This document shows positions 1-42,781 of a stretch of 42,781 nucleotides of DNA, piece by piece. Within the stretch, counting starts at the first letter, position 1. Each line of letters starts with the position of its first letter. Source of the stretch: Bacteroidia bacterium (GTDB lineage: Bacteria; Bacteroidota; Bacteroidia; SpSt-205); contig JANWXY010000077.1 in the NCBI GenBank assembly GCA_025057135.1, positions 1 through 42,781 of the forward strand, given 5' to 3'. The notes below the pieces were generated by a model. The model saw only the letters and a list, made by a program, of their open reading frames with translations, did not search any database and was not told the DNA's origin. The translations under genes were made by a program, and so were the position numbers.

Positions 1-128
1 GCTCGTTTTCCTTTTTTTTCTCATCCTTTTTTTGTGTCTTGTTTTTTTTTTTTTTTGTTTTGTTTGTTTTTTTTCTTTGTGTCCTTCGGGGGGGGGCGGC
101 CCCCCCCCCCCCCCCCCCCCCCCCGCCC
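1..128. other. Low-complexity homopolymer end, probable assembly artefact
   Basis: Bases 1-80 are almost all T with scattered G and C. Bases 88-99 are G-rich and 100-124 form an uninterrupted run of 25 C. Composition changes abruptly to ordinary sequence near base 129. Nothing else in the window resembles this. The G run followed by the C run can fold back on itself, which also suits a polymerase or assembly artefact at a contig end. No gene is supported here. Confidence 0.8.
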
Positions 129-142
129 ATGAACTCCACCAT
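129..142 (-). CDS. Possible start of an RND efflux permease, cut by the contig end
   Basis: Downstream of the adaptor gene on the minus strand, an ATG at 142 reads Met-Val-Glu-Phe-Met-Gly before running into the homopolymer artefact. Adaptor plus TolC operons usually continue into the RND pump, and pump N-termini often carry a short hydrophilic stretch with Glu-Phe before the first membrane helix. A one-mismatch promoter-like box (TAGATTTT, 146-153) precedes it by 3 nt. Six residues cannot identify a protein, so this call rests on context and is weak. Confidence 0.2.
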
Positions 143-213
143 ACTAAAATCTACCACTCATTCTGAGAGTTTTCCCATCCTCCACATCATTTCCTACGCA
201 GGCTGGTATGTGC

Positions 214-1365
214 TCACATATTCTCCGCTACAAGCTGTACCCGCTGTCCATCTGTAACAAGGGCAGCACCTGTCGTAACCAGGGTATCCCCACTTTTCAC
301 AGGTCCCACTATGGCTGCTTCACCTCGTTCAGTACTCACAACACGTACGCGGACGCGACGAGCTCGATCTCCACGAACTACGTAAGCGTAAGCAGAAGTA
401 TCCTGAAATTGTATCGCATCTATCGGCACGATTAGCGCTTCTGTGGCTTTACTCTGCGGAATGCGAATATATGCAATCAGGTTCGGACGAAGTTGAGCCT
501 TTATGTCGGCGGGTACCTCACGCACTATAACGGTGAATGTACGACTGAGCGGATTGATATTCCGACTCACGTTAGCGATTTGACTAGGGAAAGAAACCCC
601 AAGGTCGGGTATATGCACCTCTACTTCTTTTCCGGCTGAAACTGTGGAAAGAAAACTTTCTGGTATCTCAGACTTGATCTCCCACTGACCACTGCTCACC
701 AGCCGAATAGCAGGCACGCCCGGGGAAAGAATTTCTCCTACTCGGGCTTGTATAGCGTCTACTTGACCGGAGAAAGGCGCTCTGATTTGGGCATTTCGCA
801 GCTGCTCTTCTAGTGTGGCGATAGAGGCTTCTAAGGCCTCTTTATTATTTTTCGTCGTCAGATATTGCACCTCAGAGCCAATACCCTCTTCGTACAGTTT
901 TTTCTGCTTTTCGTAGAGCGTGCGTGTTAGTTCCAAACGGGTCTTCAGCTCGGCTAAATTTTTCCGCAGCACTTCCGCTTCCTGCTCCAAAAGTATCTGA
1001 CCGGCAGCAACATTTTGTCCTTCCCGAACATAGATTCGGGAAACAGGTGCAAGTATTTTAGCCGATAAGTTTATGACTTCTCTATTGTCTACGCTGCCCT
1101 GGAACTGGAGATAGGCGGCGAATGGACGGGGCTTTAAGACTATGAAGCTTACGGGTATCTGACGAGCCAGTCCAAATGCACTATCCTCTGCCTGTATAAG
1201 CCGTTCTAACTCGGTAATCTGAGCTTGGAGATTGAGGAGGTCTTGGCGGAGTTTTTCTAATCGGCGCTTTTTCTCTTCCAGAGGCAGAGATTCTACATTT
1301 TGTGAAGAGGATTGGCATGCCGTGAGTCCTATCAGGACGGCAGTTATCAGGAGTATGCGAGGCAT
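214..1365 (-). CDS. Efflux periplasmic adaptor lipoprotein (HlyD/AcrA family)
   Basis: This 383-residue protein should link an inner-membrane RND pump to an outer-membrane TolC channel. It starts with a lipoprotein signal ending LTAC (acylated Cys17). A coiled coil at about residues 28-60 precedes the family core: a first lipoyl half around IYVREGQNVAAGQILL, a long alpha-hairpin, a second lipoyl half around APFSGQVDAIQARVGEI, then beta-barrel and membrane-proximal domains. It lies 12 nt after the TolC-like gene and shares its operon with the TetR gene. The extra coiled coil just after the lipid anchor is less usual. Family assignment is firm; the transported substrate is unknown. Confidence 0.9.
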   Translation of the reverse strand: MPRILLITAVLIGLTACQSSSQNVESLPLEEKKRRLEKLRQDLLNLQAQITELERLIQAEDSAFGLARQIPVSFIVLKPRPFAAYLQFQGSVDNREVINLSAKILAPVSRIYVREGQNVAAGQILLEQEAEVLRKNLAELKTRLELTRTLYEKQKKLYEEGIGSEVQYLTTKNNKEALEASIATLEEQLRNAQIRAPFSGQVDAIQARVGEILSPGVPAIRLVSSGQWEIKSEIPESFLSTVSAGKEVEVHIPDLGVSFPSQIANVSRNINPLSRTFTVIVREVPADIKAQLRPNLIAYIRIPQSKATEALIVPIDAIQFQDTSAYAYVVRGDRARRVRVRVVSTERGEAAIVGPVKSGDTLVTTGAALVTDGQRVQLVAENM

Positions 1366-1377
1366 AGGTTTATCACT

Positions 1378-2709
1378 TTATTGGATTGGGAGGGTTCCAA
1401 TGGCTTTTTGCCAGTCTATATAAGCCAAGTAAGCTTCCAGCAGGGCTGTGGTGTAGTTAGTCTGAGCTTGGTCATAGCTCGTCTGTGCTTGTAAAAGCTC
1501 TACTGTGGAGCTAACGCCCAGTTCTTGCTTACGCCGAGCGGTGCGTAAAACTTCTTCTGCAAGTTCCAGATTGCGCTGCTGAATGCTGAGATTGCGGAGG
1601 TTATTGAGCAGTTGGCGGCGCGCCGTTTCTGCTTCCAGGGTAAGTGCTTGACGAAGCTGAAAAAGCTCATTTTGATTTTTCTGCAGCTCTATGCGAGCTT
1701 GACTGATTTGACTGGCTCGCCGCAGTCCGTCAAATATAGGTACTTGGAGCTGCGCACCAACGAAGGCTATGGGAAACCACCGTTTCTTTGTATCCAAGAA
1801 ATCAAACTCATTTCGTTGGGCTTGTGTAGCTAAGTTTCCTATGGCAATCAGACTGGGTAGATAACTGACTTGATAGCGCTTTAGATTGAGTTCCAGAGCC
1901 CGGCGCTGTTGGAGAAGGATTTGATACTCCCATCGGCGACCAAAGTCAAGCTGGCTTTCGGTCAGCGTGTCGGGCAGAAGGCTCATCAGCTCAGCGGGCA
2001 TCAGGGTATCCGTGAGCACGATAGGCGTGTCTAAGGGCATTCCCATTTGGAGCTTGAGAGCAAGGTAGGAGAGCGCAGTGAGTTCAGTCGCCTTATTCTG
2101 CTCGGTGCGGAGATTATTGAGGCTGACCTCTAAGCGTTGGTAATCTAACTTTTCTGCGAAGCCTGACTCGTACAAGCTCTTAGTTTGGCGAACCAGCAGT
2201 TCCAGCTGTTGGATGTTTTGCGAGAGTAAGGTAAGGCGCTTCTGCGCTACAAGGGTAGTGTAGTATGCTTTGCTAACAGCCACTACGGTTTCAGTCTTAG
2301 AGCGCTGGAAGTTGCGATAAGTGAGCTCTTTAACGGCTTTCGCCGCTTGCAGTCCTACAAAGTAGGTGCCGTCAAAGAGGAGCTGTGTGCCTGTAAGGCT
2401 GATTTCCAGGTTGTAAGGTACGCCGAAACGGACAGCGATGAAAGTGCCTCTCGGGGCTCCAAAAAACTCTCCCGGCACAAGCGAAGTCGGGATTTCCACA
2501 AAGTAGCGTAGGGAAGCATTCGCATTGACTTGGGGTAAGCCAGCAGCCCGCACCTCATTGATTCTCTGACGGGCAAGTTGATAGTCTAAAAACGCATTTT
2601 GCAAAGTCGGAGCATGGGTAAGGGCATACTGGATGCAATCTCGCAGGCTCAATGCCCGAGAGGACTGCGCAAAAACTATCCCCACGAATAAGATTACCTT
2701 AGCGGACAT
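1378..2709 (-). CDS. TolC-family outer-membrane efflux protein
   Basis: This 443-residue protein has an N-terminal export signal ending near residue 19, followed by SLRDCIQYALTHAPTL, the usual opening of the outer membrane efflux protein repeat. Two long helical repeats rich in Gln, Leu and Arg follow (for example YEKLDYQ-like and VSSTVELLQAQTSYDQAQ segments). Together these fit the trimeric TolC barrel and periplasmic tunnel. Its ATG overlaps the end of the TetR gene by 11 bp, and the adaptor gene follows after 12 nt, so the three are translated as a block. The start is well supported because the signal peptide begins there. The exported compound cannot be inferred. Confidence 0.92.
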   Translation of the reverse strand: MSAKVILFVGIVFAQSSRALSLRDCIQYALTHAPTLQNAFLDYQLARQRINEVRAAGLPQVNANASLRYFVEIPTSLVPGEFFGAPRGTFIAVRFGVPYNLEISLTGTQLLFDGTYFVGLQAAKAVKELTYRNFQRSKTETVVAVSKAYYTTLVAQKRLTLLSQNIQQLELLVRQTKSLYESGFAEKLDYQRLEVSLNNLRTEQNKATELTALSYLALKLQMGMPLDTPIVLTDTLMPAELMSLLPDTLTESQLDFGRRWEYQILLQQRRALELNLKRYQVSYLPSLIAIGNLATQAQRNEFDFLDTKKRWFPIAFVGAQLQVPIFDGLRRASQISQARIELQKNQNELFQLRQALTLEAETARRQLLNNLRNLSIQQRNLELAEEVLRTARRKQELGVSSTVELLQAQTSYDQAQTNYTTALLEAYLAYIDWQKAIGTLPIQ

Positions 2710-3328
2710 AGCTCTGGCGGATTTGATTTTTGTAACTTTCTAAAAGTTGTCGTCCCCGCTCTGTCGTAAAGCTATACAGCAAGAGTAGAATGGTCTCAGC
2801 ATAAATCTCTGCGATGGTTTTTTGAGCCTGTTCGGCCAAGGCCGGATTAAGTACCACCTGGACGATGACAAAGCTCATCCACAGCGGAAGGATGTCCATT
2901 GGCAGGTCTGAGCGAAATATTCCCTCGTTGATAGCCTTCTCTACAGATCGGGTGAGCTGCTTTTGAATAAGCGCCTGTATTTTAGGTAAAACTTGTGCTC
3001 GGGCATGTGGTATTACACGGCGCAGCTCTATGTATAAGACTGGATTCAGAGAAATCAAGAGACTATATACATACGAGGCGGTGGCTATCATCGGTAACAG
3101 GGCATTTTCAGAGTGGGCTTGATGGATTTGATCTAGGGTATTTTCCATTTCACGGAGAAAAGCCTCTACACACGCCTCTACGAGACTGTCTTTGGAGCCA
3201 AAATGTTCATACAGGGTTTTCTTAGAGATACCAAGCTGTTCCGCTATTTGATCCATAGTGGTAGCCCTGACCCCTTGTTGAATGAAGAGCTTCTGTGCTG
3301 TGGCGATGATAGCATCTCGCACAATCAC
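2699..3328 (-). CDS. TetR/AcrR-family transcriptional regulator
   Basis: This is a repressor-type DNA-binding protein of about 209 residues. The N-terminal helix-turn-helix reads TTMDQIAEQLGISKKTLYEHF, a textbook TetR motif, followed by a helical ligand-binding domain. It is first in the efflux operon, so it probably senses a pump substrate and represses its own operon. An upstream in-frame ATG at 3367 would add 13 residues of no family likeness and would abut the divergent omega-amidase promoter. The GTG at 3328 (or at 3322) gives the usual TetR N-terminal length. No exact TAnnTTTG box precedes either start, the one exception among the units here. Confidence 0.88.
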   Translation of the reverse strand: MIVRDAIIATAQKLFIQQGVRATTMDQIAEQLGISKKTLYEHFGSKDSLVEACVEAFLREMENTLDQIHQAHSENALLPMIATASYVYSLLISLNPVLYIELRRVIPHARAQVLPKIQALIQKQLTRSVEKAINEGIFRSDLPMDILPLWMSFVIVQVVLNPALAEQAQKTIAEIYAETILLLLYSFTTERGRQLLESYKNQIRQSYVR

Positions 3329-3366
3329 GGAAACGCAATAAACTCTGAGAAAGTTCCAAGTTCCCA

Positions 3367-3374
3367 TAGTTTTG
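3367..3374 (+). promoter_or_regulatory. TAnnTTTG -7 promoter box of the omega-amidase gene
   Basis: The sequence TAGTTTTG lies 4 nt (TCTT) before the ATG at 3379. It matches the Bacteroidota -7 consensus exactly. The predicted transcript starts at the start codon. I see no clear TTG at the -33 position. Confidence 0.7.
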
Positions 3375-3378
3375 TCTT

Positions 3379-4167
3379 ATGCAGCGATTGCGGGTAGGCT
3401 GGTTACAGATGGATATTATATGGGAGTCGCCTCAGGAGAATATCGTCCAAGTGGAGAAGCTCCTGTCCACAGGCGAAGCCGATGTATGGGTGCTCCCAGA
3501 AATGTGGAGTACGGGTTTTACTATGAATGTGGAAACAGCGGAGCCTCCTGAGGGTACGGCCTGGAAGGCAATGAAAGATTGGGCGTCACGAAAAAATGCA
3601 CTTTTCATCGGTAGTGTGCAGACTCGCATCGGCATAAAAGCTCGTAATCGTCTATATGCGGTTTTTCCTAATGGGCACACCTTGATTTATGACAAGAGGC
3701 ATCTATTCCGCATGGCAGGGGAAAATCAATTCTATGAGCCTGGCGATAAACAGCTCCTCGTGGAATGGATGGGATGGCGTTTAGCGCCGCTGATATGTTA
3801 TGACTTGCGATTTCCTGTGTGGAGCCGCCGCACGCCTCAATATGACTACGATATGCTGATTTATGTAGCCAACTGGCCCGAACTGCGGCATGCTCACTGG
3901 GCTGCCCTGCTCCCTGCTCGTGCCATAGAGAATCAAAGCTATGTTCTCGGAGTAAATCGCATCGGATATGACCCGAATGGGCACCGTTATGCTGGGGGAA
4001 GCGTCTTGATTGACTATAAAGGTGAAGTCCTCCTGCACTCGGGAAGCGCACAAGGCGCATTTATTGCTGAAATCGGATTAGAGGCTTTGCGGACCAGCAG
4101 AGAACGCTTTCCCGCATGGCGAGATGCCGACGCCTTCCAGTTTATACCCAATTCGCCGTGGGGATAG
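3379..4167 (+). CDS. Omega-amidase / nitrilase-superfamily carbon-nitrogen hydrolase (YafV/NIT2-like)
   Basis: This 262-residue protein carries the nitrilase catalytic triad in place: Glu41 (VLPEMWSTGF), Lys106 (YDKRHLF) and Cys140 (LICYDLRFPVWSR). The STGFTMN and CYDLRFPVW stretches are typical of the YafV/NIT2 branch. That branch hydrolyses alpha-ketoglutaramate or alpha-ketosuccinamate, clearing by-products of glutamine and asparagine transaminases. No signal peptide is visible, so it should be cytoplasmic. It appears to be transcribed alone: its own promoter box lies 4 nt upstream, and ftsW downstream has another. The substrate is inferred from the family motif. Confidence 0.88.
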   Translation: MQRLRVGWLQMDIIWESPQENIVQVEKLLSTGEADVWVLPEMWSTGFTMNVETAEPPEGTAWKAMKDWASRKNALFIGSVQTRIGIKARNRLYAVFPNGHTLIYDKRHLFRMAGENQFYEPGDKQLLVEWMGWRLAPLICYDLRFPVWSRRTPQYDYDMLIYVANWPELRHAHWAALLPARAIENQSYVLGVNRIGYDPNGHRYAGGSVLIDYKGEVLLHSGSAQGAFIAEIGLEALRTSRERFPAWRDADAFQFIPNSPWG

Positions 4168-4208
4168 TTGATTTTCCACATCAATCAGGAGTAAGCCGAA
4201 GTCGCCTA

Positions 4209-4216
4209 TACCTTTG
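4209..4216 (+). promoter_or_regulatory. TAnnTTTG -7 promoter box of the ftsW division operon
   Basis: TACCTTTG ends 9 nt before the ATG at 4226. A longer reading frame could start at the TTG at 4214, but that TTG is part of this box. The ATG at 4226 is therefore the likely start, and the box opens a separate transcription unit after the omega-amidase gene. Confidence 0.65.
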
Positions 4217-4225
4217 GCCCTGCGC

Positions 4226-5320
4226 ATGCGGATTGAGACAAGGGGGGATAAGGTACTATGGACGGTAGCCGTAGCGCTTGGGGCTATTGGGCTACTGGTG
4301 GTGTATAGTGCCACCGTCAGCCTAGTATTTCGTCATCATCCCGACATGCCCGAATACTATCTGGTCAAGCAGGGGTTAATCTTTCTTCTGGCGCTTTTTT
4401 TAGCCTATGCCATCCATCTCACCGACTACAAGAAGTGGGGTCCCCTTTTTGAATGGCTGTGGATAGGGTCGGTACTTCTTCTGAGCTATACCTTTTTCCG
4501 GGGGACTGGTGCTCAGCGATGGATTTACATCGGTGGTATTTCTCTCCAGCCCTCGGAGTTTGCGAGATTCTCACTAGTAGGCTTACTATCCTACCGAATG
4601 GCCAGAGCCCCCGAAGCCCTCCGAACATGGGATGGATTATGGCCACTCCTGATACGAATTGGTCTCACCTTTATACTCATCGCTCCCCTCAACCTCAGCA
4701 ATGGCCTATTGCTTCTCACACTGAGTATGATATTTTTGTATATCGGTGGCATGCCCCTCCTGAAGCTATTTCGTCTTGGGGTTATTGGTATTTTAGGCTT
4801 ACTGGTGCTGTTTTTGACGGCGCCTCGGGCACGCGTGTGGCAGCAGCGTATCCTAAGCTACTGGAAAAATGAACCTCTGCGTACTCAGCCTGCCGATGAT
4901 TATCAGAGAGCGCATGCTTCACTGGCGGTATATTCTGGGGGGTTGTTTGGAAAAGGGCCTGGTCATAGTACGCAGAGATATTACCTTCCCCAGTCTTACT
5001 CGGACTTCGCTTTTTCTATCTTGATAGAGGAATATGGATTCCTCGGAGGGGGGGTCATCTTAGTGCTGTATGGACTTTTGTTGTGGCGATTGGCGAGCTT
5101 AGCCTCAGCCGTGGAGGGTTTTGGGCAACTTTTTCTCATAGGCAGTTTTCTACAAATCCTCTTTCAGGTTAGTGTTCATGTCGGTGTCAGCTTAGAGCTC
5201 TTGCCTATTACTGGTGTGCCGCTGCCCTGGGTAAGCTTAGGGGGGTCTTCGCTACTGATTCAAGCTCTGATTTTGGGGCTCTCTATCTCTGTCAGCCGAA
5301 AAGTTTTTGAAAAAAGTTAG
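4226..5320 (+). CDS. ftsW: SEDS-family peptidoglycan glycosyltransferase FtsW
   Basis: This is a 364-residue polytopic protein of about ten membrane helices. It has SEDS signatures: GAQRWIYIGGISLQPSEFARF around residues 95-115, then QSYSDFAFSILIEEYGFLGG and the C-terminal ITGVPLPWVSLGGSSLL. SEDS proteins polymerise lipid II glycan strands with a class B PBP. FtsW rather than RodA is preferred because murG and murC follow at once, as in division clusters. A RodA would be expected beside the PBP2 gene at 27.8 kb, and none is there. The ATG at 4226 is chosen because an earlier TTG falls inside the promoter box. Confidence 0.93.
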   Translation: MRIETRGDKVLWTVAVALGAIGLLVVYSATVSLVFRHHPDMPEYYLVKQGLIFLLALFLAYAIHLTDYKKWGPLFEWLWIGSVLLLSYTFFRGTGAQRWIYIGGISLQPSEFARFSLVGLLSYRMARAPEALRTWDGLWPLLIRIGLTFILIAPLNLSNGLLLLTLSMIFLYIGGMPLLKLFRLGVIGILGLLVLFLTAPRARVWQQRILSYWKNEPLRTQPADDYQRAHASLAVYSGGLFGKGPGHSTQRYYLPQSYSDFAFSILIEEYGFLGGGVILVLYGLLLWRLASLASAVEGFGQLFLIGSFLQILFQVSVHVGVSLELLPITGVPLPWVSLGGSSLLIQALILGLSISVSRKVFEKS

Positions 5321-5325
5321 CTGAT

Positions 5326-6387
5326 ATGTCGCTGGTAATCGCAGCGGGGGGGACTGGGGGGCATGTATTTCCGGCTTTGGCTGTGGTTCAGGCATGGCGC
5401 CGCCGATGGCAGAGTCCGATTTATTGGGTAGGGGTGAGTGGCGGAAAAGAAGAGAAATGGGTCAAAGCCGAAGGAATACCTTTCTATGGCCTACCGATGG
5501 CTGGCTGGCAGCCGCGCGCCCGCTGGCGGAATCTGTCACTTCTCTACCGGCTACCTCTGGCTTATTGGGCAGTGGAAAAGCTATTGAGACGATTGCGTCC
5601 CCATGCGGTCTTCTCTACAGGTGGATACCCAGGTTTGATGCCTGGGCTTTGGGCTGCTTTACATCATCGCCCTCTATATCTACTGGAGCTCAACTCCTAT
5701 GCGGGAAAAACTATTCGCTGGCTTAGTCGCTGGGCTACACAGACCTTCGGAGCTTTCCCTAAGACCTCGGGCGTACGAGCGCATCATGTGGGCGTTCCCG
5801 TTCGTTTTCTCGCAGAGGACCGTTTGCGCTACACTTCTGAGGAAGCTAAGAGGAGCTGGGGGATGCCTTCTGATTGTCCGCTGATTCTTATTATGGGCGG
5901 CAGTCAAGGTTCCTCTGCCCTTAATAAGGCGGTGGCATCGTGTGTATCCACTTGGGTGAGAGACGGGGCTTGTATTCTTTGGCAGGTCGGACGGGATAGC
6001 CCTGTACAGTCGTCCGAGCAGATACGCGTTCTACCTTTTATACAGGATATGACACGAGCCTATATTGCAGCTGATATTGTAGTAAGTCGTGCTGGGGGCT
6101 CTACCCTTGGCGAACTGGCTTGGTGGGGGAAAGCGGCTGTCCTCGTACCCTCGCCGTATGTCGCAGAAGACCATCAGCGTAAAAATGCTGCTACTTGGGC
6201 TGCGCATGGGGCTTGCATAGTCGCAGAAGAGGAAAATGTAAATGCCCTCAATCAGGCTGTCCTTCGTTTGCTGAGACATCCCCATGAGCGTCAGGCCTTG
6301 GCACAGGTAGCGCATTCATTAGCGCGAGTCAGTGCCGCAGATGATTTAGCGGAATATCTCCATCGTGCAATCTATGGCATTCCCTGA
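5326..6387 (+). CDS. murG: UDP-GlcNAc:lipid I GlcNAc transferase MurG
   Basis: MurG adds GlcNAc to undecaprenyl-PP-MurNAc-pentapeptide, making lipid II on the inner face of the membrane. The 353-residue protein opens with VIAAGGTGGHVFPALAV, the first glycine-rich loop. It continues with MGGSQGSSALN and the UDP-GlcNAc site VSRAGGSTLGELAWWGKAAVLVP, then EDHQRKNA. Length and motif order are normal for GT28-family MurG. It starts 5 nt after ftsW, and murC overlaps its end, so it sits inside the division operon. Confidence 0.96.
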   Translation: MSLVIAAGGTGGHVFPALAVVQAWRRRWQSPIYWVGVSGGKEEKWVKAEGIPFYGLPMAGWQPRARWRNLSLLYRLPLAYWAVEKLLRRLRPHAVFSTGGYPGLMPGLWAALHHRPLYLLELNSYAGKTIRWLSRWATQTFGAFPKTSGVRAHHVGVPVRFLAEDRLRYTSEEAKRSWGMPSDCPLILIMGGSQGSSALNKAVASCVSTWVRDGACILWQVGRDSPVQSSEQIRVLPFIQDMTRAYIAADIVVSRAGGSTLGELAWWGKAAVLVPSPYVAEDHQRKNAATWAAHGACIVAEEENVNALNQAVLRLLRHPHERQALAQVAHSLARVSAADDLAEYLHRAIYGIP

Positions 6388-7681
6388 GAGGCTAAGATTG
6401 TGGGGCATAGGTGGCGTAGGCATGAGCGCCATCGCTCAGCATTTACTGCGTTTAGGCCATCAGATTAGCGGTTATGATAGAGAGCCCTCGCCTTTTACGG
6501 ATATTTTAGAAAAACTAAAAGTTCCAATAGATTATGTGCCTTCACTTGAACGATTACAAGAGGCAGAGGGCATAATTTATACACCTGCCATACCCTCGGA
6601 CTTTCCTGAGTGGTCGGCTGTGCAAGTGCGCCGGTTGCCCACATGGCGACGTGCTCAGGCTCTGGCTATGATTGCTGACTCTTACGAAGTGATTGCCGTT
6701 GCAGGTGCTCACGGAAAAACGACTACGAGCGCTATCCTTACTTGGCTACTTCATGCGATTGGTGAGTCTCCGACGGGATTTGTAGGGGGGCTAATGCGTA
6801 ACTTTGGAAACAACTATCTCGCTGGTTCTAGCCCTTGGATGATTGTAGAAGCCGATGAGTATGATCGGGCAATGTTGCTTTTGCATCCTCAGCACGCCAT
6901 ACTTCAGAGCATAGACCCAGACCATTTGGAGATTTACGGTTCGCCCAAGGGGTTAGAGGATGCTTATAGGGCCTTTGTTCAGCAGGTTAAGGGTTTACTT
7001 GTTCTTGGTCCGAGTGTGCCAGATTTAGGGCGTCAGGCTATACGCTATACTCTTCGCCACTATGAAGCTCAGGGAGAACGAATAACTTTTGCCTATGAGT
7101 GGCAAGGCCATAAGCGAGAAGCGGCATGGGGACAGATTGGGCGTCATTTTGCTGAAAATGCCGCTGCGGCTCTTACCCTTTTGGAGGCTTTAGGATTTGA
7201 CTTTGACCGGCTGCGGAATGCACTGATGGGATTTTGTGGAGTGGCTCGGCGGATGGAGGTTATTCCGGTTGGGGATCACGTTATTGTCAGTGATTACGCG
7301 CATCATCCTACGGAGATTTTGAGGACGCTGGAAGCACTTCGGGAAGCTTTTCCTCAAAAGAAGCTGGTAGCTATTTTTCAGCCCCATCTGTATAGTAGGA
7401 CCGCCTTCTTTGCCAAAGAATTTGCCTACGCATTAAGTGCAGCCGATTTCATTTTGCTTTTCCCCATTTACGCCGCGCGTGAGCCTTCCACACAGCATGT
7501 TAGTAGTATGTTAATATCTCAACATTTGAGCACACCTCATGTGGAGGTCGTACCTTCGGACCCTAATATGGGATGGAATAAGTTGCTTTCTAATCAGCCC
7601 CCCAGCGTGTTTGCCTTCATGGGAGCGGGTGATATATATCAGATGATACCTTCGGTTCAGTTGTACTTAACAGAAAAGTAG
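6374..7681 (+). CDS. murC: UDP-N-acetylmuramate-L-alanine ligase MurC
   Basis: MurC ligates L-alanine to UDP-MurNAc using ATP, the first step of stem-peptide assembly in the cytoplasm. The 435-residue protein has an N-terminal Rossmann motif (LWGIGGVGMSAIAQHLL), the ATP loop GAHGKTTTS at about 111-119, EADEYDRAM, and SDYAHHPTEI in the C-terminal Mur ligase domain. A GTG at 6365 could add three residues, but the ATG at 6374 suits the family start better. Either start overlaps the end of murG, which implies coupled translation. The ftsQ-like gene begins directly after its stop. Confidence 0.96.
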   Translation: MAFPERLRLWGIGGVGMSAIAQHLLRLGHQISGYDREPSPFTDILEKLKVPIDYVPSLERLQEAEGIIYTPAIPSDFPEWSAVQVRRLPTWRRAQALAMIADSYEVIAVAGAHGKTTTSAILTWLLHAIGESPTGFVGGLMRNFGNNYLAGSSPWMIVEADEYDRAMLLLHPQHAILQSIDPDHLEIYGSPKGLEDAYRAFVQQVKGLLVLGPSVPDLGRQAIRYTLRHYEAQGERITFAYEWQGHKREAAWGQIGRHFAENAAAALTLLEALGFDFDRLRNALMGFCGVARRMEVIPVGDHVIVSDYAHHPTEILRTLEALREAFPQKKLVAIFQPHLYSRTAFFAKEFAYALSAADFILLFPIYAAREPSTQHVSSMLISQHLSTPHVEVVPSDPNMGWNKLLSNQPPSVFAFMGAGDIYQMIPSVQLYLTEK

Positions 7682-8359
7682 ATGATGCTGCGCGCATTTA
7701 GAGTATTTTCCGTTGGTGTGGGCTTTTTTGGAGGGTGGATCGTCGGGGATGGTTATTATGTGAAGATGCGCAGTTCGGGTAAGTGGATTCTCCATGGAGA
7801 GGGGCCGTTGTGGGACTCTGCCTGGGTAATGCGGCATATTTACGCGGTACGAGCGCCTTCTCCTTCTATGTGGATATGGTCAGTTTCCGAGGCTTTGGGG
7901 GAGCAGCAAGTGTTTGAAGCGATAAAGTTCCACTACACTGGAAAGGGAGATGGCCGCATTTACGCTCGTACGCGGACTCCTATCGCTCGCGTCAATCTCC
8001 CTATCCGAGAGTATTATTTGGATGCGCAAGGACGGAGGCTACCTTTCGTGCGCCCACTGGATGTATCTATTGTGGATGCTCCCCGTTGGGATAGTATTGC
8101 TTTTGAACACATACTCGAGTTACTGCGTGAAAAGCCTCTGTATCGTGAGATGATCAGCCGAATCTACCAAGAGATAGATGGCGTCTGGCACATGCATTCA
8201 GAGGTCAGTTCTGAGACCTATGTGTTAGGGCGCACTCCTCACCTGCGGGTTGGACTCAGACAACTTGATGTATATTTGCATTCATTTCGGCCTATGGTAG
8301 GCGGAAATGCCTGCAAAAAGGTCATACTTTACATACCAGATCAAATAATATGCCAATAA
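7682..8359 (+). CDS. ftsQ: FtsQ/DivIB-like divisome protein (divergent)
   Basis: This 225-residue protein has one N-terminal membrane helix (about residues 8-25) and an extracytoplasmic remainder. It sits between murC and ftsA, exactly where ftsQ lies in division clusters. The segment ARVNLPIREYYLDAQGRRLPF resembles the FtsQ beta-domain pattern of Pro-Ile, Tyr-Tyr-Leu-Asp, Gly and Pro, and supports the call. The POTRA part is hard to see, so position carries much of the weight. FtsQ bridges the cytoplasmic ring to FtsW and FtsI. The start ATG follows the murC stop with no gap. Confidence 0.78.
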   Translation: MMLRAFRVFSVGVGFFGGWIVGDGYYVKMRSSGKWILHGEGPLWDSAWVMRHIYAVRAPSPSMWIWSVSEALGEQQVFEAIKFHYTGKGDGRIYARTRTPIARVNLPIREYYLDAQGRRLPFVRPLDVSIVDAPRWDSIAFEHILELLREKPLYREMISRIYQEIDGVWHMHSEVSSETYVLGRTPHLRVGLRQLDVYLHSFRPMVGGNACKKVILYIPDQIICQ

Positions 8360-8360
8360 A

Positions 8361-9659
8361 ATGAAGGTCATGCAGGATATTTTTGGTGTCGTAGATATTG
8401 GTACCCAGCAAGTTCGGGTGGCTATCGGACAGCCTGACCCGAAAGGCGGGGTAAGTGTGTTGGGTATAGGAATAGCTAACTCTGATGGTATAGATGAAAA
8501 TGGGGTAGCGAACATTGACCGCATGGTCGCTTCCATCCAAGAGGCTTTCCAGAGAGCCATTCATCAGTCGGGTACGGCTATATCGCGTGTTTGGGTGGTC
8601 GTTCATCACATTCACATGCAGGGAGACACGACGGAGGCAATCATAACCTTTCCTAATCCTGATCATGAGATTAATGTGGCAGACCTGGAACGCCTAAGGC
8701 AGCAGGCCGTGCGCCGTCCATCTCCCCCCAATATGGAGCTTCTCCATGTGATTCCTCAGTATTACAGCATAGACCATCGGTCTCAGGTGCAGGATCCCCT
8801 GGGCATGGCGGGCATTCGCTTAGAAGGGCATTTTTACCTCGTATATGCCCCTCAGACTCACCTGAATATGCTTCGGAAATGTTTCCAGCGCTTGCAGATA
8901 GAAGTAGAGGGGTTTGTAGCGCGTCCCATCGTCACAGCTGAAGTGCTCTTACCTAAGGAGTATAAAAGTTCGGGCTGCGCTTTGATTTATATGGGGACGC
9001 ATTCTACTTCTTTGGTGGTGTATGAGCGTGGCATTTTGAGACATTTTGCTGTATTGCCTATTGGGGGACATCAGGTGTCGGCAGACATTCGGGAAATGCT
9101 ACGATATGTACTGCCCCACCACGCCGAAAAGATTAAGGTGGAGGTTGGCGTAGCTTTCGCTGCTCATGTGGAGGAGGGAAAAGTCCTGCGCCTGAGGTTA
9201 TCCAAGGAAATGGAGCCTGTGGATATTCCTTATCGTCTGCTTGCTAAGGTGATCCAGACCCGTTTAGAAGAGACAATGGTATTCATAGGTCAAGAGATAG
9301 ATAAGCTCAACCTGCTTGGCAAGCTATATGGAGGTATCCATTTGGCGGGGGGAGGAGCGCTGATGAAGGACATTGACTCTCTCGTGGAGTATGTTCTCGG
9401 TGAGCGGGTGTATGTACTCAAACCTCACTCCATCTTAGGGAGAGGGATAATTGACAAGGTAGATAACCCTCGCTTCGCTGGGGTGATAGCGGCATTATAT
9501 CTGGTTCCGATGATGAGAGAGTTTATTCCACCTGTGCCTGAGACCACCAATACACCTTCTAAAAAATCTAAACAATCTAAGTCTCCGCCTCGTTTCATTC
9601 AAAAAGTGCGCAGTCTACTTGAAAATAGTCTCAGGCTGCCTCAGGACCTTATAGAATGA
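8361..9659 (+). CDS. ftsA: Actin-like cell division protein FtsA
   Basis: FtsA tethers FtsZ filaments to the membrane and recruits divisome proteins. The 432-residue protein begins with the actin-fold phosphate loop (GVVDIGTQQVRVAIG). It has the SHS2-type 1C insertion, a central ALIYMGTHSTSLVVYERG (phosphate 2 region) and HLAGGGALMKDIDSLVEYVLG (adenosine motif). The C-terminus is a Lys/Ser-rich linker followed by FIQKVRSLLENSLR, a likely amphipathic membrane anchor. It starts one base after the ftsQ-like stop and precedes ftsZ by 20 nt. Confidence 0.95.
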   Translation: MKVMQDIFGVVDIGTQQVRVAIGQPDPKGGVSVLGIGIANSDGIDENGVANIDRMVASIQEAFQRAIHQSGTAISRVWVVVHHIHMQGDTTEAIITFPNPDHEINVADLERLRQQAVRRPSPPNMELLHVIPQYYSIDHRSQVQDPLGMAGIRLEGHFYLVYAPQTHLNMLRKCFQRLQIEVEGFVARPIVTAEVLLPKEYKSSGCALIYMGTHSTSLVVYERGILRHFAVLPIGGHQVSADIREMLRYVLPHHAEKIKVEVGVAFAAHVEEGKVLRLRLSKEMEPVDIPYRLLAKVIQTRLEETMVFIGQEIDKLNLLGKLYGGIHLAGGGALMKDIDSLVEYVLGERVYVLKPHSILGRGIIDKVDNPRFAGVIAALYLVPMMREFIPPVPETTNTPSKKSKQSKSPPRFIQKVRSLLENSLRLPQDLIE

Positions 9660-9679
9660 AAACTCAAAAATAAACCTAT

Positions 9680-10981
9680 ATGAGCCTTTCGTTTCCGCAA
9701 GAAAGTCCGCCGCCGATTATCAGTGTATTAGGTGTCGGGGGCGCTGGTTGCAATGCAGTATCAAACATGTTTCGTCAGGGCATTCATGGTGTTGAGTTTT
9801 TTGTCTGCAACACCGATAGTCAAGTTTTAGGTCGTAGCTTAGTACCCAATCGCCTCTTGATTGGACAAAAACTGACGGGCGGATTAGGGTGCGGAGCTGA
9901 CCCAGAACGCGGGCGTCAGGCAGCAGAAGAGAGCATAGATGATATTCGTAATCTTTTCTCGCCTCACATTCGGATGGTTTTCCTCACTGCGGGCTTAGGT
10001 GGTGGAACGGGCACTGGGGCTTTGCCCGTGATTGCCAAGCTTTACCGAGAGATGGGGCTGCTCACTGTCTCAGTTGTGTCTATGCCTTTCAGCTTTGAAG
10101 GAGAGCCTCGGCGTAGAAATGCTCTGATTGGTCTCAGCCGGTTAGAGGAGCATGTAGACGCCTTAGTCGTCATTCACAATAATAACATCCTTCGTGTGGC
10201 TTCTAAGAATATGCGTCAGAAGGATGCGTTTCTCATGGCTGACCAGGTACTCTACAGAGCCGTCCGGGGCATAGCAGAAATGATCACCAAGCCAGGGTAT
10301 ATCAATGTGGATTTTGCTGACGTAAAGACGATAATGCAAGATGGAGGATATGCCTTATTGGGCATGTCTACACAGCGTGGCGAAAACCGTGCTCTCATGG
10401 CGGTGGAGGAGGCGCTTAGCTCGCCCTTGTTAGACAATGTGGATATACGCGGGGCTAAGGGCATTCTTGTGAATATCACTGCCTCAGAAGACACGATTAC
10501 CATTCAGGAGACCGAACAGATTATGAATCGCATACAGGAAGCTCTGGGCGATTCTAATACCCAGATTATTATGGGGCAGATATATGACGATCAAGCGGGT
10601 GAGGACCTTTCTCTGACGATTATTGCTACGGGCTTAGCGCGTCCTGACAGTATCCAGCCGATTGAGCCTTCACCTCGCAAGCCCGCTAAGAATTCACCGC
10701 CTATCATACAGCCCCTCCAGACAGAGATACCTGTGGATTCAGCGCCAACTCTCCCTAATCCTTCTCATTCTCCCCTAACCTTCAACCTACAGGAGCGAAT
10801 AAGACAGCTCAGTCAGGATGCTCACGCCATAGAACGTGCTCGTCATACGCCTGCTTACACTCGTTATGGGATTACGGCGCCTACGCCACCGCTTTCTTCT
10901 ACTCGTATAGAGCCACCCACAGACGATAGCTATCCTCCTTTCCGCAGAAATAATCCTCACCTTTACGATAATGCTGACTGA
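9680..10981 (+). CDS. ftsZ: Tubulin-like division GTPase FtsZ
   Basis: FtsZ polymerises into the cytokinetic ring. The 433-residue protein contains the GTP loop GGGTGTG (about 107-113), the nucleotide-contacting N-terminal VLGVGGAGCNAVSNM, and the T7 catalytic loop NVDFADVKTIM (about 209-219). After the core ends near residue 320 there is a Pro/Ser-rich disordered linker. The tail PPFRRNNPHLYDNAD is the likely conserved peptide that binds FtsA and other partners. The upstream 20 nt are A-rich (AAAATAAAC) with no Shine-Dalgarno, as expected for Bacteroidota. No TAnnTTTG box is present there, so it is probably read from the ftsW promoter. Confidence 0.97.
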   Translation: MSLSFPQESPPPIISVLGVGGAGCNAVSNMFRQGIHGVEFFVCNTDSQVLGRSLVPNRLLIGQKLTGGLGCGADPERGRQAAEESIDDIRNLFSPHIRMVFLTAGLGGGTGTGALPVIAKLYREMGLLTVSVVSMPFSFEGEPRRRNALIGLSRLEEHVDALVVIHNNNILRVASKNMRQKDAFLMADQVLYRAVRGIAEMITKPGYINVDFADVKTIMQDGGYALLGMSTQRGENRALMAVEEALSSPLLDNVDIRGAKGILVNITASEDTITIQETEQIMNRIQEALGDSNTQIIMGQIYDDQAGEDLSLTIIATGLARPDSIQPIEPSPRKPAKNSPPIIQPLQTEIPVDSAPTLPNPSHSPLTFNLQERIRQLSQDAHAIERARHTPAYTRYGITAPTPPLSSTRIEPPTDDSYPPFRRNNPHLYDNAD

Positions 10982-11038
10982 GAGCGCTTATCCTGCTATT
11001 TATTATTGGGGCGGAGGAATATTTTATGATGGCTCTGT

Positions 11039-11494
11039 ATGCAGTCTCTTTGGCTCCGATACATCAAGCTTTTGACTATAAGTCTGGAAGCGCGTTTTGA
11101 GCTCGCCCTGGGTAAATGGGCTGCTCGACTACTAACTGTGATTCTATTAGTCTCCTCTTTGGCCGTCACTCTATTACTACTGACCGCTGCTGTGGTAACT
11201 TGGGCAGCGGGAGCCGTGCGGTGGGGCTATGGTTTTCTCATAGGAGCAGGATTATGGGCAGCGCTCTCTTTTGTAGTTACTACTTTCGGACATTCTCTTC
11301 TACGCAGACAAATGATATCCCGAGAAGCGATCTATCGCCTCCGTCTAGCCCAATCAGGAATGCGCCTTATAGAACGCTCTCTGTCTGACTCTCCGGGAGA
11401 AAAAGGGCTATTGCCGGGGCTGATGGGACACATCGGAAGGCTGCTATGGTCCATCGTCAAGCAGTGGTTGAGGAAGTGGGTTCCTTTCCTATGA
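11039..11494 (+). CDS. Small two-helix membrane protein, phage-holin-3_6-like family
   Basis: This 151-residue protein has two adjacent hydrophobic helices (about residues 30-55 and 60-83) flanked by charged helices. That layout is seen in the Phage_holin_3_6 / DUF1469 proteins common in bacterial chromosomes. Despite the name, those chromosomal proteins are not phage genes and nothing phage-like surrounds this one. Its function is unknown, perhaps related to the envelope. It lies 57 nt after ftsZ, and its stop overlaps the next start as ATGA, so it belongs to the division operon. The assignment rests on topology and length, not on a strong motif. Confidence 0.6.
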   Translation: MQSLWLRYIKLLTISLEARFELALGKWAARLLTVILLVSSLAVTLLLLTAAVVTWAAGAVRWGYGFLIGAGLWAALSFVVTTFGHSLLRRQMISREAIYRLRLAQSGMRLIERSLSDSPGEKGLLPGLMGHIGRLLWSIVKQWLRKWVPFL

Positions 11495-12219
11495 GTATCT
11501 TGGAAGCATGGAAAAGGGCTTCTCCACAGCCACTTTGGCTTATAGACCCTGATCGTCTGTCTCTATCGGCATATAGGACTGCTGCTGAGGCGTACTTAAG
11601 TGCGGGGGGACGATGGGCTCTGGTGGGTGGAAGTTTTATGTCCCATGCTCCAGTAGATGAATGGTGTGTCGCCGCTCGTCGCAGTGTGCCCTTACCCTTA
11701 GTGCTTTTTCCTGGCAGTCCTCAGCAGCTCACAGAGTCCGTAGATGCGCTTTTGTTTCTATTCCTCGCCAGTGGTCGTAATCCTCATTACCTGATTGGCG
11801 CCCACGTAGAAGTGGCGCCTTTACTCTACCGATGGGGGGGAGAAGTTATTCCGACTACTTACATCTTGGTCGGGCAAGCGAACCGCACCGTGCATTACAT
11901 CACGCAGACTCTGCCTATACCAGCAGACAAACCAGAGCTCGTACAAGCCACAGCACTGGCGGGATGGTATCTGGGGCAAAAAGTCATATACATAGATGCC
12001 GGTAGTGGCGCGGACGTTTCCCCCTCACCAGAAATGGTCCGGGCGGTGCGCGATAGACTTTCTATACCGATTATAGTGGGTGGGGGGGTGCATACGCCCG
12101 ATGTCGCTGCGTCTCTGATAGAAGCAGGTGCAAACTTTGTCGTCATAGGCACCGCTGCTGAAAAATCTCAGTTTAGCCGTACCTTCTGGGAAGAATTTTT
12201 CAGCTTATGTCAGTCATAG
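11491..12219 (+). CDS. PcrB / (geranylgeranyl-heptaprenyl)glyceryl phosphate synthase family protein
   Basis: This 242-residue TIM-barrel prenyltransferase would join a polyprenyl diphosphate to sn-glycerol-1-phosphate, an ether-lipid reaction best known from archaea. The family residues are visible: LIDPDRLS near the start, VGGSFMSH, LFPGSPQQL, YIDAGSGADVSPS, and the phosphate-binding IIVGGGV and VVIGTAAE. Homologues are widespread in Bacteroidota, but their role there is not settled. The chosen ATG overlaps the preceding stop (ATGA); an in-frame ATG at 11446 would add 15 residues inside the previous gene. Chain-length specificity cannot be told from sequence alone. Confidence 0.88.
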   Translation: MSILEAWKRASPQPLWLIDPDRLSLSAYRTAAEAYLSAGGRWALVGGSFMSHAPVDEWCVAARRSVPLPLVLFPGSPQQLTESVDALLFLFLASGRNPHYLIGAHVEVAPLLYRWGGEVIPTTYILVGQANRTVHYITQTLPIPADKPELVQATALAGWYLGQKVIYIDAGSGADVSPSPEMVRAVRDRLSIPIIVGGGVHTPDVAASLIEAGANFVVIGTAAEKSQFSRTFWEEFFSLCQS

Positions 12220-13034
12220 TCTTCTTATATGCCATATTAGGAGGGTTAGACTTTTCTCAGGGAGATTGGAGCCTCGTCGGTGTGAGCCTCCCCAACTATG
12301 ACCCTCATCCTCTGCAGCAGCGCTACACTGCTTTTATCATTCAGGATAAAGCCGTCCTGCAAGAGATGCAGCGTCTCTGGCATGGGCGGACCTTTTACGA
12401 AGACTACTGCGACTATCACTATGTGCTCAAGTTGTATCAGGGGCGCCGCTTAGTGAAAACTCTCAAGCTCAATCTCCGTTGCGGCTACATCACCGAAGGC
12501 GTTTTTTCATATACCTTCTCCGCAGAGTGGTTAGAAAGGTTTTCTGAATCCTTTCGTCCGATAGCATGGTCCAGAGTCTGGTTTCGTCGCAATGAAAATC
12601 TCAGAAATGCTGTTCAAGCCCTTTTGGACGCTCCAAATGTATATTTCTATGAAGAGCCTGAGCCTTACTTATATGGGGGACGGTTTATTATTGCTCTGGA
12701 TAGCATTCATTGGCGGGTGGATAGAGATTCCCTGTACAGCAGCGTAAAAGCACAGGTGGAGAAACTTTTTCCCCCAGGACGGGCATATATTCGCCCATAC
12801 TTCTTTTTCATGGATGATAAGTCGTTGCTGCACTTTAGATTTGAGGTGTTTTGTGAGCGTCAAGACTACGAGATGTACGGTAAAAAACTTAGCGTCTCTG
12901 TGGAATGGCAGCCGCATATCGGACCAGATGAAGCTAAACGGCTAATTCTAATCGGGGTCAATCGAGAGAAATTTTTCGCTTACGTACGAGCATGGCAGCA
13001 GAAGCATGGCGCTACCTCCGAAGTACCTGATTGA
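12207..13034 (+). CDS. Unknown exported protein at the end of the division operon
   Basis: I do not recognise this 275-residue protein. The first 15 residues are hydrophobic and could be a short signal peptide or anchor. The rest is rich in Tyr, Phe and Arg with alternating beta-like stretches (for example PYLYGGRFIIALDSIHW and PYFFFMDDKSLLHFRFEVF), which suggests a soluble mixed alpha/beta fold. Its ATG overlaps the prenyltransferase stop by 13 bp, so it is translationally coupled. The 3' end overlaps the convergent symporter gene by 23 bp. No catalytic motif is evident. Confidence 0.7.
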   Translation: MSVIVFLYAILGGLDFSQGDWSLVGVSLPNYDPHPLQQRYTAFIIQDKAVLQEMQRLWHGRTFYEDYCDYHYVLKLYQGRRLVKTLKLNLRCGYITEGVFSYTFSAEWLERFSESFRPIAWSRVWFRRNENLRNAVQALLDAPNVYFYEEPEPYLYGGRFIIALDSIHWRVDRDSLYSSVKAQVEKLFPPGRAYIRPYFFFMDDKSLLHFRFEVFCERQDYEMYGKKLSVSVEWQPHIGPDEAKRLILIGVNREKFFAYVRAWQQKHGATSEVPD

Positions 13035-14379
13035 GCCCTAAGAGCCCCAATGCCGTAACTCCCGCCGTCCAGAATATGCTTACATAACCTGAAAACCATC
13101 CAAGAGTTCCCTCTATCCCAAGAGATATGCCTAAAAGTGCTGGAAGTGCCCATTTTACGAAGGGGTAATCGCCCCTGGGGGTCAATCGTGAAAATATAAA
13201 CAGTCCCAGCAGCGGTCCATATGTGTAACCAGAAAATCGTAGAAAGGCACCTAAGATGTGCTTCTCTCGCGGAAGCGCAGTATAGCCTATTAGAAGAAGC
13301 CAGAATACCAATGTCCAAATCAAAAAAACAAGGTTTTTCATCCTGGGAGTTTCATACCGCCGAGGTAATAAATTCCGAAGGACTGCTGTAGTGAGAGCCG
13401 TCAGACTTCCGTCTGCGCTAGAAAGGGCGGCGGCACTCACCCCTAAGACAAAAAGAACTTGAATTGGTTTGCTTTGATGCTGGACTACAAGGGCAAAAAT
13501 TTCATCTGGGGCTGCTGAGAAGCCCGCATAGTCGGCGTATCTCCACAAAAGATGACCTAGCCATAAAAATAGAAGATTTACGGGAAAGAGAAGCGCGCCA
13601 TAGAGAAGGAGATTTTTTTGAGCCAGGGACAAGGAAGGCAGACTGAGGTTTTTTTGCATTTGGTCTTGATCTAAGCCCGTCATGGAGAGCGCTATAAATG
13701 CTCCGGCTAATAAATCTTTGAGCCAGAAGTGTGCAGCTGTGGGAGAAAGCTCTATGATCTTCGGAATATCTGTATCTGGGAGAGGATACCTTAAGAGGTA
13801 GAGGCATGTGTAGAGGGCGGCGGCTAAAAAAACCGTAGTCTGAAAAAAATCTGTGTATATTAGAGCCCCAATTCCACCCCGCATCGTATACAGAAGCATG
13901 ATTAGTAGAGCACATGCAGCGAGCAGAGGAAAGGGAGGATTACCCAAAAAAGGTTGTAGCACCCACAGAGCTAAAAATAGTCTCAAACTGCTGCCTATCG
14001 CCCGGGAAATGATAAAGAAAGCAGTTGCGGTCTTTTCGCCAGCCGCTCCTAACTGATAGCAGAAGTATTCATAAACGGATGCGCGGGCATACTTGTAGTA
14101 GAGCGGCAGCAGCCCATAAGCGATAACTGCGTATCCAAGAAAATACCCAGCAACGACTTGTAAATAGGTCCAACCGTCACTACGTACACTCCCCGGTACC
14201 GAGAGGAAAGTAATCGCCGATAGTGCAGTGCCTACCATGCCATAGCTTACCCATAGCCAGTGGGCGCGACGCTGGGCGACATAGAAGGTATCAAGGGAGG
14301 CTCGAAAACTGCGCTGCCGCTCTGCTATCCAACTGATTCCCCAAAGCGCTGCGACATATGCAAGCGCTATCCACTCCAC
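13012..14379 (-). CDS. Sodium:solute symporter (SSS family)
   Basis: This 455-residue membrane protein has about 13 helices. Family features include GTALSAITFLSVPG, YTMRGGIGALIYTDFFQTTVFL (the sodium-symporter signature area) and VSAAALSSADGSLTALTTAVLRN, which contributes the sodium site. It imports an organic solute with sodium; the substrate is not predictable. It begins with GTG one base after the stop of the preceding small gene, so it is the last gene of the TPR operon. Its 3' end overlaps the convergent unknown gene by 23 bp. Confidence 0.9.
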   Translation of the reverse strand: MEWIALAYVAALWGISWIAERQRSFRASLDTFYVAQRRAHWLWVSYGMVGTALSAITFLSVPGSVRSDGWTYLQVVAGYFLGYAVIAYGLLPLYYKYARASVYEYFCYQLGAAGEKTATAFFIISRAIGSSLRLFLALWVLQPFLGNPPFPLLAACALLIMLLYTMRGGIGALIYTDFFQTTVFLAAALYTCLYLLRYPLPDTDIPKIIELSPTAAHFWLKDLLAGAFIALSMTGLDQDQMQKNLSLPSLSLAQKNLLLYGALLFPVNLLFLWLGHLLWRYADYAGFSAAPDEIFALVVQHQSKPIQVLFVLGVSAAALSSADGSLTALTTAVLRNLLPRRYETPRMKNLVFLIWTLVFWLLLIGYTALPREKHILGAFLRFSGYTYGPLLGLFIFSRLTPRGDYPFVKWALPALLGISLGIEGTLGWFSGYVSIFWTAGVTALGLLGLNQVLRR

Positions 14380-14380
14380 A

Positions 14381-14851
14381 TCAGTAGATGAGCTGACTCA
14401 TTCCAAGTCCGACTAATTCTACTTTGTTCGTCACGGCTTGAAGGAATAAAATCGCGTCAATAATCTGCTTTTTGTCAGCGTATGGAGTGATTGTTGAAAG
14501 GCTGGCTTCCACAGCCTTAATGTAGTCTCGCAGGGCGTCCTCAAGAGACTTCATGGACTTTTCATTTGCCTGAACCGAAGGCACTTTGAGGTCATTGGGA
14601 CTCTTTGGGTCTAACTTAGCGAAGGGCAGATACTGAAGAATGCGATATAGGCGAGTAAGCTTGGCGATGTAGATACGCGTGAGCTCAATTTTGTCCATCT
14701 TCTCTAAGTCTCCGAGGGAGTAGATGATAGTGGCGCCTCCCGGAAGTTGAGTAGCTGTGGTTGGTTGAGAGGTGGATTGAGTCTCTTGGGCATATACAAC
14801 CGACAGCCACATCGGCATTACGGTCAGGATGATGTAAATCTGACGAGTCAT
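14381..14851 (-). CDS. Unknown small exported protein
   Basis: This 156-residue protein has a signal peptide ending around VVYAQE (residue 21). A Ser/Thr/Gln-rich linker follows, then a mostly helical domain (LGDLEKMDKIELTRIYIAKL and onward). I do not recognise the family. It lies 9 nt after the TPR gene and 1 nt before the symporter, so all three are co-transcribed. A periplasmic role linked to the TPR protein is a guess from position only. The N-terminal start is supported by the signal peptide. Confidence 0.7.
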   Translation of the reverse strand: MTRQIYIILTVMPMWLSVVYAQETQSTSQPTTATQLPGGATIIYSLGDLEKMDKIELTRIYIAKLTRLYRILQYLPFAKLDPKSPNDLKVPSVQANEKSMKSLEDALRDYIKAVEASLSTITPYADKKQIIDAILFLQAVTNKVELVGLGMSQLIY

Positions 14852-14860
14852 ACGGCTATA

Positions 14861-16051
14861 TCAGTTTTTCTTTTGCTGGATGGTATTCTTTTTGCGTAGA
14901 TAATCTTGCGCTTTGTCATCCATGCCTAAGTGCGTCGTTACTTGAATGAGGCTCTGGAGGAGCGCCATATCTTCTGGTAGCTGCTCATGTGCCTTTTCTA
15001 AATGGGGTAAAGCTAAACGGAAATACTCCTGCATTTTTGCAAAATACTTTTGTTGGAGTTTCTCGTCTCGCGTTTCGTTATACTTGGCGCTTAGCTCCGC
15101 TGCTTGATTGACGTAATAAGCTCCGAGATTATACCTGGCGTTGAGATTGTTGGGATTTAGAGCGAGTACCTGCTGATAATAGGCTGCGGCGGAGTCAGGA
15201 TTGATTCGCTCCCAGAGCTGAGCGTAGATGACCATATAGGTTTCGTTTTTAGGGTCTCGTTGAAGTTCTTGACGGAAGCGTTCCAAGGCTTTTTCCTGCA
15301 AGCCAGGATTTTGGAGGTAAAGGTTGAGTTCAGCTCGACGGATATTATCATCTGTTGGAAACTTACTACGGCCTTCGTTTGCTATGGATAGCGCCTTCTC
15401 CGTATCGCCTTTGCCGCCATACGCATTTATTAGGGAGGAATATACGAAGGGTAGTAGCTGACCCTCCTGCTCCTTCGGTAGAGGTTTTTGGGCGGCTAAG
15501 GTGCGAGCCTTCTCAAGGTCCTGGATGGCTGCAGTGGTATCTCGCAGTTGCAGATTTACGATTCCTCGGAGGGCATACGGGGGATAAAACTCCTTTTGTC
15601 CTATCATTTCATATAGCTCTAAGGCCCATGTGAAGTGCTGACGAGCATCGGCAAGTTTTTCTTTCTGGAAAAGCTCAAATCCTTTGAGATACAGCACACC
15701 AGAGGCTTGGGCCGCTGTCAGTTTCAAGTCATTCTCAAACTCCTTTGCTGCATCTTGTTCTTTACACTTTCGGATGGACAGAATGACTTCCTCAAAGAGA
15801 TTTGGGTACTTATTCAAAACGCCCTGTGGGTCCTTACTGGAAAGGAGCATGCCCATATACGCTCGGCCGCGCAGCATATAGGCTTTTGCGATGTCCTTGG
15901 GTTTGAGAAGCTGAGGGGAAGCTAACGCCTCCTGGAGGAAGTTTAGCGCTTTTTCATATTCCGCATCTTGGACAGCTAAAGCGGCAGATGTAACCTTGCT
16001 CTTCTGGGCCCACAACGAGATGATAGCTAACCCGAATGCCCATATTCGCAT
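14861..16051 (-). CDS. Exported tetratricopeptide-repeat protein
   Basis: The 396-residue protein starts with a signal peptide (MRIWAFGLAIISLWA) and consists of about six or seven TPR helical pairs. Clear ones include AYMLRGRAYMGML, QHFTWALELYEMIGQ and AAAYYQQVLALNPNNLNARYN. TPR proteins act as protein-protein scaffolds; this one should be periplasmic. An upstream in-frame start at 16081 adds ten residues before the signal peptide. It is rejected because a TATGTTTG promoter box lies 4 nt before the ATG at 16051. It heads a three-gene operon with the small exported protein and the symporter. Confidence 0.88.
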   Translation of the reverse strand: MRIWAFGLAIISLWAQKSKVTSAALAVQDAEYEKALNFLQEALASPQLLKPKDIAKAYMLRGRAYMGMLLSSKDPQGVLNKYPNLFEEVILSIRKCKEQDAAKEFENDLKLTAAQASGVLYLKGFELFQKEKLADARQHFTWALELYEMIGQKEFYPPYALRGIVNLQLRDTTAAIQDLEKARTLAAQKPLPKEQEGQLLPFVYSSLINAYGGKGDTEKALSIANEGRSKFPTDDNIRRAELNLYLQNPGLQEKALERFRQELQRDPKNETYMVIYAQLWERINPDSAAAYYQQVLALNPNNLNARYNLGAYYVNQAAELSAKYNETRDEKLQQKYFAKMQEYFRLALPHLEKAHEQLPEDMALLQSLIQVTTHLGMDDKAQDYLRKKNTIQQKKN

Positions 16052-16055
16052 GGGA

Positions 16056-16063
16056 CAAACATA
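16056..16063 (-). promoter_or_regulatory. TAnnTTTG -7 promoter box of the TPR operon
   Basis: Read on the minus strand, TATGTTTG is followed by TCCC and the ATG at 16051. The spacing is 4 nt, implying a leaderless mRNA and fixing the gene start. A TTG lies 15 nt upstream of the box, shorter than the usual -33 spacing. Confidence 0.7.
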
Positions 16064-16115
16064 CACAGAAAAAATCAGCAATAGCGGCTGCTCTGTTGAA
16101 ACTCTGTAAGTACCT

Positions 16116-16123
16116 TACCTTTG
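16116..16123 (+). promoter_or_regulatory. TAnnTTTG -7 promoter box of the AsmA-like gene
   Basis: TACCTTTG is followed by AAGC and the ATG at 16128. A TTG at 16096-16098 lies 17 nt upstream and is a plausible -33 element. Only 52 nt separate this box from the divergent TPR promoter box, so the two share a control region. Confidence 0.75.
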
Positions 16124-16127
16124 AAGC

Positions 16128-19100
16128 ATGCGAAAAGCCCTGTACATTACGGGCGGGAGTCTAATACTCCTACTCTTGGCCGCAGGGATTGTACCGCTTC
16201 TTTTTCGCGGGAAGGTAGATGCCCTCCTCAAAAAGGAGATTAATCGGCGGCTCAATGCGCAGGTGGATTATCAAAGATTGGGCATCTCTATGTTCAGGCA
16301 CTTTCCGGCTCTGACTATTCGTTTAGAGGGGCTCACGGTGGTCAATAAATATCCCTTCGCAGGAGATACTCTCCTGAGCTGTGGAGCACTGGATATTGGC
16401 GTGGATGTGTTGAAAGCAATTAGGGGAGAAGTCGAAGTAACGCGCTTCTACCTGATAGAACCGCGCATTTATGCTCAGGTTCTCAGAGATGGACGCGCCA
16501 GCTGGGATATTACTCTACCGGATACCTCTGCTGAGAAAGCGCCCGCTGATACCACTCCGACTAAGTTCAAGTTGGGATTACGCCGCTACGAGATACGCAA
16601 TGGACTCATCACATACTGGGATTCCTCACTGGGTATTTACACTCGTCTGGTGGGGCTTACTCATAGTGGAAAAGGGGATTTCACGCAGGATGATATGACG
16701 CTGGAGACCGATACGCGCATAGAGCAAGTGTTTTTCACCTATGAGGATGCGTCATATCTGAAAGGACAATCGCTTACCGCAGGGATAGATTTGGATATCA
16801 GTTTTCCGGCAGGTCGGTACAGTTTGCGACGGGGGGATATTCAGCTAAATGCGCTCCCCCTCAGCCTCACAGGTACGGTCACTTTGCCTGACACTGTACG
16901 TACACTGATGGATTTACGCTTTGCAGCACCCAACGCCTCTCTCAAAGAGCTGCTTTCTCTCATACCCGCAGCATATCGTAAAGGATATGAAAGTCTCTCC
17001 ACCGAAGGAACGCTGCGATTGGAGGGATATGTGCAAGGGGAAATAGTAGATACACTCTTGCCGGCCTTCGGCTTGCAGCTGTCCGTAGAACGAGGACGAA
17101 TAGCTTACAAAGACCTCCCCAAGCCAGTGGAGGATTTAGAGCTTCGGCTGAAAGTGCAGAGTCCAGCGAGAACCTTGGAAAGCCTTCAAGTGCGATTAGA
17201 TACTCTGTCGCTCAAAGTGGGCGGGAGCTACCTGCGTGCCCAAGCCATCACTCAGGGACTGAATACAGTCGCCATCCAGGCGGCTATCGCTGGACAGGGT
17301 AATCTCACAGAGTTTGCCAGTGCCTTTCCCTTAGGATATGAGATGAAAGGTAACTTTGATGTGAATGTACGCGTTCAGGGCGTGTATGGGGAGAAACGGC
17401 TCCCCGCTGTGACGGGTAAGTTCCTCTTGCGCAATGGCTACGTAAAAGCATCTGACTTTCCCACACCTGTGGAAAACTTAGAGATAGACTTTTCTGCTGA
17501 GAGCTCGGACGGCACCCCAGCCAACACCACAGCTCAACTTCGCCGATTGTATGCCATCGTGGCTAAGGAACCGGTGGAGGTTTCTCTGACCCTCCAAAAC
17601 TTAGATGCCCTCAACTATAATCTCACCGCCAAAGGGCAAGCCGATTTAGCCATCTGGACTAAGATTTTCCCCATAGAGAGCACTACCGTGACCGGCAAGC
17701 TCAATTTAGACCTAACAACAAAAGGCAATCGTGAAGCACTGGAAAAACATGATTATGCTCGCCTGCCCACGACGGGAACCCTGACCATACAGAACTTTTC
17801 GTACAAGAGTTCCAGTCTGCCTCAGGGAGCGACGATTAGTCAGGCCAATCTTACTTTTACTCCACAAAATCTTCTGCTCACAGGTTACCGCGGCACTGTC
17901 GGGCGGTCAGATATCGCTTTGGAGGGCCGCTTGGAGAACTACCTAGGGTATGTGCTGAGGGATGAGAAAATCGTTGGAGCGCTCTCTTTGGTCAGTAACC
18001 GATTGGACTTGAATGAGTGGATGACGAGCGACACTGCCAAATCGCAGAGTCAGCCCCAGACCGATACTACCAGTGCTTTGGAGGTGGTAGTCATCCCCGC
18101 AAATGTAGATTTTACCTTCCAAGCTCAAATCAAAGAGCTTTTATATGAAAAAATGACTTTTCAAAATGCCCGGGGGCGAGTGATTGTGCGAGATCAAGCA
18201 GTTCGTTTAGAAGGCTTTGAGATGGAAGGTTTCGGGGGAAAGTTTGCTCTGTCGGGCAGCTATATAGCGCCAGACAAAAACTCCGCACGCTGGGACATGC
18301 AGTTCAATATGCGAGATGTTCAAATAGAGGCTATCGCTCAAAACTTCACTACCCTGCGGCGCATAGCCCCTATCGTAAAGAGCACTCAGGGGCGAACCAA
18401 TCTCTCTTTTTCCGCTCAGAGTGCTTTGCGTCCCGACTTTATGCCCGAGCTAAGTACGCTATCTGGAGGCGGTTTTGCTGAAATCCTTCAAGCGGTCGTG
18501 CAAGGCTCAGCCTCTCTAACTGCGCTCGCTAACTCAGCGAAAATGCCCCAGCTCAGCACCTTGCGTTTAGCTAATACTTCTATTCGTTTCAAGCTGGTGA
18601 ATGGTGCCTTAGAAGTAGAGCCTTTCAGTTTTACGGCAGGTGATATAAAAATGGATGTCAGTGGGCTCACGCGGTTAGACCAGACCATAGCTTATGCCAT
18701 AGGCTTGGAAGTGCCAGGGGCATGGGCACAGAGCTTTCTTCAAGCAGCTAACCTTCCCATACAAGCTCCTACTTCCATCAAGTTAGTGGCAGAACTGGGG
18801 GGCACCGTGACGCAGCCTAAAATCCTTGGTATCCGTCCAGAAAAGGGTGCTGGAGCCGCTGTGGGAGAGGCCATTGCTTCTCGCATAGAAGCGGAGAAAG
18901 CTCGCTTGGAGGCAGAGGCTCGCCGCAAAAAAGACAGCATAGAGGCGCTTGTCCGGGCAAAGGAAGACAGCATACGCCGAGCAGTAGAAGAACGCCGCCG
19001 TCAGGAAGAAGAGCGTTTGCGCCGAGAAGTAGAAGAGCGCCGCCGTCAAGAAGAGGAGCGGATTCGCCGAGAGGCAGAAGAGCGTCGTCGCCAAGAAGAG

Positions 19101-19181
19101 GAACGCATCCGCCGCCAAATAGAGGAGGAGCGGAAGAAGAAGGAACAGGAAATTAAGAATCGCCTCCCATTCCCCCGATGA
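16128..19181 (+). CDS. AsmA-family envelope protein with C-terminal charged helix
   Basis: This 1017-residue protein has one N-terminal membrane helix (about residues 5-24). A long beta-rich periplasmic region follows, with AsmA-type openings (RLNAQVDYQRLGISMFRHFPALTIRLEGLTV in shortened family form) and a C-terminal AsmA-like core (IKMDVSGLTRLDQTIAYAIGLEVPG). AsmA proteins, like TamB and YhdP, are thought to carry phospholipids between inner and outer membranes. After about residue 905 the sequence becomes a highly charged Glu/Arg/Lys helix with 15-residue repeats, ending in NRLPFPR. An MsbA-like ABC exporter follows under its own promoter, which fits a lipid-trafficking neighbourhood. The membrane orientation is inferred. 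Confidence 0.88.
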   Translation: MRKALYITGGSLILLLLAAGIVPLLFRGKVDALLKKEINRRLNAQVDYQRLGISMFRHFPALTIRLEGLTVVNKYPFAGDTLLSCGALDIGVDVLKAIRGEVEVTRFYLIEPRIYAQVLRDGRASWDITLPDTSAEKAPADTTPTKFKLGLRRYEIRNGLITYWDSSLGIYTRLVGLTHSGKGDFTQDDMTLETDTRIEQVFFTYEDASYLKGQSLTAGIDLDISFPAGRYSLRRGDIQLNALPLSLTGTVTLPDTVRTLMDLRFAAPNASLKELLSLIPAAYRKGYESLSTEGTLRLEGYVQGEIVDTLLPAFGLQLSVERGRIAYKDLPKPVEDLELRLKVQSPARTLESLQVRLDTLSLKVGGSYLRAQAITQGLNTVAIQAAIAGQGNLTEFASAFPLGYEMKGNFDVNVRVQGVYGEKRLPAVTGKFLLRNGYVKASDFPTPVENLEIDFSAESSDGTPANTTAQLRRLYAIVAKEPVEVSLTLQNLDALNYNLTAKGQADLAIWTKIFPIESTTVTGKLNLDLTTKGNREALEKHDYARLPTTGTLTIQNFSYKSSSLPQGATISQANLTFTPQNLLLTGYRGTVGRSDIALEGRLENYLGYVLRDEKIVGALSLVSNRLDLNEWMTSDTAKSQSQPQTDTTSALEVVVIPANVDFTFQAQIKELLYEKMTFQNARGRVIVRDQAVRLEGFEMEGFGGKFALSGSYIAPDKNSARWDMQFNMRDVQIEAIAQNFTTLRRIAPIVKSTQGRTNLSFSAQSALRPDFMPELSTLSGGGFAEILQAVVQGSASLTALANSAKMPQLSTLRLANTSIRFKLVNGALEVEPFSFTAGDIKMDVSGLTRLDQTIAYAIGLEVPGAWAQSFLQAANLPIQAPTSIKLVAELGGTVTQPKILGIRPEKGAGAAVGEAIASRIEAEKARLEAEARRKKDSIEALVRAKEDSIRRAVEERRRQEEERLRREVEERRRQEEERIRREAEERRRQEEERIRRQIEEERKKKEQEIKNRLPFPR
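18987..19121 (+). repeat. Three tandem 45-bp repeats encoding an Arg/Glu helix
   Basis: Three 45-bp units (18987-19031, 19032-19076, 19077-19121) encode near-identical 15-residue blocks of the form EERRRQEEERIRREA. Synonymous third positions differ between units (CGC/CGT, GAA/GAG), so protein sequence is conserved more than DNA. The i to i+4 pattern of Glu with Arg is that of a stable single alpha helix. Confidence 0.9.
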
Positions 19182-19194
19182 AGTAAAGGGGCGT

Positions 19195-19202
19195 TACCTT
19201 TG
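19195..19202 (+). promoter_or_regulatory. TAnnTTTG -7 promoter box of the ABC exporter gene
   Basis: TACCTTTG is followed by 5 nt and the GTG start at 19208. It lies 13 nt past the stop of the AsmA-like gene, so the exporter can be expressed separately. It indicates that a GTG can also serve as a leaderless start here. Confidence 0.68.
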
Positions 19203-19207
19203 AGTCT

Positions 19208-21019
19208 GTGCGTACCGCTCTACGGATATTTGCTCACGGCAAGGCTGTCAATCGTCGCCTGTATGTCGCTGTCTTAGCCTTTTTCCTTTTCAACCTCTTC
19301 AATGTCTTTTCGCTCGCTCTGATTATACCCTTCTTGGAAATACTTTTTGCCCAAGCTGCCGAGCCCGCTCCTATGCCCTCTTCCTTTTCCGTAGAGGGTT
19401 GGAAAAAATACCTTTTTTACCAGCTGTATCTTTTCAGAGTCACTGAGGGGCCCATGCAGGCTTTATTTTACTTCAGCATCGCCATAGCGATAGCTATCCT
19501 GCTCAAAAATGCCTTTCGCTATTTGGCGGCGTGGAATATGGTTCGCTTTGAAAACACGGTAATAGAGACGCTGCGAAATCGCATATTCGCTCACCTTACT
19601 CAGATGCCTCTGAGCTTCTTCGTCAGAAATAAGAAGGGGCGCCTGCTTAATCTCGCTACTCAGGACGTACAAGTTATCCAAGAAGCCACCATAGGTACAA
19701 TATACAACCTTCTGAATGATCCGATCACGATGCTCTTTTACTTAGGCACGATGACCCTCCTGTCATGGAAGCTAACAGTTGTATCTCTCCTAGTCCTACC
19801 ACTGACAGGCTGGATGATCAGCAGATTGGCGAAAACTTTACGGCGACGAGCTCATCAGGGGCAGCAGCGCATGGATCAGGTTCTGAGCATTTTGGATGAG
19901 TTTCTCACTGGCGTACGGACCGTGAAAGCCTTCGGCGCTGAGGTCCGAGAGCAAAATCGCTTCCAAACCGCCAATGCTCAATATACGCGATTCATGACCG
20001 CTCTGCGCCGCCGTATGGAGCTGGCTTCTCCTCTGACGGAGGTGCTGAGTGTGATAGTCGTTTTAGGGCTTCTATATTATGGCACATTCTCAGTGCTGAA
20101 TGGCTCTTTGAAGGCTTCGGAATTCATCACATTTATTGCCATTTTCGGGCAGTTTCTCAGTCCTATGAAAACCTTCAATCAAGCTCTCTCTCGCCTACAA
20201 AAAGCGATAGCCTCCTTCCGTAGAATTGAAAGTCTTTTGAATCAGCCTACTTCCGCAGAATATCAAACCGGACTTGCGCCGATACGGGCGATACGAGAGG
20301 GTATTCAACTGGAAAGCGTAGCCTTCAGGTACGGGGAAAAAGAGGTTTTACGGGACGTTTCTTTGAGAATACCCGTGGGAAGCCGTGTGGCATTTGTGGG
20401 ACCGTCGGGAAGCGGGAAAACGACTCTGGCAGACCTTATAGCGGGATTCTACCGTCCCACAGCAGGGACTATTCGTATAGACGACTGGGATTTATCTGAA
20501 ATAGACCCGCTGTCCTATCGTCGCCTCTTAGGTATCGTCCCACAGGATGGAATGTTGTTTCATGCGACCCTTTTAGAAAATATCACCTACGGCACGGAGG
20601 GAAAGGTGGATGAGCAACGGGTCTGGGAAGCACTGGAAATGGCTCAGGCGCGCAGTTTCGTTGAAGAACTTCCAGAAGGGCTATATACGATTGTCGGGGA
20701 AAGAGGGCAGAGGTTTTCGGGAGGGCAGCGACAGCGATTAGCTCTGGCCCGAGCCCTATACCGCCAACCGCAGCTTCTCATCTTAGATGAAGCCACCTCC
20801 GCGTTAGATAGTGAATCAGAAGCTCGCATCCATCAAGCATTGGCCCAGCTTCCTCGGACTTATACGCTGATTTTGATAGCCCATAGATTATCCACAGTGC
20901 GTCATGCAGACTGGATATATGTCCTACATGAGGGCAGCATTGTAGAAGAAGGAACGCATGAGTCACTTTTGGGTCGAGGCGGACTTTATGCCCGATTATA
21001 TAATCTCCAAGCCGTATAG
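19208..21019 (+). CDS. MsbA-like ABC exporter (fused membrane and ATPase domains)
   Basis: This 603-residue half-transporter works as a homodimer. Six membrane helices occupy about residues 15-330. The ATPase domain shows Walker A GPSGSGKTTL (about 398-407), Q-loop VPQDGMLFHATLLENI, signature FSGGQRQRLALARAL (about 503-517), Walker B LLILDEATSALDSESE, and the switch His in LIAHRLST. Lipid A flippases and general multidrug or peptide exporters share this layout. MsbA-type lipid export is favoured only because the AsmA-like gene is next door. The GTG start is supported by a promoter box 5 nt upstream. Confidence 0.9.
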   Translation: MRTALRIFAHGKAVNRRLYVAVLAFFLFNLFNVFSLALIIPFLEILFAQAAEPAPMPSSFSVEGWKKYLFYQLYLFRVTEGPMQALFYFSIAIAIAILLKNAFRYLAAWNMVRFENTVIETLRNRIFAHLTQMPLSFFVRNKKGRLLNLATQDVQVIQEATIGTIYNLLNDPITMLFYLGTMTLLSWKLTVVSLLVLPLTGWMISRLAKTLRRRAHQGQQRMDQVLSILDEFLTGVRTVKAFGAEVREQNRFQTANAQYTRFMTALRRRMELASPLTEVLSVIVVLGLLYYGTFSVLNGSLKASEFITFIAIFGQFLSPMKTFNQALSRLQKAIASFRRIESLLNQPTSAEYQTGLAPIRAIREGIQLESVAFRYGEKEVLRDVSLRIPVGSRVAFVGPSGSGKTTLADLIAGFYRPTAGTIRIDDWDLSEIDPLSYRRLLGIVPQDGMLFHATLLENITYGTEGKVDEQRVWEALEMAQARSFVEELPEGLYTIVGERGQRFSGGQRQRLALARALYRQPQLLILDEATSALDSESEARIHQALAQLPRTYTLILIAHRLSTVRHADWIYVLHEGSIVEEGTHESLLGRGGLYARLYNLQAV

Positions 21020-21142
21020 GTGAATGCGCTCAAAGTCTCCAATTTCACTTCTGATACTTAGAGGTTGCCATTGCTTGGGGAGCTGCTGAATCCGTTTTCG
21101 CGTCGGCATCTGTGTCTCTATCTGCCACTTTCTGGCTTTCAT
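20996..21142 (-). CDS. Possible 48-residue small protein, unconfirmed
   Basis: A 48-codon frame runs on the minus strand through the intergenic stretch and overlaps the last 24 bp of the ABC exporter gene. It starts MKARKWQIETQMPTRKR and ends HLYGLEII; the composition is basic and plausible for a protein. No family is recognised, and no TAnnTTTG box lies just before its ATG. It fills much of the otherwise empty 218-bp gap. It may be chance. Confidence 0.25.
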   Translation of the reverse strand: MKARKWQIETQMPTRKRIQQLPKQWQPLSIRSEIGDFERIHLYGLEII

Positions 21143-21165
21143 AGGCCCTCTGTCGTGCGGTGGAG

Positions 21166-21173
21166 TAGTTTTG
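21166..21173 (+). promoter_or_regulatory. Orphan TAnnTTTG box without a gene next to it
   Basis: TAGTTTTG matches the -7 consensus but is 64 nt upstream of the next gene start. The nearest ATG (21186) opens a frame of only four codons. It could be a second promoter for the 21238 gene with a leader, the promoter of a short RNA, or a chance match. Confidence 0.3.
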
Positions 21174-21225
21174 AGTAGCCGTCTTATGAAGGATTTTTAG
21201 GCTATTCTTCACAAGTTATATCTCC

Positions 21226-21233
21226 TACATTTG
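21226..21233 (+). promoter_or_regulatory. TAnnTTTG -7 promoter box of the haem-lipoprotein to rimO operon
   Basis: TACATTTG is followed by CGGT and the ATG at 21238 (4 nt). It heads an operon that runs with tight junctions for about 10 kb and includes purH, mreBCD, PBP2 and rimO. No other exact box was noticed between these genes. Confidence 0.7.
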
Positions 21234-21237
21234 CGGT

Positions 21238-21831
21238 ATGCAGAAGTGGTGGTCAGCGATGGTGCTTTCCCTCCTGATAGGATGTCAAGGAAACTCTACT
21301 TCTGGGAAGGAGGATTCGCCTCCACAATCCAACTTTTCTACTCCGGAGATGCAAGCTGAGCTATGGCGGCGGGCTGCGGATAGCCTCACACTGGCGCGTC
21401 AGCAGGTGATTCTGCAAAGCCTCCTCAAAGCCGCTGATAGAGAAGGGTGGGGAGGAGCAGTGCGATATTGTCATGCGGCTGCGGAAACGCTGACCTTTTA
21501 TCGGGGGGAGAAAATAAGCTTCCAGCGAGTCGCTCTACGCAATCGCAATCCCCGTAACGCTCTCGCTGATTCCTTAGATAGGGCTGCTTATGACCGCTTC
21601 CTTCAGACGGGGTCTAAGGAAAGTATGATCCTGATGACAGGGAGCAGCACCTATCGCTATTATCGCCCCATTTATATACCTATGGAGCAGTGCCTCAAAT
21701 GCCACGGTAAAAAAGAGCAGCTGGACGCTCAGGCTCTGACCGAAATCCGCAAACGCTACCCGAAAGATCAAGCGATAGATTTTTCCATAGGTGATTTGCG
21801 AGGTATGTGGAAAGCGGAAATTCATCCCTGA
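21238..21831 (+). CDS. Tll0287-like (DUF3365) c-type haem lipoprotein
   Basis: The 197-residue protein has a lipoprotein signal ending LLIGC (Cys16), a Ser/Pro-rich linker, then a Tll0287-like domain with its typical RNRNPRNALAD stretch (about 101-111). A single CLKCH motif (Cys152, Cys155, His156) should bind haem c covalently. Members of this family are small redox or gas/redox-sensing haem proteins, often fused to signalling domains; here the domain stands alone as a lipoprotein. Haem attachment would need cytochrome c maturation, and a ccmF-type gene is in this window. Its electron partner is unknown. Confidence 0.85.
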   Translation: MQKWWSAMVLSLLIGCQGNSTSGKEDSPPQSNFSTPEMQAELWRRAADSLTLARQQVILQSLLKAADREGWGGAVRYCHAAAETLTFYRGEKISFQRVALRNRNPRNALADSLDRAAYDRFLQTGSKESMILMTGSSTYRYYRPIYIPMEQCLKCHGKKEQLDAQALTEIRKRYPKDQAIDFSIGDLRGMWKAEIHP

Positions 21832-21849
21832 TACGGCTAACTTCGTGAG

Positions 21850-22353
21850 ATGCTGAGACAGCTTCTGAGCGGAAGCCTCCTCGTTTTGGTGGGCATAGGG
21901 GGGAGATTAGTTCCTCATCCGCCAAACTTCACGCCTGTGGATGCCATAGCTCTTTACAGTGGGGCCTGGATGCCTTCTATCTGGGTAGGAATGGCTCTGC
22001 CTGTCGCTATCATGGCGGTTAGCGATTTGCTGATTGGGTGGCATTCGCTTTGGATATACACATGGGGGGCTATGATGATGGGCGCTGTGCTGGGATATTA
22101 CTGGCTCAGGACTGATCGTATCCTTTCTGTAATAGCCCTTCCAGTGTTACAGAGTACCGTCTTCTTCATTGTGACCAATTTCGGCGTATGGCTGAATGGG
22201 TACTACGGTTACACCCTTTCTGGATTATGGGAGTGTTACGTGGCGGCGATACCCTTTTATCACTACCAGGTATTGGGGGCGATAGTGTATAGCTTTCTGT
22301 TCTGGGTGGTGGAATATGCCTTCTTTAGGCGCTTCGCCCTGATGGTGAGATGA
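21850..22353 (+). CDS. DUF6580 family membrane protein
   Basis: This 167-residue protein has about five membrane helices. Family marks are LVPHPPNFTPVDAIALYSGAW near the N-terminus, the Asp in AVSDLLIGWHS, NFGVWLNGYYGYTLSGLWECY, and AAIPFYHYQVLG. The size and topology recall S-components of energy-coupling-factor vitamin importers, but that relation is my inference. A degenerate promoter-like TAACTTCG lies 4 nt before the ATG (21838-21845). Its stop overlaps the next start as ATGA, coupling it to the BtuG-like gene. Confidence 0.82.
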   Translation: MLRQLLSGSLLVLVGIGGRLVPHPPNFTPVDAIALYSGAWMPSIWVGMALPVAIMAVSDLLIGWHSLWIYTWGAMMMGAVLGYYWLRTDRILSVIALPVLQSTVFFIVTNFGVWLNGYYGYTLSGLWECYVAAIPFYHYQVLGAIVYSFLFWVVEYAFFRRFALMVR

Positions 22354-23399
22354 GATGCGCCTACTTCTTGCTCGCTCTAATACTTCCTTGGAGCTGCGTA
22401 CGCAAACCCCAACCCGAAGAAGCACCGCCCCAGCCAGCCTACAGGGGGCTATTTATCTTGAATGAGGGACAATGGACGCTGGGCAACGCTTCCTTAGATG
22501 TAATCTCCACGGATGGCACATATTATGCGGATGTCTTTTACGCCGTAAATCGTCAGCCGTTAGGAGATGTAGCCAATCATATATTGCGACAGGGAGATAC
22601 CCTGTGGATCACCATGAATGGCTCCCGTGTGATTTGGAAGGTTTTACTGCCATCTGTGCAGGCATTAGCGAAAATCGTTTTCCCCTCCACTGCAAGCCCT
22701 CGGGAGTTTCTGCCTATCACCCCTCACAAGGCCTACGTCAACTCGCTCTTAGATAGTGCGATTTACCGTATAGACCTTCGGAATATGGCTTTTATTTCTC
22801 CGCCTATTAGAGTGGAGAACTTTTCGGAGAGCATGCTTTACCATTCCGGGCGTGTATGGGTGACTTGTGGGAGTTATGCCTATCCTCTGCGCAACTGGAA
22901 AGTCGCCTGCATAGACCCTGTGGGGGACTCTGTTTTGTATTACCTCGCTTTGCCGAGAGAAAATCCAGGCCCCATAGAGAGCCTGCCTTCTGGAGAGATA
23001 CTTGTAGGATGTCGGGGCAACTACGCTGATCAGAAAGGCATGCTTGTTCATATCAATCCATCGGATGGGACGATTAGTCGCACGGTGGGACTCTCTACCA
23101 GTGTTTATCTCCTGCGCCGATATGGGGAAGAGATATTCCTACTTACAGATTCGGGCATCACTCGGTACGACTGGCGAAGTGGTCAAGTGGATTACAGCTT
23201 TCTAACTAAGGGGCGTCTGGGCATCCCCCCCCATGAACTTCTATATGGATTCTTCTACGACAGCACTACGAATGAATGGGTACTAGCTAATGCCAAGGCT
23301 GGCGGTGTGCGCGGCGAACTCCTCTTCATCCGTAATGACTCTATTCTGCGGCGTCGGTCTGTTGGCGTTTTTCCTTCAAAATTTGTCCGCTATCCATGA
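22350..23399 (+). CDS. Surface beta-propeller lipoprotein, YncE/BtuG-like
   Basis: This 349-residue protein opens with a lipoprotein-type signal (LILPWSC, Cys16) followed by a Pro/Glu-rich spacer. The motif FILNEGQWTLGNASLDVIS and, later, QPLGDVANHI mark the Bacteroidota YncE-like propeller family. That family includes BtuG, a cobalamin-capturing surface lipoprotein, and DUF5074 proteins. Repeated blade-like segments (for example VWVTCGSYAYPL, EILVGCRGNYAD, IFLLTDSGITRYD) fit a seven-bladed propeller. No BtuB-type TonB receptor is in the window, so cobalamin binding is only a possibility. It is coupled by ATGA overlaps to the genes on both sides. Confidence 0.78.
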   Translation: MRCAYFLLALILPWSCVRKPQPEEAPPQPAYRGLFILNEGQWTLGNASLDVISTDGTYYADVFYAVNRQPLGDVANHILRQGDTLWITMNGSRVIWKVLLPSVQALAKIVFPSTASPREFLPITPHKAYVNSLLDSAIYRIDLRNMAFISPPIRVENFSESMLYHSGRVWVTCGSYAYPLRNWKVACIDPVGDSVLYYLALPRENPGPIESLPSGEILVGCRGNYADQKGMLVHINPSDGTISRTVGLSTSVYLLRRYGEEIFLLTDSGITRYDWRSGQVDYSFLTKGRLGIPPHELLYGFFYDSTTNEWVLANAKAGGVRGELLFIRNDSILRRRSVGVFPSKFVRYP

Positions 23400-24031
23400 T
23401 GCAAAAAGACAGCATAGACAAAAATGGTGTCCTGATTGTGGGGACGGGACTATTGGCTCGTTGGGCTGCTCAACTATTAGAGATGGAAGGGGAGCTTGTG
23501 TATGGCTTTACGCCGACCAAGGAGCACGCCCAGAATGAACAAGATGGGATTAGCATCTTACCCCCGATTACCCGCGCCCGAATTTGGAAACTTATTCGTG
23601 CAGGTGAAGCAGACTATGTGCTTGCCCTTACAGACCCTGTCGCCCGAGAGCGTATGGCGAATGAGTTGTTTGAGCGGGTTGAGCGCCCAGCTCGGGGCTG
23701 TATCCATAGAACGGCTTTTATTCCTCCTACAGCTCAGCTTGCCGGGGGAGTGATATTTTTTCCTTATGTGGTCTTGGGCATATCCAGTAGAGTAGGGGGA
23801 TATGTAATCATAGAGAGCCATACCTACATCGGCGCTGAAACGCAGATTGGCGACTTCGTCAATATCGGAAGTGGCTGCCAGATTGGGGAGCACTGTGAGA
23901 TAGAGTCTTATGTGTGGATAGGGCGCGGGTCTGTGATAGATGCAGGGGTAAAGGTAGGGAAAGGAGCTCAGATTCTCCCTGGAAGCATTGTCCGAGAGTC
24001 TGTCAAAGCTGGTACTGTATATGGCACATAA
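23396..24031 (+). CDS. PglD/NeuD-type sugar O- or N-acyltransferase
   Basis: The 211-residue protein has an N-terminal nucleotide-sugar-binding Rossmann segment (GVLIVGTGLLARWAAQLLE) and a C-terminal left-handed beta-helix of hexapeptide repeats (HTYIGAETQIGDFVNIGSG, then IGEHCEIESYVWIGRGS). This is the architecture of PglD, NeuD and PerB acetyltransferases, which acetylate amino- or sialic-type sugars for surface glycans. The catalytic His is likely in the FIPPTAQ to ESHTYIG region. The next gene starts within its last codons (11-bp overlap). The glycan it modifies is not evident from the neighbours. Confidence 0.85.
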   Translation: MMQKDSIDKNGVLIVGTGLLARWAAQLLEMEGELVYGFTPTKEHAQNEQDGISILPPITRARIWKLIRAGEADYVLALTDPVARERMANELFERVERPARGCIHRTAFIPPTAQLAGGVIFFPYVVLGISSRVGGYVIIESHTYIGAETQIGDFVNIGSGCQIGEHCEIESYVWIGRGSVIDAGVKVGKGAQILPGSIVRESVKAGTVYGT

Positions 24032-25421
24032 TAGGATCGCAGCTTTATTTTCAGTGTGGGATAAAGTCAGGGTTTTGCCACTGGCTAAGCGCGTGTATGA
24101 TTTGGGAGGGGAAATATGGGCCTCTGGGGGTACCAGCCGAGCACTAATAGAGGCTGGATTACCGGCTAAATCCGTAGAAGAGCTAACGGGATTTGCAGAG
24201 CTCTTAGATGGACGTGTGAAAACCCTACATCCAGCGGTTTTCGCTGGGATATTAGCTCGGTCAGAAGAAACACTTCCGCTTGACCATCCTCGGTGGAACA
24301 TGGTCGTTGTGGAGGTTTATCCTTTTCAGAGAGAGGCTGAAAGCTGGATAGAACTGATAGATATCGGTGGAGTGAGCCTACTGCGTGCAGCAGCGAAAAA
24401 TTACGAAAACGTATGGCCAGTGGTTGGCCCTGACCATTATGACGAAGCGGCCGACCTTTTAGAGGCCTACAGAACCCTTCCTCCTTTGGAAGTGCGATAT
24501 AGATTTGCTGCGGAGACTTTCGCTCTCATGGCGGCGTATGATGCTCGTATTGCACAGGGCTTTCTACAAAGACCTACACACGCCGAAGCCCTTCGCTATG
24601 GCGAGAATCCCCATCAGCAAGCATTTTTTGTCGGTGCATCGCCTGTCGTCTTAGGAGGTAAAGCCCTTTCCTACAATAACTTTTTAGACCTTTCAGTAGG
24701 GCAGTCTATTGTGAAAGACTGGGAAAAGCCTGCTTGCGTTATTCTCAAGCACACCCAACCCTGCGGGGCAGCGTATGCTGAGACGCCGGCTGAAGCGTAC
24801 CAGCGTGCCTTAGAAGGAGACCCCGTGGCTGCATACGGGGGTATTGTTGTGTGCAACTTTCCAGTTACCTTGGAATGGGCTATGCTTACTAAGGGGTTGT
24901 TCATAGAGGTTCTGGCGGCGCCTGAGATTACTTCGGAGGCGGCGGAGTGGCTCCTTCGTCACAAGACAGTTACCTTGGTTCAGCTACCTATGTACTCCTC
25001 CTCTTCATGGGAGGTCCGAACGGCACTCGGGGGGCTTCTGTACCAGAGGCCTCATGTAGCCGATGAAGAGGAAATAGAGGTACGCTGGGCGGCTAGACTG
25101 CTGCGAGCACTCTACTCTAATGCTATCGTCATCACCGCCAGTGGCCAGCTCGTCTCGGCGGCAAGTGGTCAGACTTCCCGAGTAGAAGCGGTGCGATTGG
25201 CGATAGAGCGAGCTAAGCAAAAGGGTTTTCCTCTCCAATCGGTTTTGCTTGCGAGTGATGGGTTTTTCCCTTTTACAGATAGCTTAGAGCTCATCTATGC
25301 GGCGGGGATACGCCGCGTGGCCGTACCCCCTGGTGGGAAGCGCCAGAGCGAGATACAAGCCTTCGCCGAGAAGTGCGATATTTGCCTGACTTTTACCAAA
25401 TACCGCCATTTTCGCCACTGA
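24021..25421 (+). CDS. purH: Bifunctional AICAR transformylase / IMP cyclohydrolase PurH
   Basis: PurH carries out the last two steps of purine synthesis: formylation of AICAR and ring closure to IMP. The cyclohydrolase part shows KTLHP, VEVYPF, DIGG and RAAAKN, which contain the known active-site residues. The transformylase part shows YGENPHQQAFF, NNFLDLS, KHTQPCGAA (catalytic Lys-His, with Gln where Asn is common), YSNAIV, ASDGFFPF and YRHFRH. At 466 residues it is shorter than the usual 505-530, and SVWDKVR replaces the common SVSDKTG. The start at 24021 is preferred to an in-frame start 33 nt upstream because family members begin there. Confidence 0.93.
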   Translation: MAHNRIAALFSVWDKVRVLPLAKRVYDLGGEIWASGGTSRALIEAGLPAKSVEELTGFAELLDGRVKTLHPAVFAGILARSEETLPLDHPRWNMVVVEVYPFQREAESWIELIDIGGVSLLRAAAKNYENVWPVVGPDHYDEAADLLEAYRTLPPLEVRYRFAAETFALMAAYDARIAQGFLQRPTHAEALRYGENPHQQAFFVGASPVVLGGKALSYNNFLDLSVGQSIVKDWEKPACVILKHTQPCGAAYAETPAEAYQRALEGDPVAAYGGIVVCNFPVTLEWAMLTKGLFIEVLAAPEITSEAAEWLLRHKTVTLVQLPMYSSSSWEVRTALGGLLYQRPHVADEEEIEVRWAARLLRALYSNAIVITASGQLVSAASGQTSRVEAVRLAIERAKQKGFPLQSVLLASDGFFPFTDSLELIYAAGIRRVAVPPGGKRQSEIQAFAEKCDICLTFTKYRHFRH

Positions 25422-25423
25422 CT

Positions 25424-26449
25424 ATGTTCGGAATTCTCCTCAAACAGGATATCGCCATAGATCTCGGCACAGCGAATACTGTGATAATGATAGATGGCGA
25501 AGTCGTGATCGATGAGCCCTCCATCGTAGCGATTGACCAGACTAAAAATCGTGTCATCGCTGTGGGCCAGGAGGCTCTCTTCATGCATGAGAAGGCCCAC
25601 AAAAATATTCGCACGGTTCGTCCTTTGCGTGGGGGGGTTATCGCTGACTTTGCCATGGCGGAAGCGATGATTAGAGGGTTTTTAGAGAAAGTACCCGGAA
25701 GTCGTCGCCTTCTCAAGCCGAACCTTCGTCTGATGGTTTGCATTCCCAGTGGTATCACCGAAGTAGAAGAGCGAGCTGTGCGTGACTCCGCAGAAAGGGC
25801 AGGTGCCCGGGAAGTTTATTTGATTCACGAGCCAATGGCAGCAGCCCTGGGGATGGATATAGATGTAGAAGCTCCTCAGGGCAACATGGTGATAGACATA
25901 GGTGGTGGAACCACAGAGATAGCGGTAATTACACTGGGGGGGATCGTGTGCGACCGCAGCATTCGCATCGCTGGGGACGAGCTCAACTCGGATATTGTAG
26001 AATATATTCGTCGTCAGCACAACCTTCAAATCGGTGAGCGCACAGCCGAGCGGATAAAAATAGAGATCGGGGCAGCGATTACAGACATCCCAGACCCCCC
26101 TCCCAATCATCCCGTGCGGGGAAAAGACATTATGACTGGAACCCCTCGAACCCTCCATGTGTCCTATCGCGAGATCGTAACCGCTCTGGACAAATCTATC
26201 TCCAAAATCTTGGAAGCTGTCATGCAAACCCTCGGCGCAACGCCACCTGAGATTGCGGCAGACCTGGTAGAGAGGGGAATTCACATGGCAGGCGGAGGTG
26301 CTTTACTGCGAGGCTTGGACCAGCGCATCGCTCAGCAAACTCATTTACCAGTTCGTATCGCCGATGATCCTCTCCGAGCTATTGCGAAGGGTACTAGTTA
26401 TGCCCTTCGCAACCTCAATAAGTTCCACTTTCTCTTAGTCAAGAGCTAA
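25424..26449 (+). CDS. mreB: Rod-shape-determining actin homologue MreB
   Basis: MreB filaments guide lateral wall synthesis. The 341-residue protein starts MFGILLKQDIAIDLGTANT, with the phosphate-1 loop. It continues IHEPMAAALGMDIDVEAPQGNMVIDIGGGTTEIAVI (phosphate-2 region, split here only for description) and ends with the adenosine motif MAGGGALLRGLDQ. A frame open further upstream lies inside purH and is not used. It lies 2 nt after purH, and mreC follows after 20 nt. The N-terminal FGILLKQ could contribute to membrane contact as in other MreBs. Confidence 0.97.
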   Translation: MFGILLKQDIAIDLGTANTVIMIDGEVVIDEPSIVAIDQTKNRVIAVGQEALFMHEKAHKNIRTVRPLRGGVIADFAMAEAMIRGFLEKVPGSRRLLKPNLRLMVCIPSGITEVEERAVRDSAERAGAREVYLIHEPMAAALGMDIDVEAPQGNMVIDIGGGTTEIAVITLGGIVCDRSIRIAGDELNSDIVEYIRRQHNLQIGERTAERIKIEIGAAITDIPDPPPNHPVRGKDIMTGTPRTLHVSYREIVTALDKSISKILEAVMQTLGATPPEIAADLVERGIHMAGGGALLRGLDQRIAQQTHLPVRIADDPLRAIAKGTSYALRNLNKFHFLLVKS

Positions 26450-26469
26450 GTTTTCAGGGCTATCCCTCC

Positions 26470-27267
26470 ATGAATCTTTCTGGGTGGCTACGCATTTTTC
26501 TCCATCCGATAGTTCTATGGATAGCCGGTCAGATAACCGCATTTTATTTCTTCCTGAGCTTCACACCTGAGCCTAAGGGGGCTGTCAAACGGTTTTTCAT
26601 CTCGGTTCAAAAAGGTATCCATGAGGTGGCTTTTTGGATATCCAGTCCCTGGCGGGCTTTGAAACGCGTAGATGAACTTGAACAGCTCACCGCACAGCTC
26701 CAGTCCCAACTAAGCAGTCTGTCAGATACGACTGCGTACATCCCCTTTCCTGCTGGGGCTATTGGAGATTTTTCAGCCGTAGCAAAATACAAATTCCTTC
26801 CAGCCAAAGTCGTCTATCAAAGCCTGCTTCTAAGAGAAAACTATGCTATTCTGAACCGAGGCGGCCGGGATGGCATTTATCCTGGCTTAGGAGTTATTGA
26901 CCCTCAGGGGGTGATAGGTTTAGTCGCCGAGACTACGGCAACGTATAGCATTATGTATGCGCTCTTTCATAAGAATGTACATTTAGCGGCCACCCTTCCT
27001 CGCCATGGAGTGATTGGGGTAGTGGGGTGGAAAACCCCTACACTGAACAGCCTATTTTTGGAATATATCCCGCTGTATGTCCGGGTGGAGCCGGATGAGG
27101 AGGTTTGGACAGCTCCGAATAGCCTGATATTTCCCGCTGGCCTGCGAATTGGAAGAGTACGTGCGGTTCGTAGTGATTTTACACGAGGTTTTCATGCGAT
27201 ACAGGTGGATACTTATGCCGACTGGTCAAGGCTGTCGGGTGTATTTATTCTGATACCGCCTTCGTGA
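26470..27267 (+). CDS. mreC: Rod shape-determining protein MreC
   Basis: The 265-residue protein has one N-terminal membrane helix (about residues 10-30). A short coiled coil follows (VDELEQLTAQLQSQLSSL), then the beta-barrel domain with LLRENYAILNRGGRDGIYPGLGVIDPQGVIGLV, the characteristic MreC stretch. MreC activates PBP2 in the elongation complex. It lies between mreB and mreD; its stop overlaps the mreD start by one base. The length is near the lower end of the family range. Confidence 0.94.
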   Translation: MNLSGWLRIFLHPIVLWIAGQITAFYFFLSFTPEPKGAVKRFFISVQKGIHEVAFWISSPWRALKRVDELEQLTAQLQSQLSSLSDTTAYIPFPAGAIGDFSAVAKYKFLPAKVVYQSLLLRENYAILNRGGRDGIYPGLGVIDPQGVIGLVAETTATYSIMYALFHKNVHLAATLPRHGVIGVVGWKTPTLNSLFLEYIPLYVRVEPDEEVWTAPNSLIFPAGLRIGRVRAVRSDFTRGFHAIQVDTYADWSRLSGVFILIPPS

Positions 27268-27776
27268 TGGAAGCTTTGCGGATTGCCTTTACTGGATTTC
27301 TCTTGATAGCATTTCAGATGCTACTCGCCCCCAGCCTCTCCATAGAGAATCTCGTGTATCCCGCTCCGTATGTGCTTTTCTGGCTAATGCTTCCATTCTC
27401 ATGGTCGCCACAGGTCATAGGTGTGCTATCGGTGATTTACGGAGTGTTTATGGACATTCTTTTTCCTCCGTATGGCTTGCATACGTTTTGTGGTTTATGG
27501 GTGGTAGCTCTGCGTAAGCTCATTTTTCGGGTCGCACATCCTAACCTTCCTCCCGAATGGGAGCTAACCACCTCTACTCGTAGTCTCGGCATGGGGGAGT
27601 TTTTTCTATACGCTTTTCCTCTGACACTACTGCATCACATGTGGTATTTTCCTCTCGCAGCATGGGAGCTAAGTTCTACTGTGCTTTTGGGGCTGGGACT
27701 TAGCACCACTTACTCGTTCCTGTGGGAGTGGATTATTTTTGTAGTAGCACTTCGGCAGCGTCATGTACGAAATTAA
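27267..27776 (+). CDS. mreD: Rod shape-determining membrane protein MreD
   Basis: This 169-residue, five- to six-helix membrane protein sits directly between mreC and the PBP2 gene, the standard place for mreD. The segments LLIAFQMLLAPSLSIENLVYPAPYVLFWLMLPF and VFMDILFPPYGLHTF (quoted as separate short stretches) agree with the Bacteroidota MreD pattern. Sequence conservation in this family is low, so position adds much to the call. The PBP2 ATG overlaps its end by 14 bp. Confidence 0.85.
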   Translation: MEALRIAFTGFLLIAFQMLLAPSLSIENLVYPAPYVLFWLMLPFSWSPQVIGVLSVIYGVFMDILFPPYGLHTFCGLWVVALRKLIFRVAHPNLPPEWELTTSTRSLGMGEFFLYAFPLTLLHHMWYFPLAAWELSSTVLLGLGLSTTYSFLWEWIIFVVALRQRHVRN

Positions 27777-29586
27777 GTATCCAGACAGACGATGGGGCTG
27801 GACGATTATTGTGATTCTCACGGGGCTTGTGTTTGTGGGCAGATTAGCCCATCTCCAGCTTGCATCTCAGGAGGATAGCCGTCAAGCGGCCATGAATACC
27901 GTTCGTCGTGTGGAAATCATTCCGCCCAGGGGCGTTCTGCTTGACAGGAAAGAACGCCTCTGGGTATCTAACGTGCCTTTTTTCAATATTTTTATCACCC
28001 CGAAGGAAGCTTTCGGCTTGGATACGACCAGGCTGTGCCAGGTATTCGGTATCTCTCTGGGGGCCCTTCGGCAGCGCATAGAACAAGCTCGTGAATTTAG
28101 TCGGAGTAAGCCCAGCTTGCTTGTTCGGTATGTTTCTCTCCCACGCTATGCGAATCTCATGGAGCAGAGCTGGCGGCAAACCGGTTTCTCTGGGCAAGCC
28201 CTTCATACACGAAGCTATCTGTATCCAACTGGGGCGCATTTTCTGGGGTACATCAGCGAAGTGACGCCTAAGGAAATCGCTGAATCCGAGGGGCGATACA
28301 CTATGGGTAATCTCATTGGCCGTTCAGGCATAGAAAGGCAATATGAATCCCTCTTAGCTGGTCGTAAGGGTTTTCGTTATGTCGTAGTAGATGCGATGGG
28401 ACGCGAGCTTTATCCTTATCAAGATGGACAACATGATATCTCCCCCGTTCGTGGAACTGATCTCGTCCTCACCGTAGATGTAGATTTACAGCAGTTTGCC
28501 GAGAGTTTATTCTATGGAAAAATAGGGGCATTGGTGGCCATAGAACCTAAGACTGGAGAGATACTCTGCTCAGTCAGCATGCCGAGCTATGATCCTAATC
28601 TACTTTGCGGTGAGGATATAGCTGCAAACTGGCAGAACCTTCAAAAAAACCCGACCCTTCCGCTATATAATCGTGCCGTGCAGGCGATGTATCCTCCGGG
28701 CTCTGTCTTCAAACTCATCAACGCCTTGATAGCTTTACAAGAAAGCACGCTTACGGTGGAAACGGCCTATCCCTGTGGAATGGGCTATCTCAGAAATGGA
28801 GGCAAACCGGGATGTCACGGGCATCCTTCTCCCCTTTCTATGGTAGGGGCTATACAACACTCGTGCAATGCATATTTTGCTTCCCTTTACACCGATTTGC
28901 TACACCATCCGAAATATGGTGATGTAGCTTCGGCTTATGAGCGGTGGCGAGAGTACGTCATGTATTTCGGTGTAGGGAGACGGGTAGGTGTGGATATTCC
29001 TTCTGAGAAGCCTGGGAGCGTTCCAACCCGCGCTTACTATGATAAAGTCTACAAAACCGGCAAGTGGAACGCTTTCACGATCATAAGTAATAGCATCGGT
29101 CAGGGGGAGATTCTGATGACTCCTTTACAAATGGCAAATGTGATGTGTGTGATTGCTAACCGAGGTTTCTACATACAGCCACACTTTCTGCGATATGTTT
29201 ATGGCCAGATGGGGCGGCAAGTTAGTCATTTTGACACGATACGCGTGCCTATTGACCCTCGCTACTTTGAAGTGGTCATTGAAGGCATGAAGCTGGTGGT
29301 AGAGGCAGGCACAGGATATTCGGCATACGTACCTGGTTTGGGTTTGTGCGGCAAAACGGGTACCGCCCAGAATCCTCATGGTCAAGACCATTCGGTATTT
29401 GTGGGATTTGCCCCTTGGGACGACCCTAAGATTGCGATCGCTGTCCTGGTAGAAAATGCAGGCTGGGGAGCTACATGGGCAGCTCCCATCGCCAGTTTAG
29501 TCGTAGAGAAGTATTTGAATGGTAGAATCTCTCGTCCGCATCTCCTGAAGCATGTCATGGAAACTTCTCTGATTTCCTCCAAGTAA
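27763..29586 (+). CDS. mrdA: Class B penicillin-binding protein 2 (elongation transpeptidase)
   Basis: PBP2 cross-links peptidoglycan during elongation, partnering with a SEDS polymerase and MreC. The 607-residue protein has one N-terminal membrane helix (about residues 12-32) and a PBP dimerisation domain with IIPPRGVLLDR and GRSGIERQYESLL. The transpeptidase domain shows the catalytic triad motifs SVFK (Ser314, Lys317), SCN (367-369) and KTGT (531-534). A rodA gene usually follows, but here rimO does, its ATG overlapping the stop as TAATG. All active-site motifs are intact. Confidence 0.96.
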   Translation: MYEIKYPDRRWGWTIIVILTGLVFVGRLAHLQLASQEDSRQAAMNTVRRVEIIPPRGVLLDRKERLWVSNVPFFNIFITPKEAFGLDTTRLCQVFGISLGALRQRIEQAREFSRSKPSLLVRYVSLPRYANLMEQSWRQTGFSGQALHTRSYLYPTGAHFLGYISEVTPKEIAESEGRYTMGNLIGRSGIERQYESLLAGRKGFRYVVVDAMGRELYPYQDGQHDISPVRGTDLVLTVDVDLQQFAESLFYGKIGALVAIEPKTGEILCSVSMPSYDPNLLCGEDIAANWQNLQKNPTLPLYNRAVQAMYPPGSVFKLINALIALQESTLTVETAYPCGMGYLRNGGKPGCHGHPSPLSMVGAIQHSCNAYFASLYTDLLHHPKYGDVASAYERWREYVMYFGVGRRVGVDIPSEKPGSVPTRAYYDKVYKTGKWNAFTIISNSIGQGEILMTPLQMANVMCVIANRGFYIQPHFLRYVYGQMGRQVSHFDTIRVPIDPRYFEVVIEGMKLVVEAGTGYSAYVPGLGLCGKTGTAQNPHGQDHSVFVGFAPWDDPKIAIAVLVENAGWGATWAAPIASLVVEKYLNGRISRPHLLKHVMETSLISSK

Positions 29587-30884
29587 TGCACACCAAACCT
29601 ATACGCTTACACATAGCGACTCTCGGGTGTAGTAAGAATATATTCGACTCTGAGCGCCTCGGAGCGGCTCTCTCCGACCGATACGACCTTTCTCACTCTA
29701 CTGAGCTAGCGACAGCGGATGTCGTTATTCTGAACACCTGCGGTTTCATAGACAGAGCTAAACGAGAATCTGTGGAGGCAATCCTCCAATACGCAGAGGC
29801 TAAACAGCAAGGGCTAATCCAGAGGCTATACGTGGTCGGGTGTCTCGTTGCCCGAGATAAAGCTACTCTTCAAGCAGAGCTTCCCGAAGTGGATGGCTTT
29901 TTTACTCAGGCTGAGTATGATAAACTGATTCTGGAGCTTCAGGGGAATCTGCGTAGCTACTTGCTCGGGGAAAGGAAGCGCATAGGCTATCCACATCATG
30001 CCTATCTAAAAATCTCCGAAGGTTGCAATCGGAAGTGCAGTTTCTGTGCTATTCCCCTGATGCGGGGCTCACATACCTCTCGTCCGATAGAAGAGATTGT
30101 CAAGGAGGCACAACGGCTTGTTTCTCAGGGCGTCAAGGAAATCAGCTTGATTGCTCAGGATTTGACTTATTATGGAATAGACCTCTATGGTAAGCGGCGC
30201 ATAGCGGATTTATTAGATCGTTTGGCGGTGATTGAGGGAATAGGCTGGATTAGACTTCATTATGCGTATCCTGCGGGCTTTCCACAGGAGATACTTCCTA
30301 TTATTCGAGATGCCTCTCCTATTTGCAAGTATCTTGATATGCCGCTCCAGCACATCTCGGATAGCATCCTGCGGCGAATGCGGCGAGGGCTTTCTCGCGC
30401 CAAAACCGAAGCACTCCTGGATACCATTAGAGAGACCGTACCTGGGATTGCTCTGCGTTCTACTTTCATTGTAGGCTTTCCTGGGGAAACAGAGGCAGAT
30501 TTCGCTGAACTGTTAGACTTTCTGGAAAAATACCGCTTGGAACGGGTAGGGGCTTTCCTCTATTCCCATGAAGAGGGGACCGCGGCCTATCATTACGCCG
30601 ATGATATACCTGCTCGTATTAAAAGGCAGCGCTATCATCAACTCATGGCTCTCCAACAGCGAATCTCCTATGAGTGGAATCAAAAACTCGTTGGACGCAC
30701 CCTCAGAGTGCTCATAGATGAGCGCCAGAGTGATGTAGCGATAGCCCGGACTGAGTATGATGCCGTAGAGGTAGATAATCTGGTTTATGTTTCAGATTCA
30801 GCACAGCGTCTGTCCGTGGGCGACTTTGCCTATATACGGGTGGTGGATGCTACTGAGTACGACCTTTGGGCAGAGCCCATTTGA
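29586..30884 (+). CDS. rimO: Ribosomal protein uS12 methylthiotransferase RimO
   Basis: RimO is a radical-SAM enzyme that adds a methylthio group to an aspartate of ribosomal protein uS12. The 432-residue protein has the N-terminal cluster cysteines Cys15 (LGCSKN), Cys52 (NTCGFID) and Cys86 (VGCLVAR). The radical-SAM cluster cysteines are Cys147, Cys151 and Cys154 (GCNRKCSFCAIP). A C-terminal TRAM domain follows. LGCSKN and SFCAIPLMRG favour RimO over MiaB. Its start overlaps the PBP2 stop. The following gene begins inside its TRAM coding part. Confidence 0.95.
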   Translation: MHTKPIRLHIATLGCSKNIFDSERLGAALSDRYDLSHSTELATADVVILNTCGFIDRAKRESVEAILQYAEAKQQGLIQRLYVVGCLVARDKATLQAELPEVDGFFTQAEYDKLILELQGNLRSYLLGERKRIGYPHHAYLKISEGCNRKCSFCAIPLMRGSHTSRPIEEIVKEAQRLVSQGVKEISLIAQDLTYYGIDLYGKRRIADLLDRLAVIEGIGWIRLHYAYPAGFPQEILPIIRDASPICKYLDMPLQHISDSILRRMRRGLSRAKTEALLDTIRETVPGIALRSTFIVGFPGETEADFAELLDFLEKYRLERVGAFLYSHEEGTAAYHYADDIPARIKRQRYHQLMALQQRISYEWNQKLVGRTLRVLIDERQSDVAIARTEYDAVEVDNLVYVSDSAQRLSVGDFAYIRVVDATEYDLWAEPI

Positions 30885-31521
30885 GGTACAGGCCCTGTAC
30901 CGAAATGGCTCCGCTCGCCTTTGGCTACTCTTTTTACCTGCGGCATATGTCCAAGGCGACAGTCTGTGTTATGCAGAGTATCATATAGAAGTTCTCATTC
31001 GTGATGGGGTGCGGGTGTATGGACACTATCACCGCAGGGTGTATCTGTACGCTTCCTCCGTCGAGCTCCCCCAAAGTAATAATCTATTTTCCTGGAACCT
31101 AAGTGGTCTGCCCTTTCCCCTTCAGTGGGAGGTCGTCGTGTGGGATGCTGCACGACAGAGCGCAGTTTCCCGGTCAGGGATTTTTTCGTCAGACCAATGG
31201 GCAGTACTTTTCAGCCAAAATGGGCGAGGGTATGACCGCGCCTCTCTTTCTGCTTCTATGGAGGTAGTTTATCATTTGCCGAATGATACATACATCGGGC
31301 AGGCAGCCCTGTATAAAGAAGAAGCTGCTCTACCCGAGCTGCGGCAATATCTCTCTATTGAAGAGCGACGATTCACGTTCCAAGCTCGGAATGCATGGGA
31401 CACTTTCCATCTGTACTGGCGTGTAGAAGACCTGCCCCCAGGGGCATACCTTATTGGCTTATACCTCTATAAAGGGGAGGAGCTGGCTTATCAGGCTTTT
31501 TATTCCGTACGCCGTAAGTGA
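30847..31521 (+). CDS. Unknown exported protein after rimO
   Basis: I do not recognise this protein. With the ATG at 30847 it has 224 residues and overlaps the rimO 3' end by 38 bp. An earlier ATG at 30787 is also open. A short hydrophobic run ending in TTFGQ suggests a signal peptide, and the mature part is beta-rich (WEVVVWDAARQSAVSRSG, YLIGLYLYKGEELAYQAFY), like secreted immunoglobulin-like folds. The 3' end overlaps the convergent sixA-like gene by 22 bp. The start is uncertain. Confidence 0.6.
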   Translation: MLLSTTFGQSPFEVQALYRNGSARLWLLFLPAAYVQGDSLCYAEYHIEVLIRDGVRVYGHYHRRVYLYASSVELPQSNNLFSWNLSGLPFPLQWEVVVWDAARQSAVSRSGIFSSDQWAVLFSQNGRGYDRASLSASMEVVYHLPNDTYIGQAALYKEEAALPELRQYLSIEERRFTFQARNAWDTFHLYWRVEDLPPGAYLIGLYLYKGEELAYQAFYSVRRK

Positions 31522-31982
31522 AAAAGAAAGTCTAACTCAGTGTGAGGAACCTCTCGCCAAGTGCCATTCCAAGCAAAACCAATAATGTCAGCGGTAGCCA
31601 TTTCTACCACTTCACCTCGCCAGCGGCTCGCTAAATCGCTCCATAAAGGATTGTGTCCGACCAGAGCCACGGTATTTATCTTCTCGGGAAGCTCTCTCAA
31701 TGCTTCATATATGGCTTCGGCATCTTCCCAATAAAACGGCATCAAGGCTCGCACCCACTGATGAGGAAGCGAGGTTACTTGAGCTAAGAGATGAGCTGTT
31801 TGCCAAGCCCGAATGGCGGGACTGGAAAGAATCACATCGGGGCGGTATCCTTGACGAAGGAGAGCTTGAGCTTGGTGCAGGGCATCCTTGGTGCCTTTCT
31901 CACTGATGGGCCTATTGAAGTCCGACAGCCCTTCTGAGGACCAGTCTGATTTAGCGTGACGCATCAGTAGGATGACTCTCAT
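31500..31982 (-). CDS. sixA: SixA-type phosphohistidine phosphatase
   Basis: The 160-residue histidine phosphatase starts RVILLMRHAKSDW, with the phosphate-binding Arg-His pair. It has DVILSSPAIRAWQTA (second Arg) and VALVGHNPLWSDLA (second His). The short length and RHAKS variant are typical of SixA, which removes phosphate from phosphohistidine proteins. It overlaps the ccmF-type gene as ATGA, so it is co-transcribed with it, although no functional link is obvious. The target is unknown. Confidence 0.88.
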   Translation of the reverse strand: MRVILLMRHAKSDWSSEGLSDFNRPISEKGTKDALHQAQALLRQGYRPDVILSSPAIRAWQTAHLLAQVTSLPHQWVRALMPFYWEDAEAIYEALRELPEKINTVALVGHNPLWSDLASRWRGEVVEMATADIIGFAWNGTWREVPHTELDFLFHLRRTE

Positions 31983-34753
31983 ATAGAATGATTTATCTGC
32001 CGATGACGAAGCATAGCTCCGAAAGCTCCTACTAAGGTAAGCAAAATCCCCATCCAGAATAGCCCGATGAATGGCTTGTAAAGTATCTTGACCGTGATAA
32101 AAGCGTCAGGACGCCGACGCACAGCCACACGAAAATTAAGTTTGCCTGCCTTCACAGATACACTTTCCAGCTGCACGGATAGTCCCAATGCAGGTAGGGT
32201 AGCGATCGGCGTGAGGAGCTCTTTCTCTCGTATGCTGAAATCCACCGAGAACCTCTGCACGAGCTCGGGCAGCCCTTTCCATGCAGCAAACCATGCTCTA
32301 AAAGTCGGATGGGGAGCGTTCTCAACCTCCGTCAGCCGCTCAAATACCATGACCACATCTTCAAATGAAGCCGTATCCTTAATACCGAAAGCGAGTGTGG
32401 CCTGGGCCAAAGGCGAGCCCTCTGCCTTAGGCAAACTTGTGATATGCACATATAAGTCCCCATGCCACAATCTGACGTGGGCAGGATGTGCAAGTAGCCC
32501 AGAACTTTCGCTGACGTCAGCCTCTAAAAGGAGCGGATAGGTTTGCGTGCTATCTAGCGTGGTCAGGCTTACTCGGTATCTGTATCGGCGATCGGCTGGC
32601 TCTGTCGGTAAAAGAGCGAGATTGGACTCTATGAATGACGATGCAGACGGGAGAGCTACTGAGCGAATAAGCTCCCCTTGACTCAGCAAGCCCTCAGGCA
32701 GCCAGACTTGATAAAAAAATCCTAAGCTGTCTCTAAATCGCCATAGTGTCTGTCCTTTTTCATGGAGAAGGGGGGTAACGCTCCTTATAGGCGGGAGCGG
32801 CTCAACTAATCCATCATACCGTACGAAATAACCAAGAGCGACAGAACTGCCGCCTCGGGGTATGAACAGGTTATCGCTCGTGGAGGGGCTGCGAGGATTG
32901 AGGTTTTGGCTGATCACCTTCTCATATCCGCTGGACAGCAGAGCCCCTATAATCATCATAGCAAATCCGATATGAGCGATGACGGCCCAGATGTGGGTCC
33001 CCCTGAGCTTACGGAACCAGACAGCCAGCGCCGCCCCCCCACTTACTAACGCCCCTCCCCACAGAAGGTCATCCAGTAGGAGAAATATCGCCCCTCGTGC
33101 CCGAGCTGTCCAGCTGCTGCTACTCAGCAAGTTGCGATAGGTGGTATGATAGACAAAGTCCCACCCAGCCCACCACAGCACCAGCACTATGAGGCCCAGC
33201 GCCAAGGCTGATCCCCATAATATCCTTTCCCAGCCCTTGACTTTGTAAGCACGCACGAGAGCATAACCCATCAACCCTAAGAGTGGTACTGTAAAGACCC
33301 CAATCCACTCATAATACACTTGGAGGGCACCAGACCCGAGTGTCCAGTTTGTGCCCAGTATCTTGTTTATTGCCGGGAGAGAAGTGAAAACTATCAGCAC
33401 CAAGGCTATCCATACGAGTAGAGCGGCTCCACCGGTCAGGGCCGATTGCATTATGGGTCGGGTATCGGTTAACTTTGGCTGAGACCTTCTCAGAGCTCTT
33501 ATTCCCATGACTCCTATGCCCAGAAGACTCAGACCTACGCCCCAGAGGAGCCAGCTCCCTAACCCAAGGTCAGTGAAGCTATGGACTGAGCTATCAGAGA
33601 GCACACCACTTCGCGTTAGGTAGGAACTGTACAAGACCATGGGAAATCCAAGCAAAGTCAGAGTGAGGGCAAGTCCCGAGGCTTTACGCTGACGGCGCCA
33701 GACCCAGAGCATGTGAGCGGCGGCGACCAAAACTAACCACGGAGCGAGCGAAGCATTTTCCACAGGGTCCCAATTCCAGTATCCACCAAAATTAAGCGTC
33801 TCGTACGCCCAGTACGCCCCCAAGCCTATACCTAAGCCGAGTAGCCCCACAGTGAGCCATATCCACCGCAGGAGCCGCCGACTCGAGGTTGTGGTTAGCT
33901 TGCCACTTCTGAGTATCAATAGTCCTTCCCAGAAAGGTAAAGCTGCCGCCGCATACCCTGAGAATAGTACAGGAGGATGGATCACCATCCAGAAGCTCTG
34001 TAGGAGAGGATTGAGCCCATTCCCATCGGTGGGAATAAAACCAGGAGGAACATCTCCACGAACCTCCCATAGGTAGAGGAAAGGAAAGCTTCCCCAAGTC
34101 GTTCCAAGTGGTAATGAGACCAATGCTATAATAGCAGCCGTACTGAGGAAAGGTATTTTTCCGCCCCCCATCAGGATGAGAGCAAAGGCAACTATGCCTA
34201 CTTTGACCCACCAGAGGTCTATTATCATTCCGCTCAGGAGTAAGCCTACACCGATAAGCCGATAGGCGGTGGGCAAATCCCTTGCTGCCCATACAGTCCA
34301 GAGCATCACGCCCCCTACAATAATGCTCCATTTCGGCAGGCTGACCCCAAGAAGGAAGGTAGCTAAATAGCCGTTCGTTGCGAGGAGGCCAGCTAAGAGC
34401 GCCCAGCGATTTTCATCCCTGATAGCTAAAATCGCCCATCCGAAAACGACATGCCATATCATCCAAAGGAGAAAGCTGCCTTCTTGCCCTTCCCATAATG
34501 CAGCGGTAATATACTCCACCGGGAGAAGCCGAGACCCATGAGCCCAGGCATAGTGGAACTCATACCGATGAGCCAGAAGAGTGTATAAAAGAAGTCCGAC
34601 TGTGCCCAATAGTGCCAAAGAGTGAATTATCCATGCGCTCCAGCTGGCTTTCTGCCACAGGCTTCGCTTGTGATGCGCTTCCCATGCTGCGACCGCTCCC
34701 CATAGTCCGCTCACCCACAGAAGCGTTATGAGTCCCGCCCCTACTGCCTGCAT
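31979..34753 (-). CDS. ccmF: Cytochrome c haem lyase subunit CcmF/CcsA-like, large form
   Basis: This 924-residue membrane protein handles haem delivery for cytochrome c maturation. It carries ALWEGQEGSFLLW, MVIHPPVLFSGYAAAALPF and the haem-handling WNWDPVENASLAPW, followed by LTRSGVLSDSSVHSF. The final third has further helices (GTHIWAVIAHIGFAMMIIGALL), a periplasmic domain of about 250 residues and a last membrane helix near the C-terminus. An earlier in-frame TTG lies inside the promoter box. The start is the ATG at 34753 or the GTG at 34759. No other ccm gene is visible here. Confidence 0.92.
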   Translation of the reverse strand: MQAVGAGLITLLWVSGLWGAVAAWEAHHKRSLWQKASWSAWIIHSLALLGTVGLLLYTLLAHRYEFHYAWAHGSRLLPVEYITAALWEGQEGSFLLWMIWHVVFGWAILAIRDENRWALLAGLLATNGYLATFLLGVSLPKWSIIVGGVMLWTVWAARDLPTAYRLIGVGLLLSGMIIDLWWVKVGIVAFALILMGGGKIPFLSTAAIIALVSLPLGTTWGSFPFLYLWEVRGDVPPGFIPTDGNGLNPLLQSFWMVIHPPVLFSGYAAAALPFWEGLLILRSGKLTTTSSRRLLRWIWLTVGLLGLGIGLGAYWAYETLNFGGYWNWDPVENASLAPWLVLVAAAHMLWVWRRQRKASGLALTLTLLGFPMVLYSSYLTRSGVLSDSSVHSFTDLGLGSWLLWGVGLSLLGIGVMGIRALRRSQPKLTDTRPIMQSALTGGAALLVWIALVLIVFTSLPAINKILGTNWTLGSGALQVYYEWIGVFTVPLLGLMGYALVRAYKVKGWERILWGSALALGLIVLVLWWAGWDFVYHTTYRNLLSSSSWTARARGAIFLLLDDLLWGGALVSGGAALAVWFRKLRGTHIWAVIAHIGFAMMIIGALLSSGYEKVISQNLNPRSPSTSDNLFIPRGGSSVALGYFVRYDGLVEPLPPIRSVTPLLHEKGQTLWRFRDSLGFFYQVWLPEGLLSQGELIRSVALPSASSFIESNLALLPTEPADRRYRYRVSLTTLDSTQTYPLLLEADVSESSGLLAHPAHVRLWHGDLYVHITSLPKAEGSPLAQATLAFGIKDTASFEDVVMVFERLTEVENAPHPTFRAWFAAWKGLPELVQRFSVDFSIREKELLTPIATLPALGLSVQLESVSVKAGKLNFRVAVRRRPDAFITVKILYKPFIGLFWMGILLTLVGAFGAMLRHRQINHSI

Positions 34754-34765
34754 ATTCACAGCTAA

Positions 34766-34773
34766 CAAATGTA
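34766..34773 (-). promoter_or_regulatory. TAnnTTTG -7 promoter box of the ccmF-sixA unit
   Basis: On the minus strand TACATTTG is followed by TTAGCT, then GTG (34759), then AAT and ATG (34753). Spacing is 6 nt to the GTG or 12 nt to the ATG. If the 4-6 nt rule of the window holds, the GTG would be the true start. Confidence 0.65.
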
Positions 34774-34853
34774 CTGCGGCAGATAAAGTTTTTCAGCTCT
34801 CGTATTTTGTGATTCTGAGAGGATTTTTTCTCCTGTTCCAGGGACCAGAATAG

Positions 34854-34861
34854 TACCTTTG
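34854..34861 (+). promoter_or_regulatory. TAnnTTTG -7 promoter box of the unknown-crcB-amidohydrolase unit
   Basis: TACCTTTG is followed by CAAT and the ATG at 34866 (4 nt). It is divergent from the ccmF promoter, with 80 nt between the boxes. A GTTCC stands where a -33 TTG would be expected. Confidence 0.7.
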
Positions 34862-34865
34862 CAAT

Positions 34866-35420
34866 ATGCTAGATAAACTGCGAGAGATAGCTCAAGCCGC
34901 TCAAAATGGAGCCCCCCCAGAAGAACTGGTAGCCCAGTTAGAGGCCCTTCACGAGGAAGTCTCTGCTGATGAGCAGAGTCGCATGGACTTTGAGCGAGAG
35001 GTGCTACAAGTAGCAGATGGGGTCTATTTGCCACATATTTTCTGGATTTACCTCGGAGCATTTCTGGATGATAAGGATACATATCGCCCCTTTTTGGAAT
35101 ATGTTTTTCAGGTTTATTCGCAGCTTCCCCCATCTCCTTTCGTAGATAAGCGAATGCGCCTGCTTTTGTATGTGTATCTCACAGAGGAGTCTGCCTTTTA
35201 TCTAGACAAGTTAGAGGCTTACCTGAAAAAATATGCTCGCCCAGACAAGTATAGTCTCATAAACGACATCCGCTCTTACATCCAGAAGAATCCCAATACT
35301 GTTGGTGTTTTCAGGCAGAAGTTCGCCCTCCTAAAAGGCTACATGCCCAACTTTGAGATGCTGAGCATGGCTCTGCCTCATTTGAGGGCATCTATTGCCC
35401 AGCTGTCCTCTTCTGAGTGA
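34866..35420 (+). CDS. Unknown cytoplasmic helical protein
   Basis: This 184-residue protein has no signal peptide or membrane helix and looks almost wholly alpha-helical (LDKLREIAQAAQNGAPPEELVAQL and onward). I do not recognise a family. It is the first gene of a unit with crcB and the amidohydrolase, and its stop overlaps the crcB start by one base. The N-terminal start is fixed by a promoter box 4 nt upstream. A role in fluoride handling is not implied by anything in the sequence. Confidence 0.75.
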   Translation: MLDKLREIAQAAQNGAPPEELVAQLEALHEEVSADEQSRMDFEREVLQVADGVYLPHIFWIYLGAFLDDKDTYRPFLEYVFQVYSQLPPSPFVDKRMRLLLYVYLTEESAFYLDKLEAYLKKYARPDKYSLINDIRSYIQKNPNTVGVFRQKFALLKGYMPNFEMLSMALPHLRASIAQLSSSE

Positions 35421-35794
35421 TGCGCTTTTCTCTCATCACGGCTGTGAGCGTGGGGGCTGTTGCGGGGGCTTTGGTGCGGTTTGGGTTTCAAAGATGGTTA
35501 AACGCTTCGGTACTTTCCCCTTTAGGTACGCTCATCGTGAATGTCCTTGGCTCTATACTTATTGGGTTTTTAGTGGGCGGCTTCGGGCATAGAACGGCTG
35601 GAGTGTGGTACTATGGCATGACTGCGGGCTTCTGTGGAAGTTTGACTACTTTTTCATCTATTACTATGGAAGTTTTTGAGATGGTTCGCTTAGAAGAAGG
35701 GCTACGAGCGGTAGCCTATGTGCTGACGACATTTACTTTGGGCATTTTAGGGGTTGGCATGGGATATTGGCTCGGGATAAAAATACTGCGTTAG
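35420..35794 (+). CDS. crcB: Fluoride ion channel CrcB/Fluc
   Basis: The 124-residue, four-helix membrane protein forms dual-topology dimers that expel fluoride. The family marks are present: AVAGALVRFGFQRW, PLGTLIVNVLGSILIGFL (the conserved Asn) and TAGFCGSLTTFSSITMEVF (the fluoride-path Phe and Ser/Thr track). A GTG three bases upstream is also in frame, but ATG is preferred. No fluoride riboswitch can sit upstream, because the unit starts at a box only 4 nt before the first gene. Confidence 0.92.
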   Translation: MRFSLITAVSVGAVAGALVRFGFQRWLNASVLSPLGTLIVNVLGSILIGFLVGGFGHRTAGVWYYGMTAGFCGSLTTFSSITMEVFEMVRLEEGLRAVAYVLTTFTLGILGVGMGYWLGIKILR

Positions 35795-35796
35795 TT

Positions 35797-38700
35797 ATGC
35801 GAAGATGTGCATTCATTTTCACTGTAGGGATAGCATGGGCCCAGAGCCCTTTTCTGGGGTTTCACAGAGGCATTCAACAAGGGCAGCCGACACAGGTGGC
35901 TTTGGTCGGGGGAAATGTCTGGTTAGCTCCAGGGCGATATTTGCAGGACGGAGTCATCTTAATCAAAGAAGGACGCATACTTCAAGTCGGAGAGCGCTCT
36001 GCGGTGAAGGTGCCCCGTGAAGCCTTCGTCATTTCATATCCTGCCTCAGTATGGATATATCCTGCTTTTGTGGATGCTTGGAGTTCGTGGGGACTTAGAG
36101 GGCGAAATGAGGGTGTGGGTGGCGATGTGCCCCAATACGACCCTACTCGGCCCCCTTTGTACTACCCCGTAGATGCTGTGAGATTGGATTTTGCTGCGGA
36201 GACAGCCTTTGTTTATGAGACTGAGACGGCTAAGAAGCTGCGAGAAATGGGCTATGCGGTCGCTCACGTAGCTCCTCGTGAAGGGGTATTGCGAGGGACA
36301 GGCGCCACTCTGCTTCTGAGCGAAGAGCTTCCCATGGAGCGACGTTTCCTCTCTGGGGCCCATATTTTACATGCAGGCTTTGAGAAAGGCAGTAGCACAC
36401 AGATGTACCCGGTTTCAAAAATGGGGGCTATCGCTTTGGTGCGTCAAATTCTGTATGACTGGCTTTGGTATCGGCAGTTTAATCCACCGCCTGTACGAAA
36501 TGTGTCTATGGAGCGCCTGCGTGAGCTGTGGCGTGATACCCTGAGCTGGGTCTGGACGGCTCAGACCCCAGAAGATGCCTTCCGTGTAGCTAAACTCTCT
36601 GCCGAGTGGCGTCAAGGAGGCTCTATCCGCTGGGCTCTCTTAGGTACAGGATACGAATATGAATGGCTACCATACCTTCCCAAAGACGGCCTATACATTC
36701 TGCCCGTGGGGCTGCCGACTTTGCCTCCTTTACATACCGCTGAATTTTATATGAATCTGCCGTTAGCAGCCCTGCGCCGCTGGGAGTGTGCCCCGTTTCG
36801 TTTAAAATGGCTCATTCAGGGAGGATATAGCGTCGCCCTCACCGCTCACAAAGTTCCTGACGCTGCAACCTTCTGGGGCGACCTGCGAACTCTCGCTCGG
36901 ACAGGTATCTCACCTGATACGATTCTTCTTTCTCTGACCCGGATCCCCGCCGCATGGCTCGGATTGTCTGATATAGGTATAATCAGTAAAGGTGCCTACG
37001 CCAATCTCTTGGTATTCTCTGACACTCTCTGGAAGGAGGATGCTAAACTATCGGAAGTATGGGTCGCCGGAAATCGCTCTATTCTCAATCCTATCCTTTC
37101 TCAGCTTCCTAAGGGGATTTTTGAGCTCTCACTATCGTCCTGGCGTTGGAGCTTTTCCGAGGTCAAAACTGTTCCTTTATCCTCTAAGTTCATCATAGGT
37201 GAAAAGGATACCCAAGCCGTAGAGGTCCAATATGATCCTCTGTACGCCACCTTCAAGGCTCAAATTAAACACAGAGTAGCGGGCGGGGAATGGACCTTTA
37301 CCTTCCGAGGAGATTCTACTTTGGAGGGGACATGGCTTCTACCGACGGGAGAAAAGCGCTTTTGGCAGGCCCGACTAATCGCTCTGCGTGAGACGCCTTC
37401 TCCTCCTAAGGCACCTTCCTTACTCTCGGAAGATAGCTTGATAGCTCGCCGGACCCTACCAGCAGGCTTCTATGGGCAGGTTCGCTACCCATCCCCCGTG
37501 AATTTATTGATTCGGAACGCCACAGTATGGACAGGCGATACCGTGCTTCCACAAACCGATGTGTTGATTGCGGAAGGCAAAATACGGCGTATTGGGCGAA
37601 ATCTACCTGCTCCACCTGCGGCTGATGTCTTGGAAGTAAATGGAGCCGCCCTGACCGCTGGGATAATAGATGAACACTCCCACATTGCAATAGAGGGCGG
37701 GGTTAATGAGTATTCCGATGCTGTGACCTCTGAGGTGCGCATTGCCGATGTGATTGACCCCACAGATGTGAATATCTACAGGCATTTGGCGGGAGGGGTA
37801 ACTACGGTTCAGCTTCTCCATGGCTCTGCCAACCCTATCGGTGGACAGTCTGCTTGTATCAAGCTGCGCTGGGGGCTACCTGCTGACTCTTTGCTTTTTT
37901 CTGAGGCCCCACCATTCAATAAATTTGCCTTGGGGGAAAATGTAAAACAGTCTAACTGGGGAGATGCCTTCACCAAGCGCTATCCTCAGACTCGTATGGG
38001 CGTGGAGCAGGTCATCGCAGACGCCTTTACAACTGCTCGTCAGTACGCTGCTGAATGGGAATCTTTCAAAGCAGCGCAGAGGAAAAATCTTCGGTCGCCT
38101 GCGCCTCGGAGAAACTTACGGATTGAAGCCCTCTCAGAAATCTTGCAGAGCAAGCGATACATCACCTGTCATTCCTATGTACAGTCCGAGATTCTGATGC
38201 TCATGCGTTTAGCGGAACGCTTTGGGTTTCGGGTGCGTACTTTTACTCATGTATTGGAGGGGTATAAGGTAGCCCCGGAGCTGAAGGCTCACGGCGCATT
38301 TGCTTCTACTTTTTCGGACTGGTGGGCTTACAAGTATGAAGTCATAGAAGCTATCCCTCATAATCCTGCCATACTTCTCAAAAACAAAGTCCCTACCTGT
38401 ATTAACTCTGACGATGCAGAGATGGGTAGGCGTCTCAATCAAGAAGCCGCCAAAGTTTTACGCTATGGAGGAGCAGAGTTGGGCATAGATAGCCTACAAG
38501 CCTGGCGTACAGTGACGGTTTATCCGGCTCAGGCGCTTGGGATCAGCCACAGGGTAGGATATGTCCGAGAAGGTTATGACGCTGATGTGGTGCTCTGGGA
38601 TAAACCTTCTCCCCTTTCTGTACATGCCAAAGTTCAGCTGACGCTCGTGGATGGACGCAAGTTGTATGATGCGAAAGCCGATAAGGAACTTTACATTCAG

Positions 38701-38847
38701 CGGATGGATGAGAAAAAACGGCTGGTAGAGAAAGCGTGGCAAACTGCAGACCCCAATCGCAAAGGCGTACCTTTACTCGTCCGTCGGGCTGTATTGTGGG
38801 ATTGTGAGAGCATCGGAGATGGAGAGCAGGAGGTCAAGTCTCCTTAA
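35797..38847 (+). CDS. Tandem amidohydrolase with a degenerate N-terminal copy
   Basis: The 1016-residue exported protein has a signal peptide (MRRCAFIFTVGIAWA) and two amidohydrolase-like modules. The first (about residues 25-440) begins QVALVGGNVWLAPG but has VDAWSSWG where the metal-binding HxH should be, so it is probably inactive. The second (about 568-985) keeps DEHSHIA (HxH), THVLEGYK and CHSYVQSE histidines, and the Asp in NSDDAEMG. A beta-rich linker joins them. Substrate is unknown; related enzymes are imidazolonepropionase-, dipeptidase- or prolidase-like. The start at 35797, two nt after crcB, matches the signal peptide. Confidence 0.88.
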   Translation: MRRCAFIFTVGIAWAQSPFLGFHRGIQQGQPTQVALVGGNVWLAPGRYLQDGVILIKEGRILQVGERSAVKVPREAFVISYPASVWIYPAFVDAWSSWGLRGRNEGVGGDVPQYDPTRPPLYYPVDAVRLDFAAETAFVYETETAKKLREMGYAVAHVAPREGVLRGTGATLLLSEELPMERRFLSGAHILHAGFEKGSSTQMYPVSKMGAIALVRQILYDWLWYRQFNPPPVRNVSMERLRELWRDTLSWVWTAQTPEDAFRVAKLSAEWRQGGSIRWALLGTGYEYEWLPYLPKDGLYILPVGLPTLPPLHTAEFYMNLPLAALRRWECAPFRLKWLIQGGYSVALTAHKVPDAATFWGDLRTLARTGISPDTILLSLTRIPAAWLGLSDIGIISKGAYANLLVFSDTLWKEDAKLSEVWVAGNRSILNPILSQLPKGIFELSLSSWRWSFSEVKTVPLSSKFIIGEKDTQAVEVQYDPLYATFKAQIKHRVAGGEWTFTFRGDSTLEGTWLLPTGEKRFWQARLIALRETPSPPKAPSLLSEDSLIARRTLPAGFYGQVRYPSPVNLLIRNATVWTGDTVLPQTDVLIAEGKIRRIGRNLPAPPAADVLEVNGAALTAGIIDEHSHIAIEGGVNEYSDAVTSEVRIADVIDPTDVNIYRHLAGGVTTVQLLHGSANPIGGQSACIKLRWGLPADSLLFSEAPPFNKFALGENVKQSNWGDAFTKRYPQTRMGVEQVIADAFTTARQYAAEWESFKAAQRKNLRSPAPRRNLRIEALSEILQSKRYITCHSYVQSEILMLMRLAERFGFRVRTFTHVLEGYKVAPELKAHGAFASTFSDWWAYKYEVIEAIPHNPAILLKNKVPTCINSDDAEMGRRLNQEAAKVLRYGGAELGIDSLQAWRTVTVYPAQALGISHRVGYVREGYDADVVLWDKPSPLSVHAKVQLTLVDGRKLYDAKADKELYIQRMDEKKRLVEKAWQTADPNRKGVPLLVRRAVLWDCESIGDGEQEVKSP

Positions 38848-38865
38848 GAAACAGCAAGGAGGATG

Positions 38866-38887
38866 CCGCCCAAAATACTTTGGGAGG
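38866..38887. terminator. Possible bidirectional hairpin between convergent genes
   Basis: CCCAAA, a 4-nt loop ATAC, then TTTGGG form a perfect 6-bp stem, extended by two more GC pairs after one mismatch. It sits in the 58-bp gap between the amidohydrolase and smc, where both transcripts must stop. There is no U tract on either strand, so it is a weak candidate. Confidence 0.35.
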
Positions 38888-38905
38888 AAAAGGTCTATGT
38901 GTGCT

Positions 38906-41900
38906 TTATACGGCCTTGGCTAAGGCGGGTTTGGTTTCCATATCTACTGCTAGCACTGTACTGACCCCAGGCTCAGGCATCGTCACCCCATATAGTCGTT
39001 CACAGTAAGACATCGTGATTTTATTGTGGGTGATTACTAATACGGGCGTAGTTTCAGATACTCGGCGCAGGAGCTGACCAAACTTATGCGTATTTACATC
39101 ATCCAGGGCTGCGTCAGCTTCATCTAATATGCAGAGTGCTGAGGCATGCACTGCGAACGTCGCAAAAAGTAAGGAAAGGGCCGTTAGTGCCTTTTCTCCT
39201 CCCGATAGCTGCTGGAGCGAGATAGGTCGTTTGCCTTTTGGGCGCGCTATGATCTCTATTTCACTGGTGAGGGGCGATTGAGGATGTAGAAGAACCATAT
39301 CGCAGGTATCCCCCTCCGCAAATAGCCCCTGGAAAAGCTGGATAAATCGCTGCCGTACGGCTTCAAATGTGGAGAGAAACTTTTCCTGAGCCTCCTTATC
39401 TAAGGAGCCGAGCAGCTGTTTGAGATTGGAGAAGGTGTGTTCAATGTCTGTTTTTTCCCGGACAATCTCTGTTTCACGCTGGATGAGGCTTTCCAAGGTC
39501 GCAGCGGCTTCAAAGTTGAGCTCGCCCAAGTGGGCGATTTGCTCTTTGATGCGCTGAAGCTGGCGTTCCACTTCCTCGGATTTGAGGCGTTGGGAGGGGG
39601 GGGCTGGTAAAGATTCGGGGGTGAGCTCCAGTTCTACTGATAGTCTTTGCAGTAAAAGTGCCTTACGCTGACTCAGTTCTGCTTGGCGAGCTTCGTAGCG
39701 GGCAATAGCAGATTGAAGGCTGTCCTTCTTGTGCTGCTTTTCACTGAGGTCTTTCCGAAGGGTGCTAAGTTGGGCTTCTATCTCCTTTTTCTGCTGGCGA
39801 AAGGAAGAGAGGCGTTCAGATAAGTTCTGAATCTGAGGCTCTAAAGTGAGTTTGCGCTCGGCGAGAATCTGAAGCTCCCTTTGCGTGCGAAGCAGCTCCT
39901 CCTTGAGGGAGGCCTCTTTCTCCGCCAGAGTACGCAGCCGTTTCTGAACTTCGTTCAACTGCTGGAGTGTGAGCTTTTGGGCATTTTCCGTGGATTTCAG
40001 TTCATTCTCTATTTGCACTATGGCAAACCGCAATTCTTGATGCGTTTTTTGGAGCTGGCCATACTGCTGGTGTAGGGCAGAGGTCTGCTGGTGGAGCGTA
40101 TCGTTTTCAGCGGTGAGGGCGACGAGCTGCTGTTGGATATTCTCTATGGCAGGTTTTAGCGCATTTAGTTCGGCGGTAATTTGTGCTTGTTTTTGTGTAA
40201 GCTGATGGGCATCTTGAAGGAGGGCTTGCTGGCGCTTTTGTGTCTCCTCTAAACGAATCTGAACGGCAGAAAGGTCTTTTTCTGCCTGAGCGGTTGCTTT
40301 GCGGGTAGTCTCTAACTTTTGGCGGTAAGCTTGTAGCGGGAGCCGAGCAAGAACCTGTTCTATCGTGCCAATCTCCTGACGTAAGATGGCGACATGCTGA
40401 GATAATCGCTTTTCTTCTACTTGCAGCTTGCGAATGCGGTGAGGCAAACCGATGTGTTGGGTCGGAGTCTCTGAGAGGAAATACAGCCGTCCATCTGGAA
40501 GGCGCATTTCTCGCCTATTGGCTGAGAGTTGGCGAGGTTTAGCTTCGCCTTCCCATCCCACATCCCCCCAGAGATATTCTGCGAGCCCTTCAAATCCCTC
40601 TAAGGTCTGAAACTTACTGAGCCAAGCTGGACCAGCCTGAGTTTTTGAGGGTTGGTAGAGCCGCACAGCGAAAATGCCTTCCTTTTTATCTTGTAGAAAC
40701 TGATGGATAACTTCTGCATCGGAGGGGTTGGTCACCCACAGTGTAGGTAGCTCTATACGCAGGAGCAGACTGAGGTAAGGGAGCTCTTCTTCTTCGGCGA
40801 AAAAGATATCCTCTGTACGCCAAAACTGAATACCGAGCTCTCGTAGCTTTATCAGATAGGTTGGCCATCCGTCATTCCGTGCCAGCAGAGCTTCTAAGCC
40901 TTCTCGCTGAGATTTCAATCCCTGCAAGCGGGCTTGGAGCTGATGGAGACGCTGGCGCAGATTATCCTTCTCTCTCACGAGTACGGAATGGTAAGCTGTG
41001 AGGGCTTGAAGATGCTGTTGTAAGGTCTGGAACTCTTGCTGTAAAGCCTTGAGCTTCTCTGTGTTTGTTTCCCTCTCTTGGGTGAGGGTGTGAAGCGCAT
41101 TTTGAAGAGAATCTTGTTCTCTTTCTACCTGTTGGAGCCGCTCCACGAGCGGACGCATCGTAGCCTCCAAGGTCTGACGACTATTTAGTAGCCGACGCTG
41201 CTCTGTCTCCAACTGCCGCTGCTGCTCCGCTCGTTCGCGTGCCTGAGATTCTAACTTGCGGAGATCGGCTTGGATGGTCTGGAGCTGTGAGCTTATCGTG
41301 GTAAGTAGAGCCTGCTTTTCGTTGTAAGAAGTAGAGAGGGCTTCTTGTTTTTGGCGAAAGGTCTGCTCTTCTGTATGGAGCTCTTCCCTTTGGCGATGAC
41401 GGAGGGCTTTTTCCTCACTTATCTCTCGCTCTTGCCGTTCTAAATGCTTGAGTCTTTCAGAGAAGCGGCTTTCTTCCCGTAGGATAGTTTGATATTCTGT
41501 CCTAAGGGTCTCATAAGCAGCTTCTACAGAGGTATCTTCCAGCGAGGCATACCGCTCTTCCAAAGCTTGTATCCTAAGCTCTAACTGCTCTATTTCCAAC
41601 CTGAGTACCTTGAAGGTTTCCTCTTGGGTGTGATTCTGCTCGGAGTGTTGAGCTTCGGCTTTGGCGATAGCTGCTAATTCCTGGCTAATCCATGCAGAAA
41701 GAAGCTCCCGATATGCCTGCTTGAGTTTCTGATAGGTGGCGACCTTTTCGGCTTGAGAGGTGAGGGTTTTTATCTGCTGGCGGAGTTCTGTTAGGAGATT
41801 TTCTATTTGAGAGAGGGCACTTTGAGTTTTTTCCAGCTCTGCGAGGAGCTCTTTTTTATGGTGATGATAGCGTTCTATTCCGGCGAGAGATTCTATGAGG

Positions 41901-42358
41901 GCGCGACGCGCTCCTCCTCTATCCTGGATGAGCGCTTCCACCTGTCCTCCATCCAAAATGCTCTGAGGGGAAAGCCCCACTTGCCAGAAGTAATTGAGAA
42001 AATCTTTTAGCCTTGCGGGTGTATTATTGAGAAAATACTCGCTTTCACCAGTTCTATACACACGCCTTGTAAAAGTCAAACGAGGCAGTTCGGGCGAGAA
42101 ATCTTCTACTTCCAGGGTAACTTCCGCAAAGGGGAGGGGCTTTCGCCGTTGGGAGCCGTTGAAGATGAGATTGTCTGCTTTCTCTATGCGCAGTAGCCGA
42201 TTTTTCTGTTCGCCCATGATCCAGCGCAGAGCATCGGCGATGTTAGATTTGCCGCAGCCATTCGGCCCTACGATTCCTATCAAGCGAGCATCTAAGGGCA
42301 ACTTGACCGCCTCCGCAAAGCTCTTGAACCCACGCAGTTCTAACGCCCGGAGTCGCAT
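38906..42358 (-). CDS. smc: Chromosome segregation ATPase SMC
   Basis: SMC dimers condense and organise the chromosome with ScpA and ScpB. The 1150-residue protein has Walker A GPNGCGKSN (31-39), two long coiled-coil arms, a central hinge region (about 493-643), the ABC signature LSGGEKALTALSLLF (about 1047) and Walker B LCILDEADAALDD. The hinge is divergent and I cannot see its usual glycine motifs. An open frame to 42406 adds 16 residues, but TACCTTTG lies 5 nt before the ATG at 42358 and family N-termini start there. It is probably transcribed alone. Confidence 0.95.
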   Translation of the reverse strand: MRLRALELRGFKSFAEAVKLPLDARLIGIVGPNGCGKSNIADALRWIMGEQKNRLLRIEKADNLIFNGSQRRKPLPFAEVTLEVEDFSPELPRLTFTRRVYRTGESEYFLNNTPARLKDFLNYFWQVGLSPQSILDGGQVEALIQDRGGARRALIESLAGIERYHHHKKELLAELEKTQSALSQIENLLTELRQQIKTLTSQAEKVATYQKLKQAYRELLSAWISQELAAIAKAEAQHSEQNHTQEETFKVLRLEIEQLELRIQALEERYASLEDTSVEAAYETLRTEYQTILREESRFSERLKHLERQEREISEEKALRHRQREELHTEEQTFRQKQEALSTSYNEKQALLTTISSQLQTIQADLRKLESQARERAEQQRQLETEQRRLLNSRQTLEATMRPLVERLQQVEREQDSLQNALHTLTQERETNTEKLKALQQEFQTLQQHLQALTAYHSVLVREKDNLRQRLHQLQARLQGLKSQREGLEALLARNDGWPTYLIKLRELGIQFWRTEDIFFAEEEELPYLSLLLRIELPTLWVTNPSDAEVIHQFLQDKKEGIFAVRLYQPSKTQAGPAWLSKFQTLEGFEGLAEYLWGDVGWEGEAKPRQLSANRREMRLPDGRLYFLSETPTQHIGLPHRIRKLQVEEKRLSQHVAILRQEIGTIEQVLARLPLQAYRQKLETTRKATAQAEKDLSAVQIRLEETQKRQQALLQDAHQLTQKQAQITAELNALKPAIENIQQQLVALTAENDTLHQQTSALHQQYGQLQKTHQELRFAIVQIENELKSTENAQKLTLQQLNEVQKRLRTLAEKEASLKEELLRTQRELQILAERKLTLEPQIQNLSERLSSFRQQKKEIEAQLSTLRKDLSEKQHKKDSLQSAIARYEARQAELSQRKALLLQRLSVELELTPESLPAPPSQRLKSEEVERQLQRIKEQIAHLGELNFEAAATLESLIQRETEIVREKTDIEHTFSNLKQLLGSLDKEAQEKFLSTFEAVRQRFIQLFQGLFAEGDTCDMVLLHPQSPLTSEIEIIARPKGKRPISLQQLSGGEKALTALSLLFATFAVHASALCILDEADAALDDVNTHKFGQLLRRVSETTPVLVITHNKITMSYCERLYGVTMPEPGVSTVLAVDMETKPALAKAV

Positions 42359-42363
42359 CCCCC

Positions 42364-42371
42364 CAAAGGTA
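42364..42371 (-). promoter_or_regulatory. TAnnTTTG -7 promoter box of smc
   Basis: Minus-strand TACCTTTG is followed by GGGGG and the ATG at 42358 (5 nt). The G run between box and start could look like a Shine-Dalgarno, but it touches the start codon, so it cannot act as one. Confidence 0.7.
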
Positions 42372-42499
42372 GAAGGGCATTCTGGGGAAAGCTGTGGAAA
42401 AGTCAATCCACCCCTCGCAGTAAAGCACCTTTATCATCGGCGTATTCACTTTGGGCTGTAAATAGGATGCGAAAAAGAGCTACAATACTTCCTTAGTCC

Positions 42500-42507
42500 T
42501 ATCTTTG
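42500..42507 (+). promoter_or_regulatory. TAnnTTTG -7 promoter box of the right-edge unit
   Basis: TATCTTTG is followed by CTAAA and the ATG at 42513 (5 nt). It is divergent from smc and marks a new transcription unit that carries the methyltransferase fragment. Confidence 0.62.
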
Positions 42508-42512
42508 CTAAA

Positions 42513-42677
42513 ATGTCTTTGGAAGAAGCTCTCCGTATCATGGGAAAGCTTCTGCGGGAGCATAGAGGTGAAGAGCTTGTCAAAAAAGTTCGTTACAGGT
42601 CGTCCTTTTTGATGAGGGAGATAGTCGGAAAAGCTATGGGAATTAGCCATGCCCTCTCTCTTGCGCTCTTTCTCTGA
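42513..42677 (+). CDS. Small 54-residue ORF upstream of the methyltransferase
   Basis: The ATG lies 5 nt after a promoter box, which supports expression. The product is basic and helical (MSLEEALRIMGKLLREHRGE at the start) and ends in a hydrophobic ALSLALFL. Its last 29 bp overlap the methyltransferase frame. It may be a separate small protein, or the true N-terminus of the methyltransferase broken by a frameshift or sequencing error. No family is recognised. Confidence 0.45.
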   Translation: MSLEEALRIMGKLLREHRGEELVKKVRYRSSFLMREIVGKAMGISHALSLALFL

Positions 42678-42781
42678 GGAGAAGTTAGCGGGCAAGTTCT
42701 ATACGCCTGAACCCCTCGTTGAGGAAGTCTTAGAGGTCGCAGGGTATGTACCAAAGCCTAAAATGCGCGTATTAGACCCAG
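42649..42781 (+). CDS. N-terminus of an N6-adenine DNA methyltransferase, cut by the window end
   Basis: The 44 visible residues include LAGKFYTPEPLVEEVLEV and end MRVLDP. The KFYTPEPLVE pattern followed by VLDP is the opening of the class I SAM fold in type I HsdM, Eco57I-like and type IIG methyltransferases, where VLDP leads into the SAM-binding loop. These enzymes methylate adenine in DNA, usually as part of restriction-modification or phage defence. The catalytic NPPY and target-recognition parts lie beyond the window. The frame is open back to 42625 with no better start than the ATG at 42649. Confidence 0.75.
   Translation, partial: MPSLLRSFSEEKLAGKFYTPEPLVEEVLEVAGYVPKPKMRVLDP

What the first reader, a model, noticed from the sequence alone, without database searches (positions are those of the whole stretch)
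42500..42781. Right-edge unit: small ORF overlapping a DNA methyltransferase
A leaderless-type promoter starts a 54-codon ORF whose end overlaps, in another frame, the beginning of an adenine methyltransferase with KFYTPEPLVE and VLDP. The layout could be a small regulator coupled to a restriction-modification or other phage-defence gene. It could also be one gene with a +1 frameshift, programmed or from sequencing error, between about 42625 and 42677. The rest of the system lies outside the window and is the likeliest place here for something undescribed.
Basis: partly seen in the sequence, partly recalled or inferred. Interest (0 to 1): 0.55.

Follow-up and report, generated by a model that had tools for sequence, protein, structure and literature searches.

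The report
Ordinary DNA methyltransferase behind a mini-gene
At the cut edge of this bacterial DNA piece sits the start of a common type of DNA-marking enzyme, read from the same message as a tiny reading frame with no known relatives; it looks like a leftover of a restriction-modification system rather than a new defence system.

Summary
The layout is real. A Bacteroidota-type promoter (42500-42507) lies 13 nt before ATG 42513, the spacing of neighbouring leaderless genes. It opens a 54-codon ORF (42513-42677) whose last 29 nt overlap, one frame on, an adenine methyltransferase starting at ATG 42649. The contig ends at 42781, inside that gene. A same-genus genome holds the full gene: 485 aa, Eco57I type, 57% identical over the stretch seen. 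Its last 54 codons open contig C27 of the window's genome, so one gene is probably split by an assembly gap of about 390 codons. Six relatives start at the same M-x-S position without such an ORF, so a frameshift fusion is unlikely. The next gene on C27 points the other way, and no defence partner was found in the proteins tested. Relatives often carry an unnamed endonuclease of about 230 aa beside the enzyme, interrupted in 6 of 9 copies. Best reading: a restriction-modification-derived methyltransferase, now apparently alone, on a leaderless mRNA whose first ORF is an orphan leader or relic. No homologue of that ORF was established; resemblances to NadB and the endonuclease did not hold up under controls. 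Ordinary, low interest.

The parts
42500..42507 (+). TATCTTTG, Bacteroidota -7 box (TANNTTTG), 13 nt before ATG 42513
   Evidence: same offset (12 or 13) before 8 large ORFs among the 9 other such sites in window plus C27
42513..42677 (+). 54-codon ORF, first ORF of a predicted leaderless mRNA; no established homologue
42649..42781 (+). 5' end of an Eco57I-type DNA adenine methyltransferase gene, cut by the contig end; the last codons are probably C27:2-166
42649..42677 (+). 29-nt overlap of the 54-codon ORF with the methyltransferase (frame +1)
38906..42358 (-). divergent neighbour: chromosome segregation protein SMC, own leaderless-type promoter at 42371 (-)
   Evidence: NCBIfam SMC_prok_B 690.9 bits against cut-off 567.35; promoter

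Best explanation
An Eco57I-type N6-adenine DNA methyltransferase of about 490 aa, of restriction-modification descent and now apparently without its endonuclease, is read from a promoter at 42500. The mRNA starts at or one base before the AUG of a 54-codon ORF. Ribosomes load on that terminal AUG and translate the short ORF; the methyltransferase is started inside its 3' end (AUG 42649, 26 nt before the stop codon), by coupling or by independent initiation. The short ORF is an orphan leader or decayed remnant, not a conserved partner. Shown: the frames, the promoter position, the start codon by homology, the enzyme class from its relative. Inferred: transcription start, coupling, joining of contigs C59 and C27, loss of the endonuclease, solitary function.
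For: Promoter offset signature. Full-length relative in G005: Eco57I 99.6 bits against cut-off 25.3. Own-genome search gives one N-terminal piece (C59) and one C-terminal piece (C27:2-148, 78% identity to residues 436-484), the other 2 of 4 matches being weak pieces on C77. Six relatives share the start. Endonuclease beside the methyltransferase in 7 of 395 phylum genomes, all 7 among the 23 with the methyltransferase, and in G005; interrupted in 6 of 9 copies. No endonuclease relative in G000. The gene after the methyltransferase end on C27 is on the other strand.
Against: About 390 codons are missing, so the gene's integrity and the C59-C27 join are not proven. The codon score of the first 45 codons of the short ORF is ambiguous (49 of 660 true gene segments score as low, 86 of 502 false ones as high), so a real small protein is not excluded. 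A nuclease in the gap or elsewhere, too divergent to be found, is not excluded. [quoted passage not shown]
Confidence: 0.66

Rival explanations
1. The 54-codon ORF is what an in-frame internal deletion left of the endonuclease gene that stands in front of the methyltransferase in G005.
For: Same position, directly before the methyltransferase; by eye the ORF's start resembles the start of the G005 endonuclease frame.
Against: Local alignment score 30 against G005; 163 of 1000 shuffles do as well. Against the five other copies tested 45 to 970 of 1000 (6 of 9 copies tested).
Confidence: 0.1
2. The ORF encodes a small regulator of the methyltransferase, like the leaderless controller (C) genes that overlap the endonuclease gene in C-controlled systems.
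For: Leaderless start and overlap resemble pvuIIC-pvuIIR (abstract and passages of PMC2997769).
Against: No helix-turn-helix or other family match; single helix predicted, from one sequence; not conserved in front of relatives; the downstream gene is M, not R. In PvuII direct tests failed to detect a role of the overlap in translation.
Confidence: 0.1
3. Promoter and ATG serve only to make a 5' leader; the 54-codon frame is open by chance and not meaningfully translated.
For: ORF length within chance (129 of 2000 shuffles), weak codon score, no homologue.
Against: The ATG sits at the leaderless offset used by real genes here.
Confidence: 0.09
4. One gene broken by a +1 frameshift, programmed or a sequencing error.
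For: The two frames overlap, so a shift inside the overlap would give one open frame.
Against: Six relatives start at the homologous codon with M-x-S and align through the overlap; no such ORF in front of them.
Confidence: 0.02
5. The ORF is a piece of a nadB (L-aspartate oxidase) gene.
For: Residues 3-42 align without gaps at about 37% identity to ORFs of NadB length in many phylum genomes; best E 0.00147 (for one genome) among 395 genomes; NCBIfam E 0.1; a profile built from eight of these hits gives 20 bits (selected sequences, so biased). DNA score of 42360-42648 against the host's nadB 29, above all 50 shuffles (maximum 28), marginal.
Against: The host's own intact NadB and those of the ten other genus genomes score only 33-43, and 1 to 56 of 300 shuffles reach this; a relic of the host's gene should match it best. 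About 0.6 hits as good as the best are expected over 395 genomes.
Confidence: 0.03

Closest known systems
Eco57I / N6_Mtase type II adenine methyltransferases (solved relative by sequence: BseCI, 7qw5)
   Same: The G005 relative matches Eco57I and N6_Mtase above cut-off and BseCI at E 1e-25; the window fragment aligns from its first residue
   Different: Only 44 N-terminal and, probably, 54 C-terminal residues are seen in this genome
Solitary (orphan) methyltransferases
   Same: No endonuclease found beside it or elsewhere in this genome
   Different: Gap of about 390 codons unread; activity unknown
C-controlled restriction-modification systems such as PvuII (abstract and passages of PMC2997769)
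   Same: Short first ORF, leaderless, overlapping the next gene by tens of nt
   Different: Next gene is the methyltransferase, the ORF has no helix-turn-helix match, no endonuclease found

Membership tests
Eco57I / N6_Mtase adenine methyltransferase | Profile match above Pfam cut-off | tested here: inconclusive
   Window fragment N6_Mtase 17.7 bits, cut-off 20.4; full relative in G005 Eco57I 99.6 against 25.3
Eco57I / N6_Mtase adenine methyltransferase | Catalytic NPPY motif | not testable with these tools
   Lies in the unassembled part; present in relative L083 (GNPPYVRI); that it is the catalytic motif is recalled
Solitary methyltransferase | No cognate endonuclease in the genome | tested here: inconclusive
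   No relative of the G169 or G005 endonuclease in G000; draft genome, gap unread
C-controlled restriction-modification | Controller protein with helix-turn-helix | tested here: not met
   No Pfam, NCBIfam, PADLOC or PHROGs match of that kind; single helix predicted
BREX (PglX) | PglX profile above cut-off and partner genes | tested here: not met
   G005 relative 57.2 bits against 500; no BREX partner among seven C27 and three window proteins
MADS (MAD2) | MAD2 profile above cut-off | tested here: not met
   24.6 bits against 720 for the G005 relative
DISARM | Helicase and other partner genes beside the methyltransferase | tested here: inconclusive
   None among the ten proteins given to PADLOC; gap unread; the defining partners are recalled

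The most novel reading that the evidence does not exclude
The 54-codon leaderless ORF is a lineage-specific leader gene that sets the level of a solitary methyltransferase: ribosomes loaded on the 5'-terminal AUG are the main way to reach the internal start at 42649, so methylation follows leaderless initiation capacity.
Probability: 0.1. Interest if true: 0.35.

Novelty: new member of a known kind. Interest (0 to 1): 0.15.

Why it matters
It settles a candidate as ordinary: no sign of a new defence system at the edge. If the leader ORF controls the enzyme, it would be a simple test case for leaderless initiation and coupling in Bacteroidota, which lack Shine-Dalgarno signals. The unnamed endonuclease family beside the relatives, often interrupted while the methyltransferase frame stays open, may interest restriction-modification specialists.

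Tried and rejected
Endonuclease-remnant idea: tested by shuffling, not significant. NadB resemblance: looked striking with hits picked from 395 genomes, failed with the genus's own NadB. Frameshift fusion: rejected by the common start of relatives. RNA structure of 42513-42700: z -0.94, 36 of 200 shuffles fold as well. Rfam: 0 matches at E up to 1. Repeats: one imperfect inverted pair, 42524-42553, inside the ORF. Small ORF in phages, plasmids, viral contigs and solved structures: nothing usable. Synteny of SMC in the genus to prove the C59-C27 join: no C27 gene that would link the two was found beside SMC in the loci compared. The first codon model included a mis-framed SMC stretch; only the corrected run is used for coding scores. 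The first script stopped at a missing file after printing the frames.

Full report
What is there. The window is contig C59 of an unnamed draft genome (94 contigs, 2.08 Mb) and ends at 42781. The one named relative found with the SMC protein is a MAG titled Bacteroidia bacterium isolate SKYB95 (59% identity). From left to right: SMC on the minus strand, starting at 42358; a divergent promoter; a 54-codon ORF 42513-42677; and, overlapping its last 29 nt in the next frame, the start of a methyltransferase at 42649.

Promoter. TATCTTTG at 42500 fits the Bacteroidota -7 box. In the window plus contig C27 there are 53 TANNTTTG sites; ATG stands 12 nt after the first base in 6 and 13 nt after it in 4; the other offsets from 8 to 30 hold 0 to 3, except offset 20 with 6. 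Besides the site in question, 8 of the 9 others at offset 12 or 13 open ORFs of 184 to 1150 aa, among them SMC; one opens 14 codons. In eight stretches of related genomes 15 of 78 sites have these two offsets, 12 of them offset 12. Published mapping in Flavobacterium psychrophilum puts the box at -12 to -5 (passages read), so these ATGs lie at +1 or +2. The ATG at 42513 is therefore very likely the 5' end of an mRNA. ORF length itself is not evidence (129 of 2000 shuffles), and the codon score is ambiguous.

The methyltransferase. Of 100 genomes searched, two have the 44-aa N-terminus: this one and G005, a single-contig genome of the same genus, 57% identical. The G005 gene codes for 485 aa of Eco57I type, best solved match BseCI. 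Searching the window's genome with it gives 4 matches: the C59 end, C27:2-148 (78% identical to residues 436-484), and two weak pieces of a methylase-like ORF on C77. C59 and C27 thus most simply hold the two ends of one gene with about 390 codons missing; there is no direct proof of the join. Relatives G005, L083 (an IMG/VR contig, 64% identical to G005), G214, G169, G222 and G367 begin M-[PGA]-S at the same place as 42649. Among 12 related loci none has an other-frame ATG ORF over the methyltransferase start longer than 38 codons (for two of them, L063 and L065, the start used is not an ATG).

Context in relatives. In a sample of 395 phylum genomes 23 have the methyltransferase at E 1e-20 or better, this genome included, and 7 have an endonuclease-like protein related to the 229-aa one beside the G169 gene; all 7 are among the 23, and the protein lies close to the methyltransferase match. 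G005 has a distant member in front of its methyltransferase: alignment scores 61-67 against three copies, above all of 500 shuffles; against two others 10 and 301 of 500 shuffles do as well. A PADLOC REase_II profile matches it at E 6.2e-5; the G169 copy has no PADLOC match. Of 9 copies seen, 3 are open over the matched range (G169, G365, G128) and 6 are interrupted by an in-frame stop or a frameshift (G222, G257, G401, two in G357, G005); draft errors may explain some. The family has no Pfam or NCBIfam name. That it is a restriction endonuclease is inferred from place, that PADLOC match and its conserved pattern. In G005 the same cluster holds a second Eco57I-type and one N6_N4 methyltransferase. 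The window's genome has no relative of the endonuclease and only a weak partial match to the second methyltransferase. On C27 the gene after the methyltransferase end is on the opposite strand; Pfam names among the ten C27 proteins given include a VWA protein, a metallopeptidase, aconitase and GidB, and PADLOC finds nothing relevant in seven of them and three window proteins (the GidB protein matches MAD2 at 35 bits, as methyltransferases do).

The 54-codon ORF. No significant family, phage, plasmid, viral-contig or solved-structure match, and no relative in the 10 other genus genomes at E up to 10 (the only second match is a 30% piece in this genome, E 0.129). Two leads failed: the endonuclease start (163 of 1000 shuffles as good) and NadB (44 of 395 genomes with a match at E up to 0.1, this genome's own locus included, most of the others in ORFs of NadB length, best E 0.00147; but the genus's own NadB proteins are not closer). 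AlphaFold2 on the single sequence gives one helix, pLDDT 91, which says little.

How it most likely works. The mRNA begins at the AUG of the short ORF; the methyltransferase is started inside it. The layout recalls pvuIIC-pvuIIR, where the C transcript is leaderless and the C gene overlaps the R gene, and where direct tests found no role of the overlap in translation (abstract and passages of PMC2997769). Here the downstream gene is M and no regulator fold is seen, so it is not filed there. Solitary methyltransferases are common; whether they arise by decay of complete systems is disputed (PMC4176335, abstract and passages).

Verdict. Observation confirmed, interpretation partly supported, ordinary.

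Noticed in passing
window and L010 (contig C27): Leaderless-type starts look common in this genus: TANNTTTG 12-13 nt before ATG in 10 of 53 sites here and 15 of 78 in relatives, while published maps give 5.5% leaderless mRNAs in F. psychrophilum and about 3.7% of 5' UTRs under 10 nt in B. thetaiotaomicron (passages). The measures are not the same and were not compared genome-wide.
   Followed up: partly
L006:5185-9787 (G005) and loci L060, L061, L065, L067, L068, L084-L086: An unnamed endonuclease-like family of about 230 aa beside Eco57I-type methyltransferases, interrupted in 6 of 9 copies while most neighbouring methyltransferase frames stay open.
   Followed up: partly
L010:12486-16997 (-): A 1503-aa protein with nSTAND1, WD40 repeats and a LysM domain, about 12 kb from the methyltransferase end on C27.
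   Followed up: no
G000 contig C77:5988-6650: Another methylase-like ORF that also runs to a contig end.
   Followed up: no
L016 (G002) and L019 (G007): SMC matches with one in-frame TGA each in two related genomes, perhaps assembly errors.
   Followed up: no
L083:2491-5539: On an IMG/VR contig of 170 kb the closest relative outside the genus sits directly behind a second type II methyltransferase with no endonuclease between.
   Followed up: partly
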